NCBI RefSeq assembly: GCF_008107725.1
Contig: NZ_VIRN01000037.1
Span: 124,001 to 188,000, forward strand
Length of the DNA stretch: 64,000 nucleotides
Source: Marinobacter sp. BW6
GTDB lineage: Bacteria > Pseudomonadota > Gammaproteobacteria > Pseudomonadales > Oleiphilaceae
Reading direction: 5' to 3'
Below, piece by piece: positions 1 to 64,000 of this stretch. A model generated the notes under the pieces. The model searched no databases and had not been told where the DNA came from. It saw only the letters and a program-made list of their open reading frames with translations. Position numbers and translations under genes: made by a program. Within the stretch, counting starts at the first letter, position 1, and each line of letters opens with the position of its first letter.

Positions 1-780
1 GTTTCCGGCCCCGTCCTTGTGTTACTGCCCATTGCCCTACTCGGGCTGGCCGAGGTGTATGCCATGCTGCCGGATGCCTTTGGCAAGCTTGGAGCAACCG
101 TCGCTTCCGCGGCGCGATTGAACCGGGATTGCCGCGATGAGGAAAAACCCGCTGCGACTGCCGCTCCAGAATTACCACCAAAAACGGCGGTCCTGGCAGA
201 AAATATTGCAGTAAAACATGATGGTTACGCGCCATTGTTCACGCGCTTCAATCTTGAGATCGAGGACGGCGACCGCATTGGTATTCTTGGTCATTCCGGC
301 AGCGGCAAGTCCTCTCTGGCGGATGTGCTCGCTGGTCTGTTGCCCACTGCCCAGGGCCGCCTGGTGTGTAAGGATTGCGTCTACCTGACCCAGAAAACGG
401 TGTTATTCGAGGACACCCTCAGGGCGAATCTGTTATTGGGATCGCCTGAGGCCTCGGACACCGAGCTCTGGAGTATGCTGGAACAGATGGAGTTGGCCGA
501 ACGTTTCGCCATGGAACCGGATCAGCTCGATACCTGGCTTGGCAGCGCCGGCAGCCGGCTCTCCGGGGGTGAGGCCCGGCGTGTGGCCCTGGCGCGGGTG
601 TTACTGAACCCTGCCCCGCTGGTAATACTGGACGAGCCTTTCACAGGCCTGGATGCCGAAACCCGAACGCGGGTTTCAAAACGGATGGAAACACTTCTGG
701 AAGGAAGAACCGTGGTTAGTCTGGCACACGGGCCGGATGCCCTGCCGGGCACCGACCGTGTGATCTATCTGAGCGGTTAG
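1..780 (+). CDS. cydC: thiol reductant ABC exporter subunit CydC, C-terminal part (cut by window start)
   Basis: The reading frame is open from base 1 and ends at 780, so the transmembrane half lies mostly outside the window. What remains is the last membrane stretch, a linker, and a full ABC ATPase domain: Walker A GHSGSGKSS (about nt 289-315), signature LSGGE (about nt 559-573), Walker B LVILDEPF and an H-loop SLAHG near the end. CydC pairs with CydD to export glutathione and cysteine to the periplasm, which is needed for cytochrome bd assembly. The assignment to CydC rather than another type-1 exporter rests on the degenerate short linker and overall resemblance; cydD would be expected upstream. 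Its stop overlaps the convergent next gene by 4 bp. Confidence 0.8.
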   Translation, partial: VSGPVLVLLPIALLGLAEVYAMLPDAFGKLGATVASAARLNRDCRDEEKPAATAAPELPPKTAVLAENIAVKHDGYAPLFTRFNLEIEDGDRIGILGHSGSGKSSLADVLAGLLPTAQGRLVCKDCVYLTQKTVLFEDTLRANLLLGSPEASDTELWSMLEQMELAERFAMEPDQLDTWLGSAGSRLSGGEARRVALARVLLNPAPLVILDEPFTGLDAETRTRVSKRMETLLEGRTVVSLAHGPDALPGTDRVIYLSG

Positions 781-2018
781 CGGGTTTCCAGTACCTCGAA
801 GGTCAGGCCCGCCTTGCTGGTGAGCCGCTCCATCAGTTTGCCGTCCAGCAAAGAGGACGGTGTCCAGAACCCGCCAGGCTGGTCAGCCGGAATATCGAAC
901 GCAAGGCACATGCCTGCTTCGCCCAACATTTTTCCGGTGGAACCATAGCCCGGGTCACGATCGCCGGTCACTTTGGTGATGATGGTCTTGCCATCCTCTG
1001 TGCGACCAACGAAACGAAGATCATAGAACCCGGCTTTCTGGGCTTCAGGGCTGGGTCCTTCGCCCGGCTTGGGTACAAACTTCTCAACCAGCCAGCGGGT
1101 CGGTTTGACGGCCGAGGCCATCAAGAATGCCCCCAGGCCACCGGTGACGGCATACGCTGCCAGACGCCCCTTGGTACCTCGACCGGTCATCATAGCCTCG
1201 TCGTAGGTGAACTCCTTTCCATAGCGCGCGTTCTGCAGAGCGTTGGAACGATGCACCACTCGGGTGTTGATCGCTGCCATTACGAAAGGCGCAAGCCAGG
1301 CGTTGAAGGTCTTGTCGAACTCGGCGCCTTTAAGGCTGGGCTGACGGGTCTTGGAGCGATGCTCCGGCGGGCAGATTGAGAACGGATTGGCCATTTGTTT
1401 TCGCAGTTTCGGATCGGCCGCCGCTTCCTTCACCGCGTTCATCAGTGAGGCAACGGTTCCGCCTGAAAATTCGCCCTTGGCGGTTTTCACCCGCATGCGG
1501 ACATCCCGGCATGTCGTGCCGAAGGTCTGCTCTGCCTGGTTCTGCAGGAACCAGACGCCCATATCGGACGGAATCGAGTCGAAGCCGCAGCAGTGAACAA
1601 TGCGCGCACCGGACGCTTTCGCTTCTTCCTCGTAGCGCTGCACCATCTTGCCAATCCACTGTACTTCGCCGGTCAGGTCGCAGTAGTCCGTACCACTTTG
1701 CACGCACGCCTGCACCAGTGGCTCACCGTACAAGGCATAGGGACCGACGGTGGAAATGATGACCCGGGTTTGCTCGCACATGGCCTTCAGAGCGTCCTCA
1801 TCAGACGCATCAGCCAGAATCACCGGAACAGCCTTGGCCTTGTCGCCAAGTTCGCCCTTCAAGGTGTTGAGCTTGCTCTCCGAGCGACCGGCAATCGCCC
1901 ATTTCACAGATTGACCCACTCCGTAGGTTTCGAGCAAGTAACGGGTAAGAATCTGGCCAACGAAACTGGTGGCACCGAACACCACAAGGTCATAGGCCGT
2001 TTCAGCGGATTTGGTCAT
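777..2018 (-). CDS. saccharopine dehydrogenase-like NAD(P)-binding protein (trans-acting enoyl reductase type)
   Basis: A 413-residue protein with an N-terminal Rossmann motif GATSFVG (residues 15-21) and the later CGFDSIPSDMG segment typical of the saccharopine dehydrogenase / trans-acting enoyl reductase family. Family members reduce enoyl intermediates of lipids in mycobacteria or are uncharacterised; the lysine-pathway reaction is not implied. A good Shine-Dalgarno (AGGAAGAG) sits just before the ATG at 2018. A short hydrophobic stretch near residues 285-300 could associate with membranes. It converges on cydC and is separated from the next minus-strand gene by 67 bp, so the two may be co-transcribed. 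The substrate cannot be told from the sequence. Confidence 0.75.
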   Translation of the reverse strand: MTKSAETAYDLVVFGATSFVGQILTRYLLETYGVGQSVKWAIAGRSESKLNTLKGELGDKAKAVPVILADASDEDALKAMCEQTRVIISTVGPYALYGEPLVQACVQSGTDYCDLTGEVQWIGKMVQRYEEEAKASGARIVHCCGFDSIPSDMGVWFLQNQAEQTFGTTCRDVRMRVKTAKGEFSGGTVASLMNAVKEAAADPKLRKQMANPFSICPPEHRSKTRQPSLKGAEFDKTFNAWLAPFVMAAINTRVVHRSNALQNARYGKEFTYDEAMMTGRGTKGRLAAYAVTGGLGAFLMASAVKPTRWLVEKFVPKPGEGPSPEAQKAGFYDLRFVGRTEDGKTIITKVTGDRDPGYGSTGKMLGEAGMCLAFDIPADQPGGFWTPSSLLDGKLMERLTSKAGLTFEVLETR

Positions 2019-2085
2019 TGCTCTTCCTTAGTCAGCTGCATTGAAAACGAGTTGATAGAGAGTTAATTGGGTGCTGGCGCAGAGT

Positions 2086-2502
2086 TTAACGAACCCCGAC
2101 AGGCGCTTTCGCCCCCATCAGGCGCATGAATACGGCCACGCCCAGGCCCCAGAACCCGTTAAGAAGAAGTCCGCCTACCCAGGTCTGGGCAGACACATCG
2201 AGCCCTTTCAGGGGAAATACCACCAGCATGGCGACTGCAGTGGGACCTACTGCCCCTACAATGACATGCCCCAGCCAGAACTTCACCCCCGCCAGGCGGC
2301 CGAGAATCAGCCAAAGCAACATGCCCCAGAGACCACCAAAGAATGCCAGGGATACAACCTGCGGAACGCCCAGCGGTGGCACCGGAGACAAGTTAAACGG
2401 CGCTGCAGGTACAATGCCGCCCAGCCAGAAAAGCGCGAACAGGCCCTGATGAAACACCAGGGTTGCGAGAAAACCACTTGCAAACGCCTTGAACCAAACC
2501 AT
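2086..2502 (-). CDS. uncharacterised integral membrane protein, 138 aa
   Basis: The start is placed at the internal ATG at 2502 (MVWFKAFASG) because AGAGGA lies about six bases ahead of it; the longer frame to 2574 adds a polar stretch with no ribosome site. The protein has about four hydrophobic segments: near residues 5-25, 45-65, 75-92 and 105-125. It is rich in Gly, Leu and Phe, with short loops and no catalytic motif. It resembles small inner-membrane proteins of unknown function from marine gammaproteobacteria. It lies downstream of nothing on its own strand within 200 bp, so it probably has its own promoter in 2503-2709. No function is assigned. Confidence 0.65.
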   Translation of the reverse strand: MVWFKAFASGFLATLVFHQGLFALFWLGGIVPAAPFNLSPVPPLGVPQVVSLAFFGGLWGMLLWLILGRLAGVKFWLGHVIVGAVGPTAVAMLVVFPLKGLDVSAQTWVGGLLLNGFWGLGVAVFMRLMGAKAPVGVR

Positions 2503-2709
2503 GAACAATCCTCTGTTGGTATGAATAGTTGGCCTTAACTCGTTGATTCTGCGTAGCTCATTTAGCAACTGCAACCGATATTAACAGTTTTGAGCGCTCG
2601 TTCTACTTTCCTGGCCGCACCCCTGAATCCGTCGTCACGGCCAATCGTTTGTCACAGTTCATAGGGCACACTGCAGGGCAGAGCACAAAACGATTTCCGG
2701 AGGTTCGAA

Positions 2710-3039
2710 TTGATCACCTTTTTGATGGTACTCAGCGTCTTGCTTGTCCTGTTCAGCGGTTTCATCTGCTGGCAGGTTCTTGAACAGCGTAAAGTGATCG
2801 CCCGAATGATGGAGAACGATAATATCGCAGATTCCGAGCAGGAACCGGAGCTGGTTATTACGCTGCGGGTGTTGAATCCGATTGCCCTGGCAAAGCGGGA
2901 ATCACGCTCTGCCCGTGTGCTTGCCGACAAACTGCCCGTCATGGTGCGCAAGATGGTGTACCAGGAAGTGATGAAAGAGCTTGAGGAGGAGATGACGGAG
3001 CGTGAAATAGATGTGGACATGCAGATCGAGTATCGATGA
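2710..3039 (+). CDS. small membrane-anchored protein, 109 aa
   Basis: A TTG start at 2710 is supported by GGAGG at 2699-2703, six bases upstream. The alternative ATG at 2725 has no ribosome site of its own. Residues 1-23 form one transmembrane helix, followed by a charged cytoplasmic tail that ends in a helix rich in Glu and Arg (residues 80-109). No enzyme motif is seen. It is followed 46 bp later by another small anchored protein with the same layout, so the two look like a functional pair or an old duplication. I do not recognise the family. Confidence 0.65.
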   Translation: MITFLMVLSVLLVLFSGFICWQVLEQRKVIARMMENDNIADSEQEPELVITLRVLNPIALAKRESRSARVLADKLPVMVRKMVYQEVMKELEEEMTEREIDVDMQIEYR

Positions 3040-3085
3040 TCGCGATGACAGGGATATTCAAGATGGTTGATGGAAGCGCATTGTC

Positions 3086-3562
3086 ATGATCACCACCGTA
3101 ATCGTAATCATGTTGCTGCTTCTCGCGTTCAGCGGGCTCTGTATTGCCTACTGGCAGTTGCTGCTCTGCCGCCGTGAGGCCCGGATTCTCAACTCCCATC
3201 GGGTGGCGGCGCACAGCGCCATTCAGAAGAGCAGGATGGACCTTCTGGAAGTCCGTAATCGTGCGAGATTGTTGGAGGACTCCGTTTCAGGCGGTGCCAG
3301 CGCGGTGGAGAAACTCCACAAAGCGATCTCCAACACCACCTTCGGGCTGATTGATCTGTTTTCGAAGGATGAAGAGTTCCGGCAGACGGCCCGTAAAGCA
3401 CGGGCCACCCATGACCAGACCAGTCAGCAGATCTATCGAACCGTGCGCACCACCAACAAGGCGCTGCACATCCTTGCCGATACCCTGATCATTGGCAAGG
3501 CTGAAAAGCGGCTCGCTTCCCGCAAGCGCGGAAAGGCTCCTGGTTCGGACGACAATCAGTGA
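3086..3562 (+). CDS. small membrane-anchored helical protein, 158 aa
   Basis: One N-terminal transmembrane helix (residues 1-25) precedes a largely helical, charged domain: heptad-like stretch about residues 50-75, then another about 90-130, and a basic C-terminus. A GGAAG site lies about nine bases before the ATG. It follows the preceding small anchored gene by 46 bp on the same strand, so co-transcription is likely. The region about residues 65-90 (SGGASAVEKLHKAISNTTFG) is the most distinctive and is usable for a family search. The function is unknown. Confidence 0.65.
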   Translation: MITTVIVIMLLLLAFSGLCIAYWQLLLCRREARILNSHRVAAHSAIQKSRMDLLEVRNRARLLEDSVSGGASAVEKLHKAISNTTFGLIDLFSKDEEFRQTARKARATHDQTSQQIYRTVRTTNKALHILADTLIIGKAEKRLASRKRGKAPGSDDNQ

Positions 3563-3571
3563 CCTTTGCGG

Positions 3572-4411
3572 TTAAGCCTTTTCCAAACGCTTTAGAGTCA
3601 CGTCGACCGTCACGGCCAGTGATTCGAGTGCCGCAGCCTTCTCAAGGCCTTCGGAGGTGGCCCGGTACAGATGCGGTGTCATGGCCAGCAGATCGGCAAT
3701 GCTGGCCTGGTCGGGGAGGGTCAGCGGGAACCGGACCACGGTAGAATCCAATTGCCGGAAACCCTCCGGGGCGTCGTTCTCAGTGTCCCCGGGCGGCTTC
3801 ACTTCCGGGTAGATTATTTCACGCAGCTCCCGGAGATGGTCTGCACCGGCATCCACCTGTATCAGCTGCCCGCCAGGTTTAAGCACCCGGGCGAATTCGC
3901 TGTAAACCGGAAAACCGAAAAGACAAAGCACCAGATCCAGTGAGTCCGGCAGTACCGGTAGGTTTGCATTGCTGCCCACCACCCATCGGGTTTGTTTATC
4001 CTGTTTTGCCGCTGCCAGTACCGCCCATTTGGAAATATCAACGCCGATCAAGGCAAGGCATTTGTCGCCGGCCAGCCTAGCGAGGTGTCGCAGATAAAAA
4101 CCTTCTCCCGAACCGGCGTCCAGCACCGATCCAGTCCCCTCACTCGGAAGCGACCGCAGCGACCAATCGCTAACCACGTCGGCAATCTTTGTGTAGAAGC
4201 CCGCATTCAGAAACCGTTGTCTGGCCGCAACCATTTCCTTGCTGTCACCCGGGTCCAGGGTGCGTTTCTTTTGAACAGGTAACAGATGCACATAGCCCTG
4301 CCTGGCAACATCAAAGCTGTGTCCATTCTCGCATTGCCAGGTCTTTTCGCTGGGGACCAGCGGGCAACCGTCCAGTGGGCAGGCTAAGGCATCAAACGGA
4401 GTGGTGGTCAT
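3572..4411 (-). CDS. rlmA: 23S rRNA (guanine-N1)-methyltransferase RlmA
   Basis: A 279-residue SAM-dependent methyltransferase with an N-terminal zinc-finger: Cys11, Cys16, Cys27 and His31 in the order ACPLDGC...CENGHSFD, which is diagnostic of RlmA. The SAM-binding motif VLDAGSGEGFYLRHL follows near residues 96-110. RlmA methylates G745 (type I) or G748 (type II) of 23S rRNA in helix 35. The Gram-negative context favours type I. The tail of this gene comes within 10 bp of the preceding plus-strand gene, so the two are convergent. The ribosome site before the ATG at 4411 is weak. Confidence 0.88.
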   Translation of the reverse strand: MTTTPFDALACPLDGCPLVPSEKTWQCENGHSFDVARQGYVHLLPVQKKRTLDPGDSKEMVAARQRFLNAGFYTKIADVVSDWSLRSLPSEGTGSVLDAGSGEGFYLRHLARLAGDKCLALIGVDISKWAVLAAAKQDKQTRWVVGSNANLPVLPDSLDLVLCLFGFPVYSEFARVLKPGGQLIQVDAGADHLRELREIIYPEVKPPGDTENDAPEGFRQLDSTVVRFPLTLPDQASIADLLAMTPHLYRATSEGLEKAAALESLAVTVDVTLKRLEKA

Positions 4412-4478
4412 GGTTCGTTTATCCGGTTCAACCGACAGGGCCGGGTATCATGGCAGGTAATTTGGTTTCACCCAAAAC

Positions 4479-4504
4479 AAAAAGGCACCCGAAGGTGCCT
4501 TTTC
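4479..4504 (-). terminator. intrinsic terminator after etfA
   Basis: A GGCACC stem (4484-4489) pairs with GGTGCC (4494-4499) around a CGAA loop. It is flanked by A-runs and T-runs, so it should stop transcription from etfBA on the minus strand and may also act on the plus strand. Confidence 0.8.
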
Positions 4505-4521
4505 TCAAGCCAGACAGAAAG

Positions 4522-5463
4522 TTACAGAACTTTCTTCAGCTCTTCTTCAAGTTGCGGAACTGCTTCGAACAGGTCCGCTACCAGGCCGTAATCGGCAACC
4601 TGGAAGATCGGAGCTTCTTCATCCTTGTTGATCGCAACGATCACCTTGGAATCAGACATACCGGCCAGGTGCTGGATGGCACCGGAAATACCAACAGCGA
4701 TGTAAAGCTGCGGAGCAACAATCTTACCGGTCTGGCCAACCTGCATGTCGTTCGGTACAAAACCGGCGTCAACCGCAGCACGGGAAGCACCAACAGCAGC
4801 ACCCATCAGATCGGCAACCTGCTCCAGCATCTTGAAGTTGTCGCCGTTCTGCATGCCGCGACCACCGGAAACAACGATACCGGCGCTTGCCAGATCAGGA
4901 CGGTCAGACTTGGCCAGCTCTTCGCTTACGAACTGGGACAGGCCAGCGTCTTTTACAACGTCCAATTGTTCAACGGCGGCAGAGCCACCTTCGCCAGCAA
5001 CCGGGTCGAACGCAGTCGGACGAACAGTAACCACCTTGATGCTGTCACTGGATTTTACAGTGGCAATGGCGTTACCAGCGTAGATCGGGCGAACGAAGGT
5101 GTCTTCGGACTCCACACGCATGATGTCGGAAACCTGGGCAACGTCCAGCAGTGCAGCAACACGTGGCATGAAGTCTTTGCCCACGGTGCCAGCGGCGGCC
5201 AGGATGTGGCTGTAGCCCTTACCTACTTCGGCAACCAGCTCACCCAGGTTTTCGCCCAGGAAGTGACCATAAGCAGCGTTATCGGCAACCAGTACCTTGT
5301 TAACGCCTTCGGCCTTGGCAGCTGCTTCTGCAACGGCACCACAGTTCTCACCGGCAACCAATACGTCGATGTCTCCGCCGATGGCCTTGGCAGCCGCTAC
5401 AACATTCAGGGTAGCCTGTTTCAGGCTGCTGTTGTCATGTTCAGCAATTACAAGGATGCTCAT
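4522..5463 (-). CDS. etfA: electron transfer flavoprotein subunit alpha
   Basis: A 313-residue ETF alpha subunit. The N-terminal ETF domain begins [10 protein letters not shown], and the C-terminal FAD-binding domain carries VSGGRGM (about residue 198 onward) and the [14 protein letters not shown] segment that lines the flavin. Together with the beta subunit it carries electrons from acyl-CoA dehydrogenases and related flavoenzymes to ETF-ubiquinone oxidoreductase. The start ATG follows the etfB stop directly (TAAATG), with AAGGTGA inside the end of etfB as ribosome site, so the two subunits are translated as a unit. The terminator at 4479-4504 closes the operon. Confidence 0.97.
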
Positions 5464-6213
5464 TTAGATCACCTTCGCTTCATTCTTCAGTTTATCGACC
5501 AGCTCGGCAACGTCGGCCACTTTCACACCCGCCTGACGGGAAGCAGGCGCTTCAACCTTCAGGGTGGAAAGGCGCGGAGCGATGTCGACACCCAGATCGG
5601 CCGGGCTCATGTTGTCCAGTGGCTTCTTCTTCGCCTTCATGATGTTCGGCAAAGAAGCGTAGCGCGGCTCGTTCAGACGCAGGTCAGTGGTGACAACCGC
5701 AGGCAGGTTCAGGGCAACGGTCATCAGACCACCGTCTACCTCACGGGTTACGTTAACCTTGTCGCCCTCAACAACCACTTCGGAAGCGAAAGTGCCCTGA
5801 CCCATGCCGGTCAGCGCGGCCAGCATCTGGCCAGTCTGGTTGTTATCGGAATCGATGGACTGCTTGCCAAGAATGACCAGCTTTGGCTCTTCTTTCTCAA
5901 CAACAGCCTTGAGCAGCTTGGCCGCTTCGAGAGACTGAACCTCCTCGTCGGTTTCGACGTGGATACCACGGTCAGCACCCAGCGCCAGCGCAGTACGGAT
6001 CTGCTCCTGGGAGGCTTTCGGGCCAATGGATACCACTACGATTTCACTGGCAACACCCTTCTCTTTCAGGCGAACGGCTTCTTCTACCGCGATTTCGCAG
6101 AACGGGTTCATTGCCATCTTGACGTTGGCGAGATCAACACCGGTGTTGTCCGGCTTGACGCGCACCTTTACGTTGTAGTCGATTACTCGTTTTACAGCGA
6201 CCAGAACCTTCAT
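5464..6213 (-). CDS. etfB: electron transfer flavoprotein subunit beta
   Basis: A 249-residue ETF beta subunit beginning [13 protein letters not shown], the usual family N-terminus. It contains the AMP-binding region near [17 protein letters not shown] (about residues 117-133), which also holds the partner-recognition loop. The ribosome site GAGG lies five bases before the ATG. It is the first gene of the etfBA operon, transcribed away from the ETF-QO gene. The 418 bp between them holds the palindrome described at 6462-6481. Confidence 0.97.
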
Positions 6214-6461
6214 AGATTCCTCGTTCTTCTACGATGGGTTTATGACTTGCAGTCCTCGCGCAGAGCCTGCCTGAATTCAATGCGCACTAATAATGGAGGC
6301 AACACTCAGCAGAATCAATAGCCTCAAACGACGCGCCAGGACTGAACTTTCAGCCAATTCCCCGGTATTGACCGGGAACGGCAATGAGACGATACTAGAT
6401 TTCGACTCAAAACACACGATGTTTCAGTGTGCTCTTACAATGCCAAAGGACAGAGCGAATT

Positions 6462-6481
6462 TCAAACAAACGTTTGTTTGA
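6462..6481. promoter_or_regulatory. 20 bp perfect palindrome between etfBA and ETF-QO gene, PsrA-like operator
   Basis: The sequence tcaaacaaac is followed directly by its own reverse complement, a perfect 20 bp dyad. Nested inside is CAAACGTTTG (6467-6476), and the outer half-sites are CAAAC and GTTTG. PsrA-type TetR regulators of fatty-acid degradation in gammaproteobacteria bind sites built from CAAAC/GTTTG half-sites, and etf genes are known members of such regulons. It sits in a 418 bp non-coding stretch (6214-6631), where a single site could control both directions. Apart from it, I see no clear -35/-10 pair or second dyad in that stretch. The binding protein is not encoded nearby, so the assignment is inference. 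Confidence 0.6.
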
Positions 6482-6631
6482 TTCTTCAAATACGGTATCC
6501 TTTTGGTTATGAAAGTCGGGACATCCGGCTTGGGGCAGTCGTCTATAGGCATTTTTACCGGTATGATGGCGACCCAGAATAATTGGCCTGCGGGCATATA
6601 ATATCCATTAAAGATGTTTGAGGAGACCAAC

Positions 6632-8284
6632 GTGGAACGCGAATCGATGGAATTTGATGTTCTGATCGTCGGCGGCGGCCCGGCGGGCCTGTCTGCAGCG
6701 TGCCGTGTCATGCAATTGGCACAGGAAGCTGGCGAGGAACTTACCGTATGCGTTGTAGAGAAAGGTTCTGAGATCGGCGCTCACATTCTGGCCGGTACCG
6801 TATTCGAGCCCACTGCCCTCAACGAACTCTTCCCCGACTGGAAAGAGAAAGGTGCCCCGCTTAACACGCCGGTTACCCGTGACGACATTTTCCTGCTGAA
6901 AAATCAGGAAAGCGCCACCAAGATCCCCAATGCCTTTGTGCCCAAGAACATGCACAACCATGGCAACTACATTATCAGCCTCGGCAACCTGTGCCGCTGG
7001 CTCGCCGAACAGGCCGAGCAGCTTGGCGTTGAGGTTTATCCCGGCTTTGCCGCCTCCGAGACCATCGTTGAAGACGGTCAGGTAAAAGGCATTATTACCG
7101 GCGATATGGGTGTGGCCCGCGACGGTTCCGAAAAAGACGGCTACATGCCGGGCATGGAACTGCGCGCCAAATACACCCTCTTTACCGAGGGCTGCCGTGG
7201 TCACCTGGGCAAGCGCCTGATCAACGAGTTCAATCTGGATGAAGGCAAGGATCCCCAGCACTACGGTATCGGCATAAAGGAACTCTGGGATATTGATCCG
7301 GCCAAACACGAGCCAGGCCTGGTCGTTCATACCACTGGCTGGCCGCTGAAAGAGACCGGTTCCACCGGCGGCTCCTTCCTGTACCACCTGGAAAACGGCC
7401 AGGTATATGTGGGCCTGATCACGGACCTGTCCTACAGCAACCCGCACCTGAGCCCGTTCGAGGAATTTCAGCGCCTGAAGCATCACCCGGAGATCAAGAA
7501 ACACCTTGAAGGCGGTAAGCGCGTATCCTACGGCGCCCGTGCAATCACCAAAGGTGGCTACAACGCTCTGCCCAAGATGAGCTTCCCGGGCGGTCTGCTG
7601 CTGGGCTGTGACGCTGGCACTCTGAACGGTTCCAAGATCAAAGGCTCCCACACTGCCATGAAGTCCGGCATGTTGGGCGCTGAGGCTGTTTTCGAAGCAC
7701 TCAAGGACGGCAAGAGCGGCGAAGAGATCAGCAGCTTCCAGAAGAAGTTTGAAGACAGCTGGCTGTTCAAGGAGCTCTACGCCGAGCGTAACTTCGGCCC
7801 GGCCATGCACAAGTTCGGCAACATTGTTGGCGGTGCCATCGCCTTCTTCGAGCAGAACATCCTGCGTGGCAGCCTGCCGATCACCTTCCATGACACGACC
7901 CCGGATTACGCTACCCTGAAGCCGGCGGCCGAGTGCAAGAAGGTGACCTATCCGAAGCCGGATAATACCCTGACCTTTGACCGCCTATCCTCGGTGTTTA
8001 TCTCCAACACCAACCATGAGGAAGATCAGCCGGTGCACCTGAAGCTGACAGATCCTGAGCTTCCGATCCGTGACAACCTGCCGAAATACGACGAGCCCGC
8101 GCAGCGCTACTGTCCGGCTGGCGTGTACGAGGTTGTCGAGAAAGACGACGGCAGCGGTAAGCGCTTCCAGATCAACGCCCAGAACTGTGTTCACTGCAAG
8201 ACCTGTGATATCAAGGATCCTGCCCAGAACATTAACTGGGTGACTCCGGAAGGCGGCGGCGGCCCGAACTATCCGAACATGTAA
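6632..8284 (+). CDS. electron transfer flavoprotein-ubiquinone oxidoreductase
   Basis: ETF-QO (often called etfD or etfdh) is a 550-residue membrane-associated enzyme that passes electrons from reduced ETF to ubiquinone. It shows the FAD Rossmann motif VGGGPAGLSAACR near the N-terminus. The C-terminal 4Fe-4S site has Cys ligands in RYCPAGVYE and NCVHCKTCDIKDP. The start is set at GTG 6632 (MERESMEFD) because GAGGAG lies at 6620-6625, six bases upstream; an in-frame ATG at 6614 lacks a ribosome site. Pseudomonas ETF-QO starts with the same MERE residues. The gene is divergent from etfBA, sharing the palindrome region, so coordinated control with ETF is likely. Confidence 0.96.
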   Translation: MERESMEFDVLIVGGGPAGLSAACRVMQLAQEAGEELTVCVVEKGSEIGAHILAGTVFEPTALNELFPDWKEKGAPLNTPVTRDDIFLLKNQESATKIPNAFVPKNMHNHGNYIISLGNLCRWLAEQAEQLGVEVYPGFAASETIVEDGQVKGIITGDMGVARDGSEKDGYMPGMELRAKYTLFTEGCRGHLGKRLINEFNLDEGKDPQHYGIGIKELWDIDPAKHEPGLVVHTTGWPLKETGSTGGSFLYHLENGQVYVGLITDLSYSNPHLSPFEEFQRLKHHPEIKKHLEGGKRVSYGARAITKGGYNALPKMSFPGGLLLGCDAGTLNGSKIKGSHTAMKSGMLGAEAVFEALKDGKSGEEISSFQKKFEDSWLFKELYAERNFGPAMHKFGNIVGGAIAFFEQNILRGSLPITFHDTTPDYATLKPAAECKKVTYPKPDNTLTFDRLSSVFISNTNHEEDQPVHLKLTDPELPIRDNLPKYDEPAQRYCPAGVYEVVEKDDGSGKRFQINAQNCVHCKTCDIKDPAQNINWVTPEGGGGPNYPNM

Positions 8285-8305
8285 GTTCGGCTTCCGGTGA
8301 TAAAA

Positions 8306-8332
8306 ACGGCCCCTAGAGGGCCGTTTTTTTTT
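8306..8332 (+). terminator. intrinsic terminator after ETF-QO gene
   Basis: Stem ACGGCCC (8306-8312) pairs with GGGCCGT (8318-8324) around a CTAGA loop and is followed by nine T residues. Confidence 0.9.
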
Positions 8333-8336
8333 GGGC

Positions 8337-8434
8337 TGTCGGATTACGGCTGCGCCTAATCCGACCTACGGGGTTGGTGTGAGGCTTCGAATGGTGTCTT
8401 TGTAGGTCGGATTAGGCGCAGCCGTAATCCGACA
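8337..8434. repeat. REP/BIME-like inverted repeat
   Basis: Two 33 bp arms (8337-8369 and 8402-8434) are exact reverse complements separated by a 32 bp spacer. Each arm is itself an imperfect hairpin: GTCGGATTA, a CGGCTGCGCC loop region, then TAATCCGAC, followed by CTAC. This is the layout of a paired REP element (BIME), lying between two terminators in the convergent gap between ETF-QO and slyD. No other copy is seen in this window. No transposase is adjacent; REP elements are generally mobilised in trans by RAYT proteins. Confidence 0.85.
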
Positions 8435-8452
8435 TGATTATTTTGGGCATAA

Positions 8453-8482
8453 AAATAACGGCTCCCGTGGGAGCCGTTTTTG
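8453..8482 (-). terminator. intrinsic terminator after slyD (probably bidirectional)
   Basis: AACGGCTCCC (8457-8466) pairs with GGGAGCCGTT (8469-8478) in a long stem, with an A-run on one side and a T-run on the other. It lies just below the slyD stop. Confidence 0.85.
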
Positions 8483-8499
8483 TAGCGCTTCAGAAAAGC

Positions 8500-8961
8500 T
8501 TAGTGAGCGTGACCGTGCTCTTGCTCTTCGTCAGTCGCTTCGCGAGCTTCGACTACTTCGACGTCGAAGTGCAGGGTCTCGCCGGCGAGCGGATGGTTGG
8601 CGTCGATGGTGACGGTCTCGTCGCCAACTTCAACCACGCGAACAACCTGAGGGCCGCCCGGGGTCTGCGCCTGGAACTGCATGCCCGGCTCGATGGTATC
8701 GACGCCTTCAAATGCAGAACGCGGAACCGGCTGGATCAGCTCTTCGTTAACTTCGCCGTAGCCTTCACCAGGTTCTACAGAAACCTTAACCTGATCGCCT
8801 GCGTTCTTTTCGTTCAGTGCACTTTCCAGTCCACCGATAATGTTCTGTGCACCTTCCAGGTAAGACAGAGGCTCACGACCTTCTACGCGGGAGGAGTCAA
8901 GCTGCTCTCCCTGATCGTTGGTGAGCGTGTAATGGATGGTGACAACACGAGGTTGGGCCAT
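8500..8961 (-). CDS. slyD: SlyD-like FKBP-type peptidyl-prolyl isomerase
   Basis: A 153-residue FKBP-fold prolyl isomerase of the SlyD type. The catalytic FKBP part is interrupted by the IF (chaperone) insert at about residues 70-125. It continues with the conserved NHPLAGETL and EVVEAREAT segments near residues 120-140. E. coli SlyD ends in a long His/Cys-rich metal-binding tail; here only a short EQEHGHAH tail remains, so nickel binding would be weak. SlyD assists folding and, where the tail is present, hydrogenase maturation. The gene is monocistronic, with a terminator just downstream and about 200 bp of free sequence upstream for its promoter. Confidence 0.88.
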   Translation of the reverse strand: MAQPRVVTIHYTLTNDQGEQLDSSRVEGREPLSYLEGAQNIIGGLESALNEKNAGDQVKVSVEPGEGYGEVNEELIQPVPRSAFEGVDTIEPGMQFQAQTPGGPQVVRVVEVGDETVTIDANHPLAGETLHFDVEVVEAREATDEEQEHGHAH

Positions 8962-9159
8962 GTGATCTCCTTGCGTGTCGCAATGACTGTTTAATTAATT
9001 TAGGCAATCGAAAGTGATCGTGAACAGCCAGACTGCACAGAGGGACTAACGACCACCGGGCCTCGTTAGAGAGCCAGGCTCATAACAAGTATGAAAACAC
9101 AGTTTAACAACTGAGTTAATGCGTTTTCTACCGTAATTCTGGGGCCATGGTCCGGGTTT

Positions 9160-9726
9160 TCAACCACTCTTGCCCATTTTGTAGAAAATTCCGTGACTGA
9201 AAACCCCGAGAACCGGATGGCCATCCTCATTTCGTTCTACCACATGCTCGGCCAGGTCGTAATAGGCAGCGGTGACCAGTCGCGCTTCGACACCATGACG
9301 AATTTTCACAATGGGACGGGGTTCGTCCGTCCCCGGATAGGTGCTCACTTGCAAGGGGTGGTGTTGGCCAATATCAATGGTTTCGCCCACATTGGTGGTC
9401 AGAGAAATCACTTGCCGGTCGCCTTCTCCCGCTACCCGAAGGGAATGAGCCAGCAGGGGCGAATCCTCAACCTGTATGCGCCACTTTTCAACCGGGGTCA
9501 CGAGGTAGTACTCGCCATCCTCCTCCCGACGCAGAATGGTGGAGAATAGCCGGACGATGGCTTCCCGCGCTAGTGGTTCGCCCTTGAAAATCCACTGGCC
9601 ATCGCGGCTGATGCGAAGGTCCATGTCGCCCGACAGCTCGGGGTTCCACTGATCGAGGGGCGGCTTCCCGGGATTTTTCACGGTTTCCTCCACCTGCTTT
9701 GCGAGATTCTCCGGATTCATGCTCAT
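9160..9726 (-). CDS. DUF1285 family protein
   Basis: A 188-residue protein matching the DUF1285 pattern: a WNPELSGDMDLRI segment (about residues 27-39), then RDGQWIFKGEPLAR, and a two-lobed beta-rich body. The function is unknown; the fold is thought to be a small beta-sandwich. ATG at 9726 has GGGAG eight bases ahead. It ends a minus-strand run beginning with rssB and follows the radical SAM gene by 24 bp, so it is probably co-transcribed with it. Confidence 0.85.
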   Translation of the reverse strand: MSMNPENLAKQVEETVKNPGKPPLDQWNPELSGDMDLRISRDGQWIFKGEPLAREAIVRLFSTILRREEDGEYYLVTPVEKWRIQVEDSPLLAHSLRVAGEGDRQVISLTTNVGETIDIGQHHPLQVSTYPGTDEPRPIVKIRHGVEARLVTAAYYDLAEHVVERNEDGHPVLGVFSHGIFYKMGKSG

Positions 9727-9750
9727 AACCGTGGCTCCCGGTTCGGTGAA

Positions 9751-10647
9751 TTACAACCCGCGCATCCATTCCGCACGAAGGGGCGCTGCGCCAGGATTGG
9801 TGATAGCCAGATTGACCTGGTCCAGCATTTTCTGTTTATCTCTGCCGAGCGTCCCTTTCAGAACCAGATAGTTAGAAGCGTGGTCACTTCGGAAAATGGT
9901 TTTGTCGAGCTCGAGATGCTCAAGGAAGAGACGAATTTCCTCGAAAAGTCCCTGCTGGGACAGTGGGACGAAATCATCACCGAAGCCTTCCCGAAAACGC
10001 TCCTCCCCCTGGGGAAAGCTGACCACGAGGGTCGACAGGTAATCCGGTTGAGTCTCATTGCAAAGCGTGGCGGTGTTGATCGCGTGCTGACGCGAGAGGC
10101 TCTCACCTCCCAATCCATTGAGAACCATCACAGAACTGGTCAGGCCTGCCTCCCGGATCTTCACCAGTGCCGAGCGGGTGGATTCCCAGGTTTCGCCCTT
10201 GTTGACCCGACGCAGGATCTCATCGTCGCCGGATTCCATACCAACATAAAGGATCTGGAGGCCGGCTTCTTTCAACTGCGCCAGTTCTTCCACGGTCTTC
10301 TTCGCCAGGTTGCGAGGCAGGCAGTAACTGGAAACCCGCTGAAGGTCCGGAAAAGCCTCCCGTAGCTGGCCGAGAATCTCCAGCAGCCGACGGGTAGGAA
10401 GCACCATGGCATCGCCGTCCGCCAGAAACACCCGGCGAACGCCACCCAGGCTGCGGGCTGCATTCTGGATATCCTGTAGCACGTCGTCAGGCTTTCGGGC
10501 CCGGAATTTCTTCTGCGGCTGAGTGTACATCTCACAGAAGGTGCATTTATTCCAGGAACAGCCGTTGGTAACCGGCAGGATCAATGACTTGGCTTCACTG
10601 GGGGGCCGGAATACCGGCTCTACGTAGTCAATCGGAAAGCTGTACAT
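9751..10647 (-). CDS. radical SAM superfamily protein
   Basis: A 298-residue radical SAM enzyme. The iron-sulfur cluster motif appears as CSWNKCTFCEM (CxxxxCxxC type, near residue 31), preceded by the SLILPVTNG segment. The start is put at ATG 10647 (MYSFPIDYVEPVFRPPSE), because the longer frame to 10719 would overlap the end of sixA and its extra residues do not look conserved. Homologues are common in pseudomonads and marine gammaproteobacteria as uncharacterised Elp3/MiaB-like radical SAM proteins. The reaction is unknown. It lies between sixA and the DUF1285 gene in a co-directional run. Confidence 0.83.
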   Translation of the reverse strand: MYSFPIDYVEPVFRPPSEAKSLILPVTNGCSWNKCTFCEMYTQPQKKFRARKPDDVLQDIQNAARSLGGVRRVFLADGDAMVLPTRRLLEILGQLREAFPDLQRVSSYCLPRNLAKKTVEELAQLKEAGLQILYVGMESGDDEILRRVNKGETWESTRSALVKIREAGLTSSVMVLNGLGGESLSRQHAINTATLCNETQPDYLSTLVVSFPQGEERFREGFGDDFVPLSQQGLFEEIRLFLEHLELDKTIFRSDHASNYLVLKGTLGRDKQKMLDQVNLAITNPGAAPLRAEWMRGL

Positions 10648-10685
10648 AATCAGGCTCGAATTTTGAGGATTCAGGAATCGGACTA

Positions 10686-11135
10686 TCAGGGCAGAAACTG
10701 AGCTTTCAAGTCTGCGCAACCGGGACCAACCACCGGCATGTCCAGCATCACAGCCTGAGAAGTCATGAATGGGATGCCCCGACGGTGGGCGTCCACCAAC
10801 AACGTGGCAAGACCTCCGACCAACGGCATGTGGGAAACGATCAGCAGTGGCGATTCGTGGGGTTCAATTAACGCATCAAGGCACTCACCCGGGTCGTCGT
10901 CCGGAGTAATAAACATCTTTTCTTCAACGGGGCAATTGAGAATCTCGGAGACTATAGCGGCGGTTTGCCGCGCCCGAACATAGGGGCTGCTCCAGATCAA
11001 CTTTGGACGCCAGGGCGACTCGGCGATACGGGCAGCAACCTCGGCAACGCCCAACCGACCGGACTCGGTCAGTTCACGCTCCTGATCCAGCGTATGCCAG
11101 CCAGCTTCGCCGTGGCGCATGATGAGCAGTTGCAA
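10686..11135 (-). CDS. sixA: phosphohistidine phosphatase SixA
   Basis: A 149-residue histidine phosphatase with the RHG motif LIMRHGEAGW at residues 4-13 and a second conserved His in IVSHMPLVGG. The start codon is TTG at 11135, supported by AAGGAG seven bases upstream. SixA removes phosphate from histidine of phosphotransfer domains (ArcB in E. coli, also NPr). It lies directly after gpsA in the same direction, 43 bp away. Confidence 0.9.
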   Translation of the reverse strand: MQLLIMRHGEAGWHTLDQERELTESGRLGVAEVAARIAESPWRPKLIWSSPYVRARQTAAIVSEILNCPVEEKMFITPDDDPGECLDALIEPHESPLLIVSHMPLVGGLATLLVDAHRRGIPFMTSQAVMLDMPVVGPGCADLKAQFLP

Positions 11136-11178
11136 GGGCTCTCTCCTTTCCGACCTCGTTCGACGTTGTCTGGCCGGG

Positions 11179-12246
11179 TTACTGGCTGATGGTACGCGGC
11201 AATATAAATTCCACGTCGGAATTCTGGACCGACATCATCAGGCTGTTGATCACCGCCTTGATTGAAGCATTTTCGTACAGAATTTCGTAAAGTCCACGAA
11301 CCAAAGGCATGTAGATGCCAATGGCCTCGGCCTTTTCCTTAACCAGCTTCAGGGTATAGATGCCCTCTGCAACCTGCCCGAGCTCCGCGACGGCGTCGTC
11401 CAGCTTCTGGCCCTGCCCGACCGAGTAGCCCACCCGATAGTTCCTGCTCTTCGACGACGTACAAGTCACAATCAGGTCGCCAACACCCGCAAGCCCCATA
11501 AAGGTCATGGGGTTGGCGCCGAGGCTGACGGCGAAACGGCTCATTTCTGCGAGGCCCCGGGTAATCAGCATGGCCTTGGCGTTCTCCCCCATCTCCAGAG
11601 CGGAGGCGAGGCCAGCGACAATCGCATAGATATTCTTCAATGCCCCGGCGAGCTCCACGCCATATACATCCACGTTGGCGTAGACGCGGAAGTACTCGCA
11701 GCCCAGGAGATCCTGGACGGAACGACGCACATCGGGATCCTTGGCTGCAATCACGGTGGCGGTAAGGTCCCGGTTGACAATTTCACCCGCCAGATTTGGG
11801 CCGCTGAGCACACCGGTGCGACAGCGGGGAATCTCTTCCTGGAGGATTTCGCTCATCAGCTTGAAGCCGTGCTCTTCAATGCCCTTGGTCAGGCTGATAA
11901 CAATCTGGTCATCGCGGAATTTATCGCAGTTTTCACGGATGACGGCCCGAAAGGCCTTGCTCGGAATGGCAACAAAGACGGTTTCTGCCTTGCTGACCGC
12001 GGCTGCCAGATCTGTCGTGGGCTGAATGTCACCGGCCAGTTCGATGTCCGGCATGTAGCGGCTGTTGACCCGGGTATTGCGAATTTCTTCGGCCTGGGCC
12101 TCACCACGCATCCAGAAGTGCACGCGATGACCGTTTTCGCCCAGCACCTTGGCCATGGCGGTACCAAAACTACCACCGCCCAGAACCGCCACATCGTGCA
12201 CCGGACCAGTTCCCCCAATGTTTTGAGGCCTCGATTGTTCAGACAT
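11179..12246 (-). CDS. gpsA: glycerol-3-phosphate dehydrogenase [NAD(P)+]
   Basis: A 355-residue GpsA, making sn-glycerol 3-phosphate from dihydroxyacetone phosphate, the first step of phospholipid synthesis. The N-terminal Rossmann motif GGGSFGTAMA is near residue 23, and the catalytic lysine lies in ELAGALKNIYA. The first 16 residues are an extra polar extension. GGAAG lies five bases before the ATG at 12246. The gene is placed between rssC and sixA in a minus-strand run, so it may share their transcript. Confidence 0.96.
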   Translation of the reverse strand: MSEQSRPQNIGGTGPVHDVAVLGGGSFGTAMAKVLGENGHRVHFWMRGEAQAEEIRNTRVNSRYMPDIELAGDIQPTTDLAAAVSKAETVFVAIPSKAFRAVIRENCDKFRDDQIVISLTKGIEEHGFKLMSEILQEEIPRCRTGVLSGPNLAGEIVNRDLTATVIAAKDPDVRRSVQDLLGCEYFRVYANVDVYGVELAGALKNIYAIVAGLASALEMGENAKAMLITRGLAEMSRFAVSLGANPMTFMGLAGVGDLIVTCTSSKSRNYRVGYSVGQGQKLDDAVAELGQVAEGIYTLKLVKEKAEAIGIYMPLVRGLYEILYENASIKAVINSLMMSVQNSDVEFILPRTISQ

Positions 12247-12310
12247 AATTCTTCCGTTTTTTCAGATCAGGCGTGAAACCAGCACAGCCGTGCGCAATCG
12301 GCTTAAGGCG

Positions 12311-12802
12311 TTAACTGGGCTCTTCACATTCCAGAGCGCGCACCAGATTCTTGAATTCTTCCCTGTTCCGGTTGTTAAGGCCCATCAGCACTTTGTGGGC
12401 ATCGAGAACCTTGTCCCGAACCTGCTGTTCGCTGGCCCTGAGTACAGGTATTTCTTCAAGCTCTTCAATACGGGACGCGGGTTCTCGAACAATGATGAAA
12501 ATCTTGTCGAACCCCATGGACGTGATAATGCGGGTAATGTCAGGGTTGGTCGAAATGAGTGTGGGCAGGAAATGGCTCTGTTTCTGGGCCGCCATGGCTA
12601 TCTTGGCCAGCAGGCCGAGTGTGGTGCTATCGATGATCTCGGTTTCGGTCAGGTCGATTACCACGGTTTTGAACTGGGGGTCCTGAGTGATGGACTCAAC
12701 CAGATTGTCCAGCGTCGAACACAGGTTCAGCCGGATTTCCCCAATAAACTTCAGGACATAAATGCCCTGTTTTTCAGCTTGCAGGATCTTGTAACCAGCC
12801 AT
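12311..12802 (-). CDS. rssC: STAS-domain anti-sigma-factor antagonist (RssC-like)
   Basis: A 163-residue protein with an N-terminal STAS domain (about residues 1-105) and a helical C-terminal tail. The phosphorylatable serine is the one in IDSTTLGLL (about residue 59), the usual STAS position. Such proteins bind an anti-sigma factor or kinase only when unphosphorylated. It lies 14 bp after the RssB-like phosphatase gene, the same pairing as rssB-rssC of Pseudomonas (general stress sigma RpoS control), so the PP2C domain of that gene likely dephosphorylates this protein. Interaction with RpoS is inferred by homology. Confidence 0.8.
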   Translation of the reverse strand: MAGYKILQAEKQGIYVLKFIGEIRLNLCSTLDNLVESITQDPQFKTVVIDLTETEIIDSTTLGLLAKIAMAAQKQSHFLPTLISTNPDITRIITSMGFDKIFIIVREPASRIEELEEIPVLRASEQQVRDKVLDAHKVLMGLNNRNREEFKNLVRALECEEPS

Positions 12803-12816
12803 GTTTCACACTGCCA

Positions 12817-14025
12817 CTATTTCGACGGGGTGTTATCTGATCCGTTTATGGTATCAGTTACCGATACGATAGCGATATCGTCCGGAAGCTCTGTGATCTG
12901 TTCGAGATTGAGAGCTTCACCAAGGGAGGCGATAGTGTGACGACCTCCCGAAACGAGTTCAAGTAGTGTCCGCTCCTTTTCATCCAGCCCTTTTTCCCGG
13001 ATAACCTCCAGAATTCCATCCGAAAACAGCGTCAGATAGAAGGGTTTGTTCAGGGCTACTTCGTAAACCTCCCACTCCGGGGTCTCGAAAAGGCCCACCG
13101 GCAACCCACTGCCTTCGAGAAACGCCGTCTCTCCGCCCTCGAAGGACAGTATGGGCATTGGAAAGTGTGCCCCCACCGCATAATTTAACTTACGTTCGCT
13201 CAGGGAAATGATGCCGACGAAAACGGTTACGTGTTTGCCGAGGCCGGTATCCAGCAACTCCGAGTTGATTCGCTCCAGGAATCGGTCCGGATACAGGATG
13301 TCCTCACTCGAACCCCGGCGGAAGTTTCGCTGCAGCCGGTTGGTGAGGTTTTTCAGCAGTACCGTCACGAACGCAGAACTCGCGCCATGGCCCGAAACAT
13401 CGGCGATGTAGACCAGGACCTTGTCGTCGGAAATACGAAAGTAGTCCAGAAAATCACCGCTCAGATAGAGCGACGGTTTGATCATGTGATCCACGTGCAA
13501 GCCACTCATGACCTGCTCGTGTTCCGGCAGCATCCGTAGCTGGACTTTCCGGCCGGCGCGCTGATCCGCCCGTAGCTCGGCAATGCCATCCCGCAGATCC
13601 CGGTTGGCCTCTTCCAGCTCCTGCCGGTAAAGCTGGTTCAGCCGGTTAACCCGGACCCGGTCGAACAGTTTTCCGAGTACATCATCCAGCGCACCCTTGT
13701 CGTCGTTGCAGGGTTTCAGGACAAAATCCGCGGCCCCAGCCCTCAGGACACTGACCACATCGGCACTGGATTCACTCGATGAACAGGCTACGATGGGGGT
13801 GAAGGTTTCGGCTTCTTCGAGACGGTTGGCGAGGTCCCGGATGGCCTCCGGAGACAGATCTGCAAAAATGACGTCTGGAATGTTATCGTCAAAGAGCGCC
13901 TTGGCGCCCGCGAGATCCGGGTACCCGGTCACGTAGAATCCCCTCGCTTCAAGGTACCGGGCGAGATCCATACGGGACTTTTCATCGGCGTCTATTATAA
14001 GTATGCGCTCGGTGCGCGAGATCAT
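12817..14025 (-). CDS. rssB: response regulator with PP2C-type phosphatase output (RssB-like)
   Basis: A 402-residue protein. The N-terminal receiver domain (about residues 5-125) has acidic residues near Asp13, a phospho-acceptor in FADLSPE and the conserved lysine in FVLKP. A helical linker (about 130-175) leads to a SpoIIE/PP2C phosphatase domain (about 185-390), with metal ligands in SGDFLD and ADVSGHG and in LFSDG. Its partner RssC is encoded next. In Pseudomonas RssB acts in a partner-switching pathway that regulates RpoS; here the same architecture is visible, but the target is inferred. The ATG at 14025 has a poor ribosome site. Confidence 0.85.
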   Translation of the reverse strand: MISRTERILIIDADEKSRMDLARYLEARGFYVTGYPDLAGAKALFDDNIPDVIFADLSPEAIRDLANRLEEAETFTPIVACSSSESSADVVSVLRAGAADFVLKPCNDDKGALDDVLGKLFDRVRVNRLNQLYRQELEEANRDLRDGIAELRADQRAGRKVQLRMLPEHEQVMSGLHVDHMIKPSLYLSGDFLDYFRISDDKVLVYIADVSGHGASSAFVTVLLKNLTNRLQRNFRRGSSEDILYPDRFLERINSELLDTGLGKHVTVFVGIISLSERKLNYAVGAHFPMPILSFEGGETAFLEGSGLPVGLFETPEWEVYEVALNKPFYLTLFSDGILEVIREKGLDEKERTLLELVSGGRHTIASLGEALNLEQITELPDDIAIVSVTDTINGSDNTPSK

Positions 14026-14139
14026 GGCGACTGCCCTAAACTACCAGCGATAAACGATAAATTGGCATGATTAAGCCTATTCTGGCACGCCCCTGTGATA
14101 TAACAAGGCCAGTTTTATGAAATTGGGAGATTCCATCTG

Positions 14140-15624
14140 ATGCGACGTGCCGTTAACGATCTTCTCGGAGCCTATGACAAGTTGATCATGGATCCGGTTC
14201 ACGGAGGGATTCCACTTTACCGGCACGAAATCCAGGTGATCGATCACCCGCTGTTCCAGCGATTGCGTAACATCTGCCAGAACGACATCCTGAGCCTGGT
14301 TTTTCCCGGCGCGACCCATTCACGGTTCCTTCACAGTATCGGTGTTATGCACGTGGGCACCCGGATGTTCCGGTCCATGATTGATGCCTACCTGAGAGAG
14401 CGCCAGCTCAGTGAGCAGACGGACCTGAGCCTGAGCCAGCTCGACGCCATCGACTACCTGGCCAAAACCATCCGGCTGGGCTGCCTGCTGCACGACAGTG
14501 GCCATTCCAGCTTTTCCCATCAGTTCACCCAGGCCCGGCGTATACGGGAACTCATGTCGCGACCTGGCCGATTCAGCGACCTCTGGCGTGGCGTGGATTA
14601 TTCTGCCTATCACCCGGAAGAGCCCGAAGAACTGGAACATGAGCATTATTCTGTGCGTGTGGCTCACGATGTGCTTATGGCAGTGGATCTGGAGAGTGCC
14701 GGTCTCTACGCCCGGGATGTTATCGGCATCATGGAAACAACAGAAGTAAAGCCCAGCGAAACATTCTGTCGCCATGCCCGCACTTTCTGGGCATTCATTG
14801 CGGGCGAAGATGCCGCCGCGGGTTCACCTCTCAGCGACAACATCCCCGGGCTGGTAATGGACCTCCTGTCGTCCATTGTCTCCGGCGAGATCGATGCCGA
14901 CCGGGCCGACTACATGTTGCGCGATGGCTTCCACTCGTCGGTCACCATTGGCGGCTTCAACCTGGACCACCTGCTGAGTAACCTGCGCTTTGGTTGGGAT
15001 GTGTCTGAACCCTGGTTGGGGCTTGCCATCACTCAGAAAGGGCTGGGTGCGCTGGAAGACTTTGTTTACAGTCGCCACCAGATGTACCGGAAAGTCTATG
15101 CCCACAAGACAGCGCTTGGCTTTGACTGGCTGCTTCGGGAAGCGATCAACGAGGTCCTGGATGACCCGGAGAATTTCGAATGGGTGGATACCTGCCTGAG
15201 CGATATGGCCTATTTTGCAGAGCTCACCGACAACTTTTTCTGGGAGGCGTTCCGGAAAGTGGCGCGCAAGCACCCAAAGAGTTTTTCTTTCTGTATTGTG
15301 AACCGGGTGAAGCTGAACCACCTGGATACCCGGGAAGACCTTTCAGCCAGGAGTATTGAGCGGCACAGCACTTGGCTGGCCGGAGAGCTTTCCCTCAACC
15401 CGGCCCAGGTAGTGACCTGCTCCATGCGGGCACGGTTCTCCAACATCCAGGACAATTTCAACGGTATCAAGGTGCTGGTGCGCGAGCCCATTCACCGTAC
15501 CCGTTCGCTGAAGAAGATCACCGATGTGAGCGCCTTCTTCAGCAAGTTCAGTGACGGCACCATCACCCATTTCTACACCCGGCCCGATGTCACCACCGGC
15601 AGCCAGGAGTCTGTCACTGAGTAA
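14140..15624 (+). CDS. HD-domain phosphohydrolase (dNTPase-like, COG1078 type)
   Basis: A 494-residue HD-superfamily hydrolase. The N-terminal segment YDKLIMDPVHGGIPL is the family hallmark. Metal-site residues are visible: His60/His65 in THSRFLHS, the HD pair His118-Asp119 in LLHDSGHSSF and a further Asp in DADRADYMLRDG. Relatives hydrolyse dNTPs to nucleosides and triphosphate (SAMHD1/YwfO type), lowering dNTP pools. The substrate is not certain. It has GGGAG ten bases before ATG and is divergent from rssB, with 114 bp between. Its stop overlaps the next convergent gene by 11 bp. Confidence 0.85.
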   Translation: MRRAVNDLLGAYDKLIMDPVHGGIPLYRHEIQVIDHPLFQRLRNICQNDILSLVFPGATHSRFLHSIGVMHVGTRMFRSMIDAYLRERQLSEQTDLSLSQLDAIDYLAKTIRLGCLLHDSGHSSFSHQFTQARRIRELMSRPGRFSDLWRGVDYSAYHPEEPEELEHEHYSVRVAHDVLMAVDLESAGLYARDVIGIMETTEVKPSETFCRHARTFWAFIAGEDAAAGSPLSDNIPGLVMDLLSSIVSGEIDADRADYMLRDGFHSSVTIGGFNLDHLLSNLRFGWDVSEPWLGLAITQKGLGALEDFVYSRHQMYRKVYAHKTALGFDWLLREAINEVLDDPENFEWVDTCLSDMAYFAELTDNFFWEAFRKVARKHPKSFSFCIVNRVKLNHLDTREDLSARSIERHSTWLAGELSLNPAQVVTCSMRARFSNIQDNFNGIKVLVREPIHRTRSLKKITDVSAFFSKFSDGTITHFYTRPDVTTGSQESVTE

Positions 15625-16642
15625 CGGGAACCGCGTTGAGTTCGGCAATCAGTCCGCAGGCACTGTCGAAGGCACCCTCTACCCTGCCGCCACTAAGCCA
15701 GTCCCCTGCAAGCCCGATCTTGTAATCCGGGAACCATAGATGACCAGGGTGTTCTCCGCCTTCAGAGCGGGCATAGAGCCAGCGATGGCTAACAACTTCG
15801 TCCGGACCGGTATCGAAGCCGGTCGTTTCACGAAACGCAGCCAACAGTTTTTCGGCCACTTCCTCGGCTGGTGTATCCACATGGTCTTCGGTCCAGGCCG
15901 GGCTGGCGTGCAAAACCCACCACTGACCCTCATCGTCTCGACCGGGCTTGCTGGAGTTGTTGGCCACCCAGAACAGCGCCGGGTGCTTGCAGCGCATTCC
16001 TTCGTGATGCGGCCAGGGCGATACCTGGAAGTGGGCGGCAACGGCCCAGCATGGCAGGACCCGGCTAACCGGATCGTCAAGGTGGGAGGCAAGTTCGTGC
16101 AGACCGCTATCCGCCAGCAGTTCCCGGGCCTGTGCCGGCGGCGCGGTGATAATCACCCCATCAAAGTCGCCCAGGTGGTTGCCAGAGGTGTCCGAAATGC
16201 CCCAGGAATGGTCGTTTCGGGCCAAAATGCCGACCCGGGTTTCAGTGACAACCCGTGCATGTTCAGACAGTGCCCGGGTAATGGCGGTCATGCGCGGCGT
16301 ACCGACAAAACGGATTTCCTCAGGAAACGGCTCCCAATGACCGGTGCCCGTCTGGAAACCAAAACGGCCCTCCCACGGTCCAAAACTATCAGCGCCGGCA
16401 TATTTACGGAGAAAGGGAAGGAAATCCGGATTCCTGGAGGTGAAGTACTGTGCACCCACATCCGCTGATCCGCCGGTTACCCTTTTGGCCGCAAGTCTGC
16501 CACCCGGCCCCCGGCTCTTCTCAAATACAGTGACCTCATGCCCGAGGCCCTTCAGTTGAATAGCCGCGGTGAGCCCGGCGAGGCCTGAACCAACAATAGC
16601 GATACGGCGTATAAGAGGGAAATCAAAGGTTTGATTAAACAT
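15614..16642 (-). CDS. NAD(P)/FAD-dependent oxidoreductase, renalase-like
   Basis: A 342-residue flavoprotein with the dinucleotide motif IVGSGLAGLTAAIQL (residues 16-30), a second conserved GGRLAAKR loop (residues 47-54) and the C-terminal GLAGDWLSGGRVEGAF flavin-binding segment. This layout is that of renalase-like/amine-oxidase-type bacterial proteins, which oxidise dihydronicotinamide isomers in characterised cases. The function here is unproven. It diverges from the lipid-modification operon, leaving 116 bp between starts. A clear ribosome site is not visible before the ATG at 16642. Confidence 0.8.
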   Translation of the reverse strand: MFNQTFDFPLIRRIAIVGSGLAGLTAAIQLKGLGHEVTVFEKSRGPGGRLAAKRVTGGSADVGAQYFTSRNPDFLPFLRKYAGADSFGPWEGRFGFQTGTGHWEPFPEEIRFVGTPRMTAITRALSEHARVVTETRVGILARNDHSWGISDTSGNHLGDFDGVIITAPPAQARELLADSGLHELASHLDDPVSRVLPCWAVAAHFQVSPWPHHEGMRCKHPALFWVANNSSKPGRDDEGQWWVLHASPAWTEDHVDTPAEEVAEKLLAAFRETTGFDTGPDEVVSHRWLYARSEGGEHPGHLWFPDYKIGLAGDWLSGGRVEGAFDSACGLIAELNAVPVTQ

Positions 16643-16652
16643 GGTTTATCGT

Positions 16653-16679
16653 GCATCCAATTCCGGTAGTGAGATCGTA
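16653..16679 (+). promoter_or_regulatory. possible ECF-sigma promoter ahead of the lipid operon
   Basis: GCATCC (16653-16658) and CGTA (16676-16679) are 17 bp apart, loosely like the TGATCC/CGTA promoter of ChrR-controlled sigma-E. No better sigma-70 pair is visible between the renalase-like gene and the desaturase start. This is a weak match read by eye, and no rpoE/chrR genes are in the window. Confidence 0.25.
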
Positions 16680-16758
16680 CAACTCTCCAAGAAACGGCTT
16701 TGGCCACAAGGCTGAGTGTGCGATCCAGGTTCCACAAAAGAGAAAGGGCAATCAGGGT

Positions 16759-17715
16759 ATGACCCGAATGCAGCATTGGCTAACAAACATTCTGAGGTGG
16801 TTCGACTCCGAGGCAGGTTCGGATCACATTGACACCACGTCCAGATCGTTCAACTTTTTACGGGTTATTCCGTTTATAGCACTTCACCTCGCGTGTCTGC
16901 TGGCTTTCTATACCGGCGTTAGCGCATTCGCCCTCGGGTTTGCGATCGCCTTTTTTCTCGTGCGCATGTTTGCGATTACCGGGTTTTACCACCGTTACTT
17001 CGCCCACAAGACTTTCAAAACCAGTCGCCCTGCGCAATTCGTGTTCGCAGTTCTCGGAGCCAGCGCCGCCCAGCGCGGTCCTCTATGGTGGGCGGCTCAT
17101 CACCGGCATCATCATCAGCACTCCGATGATGTTCAAGATCTGCACTCGCCCCATCAGGGTGGTTTCTGGTGGTCTCACATGGGCTGGTTCACCTGTGACG
17201 CCGGCTTCGCGACCGATGAGCGGCGGATTCGAGACTGGCTTAAATTCCCCGAGCTTAAACTGATCAACCGGTTCGATGCACTCGTGCCTGCTCTGGCAGC
17301 CGTCGGCATCTACGGCCTCGGCGAGGCGCTGGCGGCCTGGGCGCCAGGCCTGGGAACGAATGGGCTGCAACTGCTCGTGTGGGGCTTCTTTATCTCGACG
17401 GTGATGCTGTTTCACGCCACGGTCTCGATCAACTCGCTGTCCCACGTCTGGGGCAAGCGCCGATTCGAGACATCAGACGACAGCCGGAACAATTTCTGGC
17501 TGGCCCTTCTCACCCTTGGCGAAGGCTGGCACAACAACCATCACCGCTGGCCCCAGTCTGTGCGCCAGGGATTCCGGTGGTATGAAATTGACATCACCTG
17601 GTATGGCCTCTGGCTGATGTCAAAGCTTGGCATCATTTGGGAGCTGAACCCGATACCCAAGCATATTCAGAAAGAAACACGCGAACTGGACAGAATGAGG
17701 AGGAGCAGGCAATGA
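16759..17715 (+). CDS. fatty acid desaturase (acyl-CoA or acyl-lipid, delta-9 family)
   Basis: A 318-residue membrane desaturase with the three histidine boxes of the family: HRYFAH (residues 78-83), HHRHH-type box at 114-119 and HNNHH (258-262). Four hydrophobic stretches surround them. It introduces a double bond into saturated acyl chains, using oxygen and an electron carrier. The start is placed at ATG 16759 (MTRMQHW), after AAAGGG; the longer frame from 16651 adds a poorly conserved stretch. Its stop overlaps the next ATG (ATGA, 17712-17715), which begins an eight-gene operon. Confidence 0.88.
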   Translation: MTRMQHWLTNILRWFDSEAGSDHIDTTSRSFNFLRVIPFIALHLACLLAFYTGVSAFALGFAIAFFLVRMFAITGFYHRYFAHKTFKTSRPAQFVFAVLGASAAQRGPLWWAAHHRHHHQHSDDVQDLHSPHQGGFWWSHMGWFTCDAGFATDERRIRDWLKFPELKLINRFDALVPALAAVGIYGLGEALAAWAPGLGTNGLQLLVWGFFISTVMLFHATVSINSLSHVWGKRRFETSDDSRNNFWLALLTLGEGWHNNHHRWPQSVRQGFRWYEIDITWYGLWLMSKLGIIWELNPIPKHIQKETRELDRMRRSRQ

Positions 17716-18179
17716 CAACCGCCTCAAAAATCGAAGTAGGAGCGCGTAACTCGGCGGTTCCAGCAACGCTGGATAGTTTCCGGGCGCTGTTCAACGAGCT
17801 TGATAAAGGCAATCTCAACAAGCTGTCCCGGGTCTACAGCGAAGACATCCGATTTCAGGATCCTTTGGGCATCGTTAGCGGACTTGATGAGCTGACCCGC
17901 TATTTCGCTGATGCTTATGCGAACGTTATCTCCTGTCGCTTCGAGTTTGGTGACGCAGTTGTCCAGGGGGAGTTTGCTGCCGTGCCCTGGGTTATGCATT
18001 TGCGTCACAAGCGCATTCGCAAAGGCCGGGAAGTTCAGGTTCAGGGCATCAGCCACCTGGAGATCCGGAACGGCATGGTTTGCTATCACCGCGATTACTT
18101 TGACGCAGGAGAAATGCTCTATGAAAACCTGCCGGTGATTGGCAGGGCCATTCGCTGGATCAAGGACCAGGCAGGATGA
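17712..18179 (+). CDS. NTF2-like (SnoaL-fold) protein
   Basis: A 155-residue protein of the nuclear-transport-factor-2 fold: a helical N-terminus, then RVYSEDIRFQDPLG and a beta sheet ending YHRDYFDAGEMLYEN. The fold forms a cone-shaped pocket used for small hydrophobic ligands or as an enzyme. The start is ATG 17712, backed by AGGAGGAG at 17699-17706, and overlaps the desaturase stop. The downstream SDR gene overlaps its stop in ATGA. Similar NTF2-like genes lead the SDR-flavoprotein-DUF1365-Cfa clusters found in several proteobacteria, which I recall as linked to photo-oxidative stress. The specific role is unknown. Confidence 0.8.
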   Translation: MTTASKIEVGARNSAVPATLDSFRALFNELDKGNLNKLSRVYSEDIRFQDPLGIVSGLDELTRYFADAYANVISCRFEFGDAVVQGEFAAVPWVMHLRHKRIRKGREVQVQGISHLEIRNGMVCYHRDYFDAGEMLYENLPVIGRAIRWIKDQAG

Positions 18180-18976
18180 GTGATCGACTTCAGGAAACCT
18201 CGAATATCTGGATTACCGGCGCCAGTTCCGGCATTGGTGAATCCGTCACCCGCGCTCTGGCGCGCGGTGGTCACCGGCTCGTGATTACCGGCCGCCGTCA
18301 GGGGGCTCTGGAGGAACTGGCTTCAGCAGCGCCAGAACGGATTATACCGGCGGCGGCAGACACCACCAGCAAAGAAGACCTCCAGGCCATTGCTGGTACG
18401 CTGGAAAACCACGGCGACCTGAATATGGTGATACTGAACGCCGGCACCTGTGAATATCTTGAGATAGCGCGCTACAACAGCGACGTTATCGAGAAGAACA
18501 TTCACACCAACGTGATTGGTACGGCGCGATGTCTCGATATTGCTCTGCCTGCCCTCAGGCGTAGCCGGGCCAAAGGACAGCCGGCGACCCTCGTGATCGT
18601 CAGTTCTTCAGCTTGGTGGTTCCCCTTTGGTCGGGCTGAGGGTTACGGCGCTTCCAAGGCGGCCCTGACCTACTTTGCCCATGCCCTCCGGGCTGACCTT
18701 GCCGCCGAGGGGATCGACGTAGTGGTGGTTTCCCCCGGGTTCGTCAAGACACCATTGACCGACCGTAACGATTTTCCGATGCCCTTTCTCGTTTCCGCAG
18801 AGGATGCGGCGGAACGCATTGTCAGTGGCCTGGCGCGTGGCAAGAACGAGATCGCATTCCCCAAGCGTTTCACCTGGATGCTGAAAGCTCTGGGCGCCCT
18901 TCCCCGGCCCTTGATCGACCGTATGTCGGCCTCCATGGCCCGTAAAAGCAACACCAAACAGGAAAACAATGGATGA
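18176..18976 (+). CDS. short-chain dehydrogenase/reductase
   Basis: A 266-residue classical SDR. TGASSGIG is at residues 14-21 for cofactor binding, with NAG in MVILNAGT, the catalytic serines in VIVSSSA and the YGASK motif carrying the catalytic Tyr and Lys. NADP is the likely cofactor, since the loop after the first strand has Arg residues (GRRQG). The start overlaps the preceding stop by ATGA and its own stop overlaps the next ATG. The substrate is unknown; a fatty acyl or ketone intermediate fits the neighbouring genes. Confidence 0.88.
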   Translation: MSDRLQETSNIWITGASSGIGESVTRALARGGHRLVITGRRQGALEELASAAPERIIPAAADTTSKEDLQAIAGTLENHGDLNMVILNAGTCEYLEIARYNSDVIEKNIHTNVIGTARCLDIALPALRRSRAKGQPATLVIVSSSAWWFPFGRAEGYGASKAALTYFAHALRADLAAEGIDVVVVSPGFVKTPLTDRNDFPMPFLVSAEDAAERIVSGLARGKNEIAFPKRFTWMLKALGALPRPLIDRMSASMARKSNTKQENNG

Positions 18977-20238
18977 GTAGTGAGCGTCAGCGGATTGCTG
19001 TCATTGGGGCCGGCGTTTCCGGCCTCACGGCTGCCTGGCTTTTGGCCGAGAAACACGATGTTCAGGTTTTTGAAGCGGGCAACTATGCCGGCGGTCACAC
19101 CAATACCGAACAGGTCGAGGCTGGTGGCCGGACCTGGCCGGTAAATACCGGCTTCATCGTGTTCAACGACTGGACCTACCCGAATTTCATCAAACTGATG
19201 GAGCGGTTGGGAGTTCCGTCGGAAGTCAGCGACATGAGCTTCAGCGTGGACTGCAGCAGCACCGGCCTGCAGTACAACGGCACAAGTCTGAACACCCTGT
19301 TTGCCCAGCGAAAGAATCTGCTCAACCTGCCGTTCCTGAAGATGGTAAGGGAGATTCTGCGCTTTAACAAGGAAACCCGTGCAGACCTTGAAGCCGGCAA
19401 CATCAACAATGAAGAAACACTGGGGGAGTACCTGAACCGGAATGGGTACTCCCGCTATTTCAGGAATTACTACATTGTCCCCATGGGTGCGGCCATCTGG
19501 TCAGCGCCGGAGATCATTCTGGAACAGTTTCCAATCCGATTCTTTCTGCAGTTTTTTAACAATCACGGCATGCTGTCGGTGGATGACCGCCCTACGTGGC
19601 GGGTGATCTCCGGCGGTTCCGCCCAATACGTAAAAAAGATGATGGAACGCCTGGGCGATGCCACGCACCTGAACAGCCCCGTCGACAGGGTGGTCAGGGA
19701 TGAAACCGGCGTGACTGTCTCGGTAAAGGGCCAGGATCACCACTTCGACCAGGTGATTTTTGCGTGCCACAGTGATCAGGCGCTGGCCATGCTTGCAGAC
19801 CCGACCGACAAAGAGAAGGATGTTCTGGGTGCCATGGCGTACCAGAACAACGACGTAGTACTTCATACGGACAGCAGCGTGTTGCCGGACAACCGTCGTG
19901 CCTGGGCCGCCTGGAACTATTTCATTCCGACCCACAGCACGGAACCTGTCTCCGTCACCTACAACATGAATGTTTTGCAGAACTTCCACGACGCCCCGGA
20001 GACCTTCTGCGTGACGCTCAATCGAAGCCGCGATATCAATCCCGACATGGTAATCAAGCGCTTTGAGTACGCTCACCCGGTGTTCACCCTGGATGCGGTG
20101 GCCGCTCAGGAACGCTACGATGAAATCGGTAACCGCAACCGCACCCACTACTGTGGCGCCTATTGGTTCAACGGTTTCCACGAAGACGGAGTCCGAAGTG
20201 CGCTTCGGGTAACCCGGGCCTTCGGGGTGGAGCTTTGA
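18973..20238 (+). CDS. FAD-dependent oxidoreductase (amine-oxidase/desaturase-like, COG2907 type)
   Basis: A 421-residue flavoprotein opening with the dinucleotide motif IGAGVSGLTAAWLL (residues 10-23) and a GGHTNT loop. Internal NTGFIVFND and YIVPMGAAIWS match the COG2907 family, related to phytoene desaturase and amine oxidases. In furan-fatty-acid and methyl-branched-lipid pathways, a flavin enzyme of this kind works after the Cfa-like methylase, either desaturating or reducing the methylated chain. That role is proposed here by context. It overlaps the SDR by four bases and is followed by DUF1365 after two bases. Confidence 0.82.
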   Translation: MSSERQRIAVIGAGVSGLTAAWLLAEKHDVQVFEAGNYAGGHTNTEQVEAGGRTWPVNTGFIVFNDWTYPNFIKLMERLGVPSEVSDMSFSVDCSSTGLQYNGTSLNTLFAQRKNLLNLPFLKMVREILRFNKETRADLEAGNINNEETLGEYLNRNGYSRYFRNYYIVPMGAAIWSAPEIILEQFPIRFFLQFFNNHGMLSVDDRPTWRVISGGSAQYVKKMMERLGDATHLNSPVDRVVRDETGVTVSVKGQDHHFDQVIFACHSDQALAMLADPTDKEKDVLGAMAYQNNDVVLHTDSSVLPDNRRAWAAWNYFIPTHSTEPVSVTYNMNVLQNFHDAPETFCVTLNRSRDINPDMVIKRFEYAHPVFTLDAVAAQERYDEIGNRNRTHYCGAYWFNGFHEDGVRSALRVTRAFGVEL

Positions 20239-20240
20239 CC

Positions 20241-21125
20241 GTGAACAGCCAGTGGCTGGAGGGTACTGTCCGGCACAGGCGGAAGTACCCGGTGCAACAC
20301 GAATTCAGCTACAGCACCGGCATGCTGGCCCTCGACACCGACGAGTGGAATCAGGTTTCCAGTATCAGCCCGTTATTTTCCCTGGAACGGTTCAACTGGA
20401 TGTCTCTGAAGCGCAGGGATTACTTCCGGCCGGAGACAGGCGACCTGTCTGGCGCTTTGCGTGACCACGTGGAACAGGCCACCGGCTGGCGCCCGGATGG
20501 TGAAGTCGAGCTGATTACCCATCCGCGTTACTTTGGTTACGTGTTCAATCCGGTCAGCTTCTACTTCTGCTATCGCGCCGGGGCATGCCCGGCGGATGGT
20601 GTGGTTCCAAAGGTCATCGTGGCCGAGATTACCAACACACCCTGGCATGACCGTCATGCCTATTGCCTGGAGACGACGGGTGCAGAGCCCAACGAGGCGG
20701 GCTGGCGCACCGAACAGTTTGGTTTCAGCAAACGCTTTCATGTGTCGCCTTTCAACGGCATGAACCAGCATTACGAATGGACATTCAGTTTCAGGGGCCC
20801 TGATCTCAGAATTCACATGAATGTTCTGGAAGAAGGTCGCAAGCATTTTGACGCCACTCTGGTAGTCCAACGTACCCCTCTCACTCGTAAAGATGTGCAT
20901 AGAAGTCTTCGAAAGTTTCCGCTTGAAGCATTCAAGGTTGTGGCAGGCATCTACTGGCACGCCCTCCGTCTCAAGCTCAAGGGGGCACCGTTCTACACCC
21001 ACCCCGACAAGCTTTCCGAGGACGATACCGCCTACCGCCGTGGGCACGATGATTCCGGGCTGGATGTCACCAGCTCCGAGACCAATGACAAGATTCGTGG
21101 AAGGGTAAGTTCATGGAGAACCTGA
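20241..21125 (+). CDS. DUF1365 family protein
   Basis: A 294-residue DUF1365 protein: GTVRHRRKYPVQHEFSY near the start and the hallmark HPRYFGYVFNPVSFYFCYR-like block around residues 95-115. The function is unknown, but the gene is almost always beside a flavin oxidoreductase and a Cfa-like methyltransferase. The start is GTG 20241, with GGAG (20229-20232) eight bases before it. A TTG at 20235 is too close to that site. The next gene begins 13 bp before its stop. Confidence 0.88.
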   Translation: MNSQWLEGTVRHRRKYPVQHEFSYSTGMLALDTDEWNQVSSISPLFSLERFNWMSLKRRDYFRPETGDLSGALRDHVEQATGWRPDGEVELITHPRYFGYVFNPVSFYFCYRAGACPADGVVPKVIVAEITNTPWHDRHAYCLETTGAEPNEAGWRTEQFGFSKRFHVSPFNGMNQHYEWTFSFRGPDLRIHMNVLEEGRKHFDATLVVQRTPLTRKDVHRSLRKFPLEAFKVVAGIYWHALRLKLKGAPFYTHPDKLSEDDTAYRRGHDDSGLDVTSSETNDKIRGRVSSWRT

Positions 21126-22387
21126 ATACTTCGGTTGCAAATACCAACTCCGGCTCAAGTAGCTTACCGGCCATCAGCCGGTTTGCGAGAACCCTGGTGA
21201 TTCAGCAGCTCCGGTTACTGGGCGAAGGCCAGCTAACGGTAAGGGAATCCGGATATGAAGACCTTGTGTTCGGAGACGGCAATAGCCAATTTCAACCTGC
21301 CGAATTGATTGTCCACGATCACAGTACCTGGCGGGACCTTCTGACCGGCGGCAGTGTTGGCGCGGCCGAGGCATATGTGGCCGGTGATTGGTCGACGCCG
21401 GATCTGGTTGCCCTGCTCCGGTTCTTTACCCGTAACGTTGACCGCATGAACGAGTTTGAAGACCGATTCAGCTGGGTTACCAAGCCGGCGCTGAAAGGTT
21501 TGCACTGGCTGAACCGGAACACCAAAGAAGGGTCTCGGAAGAACATCAGTGCCCATTACGACCTGGGCAACGACCTGTTCGAGACTTTTCTCGACCCGAC
21601 CATGATGTATTCTTCGGCCATCTACCCGAGTACCGATTCAACGCTCGAAGAAGCCGCAGTTCACAAGCTTGACACCATTTGCCGGAAACTTGATCTCCAA
21701 CCCGGCGACAAGGTGATTGAAATCGGCACTGGCTGGGGCGGTTTTGCGGTTCACGCTGCCAAACATTATGGCTGTCATGTAACCACCACGACCATTTCCA
21801 GAGAACAGTTGGAGTTGGCCAGAGAGCGGGTTCAGAACGAGGGTCTGGAAGACCGTATTACCCTCCTGTTTGACGATTACCGGGACCTTGAGGGCCAGTT
21901 CGACAAACTGGTCTCCATCGAGATGATCGAAGCGGTCGGTCCACAGTTCCTGGACAGCTACTTCTCCCAGATTAACGCTCTGCTCAAGCCGGATGGCCTG
22001 GCGCTTGTGCAGGCCATCAACATGCCAGAACAGCGTTACCAGCGGGCCCTGAAGAACGTGGACTTTATTCAGCGCTTCATATTCCCGGGTAGTTTTATTC
22101 CATCCTTCGGGGCGATCCTGGAGTCGGTTCGCAAAGAAAGCAAACTGGTGCTGACCCATACCGAAGACAGCGGCTTCCATTACGCCCGTACGCTTCGGGA
22201 CTGGTGCGACCGGTTCATGGCCCAGCGGGATAAGCTGGAGGCGATGGGTTATGACCAGGCATTCCGGCGCCTGTGGCACTTTTACTTTGCCTACTGTGAA
22301 GCCGGCTTCAGCGAGCGTGCCATTGGCGTGGCGCAGCTGGTGTTCGCCAAGCCCGGCAACAAACGCGAGAATATTCTGAGCGTATGA
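21113..22387 (+). CDS. cyclopropane-fatty-acyl-phospholipid synthase-like methyltransferase
   Basis: A 424-residue Cfa-family methyltransferase: HYDLGNDLFETFLDP (about 148-162), SAM motif EIGTGWGGF (203-211) and EMIEAVG (270-276). E. coli Cfa uses a bicarbonate held partly by Cys139 (in YSC) and His266 (in LLHTI). The matching places here look like Ser168 (YSSA) and Gln300 (LVQAI), while the Glu of the EHVG motif is kept as Glu273. That suggests a C-methyltransferase making a methyl- or methylene-branched chain rather than a cyclopropane, like BfaB or UfaM; this is inference from alignment by eye. It is co-transcribed with DUF1365 and DUF2878. Confidence 0.85.
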   Translation: MENLNTSVANTNSGSSSLPAISRFARTLVIQQLRLLGEGQLTVRESGYEDLVFGDGNSQFQPAELIVHDHSTWRDLLTGGSVGAAEAYVAGDWSTPDLVALLRFFTRNVDRMNEFEDRFSWVTKPALKGLHWLNRNTKEGSRKNISAHYDLGNDLFETFLDPTMMYSSAIYPSTDSTLEEAAVHKLDTICRKLDLQPGDKVIEIGTGWGGFAVHAAKHYGCHVTTTTISREQLELARERVQNEGLEDRITLLFDDYRDLEGQFDKLVSIEMIEAVGPQFLDSYFSQINALLKPDGLALVQAINMPEQRYQRALKNVDFIQRFIFPGSFIPSFGAILESVRKESKLVLTHTEDSGFHYARTLRDWCDRFMAQRDKLEAMGYDQAFRRLWHFYFAYCEAGFSERAIGVAQLVFAKPGNKRENILSV

Positions 22388-22905
22388 TTCCGTCAGAAAC
22401 CACCCGTAACGTACTGAACTTCCTTCTATTTCAAGCTGGCTGGTTCGCCTGTGTGTTTTACCCGAGTCTGTTCGGTGCCGGTATCGTGGTGGTGTTTCTG
22501 GTGCTGCATTTTGTCTTGGTCAGCCAGAGCCGGATGACCGAATTGCAGTTCATCGGCCTCGGCACCGTGGTTGGCTCCATTCTGGACGGCATCTGGTTCC
22601 GTACCGGGATTCTGGACGACGGTACAGGCCAGGTGATGCTGACGCCACCGTGGCTGGTGGCGATCTGGGCCATCTTCATGACGACACTGAGCCACTCTCT
22701 GGACTGGATCAGCAAAAAAGCCTGGCTGCCGTTCGTGCTTGCGCCCTTCGCCGGCCCATTCGCGTACTGGTCGGCGAGCCAGCTCGGTGCAGTGCAGCTG
22801 CCGGAACTGGTGCCGTCACTGATTGCGCTCGGACTCGGCTGGCTGATTGTTTTCCCATTGCTTTTGTTCGCCCGTAAAAAGCTTTATCCGGAGCTGGTGC
22901 GATGA
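22384..22905 (+). CDS. DUF2878 family membrane protein
   Basis: A 173-residue membrane protein with about five or six hydrophobic helices, matching DUF2878. The segment IGLGTVVGSILDGIWFRTGIL (about residues 57-77) shows the typical charged residues within helices. The function is not known; it regularly sits in the SDR/flavoprotein/DUF1365/Cfa clusters, so it may carry or position lipids. ATG overlaps the methyltransferase stop (ATGA), and its own end overlaps the next start. Confidence 0.82.
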   Translation: MIPSETTRNVLNFLLFQAGWFACVFYPSLFGAGIVVVFLVLHFVLVSQSRMTELQFIGLGTVVGSILDGIWFRTGILDDGTGQVMLTPPWLVAIWAIFMTTLSHSLDWISKKAWLPFVLAPFAGPFAYWSASQLGAVQLPELVPSLIALGLGWLIVFPLLLFARKKLYPELVR

Positions 22906-23642
22906 AAAACACGATTGCACTTGTTCCCTTTGCCTTGATGGCAGCATCCCTGTCGGCATTGGCGCAGGATCTTCGCTTTACCGGAATTGCGACCACCGCC
23001 GATGGCAGAGAGATCTACGAGGAACGCCACTCGGTTGACGGAACCTGTCAGGAGGGCGTGTTTCGGCCCCGGCAACACGGGGTGACCTACTTCAAACCGG
23101 ACGCGGACGAGTCGTTCGCCCGCAAGGGCCTTGAATACGAGGCTTCAGCACTGCGTCCGTCCGTAGACTTTGTTCAGCCGACATTCAATGAAGAGATGAA
23201 GATCACCTACCCTGCACCGGACACTTTGGTGATTGACTGGCAGACGCCCGGCGGCGATTCAGAGCGATTCGAGGTGACATACCCGGCCAACACCGTTGTG
23301 GATGCCGGGTTCGATAATTTCGTCCGTCAGAACTGGCAGAGTGTTGTGGTCGGCGAGCCGGTTGAATTCCGGTTTCTCGGGCCTACCCGGGGCGAGCATT
23401 ATGGCTTCGTGCTGGAACGGGTCGAGAACGACCGGGTGAATGCCGACCATGTGGTACAGATACGCCCGACAGGCATGGTGCTGAGATTCCTGGTGGATCC
23501 CATTGTATTGGGTTACAACGACGCTGGCGCCCTCTCCGATTATCTCGGCCTGACCAATATCCGAAAAAACCAGGACGAGAACTACACCGCTCATATCCGC
23601 TATTCCGTGGATACCTACCCGGATTGTGAACTGACCCCCTGA
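22902..23642 (+). CDS. exported protein of unknown function, 246 aa
   Basis: A signal peptide is evident: MKN start, a hydrophobic core (residues 5-18) and a cleavage site after SALA before QDLRF. The mature part, about 225 residues, is beta-rich and acidic, with no motif I recognise. It ends the eight-gene operon, overlapping the DUF2878 stop by ATGA. A periplasmic lipid-handling or sensing role would fit but is not shown. Two Cys (about residues 48 and 242) may form a disulfide. Confidence 0.75.
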   Translation: MKNTIALVPFALMAASLSALAQDLRFTGIATTADGREIYEERHSVDGTCQEGVFRPRQHGVTYFKPDADESFARKGLEYEASALRPSVDFVQPTFNEEMKITYPAPDTLVIDWQTPGGDSERFEVTYPANTVVDAGFDNFVRQNWQSVVVGEPVEFRFLGPTRGEHYGFVLERVENDRVNADHVVQIRPTGMVLRFLVDPIVLGYNDAGALSDYLGLTNIRKNQDENYTAHIRYSVDTYPDCELTP

Positions 23643-23688
23643 AACTGTCGCCCCTGCCAAGGCAGACCCCGGGGGCCAGTGTGTTAAA

Positions 23689-23720
23689 CTCCGGCAGGAA
23701 TTAACGCCGGAGATTTTTTT
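23689..23720 (+). terminator. hairpin with T-tail between the lipid operon and xthA
   Basis: CTCCGGC (23689-23695) pairs with GCCGGAG (23706-23712) and is followed by T7 at 23714-23720. It would end the operon. The right arm also contains the only GGAG that could serve as xthA ribosome site. Confidence 0.65.
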
Positions 23721-23723
23721 GCA

Positions 23724-24536
23724 ATGATGTTCGTCTCTTTCAACGTCAACAGTATCCGTACCCGCCTGCACCAGCTTGAGGCTGTTATCGACGCCCTTGC
23801 TCCCGACTTTATCGGACTTCAGGAAACCAAGGTTCAGGACGACGACTTTCCGGTCGAGGCGATCCGCGAACTGGGCTACCACGTGCATTTCCACGGCCAG
23901 AAAACCCACTACGGCGTTGCCCTGCTCTCAAAGGCGGAGCCGGACGAGGTTGTCAAAGGCTATCCCTGGGACGGCGAGAATTCCCAGCGGCGGCTGATTA
24001 CCGGCCATTTCACCGTCAATGGTGAAAAACTGACGGTGGTTAATGGCTATTTTCCACAGGGAGAAAGCCGTGACCACCCGGTGAAGTTCCCTGCCAAGGA
24101 AAAGTTCTACGCCGACCTTATGCGCTACCTGGATGAGCTAAAGAAAGCCGGCGGCCATGTTGTGGTCATGGGTGATATGAACATCTCTCCCACCGACAAG
24201 GACATTGGTATAGGCGCAGACAACGCCAAACGCTGGTTGCGGACAGGCAAATGCTCTTTCCTCCCGGAGGAGAGGGAATGGCTGGGACAGGTTGAGTCGC
24301 GGGGTTATACCGATGTGTTCCGGCACCTTAACCCGGATGAGGCGGATACCTTCAGCTGGTTTGACTACCGCAGCAAAGGATTTGAACGCGACCCCAAGCG
24401 GGGTCTCAGGATCGATCTGATCATGGCCAATGACAGCCTGCTGCCGAAGGCCCGCCAGGCTGGCGTTTCCTACGACATTCGCGCCATGGAACGGCCGTCC
24501 GACCATTGTCCGGTCTGGGCGAGCTTCGAACTCTAG
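23724..24536 (+). CDS. xthA: exodeoxyribonuclease III
   Basis: A 270-residue AP endonuclease/exonuclease III, close to the E. coli enzyme through most of its length. Visible active-site segments are the LQETKV Glu, the [11 protein letters not shown]sp-Asn region, and the terminal DHCPVW His. It removes 3' blocking groups and cuts at abasic sites during base excision repair. ATG codons at 23724 and 23727 are both possible (MMFVSF); the first has better spacing from GGAG at 23709-23712. That site lies in a terminator-like hairpin. A TetR gene follows 18 bp later. Confidence 0.96.
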
Positions 24537-24554
24537 GGGCTGGCCCGGCGCGAT

Positions 24555-25184
24555 ATGAAAAAAATCAAAACCCGCGACCGTATCATCCAGACCAGCCTGG
24601 CGCTGTTTAACACCGTCGGCGAACCCAATGTCACCACCCTGCTGATCTCTGATGAGATGGACATCAGCCCGGGCAACCTCTACTACCACTTCAAGAGCAA
24701 GGGCGACATTGTCGAAGAGCTTTTCGACCAGTACGAGCACGACATGGTGGATCTGCTGGCGGTTCCGGAAGATGCCGACATCAGCCTCGACCAGCAGGGG
24801 TTCTTCCTGCATCTGCTGTTCGAGACCGTGGCCCGCTATCGGTTTCTCTATCAGGATCTGGTTAACGTGTTGTCCCGGTACGATCAGCTGCAGGTACGGT
24901 TCAAGCGTATCCAGAAGAAGAAGAGACTGGCTTTCAAGACGATTTGCGAGAGCTTTCGGCGCCAGGGCATTATGGCGATCGAACAGGAAGAACTTGACTC
25001 TCTCTGTGAGCAGTTGACGCTAACCGCTTGTTATTGGAGCGCTTTCGATACGCTCTCCCACTTGGATGACCGGGAGGCAGTGGATCCGGGGCGCGGTGTT
25101 TACCAGATGATGCACTTGGTACTGCCGTACCTTGCTCCGGCTGACCGGGAGGAAGCCCGGCTGATGAGCCGGGATTATCTCTGA
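24555..25184 (+). CDS. TetR family transcriptional regulator
   Basis: A 209-residue regulator with an N-terminal TetR helix-turn-helix (about residues 5-51, including ISPGNLYYHFKSKGDIVEEL) and a helical ligand/dimer domain. The target cannot be read from the sequence. It follows xthA by 18 bp, so it probably shares the transcript. No PsrA-like site is near its own start. Candidate targets are the neighbouring operons, but there is no evidence of which. Confidence 0.85.
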   Translation: MKKIKTRDRIIQTSLALFNTVGEPNVTTLLISDEMDISPGNLYYHFKSKGDIVEELFDQYEHDMVDLLAVPEDADISLDQQGFFLHLLFETVARYRFLYQDLVNVLSRYDQLQVRFKRIQKKKRLAFKTICESFRRQGIMAIEQEELDSLCEQLTLTACYWSAFDTLSHLDDREAVDPGRGVYQMMHLVLPYLAPADREEARLMSRDYL

Positions 25185-25193
25185 GCCGTGAAG

Positions 25194-25607
25194 TTACTCT
25201 TCGTCGTCACCGGCACGATTGCGCAGGCGGGTGAGTTCTGATTCAAGGGCCTCAATCCGACGTTCCAGGGATTCGATCTCTTCCCGACGGTGGATCCCCA
25301 GCCGCCTCAGTGCCCCGGATACTCGTTCATCAAACATGTGTTCAAGCCGGTCCCAGGTGCCAGTGGCACGCTCGCGAACCCCTTCAACACGGTCCTCAAC
25401 GGACTTGATCTGTTTTTCCACCACGCCCCGGGTTTTATTCTCCAATTGCTCACCTTCCTGAACAAGACGATCAAAAAAGCGGCCTGTGTCCTCCTCGGCC
25501 TTGGTGTAGGCGCCCAGCCCTGCCAACCAGATTTGGCGGGCAGAACCCTTGATTTTTGCCGCCAGTTGCGGATCATTCTCGGGCTTATCGTCGTTCTCGT
25601 CAGACAT
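25194..25607 (-). CDS. PhaI/PhaF-type phasin (PHA granule-associated protein)
   Basis: A 137-residue phasin. The KIKGSARQIWLAGLGAYTKAEE block (about residues 19-40) is the phasin family hallmark. It is followed by a helical, charged region with a C-terminal coiled coil (about 100-135, ending RIEALESELTRLRNRAG). Phasins coat polyhydroxyalkanoate granules; no PHA synthase is in the window. The start is set at ATG 25607 with GAGG eight bases ahead; the longer frame to 25796 is not supported. It is divergent from the YeeE pair. Confidence 0.82.
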   Translation of the reverse strand: MSDENDDKPENDPQLAAKIKGSARQIWLAGLGAYTKAEEDTGRFFDRLVQEGEQLENKTRGVVEKQIKSVEDRVEGVRERATGTWDRLEHMFDERVSGALRRLGIHRREEIESLERRIEALESELTRLRNRAGDDEE

Positions 25608-25796
25608 GTAACAACCTCGGGGGTACGGATATTTCTTTCGAAGGCCTATTGTATTACAGCTTTGGCCGGATTTCAGTCGGCCTGCAAACCGCACAGTGAA
25701 AGGCCGCAGTATAAAGACGTATCCGATATGAAAAAATGTTTTCAAACGAAAGTCACTCTCGCTTGAAGTGTTCAAAATATAGTCAATACTTCCCAA

Positions 25797-25891
25797 TACC
25801 GGCGTCCCTGCTGATGCCGGTTTGTCTGGAAGTCTTTCATGGATACTACTCGCACGCCTCTGCCCGGCAACCTTTGCCGGGCTTTTTTTTT
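25797..25891 (+). ncRNA. candidate small RNA with 5' hairpin and terminator
   Basis: In the 346 bp between the phasin start (25608) and the YeeE gene (25954) lies a free-standing terminator, with no plus-strand gene for about 680 bp upstream. A possible promoter TTGAAG (25763-25768) and AATACT (25785-25790) has a 16 bp gap. Downstream, an ACCGGC/GCCGGT hairpin (about 25797-25822) precedes the terminator at 25862-25891, giving a transcript of about 95 nt. No known RNA family was recognised. The remaining part, 25608-25760, appears to hold only the phasin promoter. Alternative: a cryptic leader of the phasin or YeeE gene. Confidence 0.35.
25862..25891 (+). terminator. strong intrinsic terminator, orphan
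   Basis: GCCCGGCAA (25862-25870) pairs with TTGCCGGGC (25874-25882) across a CCT loop and is followed by nine T residues. No annotated plus-strand gene precedes it within 600 bp. Confidence 0.9.
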
Positions 25892-25953
25892 GGTATTATT
25901 GCCCCCAGATATATGCTTATTCCAAAATATCACTTTAGCACTCGGAGTATCAG

Positions 25954-26391
25954 ATGATTGAAATCGCGTGGAGTAACTTCACCCCCTGGTCGGCACTGTT
26001 GGGTGGCATTCTGGTGGGCATTGCCGCAGCCAGCTTTCTGCTTCTCAACGGACGGATTGCGGGCATCAGTGGCATTCTTGGCGGGCTTCTTTCACCGGCA
26101 AAAGGCGATATGGCCTGGCGCCTGGCGTTCCTTATCGGATTGATCGGAGCACCAGCAGTCTGGTTACTGGTGACAGAGCTACCAACTATTGAGATCAAGG
26201 CCGGCTACCCCGCGCTCATCGTTGCCGGGCTGCTGGTGGGCATTGGTACCCGGTACGGCTCGGGTTGCACCAGTGGACACGGGGTTTGCGGCCTTTCCCG
26301 GCTCTCGCTTCGCTCGCTGGCGGCAACTCTCAGCTTTATGGCTGCAGGGTTTGTCACTGTTTATGTTATTCGTCATCTTCTGGGAGTCTGA
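25954..26391 (+). CDS. YeeE/YedE family thiosulfate/sulfur-compound transporter half, first gene
   Basis: A 145-residue membrane protein with four or five helices and the family signature [21 protein letters not shown] (about residues 98-118), whose cysteines are thought to relay sulfur across the membrane. The family includes thiosulfate and persulfide importers such as E. coli YeeE and the PmpA/PmpB pair. The second half follows after four bases. ATG at 25954 has GGAG seven bases ahead. Confidence 0.85.
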
Positions 26392-26395
26392 TGCC

Positions 26396-26821
26396 ATGAA
26401 ATTTTCTCTTGCTTCCCTGTTTGCCGGCCTGGTCTTTGGTCTGGGGCTTATCGTGTCCGGCATGGCGAATCCGGAAAAAGTGCTGGGCTTCCTGGATATC
26501 GCCGGCCTTTGGGATCCGTCACTGGCCTTTGTTATGAGCGGAGCCATCATGGTGGGTGTGGTTGCGTTTGCCGTAGCTCGCAAACGCACCCTTTCCTTTC
26601 TCGGTTTCCACATGAAAATGCCCGCAAGCACCCATATCGATAAACGGCTGGTTCTGGGCGGCCTGATGTTCGGTGTTGGCTGGGGTATTGCCGGCTTTTG
26701 CCCTGGACCTGGGCTGGTAGCACTCGGTGCCGGCGAAACCAAGGCGGCGGTGTTTGTTGCGGCGATGGTCGCCGGCATGGGCATCTTCGAAGTGATTGAG
26801 CGCAACCGCGCGAAAGCGTAG
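26396..26821 (+). CDS. YeeE/YedE family transporter half, second gene (DUF6691-like)
   Basis: A 141-residue partner with four hydrophobic helices and the block GWGIAGFCPGPGLVALGAG (about residues 97-115), whose Cys matches the sulfur-conducting position of the family. ATG 26396 is five bases after the first half's TGA, with GGGAG just before. Split YeeE/YedE pairs act as one channel for sulfur-bearing ions. Downstream is a rhodanese-like/PTP-like gene, a common partner in sulfide detoxification loci. Confidence 0.83.
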   Translation: MKFSLASLFAGLVFGLGLIVSGMANPEKVLGFLDIAGLWDPSLAFVMSGAIMVGVVAFAVARKRTLSFLGFHMKMPASTHIDKRLVLGGLMFGVGWGIAGFCPGPGLVALGAGETKAAVFVAAMVAGMGIFEVIERNRAKA

Positions 26822-26917
26822 GCATTTTCTGTTAATTTCCCTGCCGTCATTCTGACACAGCCCCGAGGCTGTGCGATCATGGCGGCAGCTCCATTACCCG
26901 ATTCGGAGAAGACATCC

Positions 26918-27349
26918 ATGGATATCAGAAAGATTGATGACAACATTTCGGTAGCGCCCCAGATTTCCGTCGAAGACGTGGCGGCAGCCGCGAAGCTGGG
27001 CTTCAAAACCCTGGTGGCGAACCGCCCCGATCAGGAAGAGCCCGGCCAGCCGGCAATGTCGGACATTGAAGCAGCGGCCCGGGAACAGGGCCTGGAGTGG
27101 GTATACATGCCGGTAGAGTCCGGAAACATCACCGATGACGACGTAAATCGCTTTGCACCAATGATCCGGGACGCCGAAAAACCCGTACTGGCATTCTGCC
27201 GCTCCGGAACCCGCTGTACCGTTCTCTGGGCACTGAGTGCGGCCCGAAACACGTCAGCCAATGAAATCTTTACCAAGGCACGCAATGCCGGTTACGACAT
27301 TTCCGGCCTTGCACCACGGATGGCACAGCAGGCCGCCGAGAAAGGCTGA
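26918..27349 (+). CDS. rhodanese/PTP-like sulfur transferase (DUF442/TIGR01244 family)
   Basis: A 143-residue protein of the phosphatase-like family called DUF442. The active-site loop is CRSGTR (Cys about residue 91), with the CX4R spacing of rhodanese-type sulfur transferases. Members elsewhere are fused to or encoded beside sulfide-handling enzymes. The start is placed at ATG 26918 (MDIRKIDDN) after GGAG, not the upstream ATG at 26879. It lies 96 bp after the YeeE pair and 37 bp before hemH. Confidence 0.8.
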   Translation: MDIRKIDDNISVAPQISVEDVAAAAKLGFKTLVANRPDQEEPGQPAMSDIEAAAREQGLEWVYMPVESGNITDDDVNRFAPMIRDAEKPVLAFCRSGTRCTVLWALSAARNTSANEIFTKARNAGYDISGLAPRMAQQAAEKG

Positions 27350-27386
27350 CAGTCCAACCGCCTAACCAACGTTCAGGATCCACCGC

Positions 27387-28496
27387 ATGCAATACAAAGG
27401 TTCAGAGAATTTCAGCCATAATCAGTCTGACCGGCTGGGAGTGCTGGTAACCAACCTGGGCACCCCGGACGCCCCGACCACGTCGGCACTCCGCCGTTAC
27501 CTGGCTGAATTTCTCTCGGACCCGCGTGTAGTGGAGCTGCCAAGGCCTCTGTGGTGGTTGATCCTGCACGGGGTTATTCTGCGCATTCGCCCCAAGCGGA
27601 GTGCAGCGGCTTATTCCAGCGTGTGGCAGCCGGAAGGCTCTCCCCTGCTGTTGCACACCGCAAAGCAGGCTGAGGGCATCCGTGAGGCGCTCAAGCGCAA
27701 GTATGGCCCCAATGTGGTAGTCGGGTTTGCCATGCGTTATGGCAACCCGTCGATCGCCCGGGTTCTGGATGAGATGCAGGAACAGGGCGTGCGGAAGCTG
27801 CTGGTTTTGCCGTTGTATCCGCAGTACTCCGCCTCGACCTCTGCATCCACCTTCGATGCCATCGCCAAAGATTTCACCAAGCGACGCTGGCTTCCAGATT
27901 TCCGGTTTATTTCCCACTACCCGGATTACCCGCCTTACATTGAAGCCATGGCGCGCCATATCGAGGCGCATTGGGCGAACCATGGGCGCAATCAAAAGCT
28001 GGTGCTCTCCTACCACGGGGTGCCACTGAAGTACCTGACCAAAGGCGACCCGTACCACTGTGAGTGCCACAAAACCTCAAGGCTACTGGCGGAACGGCTC
28101 GGCCTGAGCAAGGAAGACTACATGACCACCTTCCAATCCCGGTTTGGCAAGGAAGAGTGGCTCAAGCCATACACCGATGAGACCCTGAAATCGCTGCCAG
28201 GCAAGGGCGTTAAATCCATCGATGTCTTCTGCCCCGGCTTTTCATCGGATTGCCTGGAAACCATTGAGGAAATCGACGAGGAAAACCGCGAATACTTTAT
28301 GGAGGCTGGCGGTGAGGGGTTCAGCTATATCACAGCGCTAAACGCAACGCCGGGGCATATCGAAGCCCTGGTGAAGTTGATCGAGGAAAACCTGGAAGGC
28401 TGGCTGGTGCCAAAGAACGAGCCTGAGGCTCTGGCCGCGCGCCAGCAACGAGCCGACGAGCAGAAAGAAATGATCTATCCGGGCAGGAATCTCTGA
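27387..28496 (+). CDS. hemH: ferrochelatase
   Basis: A 369-residue ferrochelatase, inserting Fe2+ into protoporphyrin IX at the last step of heme synthesis. It shows the catalytic His in LSYHGVP (about residue 210), the GDPYHCECHKTS segment and the C-terminal CPGFSSDCLETIEEID block. Start ATG 27387 follows AGGAT. The terminator at 28514-28543 follows directly. It is a class I ferrochelatase, monocistronic or at the end of the preceding sulfur genes' transcript. Confidence 0.96.
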   Translation: MQYKGSENFSHNQSDRLGVLVTNLGTPDAPTTSALRRYLAEFLSDPRVVELPRPLWWLILHGVILRIRPKRSAAAYSSVWQPEGSPLLLHTAKQAEGIREALKRKYGPNVVVGFAMRYGNPSIARVLDEMQEQGVRKLLVLPLYPQYSASTSASTFDAIAKDFTKRRWLPDFRFISHYPDYPPYIEAMARHIEAHWANHGRNQKLVLSYHGVPLKYLTKGDPYHCECHKTSRLLAERLGLSKEDYMTTFQSRFGKEEWLKPYTDETLKSLPGKGVKSIDVFCPGFSSDCLETIEEIDEENREYFMEAGGEGFSYITALNATPGHIEALVKLIEENLEGWLVPKNEPEALAARQQRADEQKEMIYPGRNL

Positions 28497-28513
28497 TCCG
28501 GACTTAACTCAGA

Positions 28514-28543
28514 ACCGGAGCGACATCAGTTGCTCCGGTCTTT
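28514..28543 (+). terminator. intrinsic terminator after hemH
   Basis: ACCGGAGCGAC (28514-28524) pairs with GTTGCTCCGGT (28529-28539), with one G-U pair, around ATCA and then CTTT. It overlaps the end of the small minus-strand gene. Confidence 0.75.
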
Positions 28544-28744
28544 CCCCTTCTCCCAAGTATCTACTGAAAGATCCGGTACAGACTGACAGAACGTGCATTC
28601 GTCCGCATCGACTGCCGCACCGCCGGCCTCCACGTAGCGCACCTTATGGCTCGCCTTGCCCCGATTGGCAGACACAGAGAATTTCCGATCCCGGCGTTCG
28701 GCAGAACTGGTACCAGGTGTCTGAATATTCTGCAAATCAGTCAT
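28526..28744 (-). CDS. small conserved-looking protein, 72 aa, with CxxC
   Basis: A 72-residue hydrophilic protein with a DECTFC (CxxC) segment near residue 50. AGAGGG lies about seven bases before the ATG at 28744, a good ribosome site. No signal or membrane segment is present. It sits alone, convergent with hemH, between that gene and tRNA-Ser. I do not recognise the family; the CxxC suggests metal or redox chemistry but there is only one such pair. Confidence 0.55.
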   Translation of the reverse strand: MTDLQNIQTPGTSSAERRDRKFSVSANRGKASHKVRYVEAGGAAVDADECTFCQSVPDLSVDTWEKGKDRSN

Positions 28745-28882
28745 AACAAACCCTCTTAGTCTCTATACACCGATAATGAGGGTTAACTGGCTTCAAACCA
28801 AGTAGGGATAACCACGTCGCTTCACCAAAAAGTGGTGCGTGGAGAACAGGGGCTTCGGGAGATAAAGAAGTGAGAGGAAAAA

Positions 28883-28973
28883 TGGCGGTGGGCCAGGGAT
28901 TCGAACCCCGGGAAGGCTACAAACCTTCGGCGGTTTTCAAGACCGCTGCATTAAGCCACTCTGCCAGCCCACC
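28883..28973 (-). tRNA. tRNA-Ser (UGA anticodon)
   Basis: The minus strand folds as a tRNA: acceptor GGTGGGC pairs with GCCCACC, discriminator G and encoded CCA (total 91 nt). The anticodon loop CTTGAAA gives TGA, so Ser. A long variable arm (GAAGGTTTGTAGCCTTC) is typical of type II tRNA-Ser, and the T-loop is GGTTCGAATCC. Confidence 0.97.
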
Positions 28974-29010
28974 GGTTTTTCCATTCGCTGCCATTGCGAC
29001 AGCGGTGAGC

Positions 29011-29038
29011 ATGATACCGGAATTGCCTGTGCTGTCAA
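29011..29038 (-). promoter_or_regulatory. promoter of tRNA-Ser
   Basis: On the minus strand TTGACA (29033-29038) and TATCAT (29011-29016) are 16 bp apart, followed by a GC-rich GCTCACCGC discriminator, usual for stable RNA genes. The tRNA begins about 30 bases later. Confidence 0.65.
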
Positions 29039-29119
29039 CGCTCTGCATAAAACCCGCCGCATTTTTCAACATTAACGGTTTTTAATGGAATCCGGGAGGC
29101 GGTTTCCTGTCGTAAATGA

Positions 29120-29147
29120 TTGAAAGTTGCGTATCTGACACTATTAT
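29120..29147 (+). promoter_or_regulatory. sigma-70 promoter of the BI-1-like gene
   Basis: TTGAAA (29120-29125) and TATTAT (29142-29147) lie 16 bp apart, about 38 bases ahead of the ATG. Confidence 0.6.
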
Positions 29148-29184
29148 GGGACACAGTATCCAGTCGTTATAAACGGAGATGACA

Positions 29185-29883
29185 ATGGAAGACAGACGAT
29201 TCGGCGTTCAAAACTCTCAGGGAGCCTATTCGACTCCCCAGACCGAGCGCGCGACCACAGGCATCAGCGATGATGCGATGAAGGTGTTGCGCAACACCTA
29301 CATGCTGCTTGGCATGACCCTCGCCTTCTCGGCGCTCACTGCATTCCTGAACATGAACGGAACCCACCCGGGCTTCCTGATCACCATTGTGGGATACATC
29401 GGTCTGCTGTTTGCGACCTATAAGCTGAAGAACAGCCCCTGGGGCATTCTGACCACGTTCGCCCTGACCGGCTTCATGGGTTACACCCTGGGCCCGATCA
29501 TCGGAGCGTTTGTAGCTGCCGGCGCTTCCTCGATTGTCGCCCAGGCCCTGACACTGACCGCTGTTGCGTTTGTCGGTCTGTCTGCGACAGCAATCATCAC
29601 CAAGAAAGACTTCAGCTTCATGTCCAGCTTCCTGACCGCTGGTGCGTTTGTGCTGATCGGCGCCATGCTGCTGGCGTTCCTGATGGAGAGCTCGGTCCTG
29701 CACCTGGCAGTATCTGCTGGCTTCACTATCTTTGCGTCCATCATGATCCTGTTTGAGACCAGCCAGATCATCAAGGGTGGTGAGCGTAACTACGTGATCG
29801 CCACTGTTGGCCTGTATGTATCCATCTACAACCTGTTCGTCAGCCTGCTGCACCTGCTGTCTGCGTTCAGCGGAGAAGATTGA
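29185..29883 (+). CDS. Bax inhibitor-1/YccA family protein
   Basis: A 232-residue membrane protein with seven helices, matching the BI-1/YccA (UPF0005) family. Members are inner-membrane proteins associated with FtsH-mediated quality control in E. coli, and calcium leak in others. The start is ATG 29185 because GGAG (29175-29178) is six bases upstream; the earlier ATG 29179 overlaps that site. The first 25 residues are polar. A terminator follows at 29907. Confidence 0.9.
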   Translation: MEDRRFGVQNSQGAYSTPQTERATTGISDDAMKVLRNTYMLLGMTLAFSALTAFLNMNGTHPGFLITIVGYIGLLFATYKLKNSPWGILTTFALTGFMGYTLGPIIGAFVAAGASSIVAQALTLTAVAFVGLSATAIITKKDFSFMSSFLTAGAFVLIGAMLLAFLMESSVLHLAVSAGFTIFASIMILFETSQIIKGGERNYVIATVGLYVSIYNLFVSLLHLLSAFSGED

Positions 29884-29906
29884 TACCACGCTGAATTAGC
29901 CGCTTC

Positions 29907-29933
29907 AAAACCCCGGCAGTTGCCGGGGTTTTT
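29907..29933 (+). terminator. intrinsic terminator after the BI-1 gene
   Basis: AACCCCGGCA pairs with TGCCGGGGTT around a GT gap, with A-runs and a T-tail (29907-29933). Confidence 0.85.
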
Positions 29934-29986
29934 GCTTTCGGTAAACTGAAAGCCCGTACACGGCAGATCAAGAACGAACAGGAACC

Positions 29987-30403
29987 ATGGCCGAAACCGC
30001 TTCTGAATCCTTCACCCTGGTAATCACTGGCGCCCCCTACTCGTCCCAGGCGCCCCAGACCGCTCTTGGCTTTGCACAGGCTGCAGTGAACGCCGGCCAC
30101 CGCATTGACCGGGTGTTTCTCTACGGTGACGGTGTGCATCTGGCCTCGGCACTGTGCGCGCCGCCCTCAGACGAAACCCACTGGCCGGAAGAGTGGTCGC
30201 GGTTCCTGGTCGATCACAGTATCCCCGGCGTGGCCTGCATTGCCTCTGCCCTGCGTCGTGGCCTGGTCAACGAAACCGAACAGAAACGCTATGAGTTGCC
30301 AGCGGCCAATGTGCGCGTCCCGTTTGAAATTGCCGGACTCGGAGAGTGGGTCGAAGGGCAGATAAAGTCCACGCGAACACTCTACTTTCACGCTGGAGAC
30401 TGA
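29987..30403 (+). CDS. tusD: sulfurtransferase complex subunit TusD
   Basis: A 138-residue TusD with the DsrE fold. The sulfur-relay Cys is in GVACIASALRRGLV (about residue 84), matching E. coli Cys78. TusBCD takes persulfide from TusA and passes it to TusE during 2-thiouridine synthesis on tRNA Lys, Glu and Gln. ATG 29987 follows AGGAAC. It begins a tight four-gene run, tusD-C-B-E. Confidence 0.93.
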   Translation: MAETASESFTLVITGAPYSSQAPQTALGFAQAAVNAGHRIDRVFLYGDGVHLASALCAPPSDETHWPEEWSRFLVDHSIPGVACIASALRRGLVNETEQKRYELPAANVRVPFEIAGLGEWVEGQIKSTRTLYFHAGD

Positions 30404-30405
30404 CT

Positions 30406-30756
30406 TTGAGCACACTCATCATGATTGACCAGCCACCCTACGGTGCGTGGACCGGGCGGGAAGCACTGGATATGGCGTTCTCGCTTGCCGCCTTTGACCA
30501 GCCAGCATCGCTGCTATTCAGCGGCGCTGGCGTTAACTGGCTAAGACAGGGTCAGGAAGCCGGCGCGATCGGTCAGAAGTCCGTGGAGAAGAATCTCTCA
30601 GCGGCACCGATATTCGGTATTGAAGCGATCCTGGCCGATCGCGCCGCATGCAAGACCTTCGGCCTGGATGAGAGCTCGCTTATTGAAGGCGTGACCCTGG
30701 TGGATGTCGACGCTGCTCTGCTCACTGATTATCACCACACTGCTTTCGCAGGTTAG
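30406..30756 (+). CDS. tusC: sulfurtransferase complex subunit TusC
   Basis: A 116-residue TusC. The start is TTG 30406 (MSTLIMIDQPPYGAW), with GGAG eight bases ahead and alignment to the E. coli N-terminus; the longer frame from 30346 runs back into tusD. The YGAWTGREALDMAFS segment matches the family. TusC has no catalytic Cys but is needed for the hexamer with TusB and TusD. It begins two bases after the tusD stop. Confidence 0.92.
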   Translation: MSTLIMIDQPPYGAWTGREALDMAFSLAAFDQPASLLFSGAGVNWLRQGQEAGAIGQKSVEKNLSAAPIFGIEAILADRAACKTFGLDESSLIEGVTLVDVDAALLTDYHHTAFAG

Positions 30757-30761
30757 CCCAA

Positions 30762-31046
30762 ATGACTGCCATCCAGACATTGCACATCCTGAACAAATCC
30801 CCCGATCATCCTCGGGCGGCCCAGTGCCTCGAATTGATGTCGGCGGACGACGGCCTGCTGCTTATTGGCGGTGGCGTACTGCTCCTTGCAACCGGAACGC
30901 TGCCGACCGCCACCAGGGTGTTTGCACTCTCTCCGGACGTGGATGCCCGCGGGCTAGGAAATCTGTCCAGCAATAACGTAAGCGCAGTGGACTTCGCGGG
31001 TATGGTAACGCTTTCACTACAGGCACAAAGGGTAATCAGTTGGTAG
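30762..31046 (+). CDS. tusB: sulfurtransferase complex subunit TusB
   Basis: A 94-residue TusB: LHILNKSP at the start and the terminal ISW match the short E. coli protein. It is the third subunit of the TusBCD heterohexamer. Start ATG 30762 is five bases after the tusC stop. Confidence 0.9.
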   Translation: MTAIQTLHILNKSPDHPRAAQCLELMSADDGLLLIGGGVLLLATGTLPTATRVFALSPDVDARGLGNLSSNNVSAVDFAGMVTLSLQAQRVISW

Positions 31047-31049
31047 ATC

Positions 31050-31376
31050 ATGGCCAGTAACACAATGCCACAACGAAACAACGAGGGGTTTCTTGAGGAC
31101 GCTCGGGACTGGACGGAGGGCGTCGCAGCAGCCATTGCTGCCGAGGACGAGGTGGAACTCACCGAAAATCACTGGGAAATCATCCAGTTCCTTCGGTCTT
31201 TTTATAAAGAACATGAAATGTCGCCACCGTCCAATCGCCTGTTCGTGAAGGCTGTGAAAGAGGCACTGGGCGAGGAAAAGGGCAACAGCATTTACCTTAT
31301 GCAGCTGTTTCCCGGGACACCCGCAAAAACCGCCTGTCGGATTGCGGGGCTACCACGCCCTACTAACTGTCTGTAG
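31050..31376 (+). CDS. tusE: sulfur relay protein TusE (DsrC-like)
   Basis: A 108-residue TusE/DsrC protein. The C-terminus ends PRPTNCL, keeping the conserved penultimate Cys used to accept sulfur from TusD and hand it to MnmA. TusE's helix-turn-helix-like body and RIAGLP motif are visible. It starts three bases after tusB, so all four proteins come from one message. The stop overlaps the next convergent gene by 14 bp. Confidence 0.93.
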   Translation: MASNTMPQRNNEGFLEDARDWTEGVAAAIAAEDEVELTENHWEIIQFLRSFYKEHEMSPPSNRLFVKAVKEALGEEKGNSIYLMQLFPGTPAKTACRIAGLPRPTNCL

Positions 31377-31734
31377 AGCCCTTTGGGGGGTTCCCGCCGT
31401 CCTTCTGCCTGCTCCGCTCCAGGTCAGCCGCACTGCCGAGAAAGCTGCTCAGGCCATTCTCAAACAGGCCTGAGCCGAATTTCAGGAACTGGCGGGTCGA
31501 TTCTTTCACGGTGCCGTCAAGAGCGCTCTCTGGCAGCTCCCGGATGGTATCGGCCACACCCTTTTTCACTCCGCGTGTCACCGCCGGCTCGATGTCACGG
31601 CCGGCCTCAATCAGTTCCGCCACCCTGGCATCAAGGTATGGACGCACCACGAAACGCCAGAACCCCCAGAGGGTGACAAGCACGGCACCAACGGTTGCAA
31701 GAATCTGGATTGTCAGTGTTAACCAAAAGGGCAT
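31363..31734 (-). CDS. small membrane-anchored protein, 123 aa
   Basis: A 123-residue protein with an N-terminal transmembrane helix (residues 5-27) and a basic, amphipathic remainder. The ATG at 31734 (MPFWLTL) is preceded by AAGGAGG, a strong ribosome site, making it a better choice than the upstream frame start at 31770. It lies just after the DUF445 gene, in the same direction, 41 bp away, so co-transcription is likely. The family is not recognised. Confidence 0.65.
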   Translation of the reverse strand: MPFWLTLTIQILATVGAVLVTLWGFWRFVVRPYLDARVAELIEAGRDIEPAVTRGVKKGVADTIRELPESALDGTVKESTRQFLKFGSGLFENGLSSFLGSAADLERSRQKDGGNPPKGSTDS

Positions 31735-31775
31735 GGCCTTCCTCCTTGTACTCCCGATAACGGGATTCACTCCGG

Positions 31776-32975
31776 CTAGAAATTCAGATAGTTCAGGGAG
31801 ACAAATTGAAGCAACCCTGCCAGGGCGCCGAAAATACCGCCTACGATCATCAATTGGACCTCCTCTTCCCGGAATGCCGGGCGAAGAATGTCCTGGAATT
31901 CATCCGGTTTGAGCGCCTTCATCTGGCCAGAAAGAACTTCGGCCACCACGGGCGCCCGCTCCCGATTGAACGCCGGATCACTGAACACGTCACGCGTAGC
32001 CAGTACCGCCTTCTGATTCATGGCTTTCTTGAGCTCGGTGTAACCCGTCATACCAACGGTGACCTGCGCCGTCAGCTTCATGATGACAGAGTTGTCCAAC
32101 AAGGGGCGAAGGTGTTTCTGGATAATCGCGCGAGTTCTGTCCCCGTGGCTGCCGTTAATCATGGCATCGGCAACTTTCTCGACAGTAATCAGTTCCTCCG
32201 CCACAAGCCTGGCCCAGACATCGCTGATTTCCGACTGTCGGCGTAGAAACAGCCCCTGGATTTTCCAGAACAGGATCCGCCGGGGCCTGAGCGGCGCAAA
32301 AATCAGGTTTATAGCAATCCAGTTGGTCACGAACCCGACCACGAAGCCGCCCAGAGGCAGCAGCCAGGGCTCCGGATAGCGGGTCCATAATGGCACCAGG
32401 ACAGCGCCAAGAATGCCGCCGATAATCGCGCCACGATTGATCACAGACTGAAGCTCCACCGCCCCGGCTTGCTGAAAAATCCGGTTCATCATGTCCGGAT
32501 GCGTTTCGAGTTCGCGACTGAGCAGAGCCTTGAGATCGACCAGCTCGTCCAGATCGTCACCAAAGTCCTCTACCAACTCTTCTACCCTGGACGGCAATTG
32601 CTCTCGGGCCCACTGATAAATCCGGTTTCTGACAAACAACGGAAGGTTATCCCACAGTACCGGCTGGATTTCGTACATGACTTCATCGATGTACTCGTCC
32701 ATCCGCGGGGTCACCTGGGAAATCACCTGCTCAACAATGCGCTGGGGTTCGAGCTTTTGATAGACCGCGTTCAGGTCGCCGAACTGCTGCAGCGTCCTGT
32801 CGATGCAGATATGCGCCATTTTCTCCGCTTTGCGAGGAATAACGCCCTGCCACCCTATCAGTCCCACCCCGATGAACTGCACCGGGTAGAAGGACATCTG
32901 GATGGCCAGCCAGTTGGTCAGCCAGCCAACAACGGCTGCCATGATAGGCACTGACAAAAGCGCAACGTCGAACAA
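31776..32975 (-). CDS. DUF445 family membrane protein
   Basis: A 399-residue DUF445 protein. Hydrophobic helices at the N-terminus (1-22) with the WLTNWLAIQM motif, a pair in the middle (about 190-230, repeating WIAINLIF) and one at the C-terminus flank long amphipathic helices. The function is unknown. The duplicated WLTNW / VTNWIAI motif is typical. Upstream of the ATG at 32975 is 220 bp of unassigned sequence. Confidence 0.88.
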   Translation of the reverse strand: MFDVALLSVPIMAAVVGWLTNWLAIQMSFYPVQFIGVGLIGWQGVIPRKAEKMAHICIDRTLQQFGDLNAVYQKLEPQRIVEQVISQVTPRMDEYIDEVMYEIQPVLWDNLPLFVRNRIYQWAREQLPSRVEELVEDFGDDLDELVDLKALLSRELETHPDMMNRIFQQAGAVELQSVINRGAIIGGILGAVLVPLWTRYPEPWLLPLGGFVVGFVTNWIAINLIFAPLRPRRILFWKIQGLFLRRQSEISDVWARLVAEELITVEKVADAMINGSHGDRTRAIIQKHLRPLLDNSVIMKLTAQVTVGMTGYTELKKAMNQKAVLATRDVFSDPAFNRERAPVVAEVLSGQMKALKPDEFQDILRPAFREEEVQLMIVGGIFGALAGLLQFVSLNYLNF

Positions 32976-33195
32976 GTTTGACCCCGGTGTAAGAGTGTAA
33001 TCCGTTTTAAGCCGGTAATGATGCCGTTAACGGACAGACAGGATAGTACCCGCCTGCAGTTGCTGTGTATGCGACAAATGATGAAGTAATTGAAATGTCA
33101 CAACATTGGCCGAGCAGCCATGGCGATGACGGTAATGCGGCAGGCCGGGAGAGGCACCGCGCCCCGGAGGACGCGGTAAACCGGGCAGGATGGCC

Positions 33196-33783
33196 TTACT
33201 GGTAGTAGGCGTTTTCAGTATAGGAGTGGTCGGTTACATCACGCACAGCGGTGATTTCCGGTACGCGCTCCCTCAGGGTTGTTTCAACGCCCTGCTTCAG
33301 GGTCAGACTGACCGCAGAGCAGCCCTGACAGCCACCACCGAAACGCAGCACAGCCACGGATTCGTCGACGATCTCCACGAGGGACACCTCGCCACCATGG
33401 GCCGCCAGGTTCGGATTGATCTCGGAAGCCAGAATGTAATTCACCCGATCCGGCAGTGGCGCATCGTCATCAATCTTTGGCACTTTTGCGTTCGGTGCCT
33501 TGATGGTGAGCTGACCACCCATCTGGTCCTTGGAGTAATCCACGTAGGCCTCTTCCAGGAAGGGCACGGAATTGTGGTCCAGATACAGGGTGAATTTGTC
33601 CAGATCCACCTGCTCGTCCGTGGGTACTACTTCATTGGGCGGGCAGTAGGCCAGACAGGTTTCGGCGTTCTTTGTGCCGGGCTGGGTCACGAATATACGC
33701 ACGCCCATGCCTTCCACGTCCTGTTTCTCGATAAGTTGTGCAAGATAATCCCGTGCGGGATCTGTCACAGTAACCTGAGCCAT
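33196..33783 (-). CDS. nfuA: Fe-S biogenesis protein NfuA
   Basis: A 195-residue NfuA: an N-terminal degenerate A-type domain, then an Nfu domain with the CxxC pair in GGGCQGCSA (about 150-158), which binds a 4Fe-4S cluster for delivery to target enzymes under iron or oxidative stress. The start is placed at ATG 33783 (MAQVTVTDP); the frame extends to 33912 without support. It is divergent from metH, leaving a 232 bp promoter region. Confidence 0.93.
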
Positions 33784-33953
33784 GTTTTCAACCCGTTTGA
33801 AAGTTTGGATCCATTTTAAGTCAGTTCGCGGGAACATGAAAGACCAAGTAAAATAGTCGGGCTTTACGAAGGTAATGAATTTCCCGTATTGGCGGGCATT
33901 TGCGAAAGGCAATTGATAATCGTCATTCGTACTAAGACGGGCTCAGGCATTTT

Positions 33954-33962
33954 TGCTATGAT
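33954..33962 (+). promoter_or_regulatory. possible extended -10 promoter of metH
   Basis: TGCTATGAT (33954-33962) is an extended -10 element (TGnTATGAT), with a poor -35. The start of transcription would be about 45 bases before the metH ATG. Confidence 0.4.
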
Positions 33963-34015
33963 CCCGCGCCATTGATATCAATACAGCGTTATTAACGACA
34001 TCCGGAAGTAGACCT

Positions 34016-37000
34016 ATGACCGATCGCACCACCCGTCTCGACCAGCTCCACAAGGCCTTGCAGGAACGCATTGTGATCCTTGATGGCGGCATGGGCACCA
34101 TGATCCAGAATCTCAAGCTGGATGAGAAGGCGTTCCGTGGCGATCGGTTTGCCGACTACGATCGGGAGGTCCAGGGCAATAACGACTTGCTGAACCTGAC
34201 CCAGCCCGCCCTGCTCCGCAACATTCATGCAGACTACCTGGACGCCGGCGCGGATATTATCGAGACCAACACCTTCAACTCCACCCAGCTTTCCCAGGCG
34301 GACTACGGGCTGGAGTCGATTGCCAAGGAATTGAACGTGGCTGCGGCCGAACTGGCCCGGCAGATCGCGGATGACTACACCGCCAAAAACCCGGACAAGC
34401 CGCGGTTTGTGGCAGGAGCGGTCGGGCCGACGTCGCGCACGGCGTCCATTTCGCCGGACGTGAACAACCCGGGCTACCGGAATGTCGATTTCCAGACCCT
34501 CGTCGATAACTACTATGAGGCGGTCGAAGGCCTGGTTGAGGGTGGCTGTGACCTGATCCTGATCGAGACCATTTTCGATACCCTCAACGCGAAGGCCGCG
34601 ATCTACGCCACTCAACAGTACTTTGAAGACAGTGGCATCACCCTGCCAATCATGATTTCCGGCACCATTACCGATGCCTCCGGGCGCACACTCTCCGGCC
34701 AGACCACCGAAGCCTTCTGGAACTCCGTGGCGCACGCCAACCCCATCTCCGTGGGCCTGAACTGTGCATTGGGTGCCGACGCCCTTCGCCCCTATGTGGA
34801 AGAGCTGTCGGCCAAGGCGGAAACCTATGTCAGCGCCCACCCGAACGCCGGTCTTCCCAACGAGTTTGGTGAATACGATCAGACACCCGAGGAAATGGCC
34901 GAGATTATCGAAGGCTTCGCTCGTGACGGCTTCCTGAACATCATCGGTGGCTGCTGCGGCTCACGTCCGGACCACATCGAGGCGATTGCCCAGGCGGTCT
35001 CCAAGTACCCACCCCGGAAGATTCCCGAGCGCCCGAAGGCATTGCGGCTGTCCGGCCTCGAGCCGTTCACTGGTGACGACAACGTCCTGTTCATCAACGT
35101 GGGTGAGCGAACCAACGTCACCGGCTCCAAGCGTTTCCTGCGCCTGATCAAGGAAGAACAATACGAAGAAGCCCTCAGCGTTGCCCGGGACCAGGTTGAA
35201 AACGGTGCCCAGATTATCGACATCAATATGGATGAGGGCATGTTGGAGTCAAAGGAAGTGATGGTCACCTTCCTGAACCTTGTCGCCTCCGAGCCGGATA
35301 TCTCGCGGGTGCCGATCATGATCGACTCCTCCAAGTGGGATGTGATTGAGGCGGGCCTGCGCTGTATCCAGGGCAAGGCGGTGGTGAACTCCATCAGTCT
35401 CAAGGAAGGCGAAGAGGAATTCATCAAGCGCGCCAACGACTGCATGCGCTACGGCGCCGCTGTGGTCGTGATGGCCTTTGATGAACAGGGCCAGGCAGAC
35501 ACCTACGAACGCAAGACCGAAATCTGCAAGCGCTCCTACGACGTCCTGACCGGGATCGGCTTCAACCCCGCCGATATCATTTTCGATCCGAACATCTTCG
35601 CCATTGCCACCGGCATTGAGGAACACAACAACTACGCGGTGGATTTCATCAACGCCACTCGCTGGATTCGCGAAAACCTTCCCCACGCCTCTATTTCTGG
35701 CGGCGTGAGTAACGTGTCCTTCTCATTCCGGGGGAATGACGTGGTCCGGGAGGCCATTCACTCGGTGTTCCTCTACCACGCCATCAAAGCGGGTATGAAC
35801 ATGGGCATCGTGAACCCCGGGCAGTTGGTGATCTACGACGAGATCGACCCGGAGCTCAAGGAGCTGGTGGAAGATGTTGTCTTGAACCGTCGCGATGATT
35901 CTACCGACCGTCTGCTCGAAATTGCCGAACGCTATAAGGGCAAAGGCGGCAAAACCCAGGAGGAAGACCTCGCCTGGCGTGAGTGGCCGGTGGAAAAGCG
36001 CCTCGAGCATGCACTGGTCAAAGGTATTACCACCTATATCGTGGACGACACCGAAGCCTGTCGCCAGAGGGCCACACATCCCATTGAGGTCATTGAAGGC
36101 CCGTTGATGGATGGCATGAACGTGGTTGGCGATCTGTTTGGCGACGGCAAGATGTTCCTGCCCCAAGTGGTCAAGAGCGCCCGGGTCATGAAGCAGGCCG
36201 TCGCTCACCTCATCCCCTATATTGAGGCGGAAAAAACCGAAGATCAGAAAGCCAAGGGCAAGATCCTCATGGCCACGGTGAAGGGCGATGTCCATGACAT
36301 CGGCAAGAACATCGTGGGCGTGGTGCTTCAGTGCAACAACTACGAGGTGATCGACCTGGGTGTGATGGTGCCCTGCGACAAGATCCTTGCCGCCGCAAAA
36401 GAACATGATGTCGACATTATCGGCCTCAGTGGGCTGATCACGCCGTCTCTGGACGAAATGGTGCACGTGGCCCGCGAGATGCAACGACTGGATTTTAACA
36501 TTCCGTTGATGATCGGTGGCGCAACGACCTCCAAGGCGCATACTGCGGTAAAAATCGAGCCTCAGTTTAAGAACGACATTGCCCTGTACGTGTCGGACGC
36601 ATCCCGCTGCGTGAACGTAGCGTCCCAACTGCTAAGTAAGACTGCGAAGCCGGAATTGGTCGAAGCCGCCCGCACCGAATACGACGAGATCCGCGAACGC
36701 CGGAAGAACCGGGGTGACCGTACCAAGTTAGTCTCCCTGAAAGAAGCCCGTGACCGGGCCCCGGAGATCTCATTCGAGGGCTACCAGCCTCCGAAACCGG
36801 CATTCACCGGCATCCGGGTGTTCGAGGAATATGATCTTAACGAACTGGTGGATTACATCGACTGGACGCCGTTCTTCATGTCCTGGGATATTTCCGGCAA
36901 GTACCCGGCCATTTTTGATGACCCGAAGCGTGGCGAGGCGGCTCGCAACCTCTTTGACGATGCCCAGAAGATTCTGCATCGGATGATTGATGAAAAGCGG

Positions 37001-37714
37001 GTCTCTGCCCGTGGCGTCATCGGTTTCTGGCCAGCCAACCGCCGCGGCGACGATATCGTGGTGTACACAGATGACTCGTGCAGCGAAGAGCTGACCACCC
37101 TGCACCACCTGCGCCAACAGGACGAAAAGGCACCGGGCAAGCCCATGATGGCGTTATCGGATTTCGTGGCGCCTGAAGGCTCCAACACGGTGGACTACGT
37201 GGGCGGTTTCGCGGTTACCACCGGCATTGGTGCTGAAGAATTCTCGGTTGAGTTCAAGGACGCCAACGACGACTACAACGCCATCATGGTCAAGGCGTTG
37301 GCCGACCGCCTGGCAGAGGCTTTTGCTGAGCGGATGCACGAGCGGGTTCGCCAGGAGTTCTGGGGCTACGCCAACGATGAAAAACTCGCCAACGAAGACT
37401 TGATCAAGGAACGATACCGCGGGATTCGCCCGGCGCCCGGCTACCCTGCCTGCCCGGACCACACCGAGAAGGCAACCTTGTTCAACCTTCTGGAAGCCAC
37501 CAACACAACGGGCATTGAACTGACCGAGCATTTCGCCATGTTCCCAACCGCCGCCGTATCCGGCTGGTACTTTGGGCACCCGGAATCAAAGTACTTTGCC
37601 GTAGGCAAGATTGGCGTCGACCAGGTTGAGGACTATGCTGAACGCAAAGGCATTTCCAAGGCTGAAGCCGAACGCTGGCTTGCACCAAGCCTGGCGTACG
37701 ATCCTGCAGAATAA
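34016..37714 (+). CDS. metH: cobalamin-dependent methionine synthase
   Basis: A 1232-residue MetH with all four parts. The homocysteine domain (DGGMGTMIQ near 20, zinc Cys pair in GGCCGS near residue 309) is followed by the pterin domain (about 350-610). Then comes the B12 domain with DVHDIGKNI (near 760), whose His is the cobalt ligand. The C-terminal reactivation domain contains [12 protein letters not shown] (near residue 1140), which binds SAM. It transfers the methyl of 5-methyl-THF to homocysteine. No B12 or SAM riboswitch is seen in the 232 bp leader shared with nfuA. Confidence 0.97.
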
Positions 37715-37747
37715 GCTTCGGAAACGGCAAATATCAGGAGCAGATGT

Positions 37748-37984
37748 ATGACCGAGTCTTCAGAGCCAGAAAAGAAAGAACAACATAAGCCCCAGGGGCC
37801 GGGCGTTCTGAAGGTGATGCAAAGCATTGTGGCCGGCGCTTTCGGGGTTCAGTCCGACAAGCGCCGGGAAGAGGATTTCTCAAGCCACAGCCCCTGGCCG
37901 TACATCATTGCTGGCATTCTGTTCACGGCCAGCTTTGTGGTCGGCCTGATTGTTATCGTGAAGCTGGTCCTGGCCAGTCAATAG
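37748..37984 (+). CDS. DUF2970 family small membrane protein
   Basis: A 78-residue DUF2970 protein: a charged N-terminus, the GVLKVMQSIVAGAFGVQS segment, and one C-terminal transmembrane helix (about 51-75). It follows metH by 33 bp and may be read through from it. Another tiny minus-strand gene ends two bases beyond its stop. The function is unknown. Confidence 0.85.
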   Translation: MTESSEPEKKEQHKPQGPGVLKVMQSIVAGAFGVQSDKRREEDFSSHSPWPYIIAGILFTASFVVGLIVIVKLVLASQ

Positions 37985-37986
37985 AA

Positions 37987-38091
37987 TTACTGGCCAGCAA
38001 CCCAGACCACCGCGAAGGCCACAGCAAGAACTACCAGGAGAACGGCCGCAACGGCGTCGGCCTGACTATCAGAGCGTACGGTTTTTTTCAT
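37987..38091 (-). CDS. single-helix membrane peptide, 34 aa
   Basis: A small gene too short for most gene finders. ATG 38091 is preceded by GAGG seven bases ahead (AAGAGGAACAGAC). The peptide begins MKKTVRSDSQADA, continues with one Val/Ala/Leu-rich helix (about residues 15-31) and stops at TAA 37987-37989. The N-terminus is charged and polar, as in small inner-membrane peptides. It is convergent with the DUF2970 gene. The combination of ribosome site, start, helix and in-frame stop supports expression; function unknown. Confidence 0.6.
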   Translation of the reverse strand: MKKTVRSDSQADAVAAVLLVVLAVAFAVVWVAGQ

Positions 38092-38311
38092 GTCTGTTCC
38101 TCTTTCCGAGTTGGGTCTCGTATTTTTATTGTTCCTTAAGTTAAGCAGCTAATTGATATTCGTCCAGTCCATTGTTCCTCCTGCTTATCGCCTGAATCGA
38201 TAAACATATTTTGAAATAATCATTTTAAGAATAAAAACCCGCTGTTATCCTTCTTGCCAGATATAAGGCCGCCGGCCTGGATATGTCGCTTTCAAGCAGG
38301 ATCTTCCCACT

Positions 38312-39964
38312 ATGTACGTATACGATGAACACGATCGGCAAATGGCTGCCGAGAGGGTTGCCCAGTTCCGTGACCAGACCGAAAGGGCCCTGGCCGGAGA
38401 ATTGGCTGAAGACGAATTTCTTCCCCTTCGCCTGCAGAACGGCCTGTACGTTCAGCGGCTTGCCCCAATGCTCAGAATCTGTGTTCCTTACGGCATGATG
38501 CGCTCAGACCAGCTACGTCGGCTGGCCCGTATCACCCGCGACTACGACAAAGGCTACGCGCACTTCACCACCCGCCAGAATGTTCAGCTCAACTGGCCGG
38601 CGCTGGAAGACGTTCCCGACATTCTTGCGGAACTGGCGGAGGTGGAAATGCATGCCAACCAGACCAGCGGCAACTGCATTCGTAATACCACTACCGACCA
38701 GTTCTCTGGGGCTCAGTCTGATGAGATCGCTGATCCACGCCCCTACTGTGAGGTTATTAGGCAGTGGTCTACATTCCACCCGGAATTCGCCTTCCTGCCA
38801 CGCAAATTCAAGGTTGCCGTGAATGCCTCCGAGCATACGGATCGCGCAGCCATCCAGGTGCACGACATCGGTCTGCAAATGGTACGCAATGACGCTGGAG
38901 AACTCGGCTTCCGTGTTCATGTTGGCGGTGGCCTCGGCCGTACGCCCATGGTCGGACCGGTTATCCGTGATTTCCTTCCGGAGCTGGACCTGCTGACCTA
39001 CCTGGAAGCTGTGCTCCGCGTCTATAACCGCTATGGTCGGCGCGACAACAAGTTCAAGGCCCGAATCAAGATTCTGGTGAAGGCGCTCACCCCTGAGGGA
39101 TTTGCCGAGAAGGTTGAAGCCGAGTGGCAGCACCTCAAGGACTCCCCCTCCCGGCTGACACCCGAGGCGGTTCAACGTATTCAGGCGTACTTTACCGAGC
39201 CGGATTACGCCGCGGTGGACAATGCCACGGATCTGCTGGCAAGCCAGCGGTTCGAGAATCGCGGCTTTGACCAGTGGCTTACCCACAATGTGGACACCCA
39301 CAAAAAGCCCGGCTATGCCATCGTCACTCTGACCATGAAAAAGACGGGTACTCCTCCAGGTGATGTCAGCGACAAACAACTGGAACAGATTGCTGATCTG
39401 GCAGACGAGTTCAGCTTTGGCGAAGTCCGGGTAACCCACCAGCAGAATGTCGTGCTGGCCGATGTACGCCAGGATCGCCTGCTTGAGCTGTGGCAGGCGA
39501 TTACACCCATGGGCTTTGGCACCGCGAACCTGAATACGCTGACGGACGTAATCTGCTGCCCCGGTGGCGATTACTGCGCGCTGGCCAATGCCAAGTCCAT
39601 TCCGGTGGCCGAGGCCATCCAGCGGCAGTTCGATGATCTGGACTATCTGTACGACCTTGGCAACATTGATCTGAATATCTCAGGCTGCATGAATGCCTGC
39701 GGTCACCACCATGTCGGCAATATTGGTGTTCTCGGTGTCGACAAGAAGGGCCAAGAGTTCTACCAGATCAGCCTTGGCGGTTCGTCCCATCATGACGCCT
39801 CGATTGGCAAGATCCTGGGACCGTCGTTTGCCCGGGATGAAATGCCTCAGGTGATTTCCAAAATCATCGATGTCTACGTTGATAAGCGCACGGAAGAAGA
39901 GACCTTCCTGGATACTTACCGGCGTGTAGGAATTGATCCTTTCAAGGAGCGGGTATATGCCTAA
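38312..39964 (+). CDS. cysI: siroheme-dependent nitrite/sulfite reductase (CysI-like)
   Basis: A 550-residue sulfite reductase hemoprotein. The siroheme-4Fe-4S cysteines are in CCPGGDYC (about residue 414) and GCMNACGHHH (about 459), and the two ferrodoxin-like repeats are visible. It reduces sulfite to sulfide for cysteine synthesis. The neighbouring cobA provides the precursor of siroheme. The Pseudomonas homologue is annotated as a ferredoxin- or NADPH-linked sulfite reductase. An AT-rich 220 bp region precedes it; CysB control is likely but no site is certain. The DUF934 gene overlaps its end. Confidence 0.9.
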   Translation: MYVYDEHDRQMAAERVAQFRDQTERALAGELAEDEFLPLRLQNGLYVQRLAPMLRICVPYGMMRSDQLRRLARITRDYDKGYAHFTTRQNVQLNWPALEDVPDILAELAEVEMHANQTSGNCIRNTTTDQFSGAQSDEIADPRPYCEVIRQWSTFHPEFAFLPRKFKVAVNASEHTDRAAIQVHDIGLQMVRNDAGELGFRVHVGGGLGRTPMVGPVIRDFLPELDLLTYLEAVLRVYNRYGRRDNKFKARIKILVKALTPEGFAEKVEAEWQHLKDSPSRLTPEAVQRIQAYFTEPDYAAVDNATDLLASQRFENRGFDQWLTHNVDTHKKPGYAIVTLTMKKTGTPPGDVSDKQLEQIADLADEFSFGEVRVTHQQNVVLADVRQDRLLELWQAITPMGFGTANLNTLTDVICCPGGDYCALANAKSIPVAEAIQRQFDDLDYLYDLGNIDLNISGCMNACGHHHVGNIGVLGVDKKGQEFYQISLGGSSHHDASIGKILGPSFARDEMPQVISKIIDVYVDKRTEEETFLDTYRRVGIDPFKERVYA

Positions 39965-40463
39965 CGTTATTTCCCCAGATGGCAGCATCCGTCAGGACAA
40001 CTGGGTTGTGGTCCCCCGCCCGGCCGAAGGCGAGTCGCTGGACATTCCGGCGGACCAGCCGGCATTGATCCCGGCGGATCTGTGGCTGGCCGGTTACGAG
40101 CACTTCACCGGAAGGCAGGATGTGGGCGTGTGGTTCGACAGCCACGATGAACCGGAGATTCTGGACGGCCGCGTCAATGAGCTGCCAGTAATTGCGGTTA
40201 ATTTCCCGAAGTTCAGTGATGGCCGTGGTTACAGTATCGGCCGTTTGCTTCGTGAGCGCTTCGGCTACGTGAATGAACTACGCGCCATCGGCGATGTGTT
40301 GCTGGATCAGTTGCAGTTCATGAAGCGCTGCGGTTTTGATGCCTATGTGCTGAGGGCCGACAAGGACGTCAGCAAGGCGCAGAAGTGCCTGAACTTTTTC
40401 AGTCAGGGCTACCAGGCCGCGACCGACACCGACATTCCTCTGTTCCGGCGCCGGGCCTCTTAA
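39957..40463 (+). CDS. DUF934 family protein, sulfite reductase-associated
   Basis: A 168-residue DUF934 protein. Members sit beside cysI or cysH and probably help in sulfite reduction, perhaps as the missing electron partner. ATG 39957 is preceded by AAGGAG and overlaps the cysI stop by eight bases; the longer frame back to 39933 is not needed. The IAVNFPKFSDGRGYSIGRLLRERFGY block (about 81-106) is the family core. Confidence 0.9.
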   Translation: MPNVISPDGSIRQDNWVVVPRPAEGESLDIPADQPALIPADLWLAGYEHFTGRQDVGVWFDSHDEPEILDGRVNELPVIAVNFPKFSDGRGYSIGRLLRERFGYVNELRAIGDVLLDQLQFMKRCGFDAYVLRADKDVSKAQKCLNFFSQGYQAATDTDIPLFRRRAS

Positions 40464-40480
40464 ATCTGGCTTCAAAACAA

Positions 40481-40507
40481 GAAGAGAGGGGCATCACCCC
40501 TCTCTTC
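40481..40507. terminator. bidirectional hairpin between cysI-DUF934 and acuI
   Basis: GAAGAGAGGGG (40481-40491) pairs with CCCCTCTCTTC (40497-40507), a perfect 11 bp stem with CATCA loop, placed between convergent genes. The T-runs are weak on the plus strand and fair on the minus. Confidence 0.7.
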
Positions 40508-40515
40508 TCCTTCCA

Positions 40516-41517
40516 TTATTTGGCGTGGTCCAGAACAATTTTGCCGGCCGATTCGCCTTTCAAGAACGCCTGCAGCGCCCCATCGAGCTCACCACGACCG
40601 ATATCTCGAGCGGAAGCCTCGGTCTTCGGGCACGCCCACTCCCCTGCGAACTTCTCCCACACGGCCTCTTTCTCTGCCAGTGGAATTTCAACCGAATCCA
40701 CACCCAGCAGATTCACGCCTCGCAGGATAAACGGCAGCACGGTGGTCTGCAGGCCCGGACCGGCTACGAGACCACAGCAGGATACGGAGCCACCAGGCTG
40801 AATCTGCTTGAGCAGCTCGGCCAGCGGGCCACCACCCACAGTATCCACGGCGTTGGCGAACGCTGGTTTAACCAGAGGTTTCTTCTCTTCCGCAAGGGTC
40901 TCACGGCCCACAACTTCTTTAGCGCCCAGAGCCTTGAGATCGTCCGCGTGGTCGGCCTTGCCGCTGATGGCGACGACGTCGAACCCGAGTTTGGCAAGCA
41001 GCTCAACCGCAACAGTCCCAACCGCACCGGAGGCTCCGGAAACGGCGACTTTGCCCTGCTCCGGTTTGGCGCCCATGGTCAGGAGTTTCTGGACACAGAG
41101 GCCAGCAGTGAGGCCGGCTGTGCCATAGATCATTGCGGTACGCGCATTCCAGCCGGAGGGCATGGGTACGCACCAGGCGGCAGGCACGCGGATGTATTCG
41201 CCGAAGCCGCCGTCGGAATTCATACCCAAGTCATAGCCCGTCACGATAACGGGGCTGCCGTTCGACGGCGTGCCAGTTGCAGATTCAACGACCTCACCAG
41301 CGGCGTCGATGCCTGGTGTATGGGGGAAAGACCGGGTGACGCCCTTGTTGCCGGAAGCTGACAGTGCATCCTTATAGTTAAGAGAGGAGTGGCTGACCCG
41401 GATCAGGACCTCGCCATCGGGCAGGTCCCCGGTACTCAGGGTTTTCTCGGCGCCAACATACTCACCGTTCTGCTCTTCAACTCGCCAGGCTTTGAATTCG
41501 GTATTGGTTGTCATCAT
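40516..41517 (-). CDS. acuI: acryloyl-CoA reductase-like MDR oxidoreductase (AcuI/YhdH)
   Basis: A 333-residue zinc-independent medium-chain oxidoreductase of the AcuI/YhdH type. The NADPH motif is in SGASGAVGTVAVELL (about 160-174), and the PHTPGIDAAG block is typical of the family. AcuI reduces acryloyl-CoA to propanoyl-CoA, which detoxifies a product of DMSP breakdown in marine bacteria; YhdH in E. coli is the same enzyme. No DMSP genes are nearby, so the role could be general detoxification. The start is ATG 41517 or the next ATG 41514, after GGGGAAC. Confidence 0.85.
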   Translation of the reverse strand: MMTTNTEFKAWRVEEQNGEYVGAEKTLSTGDLPDGEVLIRVSHSSLNYKDALSASGNKGVTRSFPHTPGIDAAGEVVESATGTPSNGSPVIVTGYDLGMNSDGGFGEYIRVPAAWCVPMPSGWNARTAMIYGTAGLTAGLCVQKLLTMGAKPEQGKVAVSGASGAVGTVAVELLAKLGFDVVAISGKADHADDLKALGAKEVVGRETLAEEKKPLVKPAFANAVDTVGGGPLAELLKQIQPGGSVSCCGLVAGPGLQTTVLPFILRGVNLLGVDSVEIPLAEKEAVWEKFAGEWACPKTEASARDIGRGELDGALQAFLKGESAGKIVLDHAK

Positions 41518-41537
41518 TGTTCCCCGTTTTCAGTGGG

Positions 41538-42599
41538 TTACTGGAACTTCTGGTTGCGGAAGGCTCCCAAAACTTTCCAGACCGTGTGTTCAAGCGCCGC
41601 ACTGGTTGCCAATCCGAGCTTTTCCGGAAGGGTCCGTTTGCGCTGATATGCCACTGAGACTACGTCTGCGCGGTCGCAGGCTTCAATGAGATATTCGTCG
41701 GAGGTCTTGATCTCATCAATCAGTTTCACCTCCAGTGCCCGCTTGCCAAACCAGATATCGCCATTGGCAACTGCCGCGATGTCCAGATCCGGGCGTCGTT
41801 CGCTTACATACTCCTTAAAGAGACCGTGAGTGTCTTCAAGGTCTTCAAGAAATTTCTGACGCCCTTTGTCGGTGTTCTCACCGAAGATGGTCATAGTGCG
41901 TTTGTGCTCGCCGGCCGTCAGCACTTCGAAGTCGACATCGTTTTTCTTCAGAAAACGATGAAAATTAGGAAGCTGAGCAACGACGCCAATAGAACCCAGA
42001 ATGGCAAACGGCGATGCAACAATCCGGTCAGCAACACAGGCCATCATGTAACCACCGCTGGCCGCGACCTTGTCAACACAAGCAGTGAGGCGTACACCTT
42101 TGCTACGAATTCGATCTAGCTGGGCGGCTGCAAGGCCATAGGAGTGGACCAGTCCTCCGCCGCTTTCCAGGCGGATAACAACTTCGTCTTTCTCCGGATC
42201 AGCGATGCTCAATACGGCGGTAATGGCACGCCGAAGCGGATCTGTGTCGCTGGCCTTGATATCGCCGTCGAAATCCAGGACGTAAACACGACCACGGCCG
42301 TCTTCCTGCTCGCTGGTATCTTTCCTGGCCTTAGCCGCCTTTTTCTCCGCCTTCTGTTCTTTCTTCCGGGCCTTCTGAAACGCCTTGCGTTGCTGATCAG
42401 ACATCAGCCGAGACTGAATCGATTCACGCAGTTTCTCGTATTTCTCGTTGAGTTTTTTGATCTTCAGCTCTCCCTCGCCCTCATGATCGCCCCGATCCTT
42501 CTGGGCGGCAGACATGATGACAGAGATCACCACCAGGGCCGCCACCACGAAAGTAACGATCTTGGCTAAAAACAAACCGTATTCTGTCAGGAACTCCAA
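41538..42599 (-). CDS. sohB: membrane-bound protease SohB
   Basis: A 353-residue signal-peptide-peptidase-type serine protease. One N-terminal helix (about 10-30) is followed by a Lys/Glu/Ala-rich stretch (about 65-95) and the S49 protease domain. The catalytic Ser is in VAASGGYMMA (about 182), with the partnering Lys about 50 residues on. It degrades membrane signal peptides and misfolded proteins. It is 20 bp upstream of acuI on the same strand, so they may be co-transcribed. Confidence 0.92.
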   Translation of the reverse strand: MEFLTEYGLFLAKIVTFVVAALVVISVIMSAAQKDRGDHEGEGELKIKKLNEKYEKLRESIQSRLMSDQQRKAFQKARKKEQKAEKKAAKARKDTSEQEDGRGRVYVLDFDGDIKASDTDPLRRAITAVLSIADPEKDEVVIRLESGGGLVHSYGLAAAQLDRIRSKGVRLTACVDKVAASGGYMMACVADRIVASPFAILGSIGVVAQLPNFHRFLKKNDVDFEVLTAGEHKRTMTIFGENTDKGRQKFLEDLEDTHGLFKEYVSERRPDLDIAAVANGDIWFGKRALEVKLIDEIKTSDEYLIEACDRADVVSVAYQRKRTLPEKLGLATSAALEHTVWKVLGAFRNQKFQ

Positions 42600-42697
42600 A
42601 GTGCTTCTCCAACTGGATGTATAAAGGCAAAAGTGTAACTTACCGAATTTAGGGTGATAAGGAGAGGAAAAAAATTAAAACAAGCGTTCGATCAACC

Positions 42698-42726
42698 TTG
42701 ACAGAAACGACCACTCACCATAAAGT
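42698..42726 (+). promoter_or_regulatory. strong sigma-70 promoter of the SCP2 gene
   Basis: A consensus -35 TTGACA (42698-42703) lies exactly 17 bp before TAAAGT (42721-42726). The 5' leader would be about 98 nt. Confidence 0.75.
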
Positions 42727-42830
42727 CGGATTGCGAGGTCGGCTCTACCCGGGCACCCGATCAGGCTCGTGCAGCCAGGGACATCAAGCCGTCGTGATCA
42801 TGACTAGACAACCACCAAAAGGGTAAAACA

Positions 42831-43145
42831 ATGTCTGTAGCTCAGGTATTTGAACAACTCGAACAGAATTTCAACGCAGACGCAGCTCAAGGCCTGGACC
42901 TGGTATTCCAGTTCGACATCGAAGACGACAAGACCTATCACCTTGTCATCAATGACGGCACCTGCAAGAAGCACGAAGGCGCGCATGACGATCCTTCTGT
43001 TACCCTGATCATGAACTCCGAAACCCTGCAGGGCATCGTCTCCGGCGAGACGGACGGCATGCAGGCATTCATGGCAGGTCAGCTGCGCGCCGAAGGCGAC
43101 ATGATGCTGGCAACCAAGCTGGGCGAACTGTTCAAGATGGGCTGA
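42831..43145 (+). CDS. SCP2 sterol-binding domain protein
   Basis: A 104-residue single-domain protein of the SCP2/sterol carrier fold. The YHLVINDGTCKKHEG and DPSVTLIMNSETL segments match the lipid-binding core. It probably binds fatty acids or other lipids in the cytoplasm. The gene has its own strong promoter and a UUCG-loop terminator at 43171. Confidence 0.9.
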   Translation: MSVAQVFEQLEQNFNADAAQGLDLVFQFDIEDDKTYHLVINDGTCKKHEGAHDDPSVTLIMNSETLQGIVSGETDGMQAFMAGQLRAEGDMMLATKLGELFKMG

Positions 43146-43170
43146 CTGCCCCCCGCCAAGCGTGATAAAA

Positions 43171-43197
43171 AACCTGCGTTTCGACGCAGGTTTTTTT
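43171..43197 (+). terminator. intrinsic terminator after the SCP2 gene
   Basis: AACCTGCGT (43171-43179) pairs with ACGCAGGTT (43184-43192) around a TTCG tetraloop, with a T-tail. Confidence 0.9.
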
Positions 43198-43210
43198 ATG
43201 CCGCACGATT

Positions 43211-43858
43211 CTACTGATTCCAGAACTCGACAGCCGCCCTCGCCTGTTCATTAACCGGAACGGCCGCCAGACCCGAGGAAGAGAGCTTTATATCGAAAAC
43301 AGCCCCATCCCGCATGGGCATAAAGGTCATGTTCCCGTCCACGGCCTCCAAAAACGGCAGGTTGAACTCCTGATCGAACTGCCAGAGATCGGGCCAGATG
43401 CCTTCGGAAAGCCCAATGGTCGTTCTCGGCGCGGACCGCTCCTGCTCCAGGGAAGTGTAACGTCCGCTCAATTGTTCCAGCCGGTATCCGGGCAAAATAT
43501 CAAGCCATCGAAATGGCCCGGAAAACCGAAGAATCCTGGCGTCGAGCTGCCACTGATCGCCTTGCAGTGTCCTTACTGTGGACACGCCCGCTTGGCTCTC
43601 GAGAGTAACCTGCCAGATCTGCTCAGCCTGTCGCTGCGTGGAGATGGTTGCAACGGTCTTCATGCCAACCAGCGATTGGTAGCTGGTGAGATTGACCGCG
43701 ATAACGAGGACGTACAGGCCGGCCAGAATAACGCCAAACACCAACGTTCCTTTCAGCCAGGTAAGCAACCACCCGGGATGCCTGAAAAACAGCAGGCCCG
43801 CGATAACCATTACGACGCCTGCAGCGGCCAGTACAATGGTAGCGAGCGTATGGGACAT
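43211..43858 (-). CDS. uncharacterised membrane protein, 215 aa
   Basis: A 215-residue protein with two helices at the N-terminus (about 5-25 and 36-58) and a roughly 150-residue beta-rich domain beyond. Pseudomonas homologues have been labelled multidrug efflux pump, but there is no transporter motif, so that label should be avoided. It follows fimL by four bases and is likely co-transcribed with it. Confidence 0.7.
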   Translation of the reverse strand: MSHTLATIVLAAAGVVMVIAGLLFFRHPGWLLTWLKGTLVFGVILAGLYVLVIAVNLTSYQSLVGMKTVATISTQRQAEQIWQVTLESQAGVSTVRTLQGDQWQLDARILRFSGPFRWLDILPGYRLEQLSGRYTSLEQERSAPRTTIGLSEGIWPDLWQFDQEFNLPFLEAVDGNMTFMPMRDGAVFDIKLSSSGLAAVPVNEQARAAVEFWNQ

Positions 43859-43862
43859 GAAA

Positions 43863-45569
43863 CTACAAACCTACATCGTCCAGCGACGATTCAGCCAATT
43901 TCAAAAGGTCTACGTTACGGTCTTCACTCTTGCCGATACTCTCGATGTAGTATTCCAGCGAGGTGAGCGCGTCGGCGAGTGCTTCAAGTACCTGGACTGC
44001 AGGCGCCTCCTTGGCATCCAGCAAACGCTCCTGGATGGAGGCTGCCACGCGTTCAAGAACTCCTGCCGCCGCCGGGTCGTTGACCATTTGCAGGCCACCC
44101 CAGATGCTGTGCAGGGTTGCTGGCAGGTTCGCCAGGTGAAGTTTGTCGTAGTCGGACTCTATGAAGGCGGTAATCGCACGTTTTGCCAGGGTGAGCGCAC
44201 CACGGGCTTCATCAGCAACGACATAGAGCGCCTCGCGGAGATACACAGACTCCTCCCGCTTCCGCTCACCGCCAGCCAGGGCGTCGGTTTCCGACGTGAT
44301 GCCTCGGGTCACAATCTGCATCACGGCATCTTCAATGCCGAGCACGGAATCAGCCAGACGATATAGCTCCTCATCACCGGGCAGCCGAGACTCTTCTTCC
44401 CATCCTCGCAGTTTACTCGCCTCTTCGCGCGAAATACCCGCCAGCTTGTTCAGGTCCAGCATGACAAGCGTATTGGCCAGACGCTCCAGGGCATCAGCGA
44501 TGGAAGACAGCTCGGCTAAATCCGGCTCGATACCGCGTTCAATAATGTCCAGCTTGTCTTTCAACTGGTTCAGCTCATCCTGCAGGGCTTCTGACAGGGA
44601 TTTGAGAACATCGCTGCCTGGGCCATATAGCCTGCGCGCATGAGCCTCAAGCATGGAATCCGGGAAAACGGCCGGAGCGAGATGATAAGCGGATAGCACC
44701 CGGGTCACTTCAGGGTTGGCGGAACCACTGCGGTACAGCAAGTAGACAAGATCCCGGATCAGCGAATCCGGCGCGTCTTTGCCGGTGGCCACCTTGCCCA
44801 CGTAAACCACTTCCCGCGCGTATTTCTCAATCCGCATGAACATGCGCTTGCGGGCCTTGGTAAAGGCCATGGCACGATCAAGCATGGTGTCCGCAACAAT
44901 GCCAACGAGACACCACATCTGCCCCATAGGCGCCCCCTGGCACAGACGTGAAAACCCCCGAGCGGCACGCCCAATCAACTTCTTGTTCACCACATCGTTG
45001 CGATCGCGCAGCATGCCAAGGAGCGCAACCTGAAAGGTCAGACGCATGCGGCGAGCCATGATTTCGTAATCAGCTTCGTTGCCTTCAAAGGCCTGCAAAG
45101 TCAGCCCGGCACAGAAATCGGGGCGTTCCTTGACATCGACATCGAAAAAACAGGATTCGGGATAGGGTTTCTCCCGCCGGGCCTCTCTAAGATCATTGAT
45201 AACAGGAAGCAGAAGCTCGGGATGGTCTTCCCGTTGCTGGTGGTAATACTCTACATACCTGCGGAGGATAAACAGCGCACTGTTGAGCGTGGTTAAGAGG
45301 ATGTTCTTGTCGTCATTGGCGCCAACGGGTACGTCGTTGGCCATGGTGACCGCCTCCTGGCACAGCAGGGTACCGCCCCGAAGCTCCACCAGGATGAAAA
45401 TGCCCCGCAACTGGTTGATGAAATCAACACAGTTCTGGAGATCCTCTCCCCTTTCGCGGTTTTCCTGAAAGCGTTCAAGGCTGGATTCTGCCTGCTTGAT
45501 CGTCTGTTCTATTTCACTTTTGACCAGATCAAACGACTGCGATTTCGTCGCGAGAGACGACTGAACCAT
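43863..45569 (-). CDS. fimL: FimL, ChpA-N-terminal-like regulator of type IV pili
   Basis: A 568-residue all-helical protein matching FimL of Pseudomonas, a regulator of twitching and cAMP (Vfr) signalling that resembles the N-terminal Hpt-like repeats of ChpA. The first Hpt-like site has Asn52 where the phosphorylated His would be (NQLRG), consistent with an inactive domain. A second repeat near the C-terminus keeps His487 (HSIWGG), which is unusual and worth checking. In P. aeruginosa fimL lies a few genes from dnaQ and rnhA, as here. The ATG is preceded by GGGAAG. Confidence 0.87.
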   Translation of the reverse strand: MVQSSLATKSQSFDLVKSEIEQTIKQAESSLERFQENRERGEDLQNCVDFINQLRGIFILVELRGGTLLCQEAVTMANDVPVGANDDKNILLTTLNSALFILRRYVEYYHQQREDHPELLLPVINDLREARREKPYPESCFFDVDVKERPDFCAGLTLQAFEGNEADYEIMARRMRLTFQVALLGMLRDRNDVVNKKLIGRAARGFSRLCQGAPMGQMWCLVGIVADTMLDRAMAFTKARKRMFMRIEKYAREVVYVGKVATGKDAPDSLIRDLVYLLYRSGSANPEVTRVLSAYHLAPAVFPDSMLEAHARRLYGPGSDVLKSLSEALQDELNQLKDKLDIIERGIEPDLAELSSIADALERLANTLVMLDLNKLAGISREEASKLRGWEEESRLPGDEELYRLADSVLGIEDAVMQIVTRGITSETDALAGGERKREESVYLREALYVVADEARGALTLAKRAITAFIESDYDKLHLANLPATLHSIWGGLQMVNDPAAAGVLERVAASIQERLLDAKEAPAVQVLEALADALTSLEYYIESIGKSEDRNVDLLKLAESSLDDVGL

Positions 45570-45787
45570 AAACGCTTCCCGTTAATGTTGCGGAGACTAC
45601 CGCATCCTCTTTGGTGGTCACTGGTCTGGCAATAGCGGACCAGGCCTTTTTGTTCTGAGCCGGTTAACCCCTTTTCCGGCCAAAGCAAGTTCGCAAAAAA
45701 CTGGCGAACTAATCATTACTTATAACATAAAACTCAAGTACCTCAAGAAAGGCCGAATGTAACATTTGGTACAGGCCGACCCAGTTC

Positions 45788-46498
45788 TCATTTCACTGTC
45801 TGGAGTTTTCCCCACACGGTTTCGCCTGCCTGTTTTTCCAAAAGGGACATGAACTCATCGTGGGCGTCTTTCTCTGCGCTGGAAGCGCGGACCACCGAGA
45901 GCGGTGCCCTGTCAGCGGGAAGCCTCCTGATTCCGCCATTGCCGCCACCATTCTCGGATCCGGCATCCAGTGACAGCGCGGTCTGGCCACCGGTTAGCAG
46001 CAGATATACGTCGGCCAGGATTTCCGCATCGAGTAAAGCGCCGTGGAGGTCGCGGTTGCTGTTATCGACACCGTAGCGTTTACAGAGCGCGTCCAGGTTG
46101 TTCTTCTGGCCTGGGTGGCGGGCCCTTGCAATTGCGAGGGAGTCGACAACCCCGCAGTGGTCCGCGGTTTTCCGTATCGGTTTCAGACGGGCAAATTCCG
46201 AGTCCATAAAGCCGACGTCGAACGCGGCATTATGGATAACCAGCTCGGCTCCCTTGATGAACTCGAAGAACTCGTCGGCGATCTCGGCAAAACGGGGTTT
46301 GTCAGCCAGGAATTCATTGGTGATCCCGTGAATGGTGATCGCCTCGGCCTCGACCTCACGGTCCGGATTAATGTACACGTGATAGTTGCGCCCGGTGAGT
46401 TGGCGCTCCATCAGCTCAACACAGCCTATCTCGATGATCCGATGACCTTCGGCGGGGTCAATGCCCGTGGTTTCTGTATCCAGTACGATCTGTCTCAT
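45788..46498 (-). CDS. dnaQ: DNA polymerase III subunit epsilon
   Basis: A 236-residue proofreading 3'-5' exonuclease of Pol III. ExoI (DTETTG, Asp7/Glu9), ExoII (HNAAFDVGFMD, about residue 97) and ExoIII (HGALLDAEILADVYL, about 158) are present. A clamp-binding motif QTALSLD follows. It is the last gene of the methyltransferase-rnhA-dnaQ run. A 218 bp gap separates it from fimL. Confidence 0.95.
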   Translation of the reverse strand: MRQIVLDTETTGIDPAEGHRIIEIGCVELMERQLTGRNYHVYINPDREVEAEAITIHGITNEFLADKPRFAEIADEFFEFIKGAELVIHNAAFDVGFMDSEFARLKPIRKTADHCGVVDSLAIARARHPGQKNNLDALCKRYGVDNSNRDLHGALLDAEILADVYLLLTGGQTALSLDAGSENGGGNGGIRRLPADRAPLSVVRASSAEKDAHDEFMSLLEKQAGETVWGKLQTVK

Positions 46499-46521
46499 TA
46501 CCTGTACCTGATTATCTGCAT

Positions 46522-46965
46522 TTATGCGTTGGAAAGCTCTTCGACACCGCGGTTGGCGAGTTCATCGGCCAACTCATTGTCGGGAACGCCGGAATGCCCC
46601 TTTACCCAATGCCAATTGATCTTGTGCCGGGCCACTTCCGAATCGAGCTCGCGCCAGAGATCTTCGTTCTTGACTGGCTTTTTCGCGGAGGTTTTCCAGC
46701 CATTGCGTTTCCAGCCCGCCATCCATTCAATAATGCCTTTACGCACGTATTGCGAATCCGTAAACAGCTCCACCTCGCAGGGCCGTTTCAGGGCCTCGAG
46801 GCCCCGGATGGCCGCCATGAGCTCCATGCGGTTGTTGGTGGTCTTTGCCTCGCCGCCGTGCAGGGTTTTGCGGTTGTCGCCATAGCGCAAAACCACGCCC
46901 CAGCCTCCCGGACCGGGGTTGCCCTTACAGGCGCCATCAGTATAAAGGGTTACCTTACCGGCCAT
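46522..46965 (-). CDS. rnhA: ribonuclease HI
   Basis: A 147-residue RNase HI: catalytic Asp10 in [14 protein letters not shown], Glu in MELMAAI, and Asp in FTDSQYV with the final Asp in PDNELAD. It removes RNA from RNA-DNA hybrids. A strong ribosome site AGGAG precedes the ATG at 46965. It is 28 bp after the methyltransferase gene and 23 bp before dnaQ. Confidence 0.96.
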
Positions 46966-46993
46966 TCAGTCTCCTGGTTCGGTTATCAATGAT

Positions 46994-47791
46994 TCATTTA
47001 AGCTTGTTTCCTGGCAAGCCACTCCGGGTGCAGCCCCGAGAGGCGCCAACAGTGCCAGTCCCAGGCAGGGCAATGACCTTGCTTTGTCGCCAGACCGGTC
47101 GTCTTGGCAGCCGGGCATGCACGCGTTTTTTGGCAAGGATACAGTAATAGGCCCCTACTGGAAGGAGTCGGTTTCCGGACAGGCGGTTGTCAATCCGGCT
47201 CACGGGTTTGCGTCCTGCGCGCTGCAGTGGCGTTCTGAAAAACCGGGTAATGGACGACTCGACATTAAAACCCAACAGGTGAAGCCAGTCTTCCATTCGC
47301 CCCCGCAACAAGAAACGGCCGCCCCAGGGGCCTTCGCTACTCCTGGAGATCAGTTTTCGCGCTCCCCAGAGGCTGAGCGGGTTAAAGCCAAACAACGCCA
47401 TGGTGCCCTCGCCCCGGAGCACCCGCGCAGCCTCCCGGATCACCTGGTGCGGATAGGGCGAGAAGTCGGCGGTATGGTGCAGCACGACGAGATCCATGGA
47501 ATCACCGGGAAATGCCAGTTCGTCCGCATCGCAAATAGCGACACCGTCAGGTATCTGGGGATACCATCGCGGCGCTGTCATGATCTTCTGGGAAAAATCC
47601 GTGCCGGTGGCAAGTGGCAGCCGATGACTGATGCCCACCTGTAACTGCCTGGCACCTGTCAGGCGCTGGAGCTCGGCATCCACAAAGCGTCTCTGGTCCG
47701 CCAGGAGTGCCCGGCCCAGCGGGGTCTGGAACCAGCGCTCAAAGCTTTCATGTCGGGTGGAATAATCAACTGCGTCGGATTCGCTCACCAA
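46994..47791 (-). CDS. SAM-dependent class I methyltransferase
   Basis: A 265-residue methyltransferase of the type found before rnhA in Pseudomonas (PA1814-like). The SAM motif is poorly conserved, but VLHHTADFSPYPHQVIREAARVLRGEGTMALFGFNP (about 103-140) is the later motif block. The C-terminus is strongly basic and extended. The substrate is unknown. The start is TTG 47791 with GGGAG seven bases ahead; GTG 47788 is the alternative. It is divergent from gloB. Confidence 0.83.
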   Translation of the reverse strand: MVSESDAVDYSTRHESFERWFQTPLGRALLADQRRFVDAELQRLTGARQLQVGISHRLPLATGTDFSQKIMTAPRWYPQIPDGVAICDADELAFPGDSMDLVVLHHTADFSPYPHQVIREAARVLRGEGTMALFGFNPLSLWGARKLISRSSEGPWGGRFLLRGRMEDWLHLLGFNVESSITRFFRTPLQRAGRKPVSRIDNRLSGNRLLPVGAYYCILAKKRVHARLPRRPVWRQSKVIALPGTGTVGASRGCTRSGLPGNKLK

Positions 47792-47884
47792 TGCGCCACT
47801 CCCGGAGGCCCTAACCTGTGGTTGGGGCCATGTATTTAATGCTCTATCATATCAGTCACATTCGACAAGCACATGTGGGGCCCT

Positions 47885-48679
47885 ATGCTGACCATTTCTG
47901 CCATACCCGCCTTCAGTGACAACTATATCTGGTGCCTTTCCGACACCGCCAGCGATAAAGCGCTGATCGTGGATCCGGGCCAGGCCCAGCCGGTTCTGGA
48001 CCACCTGGCCGAGAACAGCCTGACTCTCGATACCATCCTGGTGACCCATCACCACCCGGATCATGTTGGTGGCGTCAAAGAGCTTGTTTCCCGTTTTCCC
48101 GAATGCCGTGTGACCGGGCCCGCTGATTCACCCTATAAAGGTAGCACCAACCTTGTGCACCCCGGCGACGAGGTCATCTGGGAAGACATTACCTTCCAGG
48201 TTCTTGGCGTACCCGGTCACACCCTGGACCACATTGCCTACTTCACCGATGTCGAAGTTCAGGGCCGCCCGGTTCTGTTCTGCGGCGACACCCTGTTTGT
48301 TTGTGGTTGCGGCCGCCTGTTCGAAGGTTCTCCTGAGCAGATGCGCCAATCTCTCCAGACGCTGAGGGCGCTGCCAGGCAAAACCGCCGTTTATTGCGCC
48401 CACGAATACACCCTCGCGAATCTCCGTTTCGCCCGCAGCTGGCTGCCTGAGGATGAGGGGCTAAAGGAATTCGAGCACCAGTGTCAGGCCGCCCGCAATG
48501 AAGGAAAGCCAACCGTGCCTTCCGTACTTGAAAACGAGAAGCGACTGAATCCGTTCCTGCGCTGGGATGACCCCACGGTGGTGGATTCCGCCCGTGCCTA
48601 TTGCGCCAGCCACGGGTTGCCAGCGGATTCGGATAACGCCATCTTTGCAGCTATCCGCCACGGCAAGGATAACTTCTGA
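47885..48679 (+). CDS. gloB: hydroxyacylglutathione hydrolase (glyoxalase II)
   Basis: A 264-residue zinc hydrolase that releases D-lactate and glutathione from S-lactoylglutathione, the second step of methylglyoxal detoxification. The metal site is in [10 protein letters not shown] (about 53-62), with further ligands in VPGHTLDH and FCGDTLF. The C-terminal substrate-binding helices are present. The ATG at 47885 ([10 protein letters not shown]) is preferred over the upstream 47873 because it matches family N-termini. Confidence 0.95.
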
Positions 48680-48732
48680 CGCCCGGCAATACGCACTTAA
48701 CAAATCCTCTCAGAGCCGTAACGAGAGGTTTC

Positions 48733-48762
48733 TTGACCCTTTTGAAAGCGGTCCCATAGAAT
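48733..48762 (+). promoter_or_regulatory. sigma-70 promoter of mltD
   Basis: TTGACC (48733-48738) and TAGAAT (48757-48762) are 18 bp apart, about 85 bases before the mltD ATG. Confidence 0.5.
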
Positions 48763-48847
48763 CATTTCAACTTTGTGACCGTAAATTGTTCAATGTGCCG
48801 GGTTTTCAGACTCTGAGTCCGGCCTCAACCAGTAACCGGATGCCCTT

Positions 48848-50548
48848 ATGTCGGTCAGACGATTGTCGTTGTTGTTTTTCGCCGGAGCCCTCGCGAGCGG
48901 CTGTAGTAGCCTGATCAGCCAGGGCGACGAAAGCCCGCTGAACACTCAGGAAGTCACCGTTGCCGCCGGCGATGAAGGCCTGAAGAAAGCGGTTGAGACC
49001 GGAGAGAACGGCGATGCTGCCCGCAACGAGCCACTGGACGAGGCCATTGCACCGGAATTGAAAGATGCCGCGAGGGATGCCCGTGAAAAGCTCGACAATC
49101 CGGTTCAGACCCCCCCTGAGCCGGAAGTGGTTGAGCAAGATCTGTGGGCTCGACTGCGTTCAGGGTTTGTGCTCGACCATGATATCGACAACGAACGCGT
49201 CCGGGACCAGCTAAACTGGTATGCCCGTCACCCGGGCTATATCGACCGGGTGGTGGAGCGTGGTAGCCGCTACCTTCATTACATTGTTAACGAGACCGAA
49301 AAGCGCGGCCTGCCGGCTGAATACGCCCTGCTACCGATTGTTGAAAGCGCGTTTGATCCCTTCGCCTATTCTCATGGCCGGGCTGCAGGCCTCTGGCAGT
49401 TTATCCCTTCCACCGGAAAGTACTTCGGCCTGACCCAAAGCTGGTGGCACGATGATCGTCGGGACGTCATCGCCGCCACCGACGCGGCTTTGACTTATCT
49501 TGATCGCCTGGCCAACCGATTTGACGGCGACCATACCCTGGCTCTGGCAGCCTACAACAGTGGTGGGGGCACCGTTTCCAGCGCGATGCGCCGCAACCGT
49601 AACAGCAACAAGCCGACAGACTTCTGGTCGCTTCATCTGCCCCGGGAAACCCGCCATTACGTCCCCAAACTGATCGCGCTGGCGAAAATATTCGACGATC
49701 CCGAGGCCTATGGCATCAAACTGCCATCACTGAAAGACGAACCCTACTTCGAGGTGGTTGATACCGGCTCCCAGCTGGATCTTGCTCAGGCGGCAGAGCT
49801 GGCCGGTGTGGATGTGGATGAGATCTACCTGCTCAATCCCTCCTACAACCGGTGGGCAACCTCACCGGAAGGTCCTCATCGGTTGCTCGTGCCGATTCAG
49901 AACGCCGAGTCCTTCCGCACGGCGCTGGCGCAAATTCCTGCCGATCAACGGGTTTCATGGCACAACTACAAGGTTAAATCCGGCGACAGCCTCAATTCGA
50001 TTTCTCGGAAATTTGCCACAACACCATCAGTACTCCAGCAGGTGAACAACCTGAACAGCGATCTGATACGGGTTGGCCAACGCCTGATGATTCCTTCCGC
50101 CTCCAAGGGCAGTGACGCCTATGCCCTGAGCGCCTCCCAGCGGCTCGAGCGTAAACAGGAGCGTAAACGGGACGGGAACAAGGTTCGCTACACGGTTCGC
50201 AAAGGCGATACGTTCTGGGACATTGCGCGCGAGCATCGGGTTTCCGTGCGTCAAGTGGCTGCCTGGAATGGTATGGCACCCGGCGACCCACTGATACCAG
50301 GCAAAGAGCTGGTTATCTGGTCCAAAACCAGTCAACCAACGGTGATGGCAGCCAACAGCGGCCGTGGCAAGGCGATGGTTCGAAAAGTCGGCTACCGGGT
50401 ACGCAAAGGCGACTCGCTGGCCCGGATTGCCAGCCGGTTTTCTGTGAATGTGCGGGACATCGCAAGCTGGAACGATCTGAATACCGCCCGTTATCTGCAA
50501 CCCGGGCAAAGTCTGGTACTCTACGTTGATATCCGAAACAGTCCCTGA
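48848..50548 (+). CDS. mltD: membrane-bound lytic murein transglycosylase D
   Basis: A 566-residue lipoprotein. A lipobox ends ALASGC (Cys19), followed by an acidic linker. The SLT domain (about 155-290) has the catalytic Glu in LLPIVESAFDP. Three LysM domains (about 370-415, 445-490 and 515-560) bind peptidoglycan. It cleaves the murein glycan strand with formation of 1,6-anhydro-muramyl ends. It is followed 12 bp later by the peptide transporter operon. Confidence 0.95.
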   Translation: MSVRRLSLLFFAGALASGCSSLISQGDESPLNTQEVTVAAGDEGLKKAVETGENGDAARNEPLDEAIAPELKDAARDAREKLDNPVQTPPEPEVVEQDLWARLRSGFVLDHDIDNERVRDQLNWYARHPGYIDRVVERGSRYLHYIVNETEKRGLPAEYALLPIVESAFDPFAYSHGRAAGLWQFIPSTGKYFGLTQSWWHDDRRDVIAATDAALTYLDRLANRFDGDHTLALAAYNSGGGTVSSAMRRNRNSNKPTDFWSLHLPRETRHYVPKLIALAKIFDDPEAYGIKLPSLKDEPYFEVVDTGSQLDLAQAAELAGVDVDEIYLLNPSYNRWATSPEGPHRLLVPIQNAESFRTALAQIPADQRVSWHNYKVKSGDSLNSISRKFATTPSVLQQVNNLNSDLIRVGQRLMIPSASKGSDAYALSASQRLERKQERKRDGNKVRYTVRKGDTFWDIAREHRVSVRQVAAWNGMAPGDPLIPGKELVIWSKTSQPTVMAANSGRGKAMVRKVGYRVRKGDSLARIASRFSVNVRDIASWNDLNTARYLQPGQSLVLYVDIRNSP

Positions 50549-50560
50549 CGTGCGAGACTC

Positions 50561-52384
50561 ATGACAAGAACACGGAAAGCCTCATCCCTTACGTCGTTTT
50601 TTTCAGCCCTGGCGCTCATCGCCACACCGCTTATCTCTCCGTTTTCCGTCGCCGAGGAGGCAATGCCAGCACATGGCGTTGCCATGCACGGCGAAACCAA
50701 ATACCCCGCCGGGTTCAGCCACTTCGATTACGTTAATCCAGACGCCCCAAAAGGCGGAACCCTGAAAATGGCCGTTGTCGCCAACGGCTTCGATTCCTTC
50801 AATCCTTTTGATATCCGGGGCGTGGCTGCAGCAGGAATCAGCAACTATCTGTATGACACCTTGCTGGAATCCTCCGACGATGAGCCCTTTTCAGCCTACG
50901 GCCTGATTGCCGAATCCCTGGAGACTCCTGAAGATCGAAGCTATGTGGTTTTCAATATCCGGGAGCAGGCGCGGTTCCACGACGGTGAAGCCATTACCGC
51001 TGAAGACGTAAAGTTCTCCTTCGACACCCTTACTACCCAGGGGCACCCCTTCTTCCGGAACTACTACGCTGACGTCAAATCGGTGACCATAGAGGGCCCT
51101 CGGCGGGTACGTTTTGACTTCAAGGAAACCAGCAATCGGGAGCTACCGCTGATCCTTGGCCAAATGCCCATTTTGCCCCAGCACTACTGGGCTGATCGGG
51201 AGTTTGGCAAGAATGGCCTCAACCCACCGTTGGGCAATGGCCCTTACCGTATTGGTGACTTCGAAGCCGGTCGATCGATTACCTACGAACGCGTTGAAGA
51301 CTATTGGGCTAAGGACCTTGGCGTTCGGAACGGACGGTTCAATTTCGACCAGATTACTTACGACTATTACACCGATGACACCGTGGCGCTGGAAGGCTTC
51401 AAGGCCGGCAGTTTTGATTTTCGGTTGGAGTCTTCCGCCAAGAACTGGGCCACGGCCTACACCGGGGAACGGTTCGAAAACGGCACGATTATCAAGGAAG
51501 CCATCGAGCACCACCGTCCTTCAGGCATGCAGGGTTTTGCCTTCAACACCCGCAGGAAGGTGTTTTCCGACCCGCTGGTTCGTGAAGCGCTGGCCTATGG
51601 TTTCGACTTCCAGTGGGCCAACAAGAACCTCTTTTTCGACCAGTACACCCGCACTGACAGCTACTTCGCAAACAGCGACCTGGCTTCCTCTGGTCTTCCG
51701 ACCGGCCGTGAACTGGACATACTCGAACCTTACCGGGATCAGCTACCCGATGATGTGTTTACCCAGGAGTACCAGCCACCCACCACAGAAGGACAGCAGG
51801 GCCTGCGCGAGAACCTGAGAACCGCTATGGAGCTGCTCAAGTCCGCTGGATATGTCATTCGAGATGGCAAGATGGTACACGGCGAAACTGGCGAACCACT
51901 GGCGTTCGAGATCCTGCTGTTCCAGAAGAGCTTCGAGCGTGTGGTTCTGCCCTTCAAGAACAACCTCGGCCGTCTCGGTATCGATGTGACCGTACGCCTC
52001 GTGGACAGCAACCAGTACATCCAGCGCCTGAGGGAATTCGATTTCGACATGATCACCCAGGTGTTCGGCCAGTCGGATTCGCCGGGCAATGAACAGCGGG
52101 AATACTGGCATTCATCCACCGTGGATGCCAAAGGCTCGCGGAACTACATGGGCGTGAGCAATCCGGTGATCGACGAGCTTGTGAACATGGTAATTCAGGC
52201 TCCAAACCGTGAGGAACTGGTTTACCGGGTTCGGGCATTGGACCGGGTTCTGCTGCACCACCACTATGTGATTCCACACTGGCATCTGAGAAGCGACCGC
52301 GTCGCCTACTGGAACCATCTGCAACGTCCGGCCGAGACGCCCAAGAACGGCATCGACCTGGACAACTGGTGGGCGAAGCCCTGA
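50561..52384 (+). CDS. extracellular solute-binding protein, peptide type (YejA-like)
   Basis: A 607-residue periplasmic SBP family 5 protein with a signal peptide (about residues 1-31, ending near FSVAEE). The mature part begins HGVAMHGETKYPAGF and includes HYDYVNPDAPKGGTLKM-like sequence found in YejA-type binding proteins. It is the binding component of the ABC transporter encoded just downstream. YejABEF imports peptides such as microcin C in E. coli. P. aeruginosa has two such SBP genes here, whereas this window has one. Confidence 0.87.
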   Translation: MTRTRKASSLTSFFSALALIATPLISPFSVAEEAMPAHGVAMHGETKYPAGFSHFDYVNPDAPKGGTLKMAVVANGFDSFNPFDIRGVAAAGISNYLYDTLLESSDDEPFSAYGLIAESLETPEDRSYVVFNIREQARFHDGEAITAEDVKFSFDTLTTQGHPFFRNYYADVKSVTIEGPRRVRFDFKETSNRELPLILGQMPILPQHYWADREFGKNGLNPPLGNGPYRIGDFEAGRSITYERVEDYWAKDLGVRNGRFNFDQITYDYYTDDTVALEGFKAGSFDFRLESSAKNWATAYTGERFENGTIIKEAIEHHRPSGMQGFAFNTRRKVFSDPLVREALAYGFDFQWANKNLFFDQYTRTDSYFANSDLASSGLPTGRELDILEPYRDQLPDDVFTQEYQPPTTEGQQGLRENLRTAMELLKSAGYVIRDGKMVHGETGEPLAFEILLFQKSFERVVLPFKNNLGRLGIDVTVRLVDSNQYIQRLREFDFDMITQVFGQSDSPGNEQREYWHSSTVDAKGSRNYMGVSNPVIDELVNMVIQAPNREELVYRVRALDRVLLHHHYVIPHWHLRSDRVAYWNHLQRPAETPKNGIDLDNWWAKP

Positions 52385-52399
52385 GGAACACGCCGCTAA

Positions 52400-53485
52400 A
52401 TGGGCATCTATATACTCAGGCGTCTGGCGCTGATCATTCCCACGCTGATCGGAATCATGCTGCTCAACTTTGTCATCGTGCAGGCAGCCCCTGGCGGGCC
52501 GGTTGAGCAGCTGATTGCGGAGATGGAAGGCCACGGCGGCAGTGCCCTGGCCCGGGCTTCTGGCGGCGGTACCGGCGGCGAGGTAGCGGATTCCTCCGGG
52601 GACACGCGCGGTTCCCGCGGTATTCCCGATGAGCTCCTGAAGGAAATCGAAGTCATGTACGGCTTCGACAAACCGCCCCATGAGCGCTTCTTCAAGATGC
52701 TGGGCGATTACGCCACCTTCAACTTCGGCGATTCCTTCTTCCGGGAAAAAAGCGTTATCGACCTGATTCTCGACAAAATGCCCGTATCCATCTCGCTGGG
52801 CCTCTGGTCGACACTGATCATCTATTTTATTTCCATCCCCCTGGGCATCCGAAAAGCCGTGACCGATGGCTCTCGCTTCGATGTCTGGACCAGCTCCGCC
52901 ATTGTGGTGGGCTATGCCATACCGGGCTTCCTGTTCGCCATACTGCTGATCGTGCTGTTTGCCGGCGGCAGTTATTTTGACTGGTTCCCGCTTCGCGGTC
53001 TGACTTCATCGAATTTCGACGAACTCACCTGGTATCAGCAAATCGGCGACTACTTCTGGCATCTGGCTTTGCCGGTCACCGCCAATGTCATCGGCGGGTT
53101 CGCCACTTTGACATTGCTGACCAAGAACTCGTTCCTGGACGAGATCGGTAAACAGTACGTGGTGACCGCTCGCGCCAAGGGGCTGGACCAGAAAGAAGTG
53201 CTATATGGCCACGTTTTCCGTAATGCCATGCTGATCGTAATTGCCAGTCTGCCAGGTGTTCTGGTCGCTCTGTTCTTCACCGGCTCACTGCTCATTGAAG
53301 TCATCTTTTCCCTGGACGGGCTTGGATTGTTGGGCTTTGAGGCTGCCCTGAACCGCGATTATCCGGTGATCTTCGGCACCCTGTACATATTCACCCTGAT
53401 GGGACTTATCCTGAAGCTGATCAGCGACATCACCTATGTCCTGGTCGATCCACGGATCGATTTTGAAAGCCGGGAGGGTGCGTGA
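52400..53485 (+). CDS. peptide ABC transporter permease (YejB-like)
   Basis: A 361-residue inner-membrane permease with six helices and the DppB-type EAA loop near [24 protein letters not shown] (about 252-275). A glycine-rich periplasmic insert follows helix 1. It forms the channel with YejE. The next gene starts with GTG overlapping its stop (GTGA at 53482). Confidence 0.9.
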
Positions 53486-54510
53486 ATTTCCGATCCCTCA
53501 CCCCGATCCAGCAGAGGCGTCTGCGAAACTTCCGGAAAAACCGCCGGGGTTTCTGGTCATTGTGGATTTTTCTGGCCCTGTTCGGCCTTTCGTTAGCGGC
53601 AGAACTGATTGCCAACAATTCCCCACTGGTCGTGTCCTACAAAAGTGACCTGTATTTCCCGGTTGTCCAGTCGGTCCCGGAAGAAACCTTTGGCGGTTTC
53701 CTGCCCACCGAAGCGGATTATCGGGACCCTTTTATCGCTGATGAGATCAGGGCCAACGGCTGGATGATCTGGCCACCTATCCGATTCAGCTACAACACCA
53801 TCAACTACGATCTTGATGTGCCCTCACCAGCGCCACCGAGCGCCGAAAACTGGCTGGGGACCGACGATCAGGGCCGGGATGTTGCCGCGCGGGTGATTTA
53901 TGGTTTCCGTATATCGGTGCTGTTTGGCCTTACCCTGACCATTGCCAGCTGCATTGTTGGCGTCGTTGTGGGTGCCATCCAGGGTTTCTACGGCGGCAAA
54001 ATCGACTTGCTCGGCCAACGCTTTATCGAGATCTGGTCCGGGCTGCCAGTGCTGTACCTGCTGATCATTCTTTCCAGTATTGTCCAACCCAACTTCTGGT
54101 GGCTGCTGGGCATCATGCTACTGTTCAGTTGGATGGGTCTGGTAGATGTGGTCCGGGCAGAATTCCTGCGAGCTCGTAACTTTGAGTATGTGAAAGCCGC
54201 GAGGGCTCTCGGGCTGGATAATCGAAAAATCATGTTTCGGCATATCCTGCCCAATGCCATGGTGGCCACCCTCACCTTTCTGCCGTTCATCCTCACGGGC
54301 GCAATTACGGGCCTGACTTCCCTGGATTTCCTCGGCTTTGGTCTCCCTTCCGGGTCACCATCGCTGGGTGAGCTGATTGCCCAGGGCAAGGCCAATTTGC
54401 ATGCGCCCTGGCTCGGCATTTCCGCCTTTGTATCGCTGTCGCTCATGCTCACACTGCTGGTATTTGTGGGCGAAGCCGTACGCGACGCCTTTGATCCGAG
54501 GAAGAGCTGA
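53482..54510 (+). CDS. peptide ABC transporter permease (YejE-like)
   Basis: A 342-residue permease, partner of the preceding one. It starts with GTG overlapping the yejB stop. The EAA loop is [26 protein letters not shown] (about 234-259). An OppC-type N-terminal extension and six helices are visible. Confidence 0.9.
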
Positions 54511-54511
54511 T

Positions 54512-56116
<1,605 letters not shown>

Positions 56117-56181
56117 GCGTTACCCCTGCCAGAGCACTCAGGGATAATGCACCCAAATCAGGAACACAGGGAGAACGACCC

Positions 56182-56967
56182 ATGGGAATCCTCAGTGGCA
56201 AGAAAGCACTGATCGTTGGCGTAGCCAGCAAACTGTCCATCGCTTACGGCATCGCCGAGGCATTCGCCCGCGAAGGCGCCGAACTGGCGTTTACCTACCA
56301 GAACGAAAAGCTTCAGCCACGGGTTGAAAAGTTCGCCGAACAGTGGGGTAGCAAGCTGACCTTCCCGTGCGACGTCGCGAGCGATGAAGAAATTGAAAAC
56401 GTCTTCAAGGAGCTGGGAAAGCACTGGGATAACATCGACATTATTGTCCATGCAGTTGGCTACGCCCCGGGTCACGAACTTGACGGCAATTATGTGGACG
56501 TTACCACCCGTGACGGCTTCCGCATTGCCCACGATATCAGCTCCTACAGCTTTGTTGCCCTGGCCAAGGGAGCACGGGGCATGATGCATGAAGGCAGCTC
56601 TTTGATTACCCTGAGCTACCTGGGTGCCGAGAAGGTTCTGCAGAACTACAACGTGATGGGCCTGGCCAAGGCTTCCCTGGAAGCCAACGTTCGCTACATG
56701 GCTGCCAGCCTGGGCCGTGACGGCATTCGTGTGAACGGTATTTCGGCAGGCCCGATCAAGACTCTTGCCGCTTCTGGCATAAAGAGCTTCCGGAAGATGC
56801 TGGCTGAAAACGCCAGGCGAGCACCGCTGCGTCGAAACGTCACCATCGACGAGGTGGGCAATGCAGCCGCATTCCTCGGCTCTAATCTATCCTCCGGTAT
56901 TACCGGCGAGATCATGTACGTCGACGGCGGCTTCAACATCACCGGCATGGGTGAACTGGAAGAGTAA
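56182..56967 (+). CDS. fabI: enoyl-[acyl-carrier-protein] reductase [NADH] FabI
   Basis: A 261-residue FabI, reducing trans-2-enoyl-ACP in the last step of each fatty-acid elongation cycle. N-terminal [22 protein letters not shown] is the cofactor-binding region. The catalytic Tyr and Lys appear as NYNVMGLAK (about 156-164). The start is ATG 56182 with AGGGAGA about eight bases ahead; the longer frame from 56113 is discarded. It is the target of triclosan in related bacteria, though residues were not checked for resistance. A terminator follows at 56991. Confidence 0.95.
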
Positions 56968-56990
56968 GTCTTACCCGATTCCGAAAACAA

Positions 56991-57018
56991 AAGAGCCGGC
57001 GCTATGCCGGCTCTTTTC
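56991..57018 (+). terminator. intrinsic terminator after fabI
   Basis: AAGAGCCGGC (56991-57000) pairs with GCCGGCTCTT (57006-57015) around GCTAT, with A and T runs. It probably works in both directions, also ending the PilZ gene transcript. Confidence 0.9.
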
Positions 57019-57039
57019 GTTGGATTGCACCGAAAACAT

Positions 57040-57444
57040 TCAATCCTGGGCCATCGCCGAGGCCACAGCCTCCATCCACTCAACGTAGGCGGTTTCATCG
57101 GACTCGATGATTCGCGCCCCTACCAGAAAGCTCGACTCGTTGGGTCGGCACCAGACCACTTCAACGATTAGACTGAACGGTTCCGCATGGTTGCCAAGCA
57201 AGACGCTCGCCGGCAGCAGGGCCCCCAGGGAAAGAGGCTCGTCAGCGGTCAGGCAAAGACCACTGGCGGAAATATCGCGAATACCGCAGATAAGCTCCCG
57301 CTCCTCGGCCCCGGCTTCTTCCGGCAAGCCGGACTCGAGCTCGAGTATCGCCCTGGCCCGGGCCGTAAGGCGGTAATCGGCCCGATTGTCCTGATCAACG
57401 GGCGGTTCATTCCGGGTTCCAAAGCTATAGTCGTTATCTGCCAT
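57040..57444 (-). CDS. PilZ domain protein
   Basis: A 134-residue PilZ protein. The c-di-GMP-binding signatures are visible: RADYR (RxxxR, about residues 21-25) and DISASG (DxSxxG, about 57-62). The remainder is the beta barrel. The small helical C-terminus is unusual. It binds c-di-GMP to change some target; here the downstream partner may be the DUF1631 gene, 25 bp upstream on the same strand. Which process is controlled is not visible. Confidence 0.85.
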   Translation of the reverse strand: MADNDYSFGTRNEPPVDQDNRADYRLTARARAILELESGLPEEAGAEERELICGIRDISASGLCLTADEPLSLGALLPASVLLGNHAEPFSLIVEVVWCRPNESSFLVGARIIESDETAYVEWMEAVASAMAQD

Positions 57445-57469
57445 TGTTGTTTTTCCTGCTTCGGCAATA

Positions 57470-59293
57470 TCAGTTGCGGCCTACGCGGATTCGGCCAACG
57501 ACCCTGCTGAGGGTGTCGTCGAATTCTGCAGAGGTTCCCAGAACCCGGACCCGCCCTTCGACAATCCCCTCAACCAGGGCGTCCTCAAGGAATTCGCGGC
57601 GGTTCAGGCCCAAACGGTCCACAAACACCAGCTTTCTGGACGCATTGATGCGCACGGCCAGTTTCAGACGGGCCGGTTCATCAGACGTTTCATCGGGTTC
57701 AACGACAATCCAGCCACCAAGCTTGATGGCATCCACCTGTTTCTCGGCCAGCAGCGTTCTTTCCTTCCGGATCCGTTCCTTTTCAGCCTGTTCATCGGCT
57801 AGACGTTGCTCTTCATCGGCTTGCCTCTGGCGCTCAAGCTCGGCTTCACGCTCCGCTTCCTCGGCCCTGCGCCGTTCTTCCGCGACTTCTTTTTCCCGCC
57901 TCAATTCCTCGGCGCGTAGCCTGGCAGCTTCCGCCGCCTGTTCCCTCTGCCGACGCTGCTTCTCGCAGACACGAGCAAGCAGTTCCACGGTTTCTGCCAA
58001 CACCGTTCCGAACGGCGTGAGCTGCGGCAATGGCCGGATCTGCTCCTGCTCAAGTGCCCTCTGAAACTCGCCCCAGGTCTGCAGCCCCAGTTTTACACCG
58101 GCGCCGTTGGTCCAGAGGATTTCTGCCGATTCCGGCAAGAACGCATAGAAGTAACGGCGCTGCTCTCCGACACCCTCGCCCTCGACAAACCATTGCCCCT
58201 CATACGGTTCAAAAGCTTCTGCAGCGGGCACTTCGAAGCTGAGCCAAGTGCTGTCCCAGTGGAAGCTCCCCGCCGCAGGCAGAGCCTTCACAAGATCCGG
58301 CGCCTCTCCTCTTAGCCTGGAAACCATAGCGGATTCGATCCCAGACAGGGACTCCGCAGGCAGTGACTCATTAAAAACCCGTTTCCAAACATCAAGGATG
58401 CGATCACCGATCTGTTCGCCCACGTGATAGAGCCGGTTACGGTCCTTGTCGGAAAGCGACGGATCACCAATCCAGACCAGCCATTCCAGCAACTTGCTGC
58501 CATGTCGCAGATTCTCTCCCTCGAGACCGGAATCCCAGATCGACTGTTTCAGCAGACCCTGCCAGTGATCAAGGATAAAGCGGACAATCGGAAGCGGCAG
58601 CTTGCGCCCCTGGAGAGCCCGACCGATCAATGCCCGGGAAGACTGCTCTGCCTTGCGCTGTTTTGCAGCGCCCTGCTCGGTTTCCAGCAGCCGTTGGCGG
58701 AGCTTTCCAACCTGGGCATTCCTCTTCCCGGCGTCTTCCTGCCAGCGATGACAAAATTCGTTCACCGGCTCCGTCTTGCCGGATTCAAAACTTGCGGAAA
58801 CGGCGATAACCAGCGAATCCAGCTGATCCATCAGAACCTTGGCGGAACGGCCTCCGGAATCACTCCAGCCGCGCCACTCCTGAAGGCTGTCCAGCCACTC
58901 CAGTAGCGCCTTGCTGAAGGCTTTCTTGCCCTCCAGATTCATGCGCCAGGCCAGGTAGAAACGCAGCCTGGCCACACGGCGCGCCAGGCTTGGGTGGAGG
59001 CCGCTGGTTTTCAGGAAAACATCCATGATGCGGTCGGCCACATAGGCCGCATTTACCTGGCGGGCTGACCACTCCAGATGGACAGAGCGGATTACATGGG
59101 TGACGCGTTCGTCGCGCTGTTCGGACCAACAGGAGATAAGCAGCGGGCGCCAGTCGCTGACAGCGTCCGCTTCGAGCTTGCCCGCCGGGTATGGGAGGTC
59201 TGGGACGCGGATGCCGGACAGAACATCGTCAATCTTGCCTGAAACCGCTGCAACGGAAGGCACATGCTTCGGTCTCTGCCTGTTTTGCGACAT
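57470..59293 (-). CDS. DUF1631-like protein with C-terminal coiled-coil
   Basis: A 607-residue cytoplasmic protein. The first 430 residues are helical with no catalytic motif; a long coiled coil rich in Glu, Arg and Ala covers about residues 435-535. The C-terminal domain (about 535-605) with VFVDRLGLNRREFLED is similar to the tail of DUF1631 proteins. Some members have been misnamed thymidine phosphorylase. It precedes the PilZ gene on one transcript, so a c-di-GMP-related role is a fair guess. The family assignment is by resemblance only. Confidence 0.6.
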   Translation of the reverse strand: MSQNRQRPKHVPSVAAVSGKIDDVLSGIRVPDLPYPAGKLEADAVSDWRPLLISCWSEQRDERVTHVIRSVHLEWSARQVNAAYVADRIMDVFLKTSGLHPSLARRVARLRFYLAWRMNLEGKKAFSKALLEWLDSLQEWRGWSDSGGRSAKVLMDQLDSLVIAVSASFESGKTEPVNEFCHRWQEDAGKRNAQVGKLRQRLLETEQGAAKQRKAEQSSRALIGRALQGRKLPLPIVRFILDHWQGLLKQSIWDSGLEGENLRHGSKLLEWLVWIGDPSLSDKDRNRLYHVGEQIGDRILDVWKRVFNESLPAESLSGIESAMVSRLRGEAPDLVKALPAAGSFHWDSTWLSFEVPAAEAFEPYEGQWFVEGEGVGEQRRYFYAFLPESAEILWTNGAGVKLGLQTWGEFQRALEQEQIRPLPQLTPFGTVLAETVELLARVCEKQRRQREQAAEAARLRAEELRREKEVAEERRRAEEAEREAELERQRQADEEQRLADEQAEKERIRKERTLLAEKQVDAIKLGGWIVVEPDETSDEPARLKLAVRINASRKLVFVDRLGLNRREFLEDALVEGIVEGRVRVLGTSAEFDDTLSRVVGRIRVGRN

Positions 59294-59468
59294 CCGTTCC
59301 CCGTACTTAAGAAGCGTTGAAAAGGCCCTGTAAATAACGCAGTATAACCAACTCGCCGGGGTTTACCGCAACCGTGCACCGGCGTTATTCGCGTTAATCT
59401 GCAACCTTGTTGGCATAATGAATAGTCCATCAGGGCTGCAACGATCAGAATCGGGGAAGCAGAACAAC

Positions 59469-60545
59469 ATGTCGGGCAACAAACTAGAGAATCTGAATGT
59501 GGCGAGCCAGGAAGCACTGATCACTCCTGAAGCGCTGAAAAAGGAGATGCCACTCTCCGACAAGGCCGCAGAAACCGTCTCAAAGGGCCGCCAGGCCATC
59601 TATGACATCATGGATGGCAAAGACCACCGGCTGTTTGTCGTGGTTGGTCCCTGCTCCATTCACGATGTCGAAGCTGCCAGGGATTACGCAGCGCGTCTCA
59701 AGAAGCTTGCCGATGAAGTCAGCGATACGTTGCTGATCGTTATGCGCGTCTATTTCGAGAAGCCCCGCACAACAGTCGGATGGAAAGGTCTGATCAACGA
59801 TCCGCACCTGAACGACACCTTTGATATTGAACAGGGGCTTCACATTGGTCGTCGCCTGCTGCTTGATATCAACGAGCTTGGCCTGCCCGCAGCTACCGAA
59901 GCACTGGACCCGATTTCTCCGCAGTATCTTCAGGACACTATTGCCTGGTCTGCCATCGGCGCCCGTACCACTGAATCCCAGACACACCGGGAAATGAGTA
60001 GCGGCCTGTCCATGGCGATCGGTTTCAAGAACGGCACCGACGGCAGTCTTGACGTCGCGGTCAACGCCATGAAATCCGTGTCCCATCCCCACAGCTTTTT
60101 GGGTATCGACCAGCAAGGCCAGGTCGCGATTATCCGCACCAAGGGTAATAACTATGGACACGTTGTTCTGCGCGGCGGGGGTGGCAAACCCAACTACGAT
60201 TCTGTGAGTGTTGCACTGTGTGAACAGGCTCTGGAAAAAGCCGGCCTGAGCAAGTCGATGATGATCGACTGCAGCCACGCCAACTCCAGCAAGGATCCGG
60301 CCATTCAGCCGCTGGTCATGCAGGATGTTACCCACCAGATCCTGGAAGGTAATACGTCAATCCAGAGCCTGATGGTGGAGAGCAACATTAACTGGGGTAA
60401 CCAGTCCATCCCTGAGAATCTGGCAGATCTCAAGTACGGTGTATCGGTGACGGACGCCTGTATCGACTGGCCAACCACGGAAAAGGCAATCCGGGATATG
60501 CGCGACAAACTCAAGGACGTACTGCCCAAGCGCAAGATCGGCTGA
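59469..60545 (+). CDS. 3-deoxy-7-phosphoheptulonate synthase, class I
   Basis: A 358-residue DAHP synthase, first step of the shikimate pathway (AroF/AroG/AroH type; the isozyme letter cannot be told). VGPCSIHD (about residues 57-64) and the metal Cys and His sites, TTESQTHREMSSGLSM and DCSHANSSKD, are present. ATG 59469 is chosen with GGGGAAG ahead; the upstream 59418 is not needed. The N-terminal region of about 35 residues is the usual feedback-related segment. It is monocistronic, with the terminator at 60563. Confidence 0.93.
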   Translation: MSGNKLENLNVASQEALITPEALKKEMPLSDKAAETVSKGRQAIYDIMDGKDHRLFVVVGPCSIHDVEAARDYAARLKKLADEVSDTLLIVMRVYFEKPRTTVGWKGLINDPHLNDTFDIEQGLHIGRRLLLDINELGLPAATEALDPISPQYLQDTIAWSAIGARTTESQTHREMSSGLSMAIGFKNGTDGSLDVAVNAMKSVSHPHSFLGIDQQGQVAIIRTKGNNYGHVVLRGGGGKPNYDSVSVALCEQALEKAGLSKSMMIDCSHANSSKDPAIQPLVMQDVTHQILEGNTSIQSLMVESNINWGNQSIPENLADLKYGVSVTDACIDWPTTEKAIRDMRDKLKDVLPKRKIG

Positions 60546-60572
60546 TCAAGGGCAGATATAAAACGGGGAGCC

Positions 60573-62788
<2,216 letters not shown>

Positions 62789-64000
62789 TCAGGTGTAGCG
62801 TTTGCGGGGGCTTTCAGCGTTGAGGGAATCCAGACGCTGGCGTTTTTCGGACAGTTTGATCTCAAGCCCTCGGTTGGCGGGCTCATAATAGCGGCGCTGA
62901 TGAATGGCCTCGGGAAGGTAGGACTCGCCGGCAGCAAACGCTTCGGGTTCATCATGGGCGTACCGATAGGTATCCCCGTGGCCCATACTCTTCATCAGCT
63001 TGGTCGGCGCATTACGCAGGTGCACCGGGACTTCGTAATCCGGGTCCTGACGAATGTCAGCCATGCAACGATTGAAGGCGTTATAAACAGCATTGCTCTT
63101 GGGGGATAGGGCCAGATAAGTCACCGCCTGTGCCAGGGCCAGCTCGCCCTCCGGAGACCCGAGGCGTTCCTGCGCGTCCCAGGCATCCATGCTGAGTTGT
63201 AGCGCCCGGGGATCCGCATTACCGATGTCCTCACTAGCTATCCGCACCAGACGGCGGGCAACGTAGAGCGGATCACAGCCGCCATCGAGCATCCGGCACA
63301 GCCAATACAGCGAGCCGTCCGGATCTGAGCCACGAACGGATTTGTGCAGGGCCGATATCTGGTCGTAAAACACATCACCGCCCTTGTCGAAGCGGCGCAG
63401 GCTGGTCTGCATGACCTGCTCAAGCTGATCGGCCGTGACACGGTCTACCCCGGACTCATCCGGCTCCGCCAGATCGGCGGCGACTTCGAGGATATTCAGC
63501 GCGCGACGCGCATCGCCACCTGACGCAGCGGCCATCAGGGTCAACACATCGTCATGGACCAGCAAGCGGCCGCCAAATCCTTCATCAGCTATCAACGCGC
63601 GGTGTAACAGACGAAGAATGTCTTCTTCTTCGAGATTCTTGAGGACGTAGACCCGAGTTCGGGACAACAACGCACTGTTCAGCTCAAAGGAAGGGTTTTC
63701 GGTGGTAGCCCCCACGAAAATGAAGGTGCCGTCTTCGATATGGGGAAGGAACGCGTCTTGCTGGCTTTTGTTGAAGCGATGCACTTCATCCACAAACAGC
63801 AGTGTGTCCCGGCCCTGAGACTGCTTCCGATTGCGGGCCCGTTCCACAACCGCCCGAATCTCTTTCACACCGCTCAATACGGCAGAGACAGTTTCGAAGC
63901 TGAGGTCGCTGACGTTGGCCAGCAGCTGGGCGAAGGTGGTTTTGCCAACTCCGGGAGGGCCCCAGAGGATCATGGAGTGAAGCTGACCCTGCTCAACCGC
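62789..64000 (-). CDS. rarA: replication-associated recombination protein RarA (N-terminus outside the window)
   Basis: A RarA/MgsA AAA+ ATPase, cut by the window end: the frame is open to 64000, reading AVEQGQLHS before the first in-window Met. Walker [10 protein letters not shown], Walker [11 protein letters not shown] and sensor [16 protein letters not shown] are present. The C-terminal tetramer domain and the [10 protein letters not shown] segment are complete. RarA acts at stalled forks and gaps. In Pseudomonas it lies between lolA and serS, as here. Confidence 0.94.

Follow-up and report, generated by a model that had tools for sequence, protein, structure and literature searches.

A probable furan fatty acid operon of the sigma-E/ChrR type, headed by a desaturase gene, in Marinobacter

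Gene content and distribution

Eight closely packed genes for acyl-chain modification occupy positions 16759-23642 on the + strand of the window (the whole stretch of 64,000 nucleotides from Marinobacter sp. BW6 analysed here), and raise the question of which lipid they make and under what control. The initial annotation read them as one transcript, and with eight co-directional genes and mostly overlapping junctions a single transcription unit is still predicted. The junction spacings, from the first gene to the eighth, are -4, -4, -4, +2, -13, -4 and -4 bases, so that 4-base overlaps are seen at five of the seven junctions. Profile matches agree with the domains of the first reading.

The operon begins with a membrane fatty-acid desaturase that is SCD1-like (16759-17715; PF00487, FA_desaturase, 1.2e-22), followed by a SnoaL_2/NTF2-like protein (17712-18179; PF12680, 1.9e-19) and a short-chain dehydrogenase (SDR; 18176-18976; PF00106, 1.1e-35), which by gene order holds the position of PSPTO_1119, the RSP1087 counterpart (PMC5507510 Table 2, excerpt). 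Next come a UfaD-like flavoprotein desaturase of the Amino_oxidase type (18973-20238; PF01593, 1.3e-27), a UfaO-like DUF1365 protein (20241-21125; PF07103, 2.2e-76; AlphaFold2 pLDDT 92.1), for which the GTG at 20241 is the best start and replaces the earlier one, and a UfaM-like SAM-dependent acyl methyltransferase with a CMAS domain (21113-22387; PF02353, 1.4e-83). A DUF2878 membrane protein (22384-22905; PF11086, 4.6e-36) and an exported protein (22902-23642) complete the series. The latter belongs to an unnamed family with zero Pfam or NCBIfam matches up to E 0.01, has a LolA/DUF1849-like predicted fold, and its N-terminus, judged by eye, resembles a signal peptide. Between this last gene and xth, an inverted repeat followed by a T-run (23689-23720, + strand) is the likely operon terminator; its 10-base loop is outside the limits of the standard scan, which hence does not list it, and a purpose-made pattern was used.

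The arrangement had been considered an unusual version, with the desaturase and the exported protein as additions. Neither description holds, as the identical eight-gene order, including both of these genes, is found in 26 of 29 family loci chosen for diversity among genomes with matches, and both genes have orthologues in the Stenotrophomonas maltophilia sigma-E/ChrR operon (PMC11832516). Across 151 genomes, ufaO and the desaturase occur together in 138, neither in 10 and one only in 3, and the corresponding counts for ufaO and chrR (E <= 1e-12) are 137, 8 and 6, such genome counts being phylogenetically non-independent. The pathway is already known, and the arrangement is common among relatives of the source genome.

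Nature of the product

The genes for the DUF1365 protein, the UfaD-type flavoprotein and the CMAS methyltransferase lie side by side, and in domains and order they match RPA2571-2569 of Rhodopseudomonas palustris (ufaD-ufaO-ufaM; PMC7380195, excerpt), which bears out the kinship with furan fatty acid genes suggested in the initial annotation. The likeness to UfaM, UfaD and UfaO of R. sphaeroides is one of families, gene order and signature, and from these sequence features the operon probably belongs to the sigma-E/ChrR (ECF11) regulon and encodes furan fatty acid (FuFA) synthesis.

The signature lies in the methyltransferase. In E. coli Cfa, we take the bicarbonate-binding positions to be Cys139, Glu239, His266, Ile268 and Tyr317. 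All 103 aligned cassette methyltransferases, that of the window included, have Gln at His266 and Ala at His240 (after Glu239), and all 103 retain Glu239 and Tyr317, while the Cys139 position is Ser in 88/103 and still Cys in 8/103. The window enzyme has Ser for Cys139 and Gln for His266, and so lacks the Cfa set of bicarbonate ligands. These partly altered positions argue against a cyclopropane fatty acid operon, in which the CMAS protein would be an ordinary Cfa synthase and its neighbours would tune membrane lipids. The genome also has another Cfa-type (CMAS) enzyme, 36% identical, that retains Cys and His and lacks the cassette signature, and we know of no place for DUF1365 or a UfaD-type flavoprotein in cyclopropane synthesis. 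The cyclopropane reading is therefore improbable, although the window methyltransferase does carry a CMAS domain, its best PDB match is the cyclopropane synthase 6bqc (2e-58), and the authors of the S. maltophilia study name both of that operon's CMAS proteins CFA synthases (PMC11832516). Cyclic acids were formed with Halomonas ufaM in E. coli (PMC12089945, excerpt), so a cyclopropane side activity may be possible.

The flavoprotein bears on a methyl-branched saturated end product of the tuberculostearic type, for which the pairing of methyltransferase and flavoprotein, presumably as in BfaB/BfaA, would speak. The BfaA flavoprotein is, we assume, of the FAD_binding_4 type, whereas that of the window matches PF01593/NAD_binding_8, with zero FAD_binding_4 matches up to E 0.01. 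A tuberculostearic product is thus not favoured, and with DUF1365 also present in the operon it appears very improbable. Where the initial annotation allowed branched or furan-type lipids, it is the furan type that remains as the likely product.

Assuming the furan reading, released sigma-E would give rise to a single transcript from a GCATCC-N17-CGTA site. The SCD-like desaturase would most likely act on saturated chains and give them their first cis double bond, thereby supplying the UfaM substrate on demand. By analogy, UfaM would act on phospholipid acyl chains, methylating the cis double bond and leaving a shifted trans double bond, UfaD would add a conjugated double bond, and UfaO would insert O2-derived oxygen and close the methylfuran ring; the UfaM, UfaD and UfaO steps have been demonstrated with R. 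sphaeroides and R. palustris proteins (PMC7380195, excerpt). The SDR, the NTF2-like protein, DUF2878 and the LolA-like exported protein would be accessory, with periplasmic lipid handling, from the modelled fold, as a guess for the last. In R. sphaeroides, RSP1087-1089 are dispensable for furan acid (PMC7380195, excerpt). Most likely, an oxidation-sensing sigma factor would switch on the operon, whose enzymes would convert membrane fatty acids to furan fatty acids with antioxidant action.

Control by sigma-E and ChrR

Upstream of the desaturase gene is a candidate ECF11 (sigma-E/ChrR type) promoter, GCATCC-N17-CGTA (16653-16679, + strand), a variant of TGATCC-N16-CGTA. Sites of this class (TGATCC or G/ACATCC, N15-17, CGTA) lie no more than 200 bases from the start of the desaturase gene in 26 of 31 distinct Marinobacter genomes (21 GCATCC-N17, 1 ACATCC-N17, 2 GCATCC-N16 and 2 TGATCC-N16), against an expected count for the class of 0.05 among 35 loci; the control genes xth and HD each have the site class in 0/35 loci. 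It is missing in 5/31 Marinobacter genomes and in 10/13 loci of other family genera. Upstream of 43 rpoE-profile matches checked for such sites (N15-17-CGTA), 12 have GCATCC, 12 TGATCC and 19 neither. GCATCC variants also occur upstream of rpoE in Xanthomonadales, and TGATCC-N16-CGTA precedes rpoE in the source genome.

The initial annotation noted no rpoE/chrR nearby, which is correct within the window but not genome-wide: contig C88 carries a pair whose ChrR (TIGR02451, 145.8 bits vs cut-off 124.5) has a PF12973 cupin and an HxxxCxxC motif, with a Sigma70_r2/r4 protein encoded directly upstream. With the operon situated 140 kb within contig C34, a distance of some 140 kb or more separates it from the pair, provided that the contigs are correct. 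At four loci from three related genera, rpoE-chrR is divergent and 1.3-5.7 kb from the operon. In two Marinobacter genomes operon and site are kept, but ChrR matches are zero and even the best rpoE candidates are distant, at 28-30% identity. The pair in the genome and the ECF11-like site at the operon back the proposed kinship with ChrR/sigma-E genes, and a review counts furan acid genes in the core ECF11 regulon (PMC6852236, excerpt).

Role of the front desaturase

The desaturase has the His boxes HRYFAH, HHRHHH and HNNHH of the SCD type and matches PDB 4ymk (1.5e-25). It is 50-56% identical to cassette desaturases at nine other loci and 15-25% to the genome's four other PF00487 proteins. On one tree, the desaturase looks to have been gained once and mostly kept.

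Its SCD1-like sequence would also suit a Delta-9 desaturase that serves membrane fluidity in general and has no more than the promoter in common with the cassette, in which case furan acid would be the same without it. FabA is found in the source genome and the cassette is desaturase-free in 17/20 regions from a phylum draw, both in keeping with this. However, the genome also encodes those four further PF00487 proteins, one of which has comparable His boxes. Among named loci other than the Marinobacter records, a set in which close relatives are over-represented, the desaturase is beside the cassette in 57/62. The desaturase is also absent from 10/12 family genomes without ufaO, and FabA genomes host 11/12 desaturase-free vs 15/29 desaturase-bearing cassettes (p = 0.03; counting two genomes close to the threshold as FabA gives 0.06). 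A general-purpose role is thus rather unlikely. With FabA in the genome, the desaturase is unnecessary merely for having a cis-monoene.

We tentatively suggest that the desaturase may be an enzyme specialised for the opening step of furan lipid synthesis in bacteria, and that an ancestral cassette may have acquired it a single time before spreading with it into several phyla. Placing cis bonds on demand on membrane lipids would free furan lipids from FabA-type synthesis, and ring position and chain length may differ from those of 9M5-FuFA. If so, furan lipids would also be the product of the sigma-E operon of S. maltophilia, which is currently interpreted as a cyclopropane synthesis operon.

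Comparison with known systems

Furan acids are radical scavengers, and producers are known among other marine gammaproteobacteria (PMC3528120, excerpt). The pathway has been established in two alphaproteobacteria, with some work in Halomonas; the present reading would bring in the marine genus Marinobacter, together with a regulatory link, and points to the desaturase and the family of the exported protein, as yet unnamed, as targets for direct tests.

The R. palustris genes RPA2571-2569 have the same families in the same order as the window. R. sphaeroides RSP1091-1087 share the sigma-E/ChrR link, but ufaM (RSP2144) is apart from them, and the excerpted text reports no membrane desaturase for either species (PMC7380195). 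In Pseudomonas syringae, PSPTO_1119-1116, which agree with the window in domains and order, are consecutively numbered genes for an SDR, a flavoprotein, an RSP1090 homologue and cfa, under an ECF11 promoter; unlike in the window, phrB heads the PSPTO_1121-1114 series (PMC5507510, excerpt), and the main text of that paper does not contain the word "desaturase". Halomonas sp. YLGW01 likewise has consecutive ufaM, ufaD and ufaO, and its UfaM yields 11-methyloctadec-12-enoate in E. coli (PMC12089945, excerpt).

In S. maltophilia, sigma-E/ChrR control has been measured and rpoE-chrR is adjacent: smlt2375-2367 go up 165-697 fold without ChrR and back down without RpoEc, and the system serves superoxide and not singlet oxygen tolerance (PMC11832516, where "furan" never appears). 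That operon differs from the window in having the exported gene first, an extra second CMAS protein and a lipocalin, and no annotated NTF2-like or SDR gene. The two share, as matched in S. maltophilia LMG 978 (L159), which has GCATCC-N16-CGTA sites, genes for the desaturase (59% identity), the ufaD- (45%), ufaO- (47%) and ufaM-type (49%) proteins, the exported protein (29%) and DUF2878 (27%), and the published operon is predicted to make furan lipids.

Operon structure and distribution in the family

The eight genes lie at 16759-23642 on the forward strand, with successive junctions of -4, -4, -4, +2, -13, -4 and -4 bases. By Pfam, the first seven encode a desaturase, SnoaL_2 (NTF2-like), SDR, Amino_oxidase-type flavoprotein (UfaD-like), DUF1365 (UfaO-like), CMAS (UfaM-like) and DUF2878 proteins. 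Coordinates, junctions and Pfam thus confirm the tightly packed operon and the domains proposed in the initial annotation. The eighth, exported protein has no match in Pfam or NCBIfam, and its N-terminus was judged by eye to be signal-like. An inverted repeat with a T-run (23689-23720) separates the last gene from xth, and a divergent flavoprotein gene (Amino_oxidase, 342 aa) occupies 15614-16642 on the reverse strand. GTG at 20241 is the best start for the DUF1365 gene, the product of which has Marinobacter records as its top named matches. An AlphaFold2 model of this protein (20241-21125) shows a confident barrel plus a long helix; its best structural matches are weak, with heme-binding nitrobindins among them, a likeness that may be a lead to the UfaO cofactor.

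Among 151 genomes drawn from the family (Oleiphilaceae), DUF1365 is present in 139, the desaturase in 140 and ChrR in 141 (139 above the curated cut-off). Three genomes (G113, G129 and G141) have no match for ufaO, desaturase or ChrR, all three together. Gene order was inspected in 29 family loci selected for diversity, and all eight genes are found in identical order in 26, so the suggestion that this version is unusual is not borne out: the operon is ordinary for its genus. L031 (G071, Marinobacter group) is missing SDR, ufaD and ufaO, retaining the desaturase and ufaM, and L041 and L042 carry desaturase-ufaD-ufaO-ufaM plus a second CMAS protein. A reduced cassette in L233 (G074, Marinobacter group) is without the desaturase, DUF2878 and exported genes, and its ufaD frame is short.

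Predicted promoter and the rpoE-chrR pair

The ECF11 promoter described for P. syringae is TGATCC-N16-CGTA (PMC5507510), and that for V. cholerae is TGATC-N16-18-CGTAW (PMC5241685). A perfect copy precedes rpoE in the window's genome (L008:8460). GCATCC-N17-CGTA is found 5' of the window's desaturase (16653-16679, forward strand). Sites of the class TGATCC or G/ACATCC, N15-17, CGTA, at most 200 bases from the desaturase start, occur in 30 of 35 Marinobacter loci, against a mean of 0.05 in base-content shuffles, and before neither control gene, xth or HD (0/35 loci each). As four loci are repeat genomes, this is 26 of 31 genomes (21 GCATCC-N17, one ACATCC-N17, two GCATCC-N16 and two TGATCC-N16). 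The class is also seen in 3/13 loci from other genera of the family and 33/60 from other taxa (0.075 expected).

Upstream of 43 rpoE-profile matches, the element before N15-17-CGTA is TGATCC in 12, GCATCC in 12 and neither in 19. GCATCC is thus a natural variant of the ECF11 promoter. Nine of its 12 cases are in named Xanthomonadales records, one is in a same-order genome, and two are in MAG or other loci outside named records, with the same gene order. Across the whole window genome GCATCC-N15-17-CGTA occurs 22 times versus nine for the reversed control, and therefore the site would mean little by itself without conservation. Most likely, this is a furan fatty acid operon under a sigma-E/ChrR-type promoter.

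The absence of rpoE/chrR nearby, noted initially, holds for the window. However, the genome does carry the pair, on contig C88, where a protein with Sigma70 regions 2 and 4 is encoded upstream of a cupin domain-carrying ChrR. In L037-L040, loci of three other genera, rpoE-chrR is divergent and close by: its distance to the desaturase is 1.3, 2.9, 2.0 and 5.7 kb, respectively, and three of the four loci have an intervening flavoprotein gene. G082 and G144 retain both the operon and its promoter site yet have neither ChrR nor a close rpoE, which argues against exclusive sigma-E/ChrR control. Of the 16 Marinobacter loci L016-L031, 14 have the divergent flavoprotein gene sharing the operon's promoter region; the gene was not seen in L029 or L030, which come from the two genomes lacking both ChrR and a close rpoE. 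At C56:114406-114972 (L002, L003, L011) a 230-residue frame gives two ChrR-like matches, both weak (28.6 and 25.2 bits).

Methyltransferase

CMAS proteins of 103 cassettes (ufaD/ufaO/ufaM plus neighbours), the window's included, were aligned and compared at E. coli Cfa Cys139, Glu239, His266 and Tyr317, which are bicarbonate ligands. All 103 have Gln at the His266 position, conserve Glu239 and Tyr317, and carry Ala following Glu239; the Cys139 position is Ser in 88, Cys in eight, Ala in six and Asn in one. The window genome's other full-length CMAS protein (L009:9417-10730) retains Cys and His; its Cfa-type gene is followed, with one base shared, by a FAD_binding_3 flavoprotein gene (L009:8293-10730). 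Apart from ufaM and one Cfa-type gene, CMAS matches in the genome are limited to two of 31 bits each, so a dimethyl product is unlikely. Many desaturase-bearing cassettes (L111-L168) carry a second, distant CMAS protein near ufaM that scores about 100 bits against the UfaM profile (for example L159:13104-14402, PF02353 128 bits) and may be a FufM-like enzyme acting in the synthesis of dimethyl furan acids.

Origin of the desaturase

Beside 18 Marinobacter records, a sample of 62 other DUF1365 loci, biased to close relatives, has the desaturase in 57 and the exported protein in nine. An even draw of the phylum gave 89 positives in 299 genomes; 20 regions inspected contain the desaturase in three, the exported protein in five and an NTF2-like + SDR pair beside ufaD in 11. 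In a FastTree phylogeny of UfaD+UfaO+UfaM (103 of 104 loci), desaturase-bearing cassettes form one clade, seven members of which are without the gene (one cut by a contig end). This clade adjoins same-order-genome cassettes with NTF2-like, SDR and exported genes, and without desaturase. One gain with a few losses is the simplest account. Cassette desaturases from nine loci, including two planctomycete MAGs, share 50-56% identity with that of the window, and the four other PF00487 proteins of its genome share 15-25%. No description of a desaturase-headed furan cassette was found in the part of the literature surveyed, mainly open-access.

Comparison with known systems

The pathway of R. sphaeroides and R. 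palustris starts from phospholipid-bound cis-vaccenate, from which UfaM, UfaD and UfaO produce first a methylated trans-monoene, next a methyl-diene and finally the furan acid; RSP1087-1089 are dispensable in the R. sphaeroides pathway, and R. palustris RPA2571-2569 have the window's order, ufaD-ufaO-ufaM (PMC7380195). Halomonas UfaM, with ufaD and ufaO adjoining its gene, makes 11-methyloctadec-12-enoate in E. coli (PMC12089945). Furan acid genes are placed by a review in the core ECF11 regulon of alpha- and gammaproteobacteria (PMC6852236).

The closest published experiment concerns S. maltophilia smlt2375-2367, a nine-gene operon divergent from rpoEc-chrR-chrA that encodes a periplasmic protein, acyl-CoA desaturase, FAD oxidoreductase, hypothetical protein, CFA synthase, two membrane proteins, second CFA synthase and lipocalin (PMC11832516). 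Its RNA is 165-697 fold up in a chrR mutant and down again without rpoEc, in a single RNA-seq, and the system acts on superoxide rather than singlet oxygen tolerance (PMC11832516). The word furan is absent from that paper. The S. maltophilia LMG 978 locus (L159) matches the window's desaturase (59% identity), ufaD (45%), ufaO (47%), ufaM (49%), DUF2878 (27%) and exported protein (29%), and these genes are followed by the second CMAS protein and a lipocalin.
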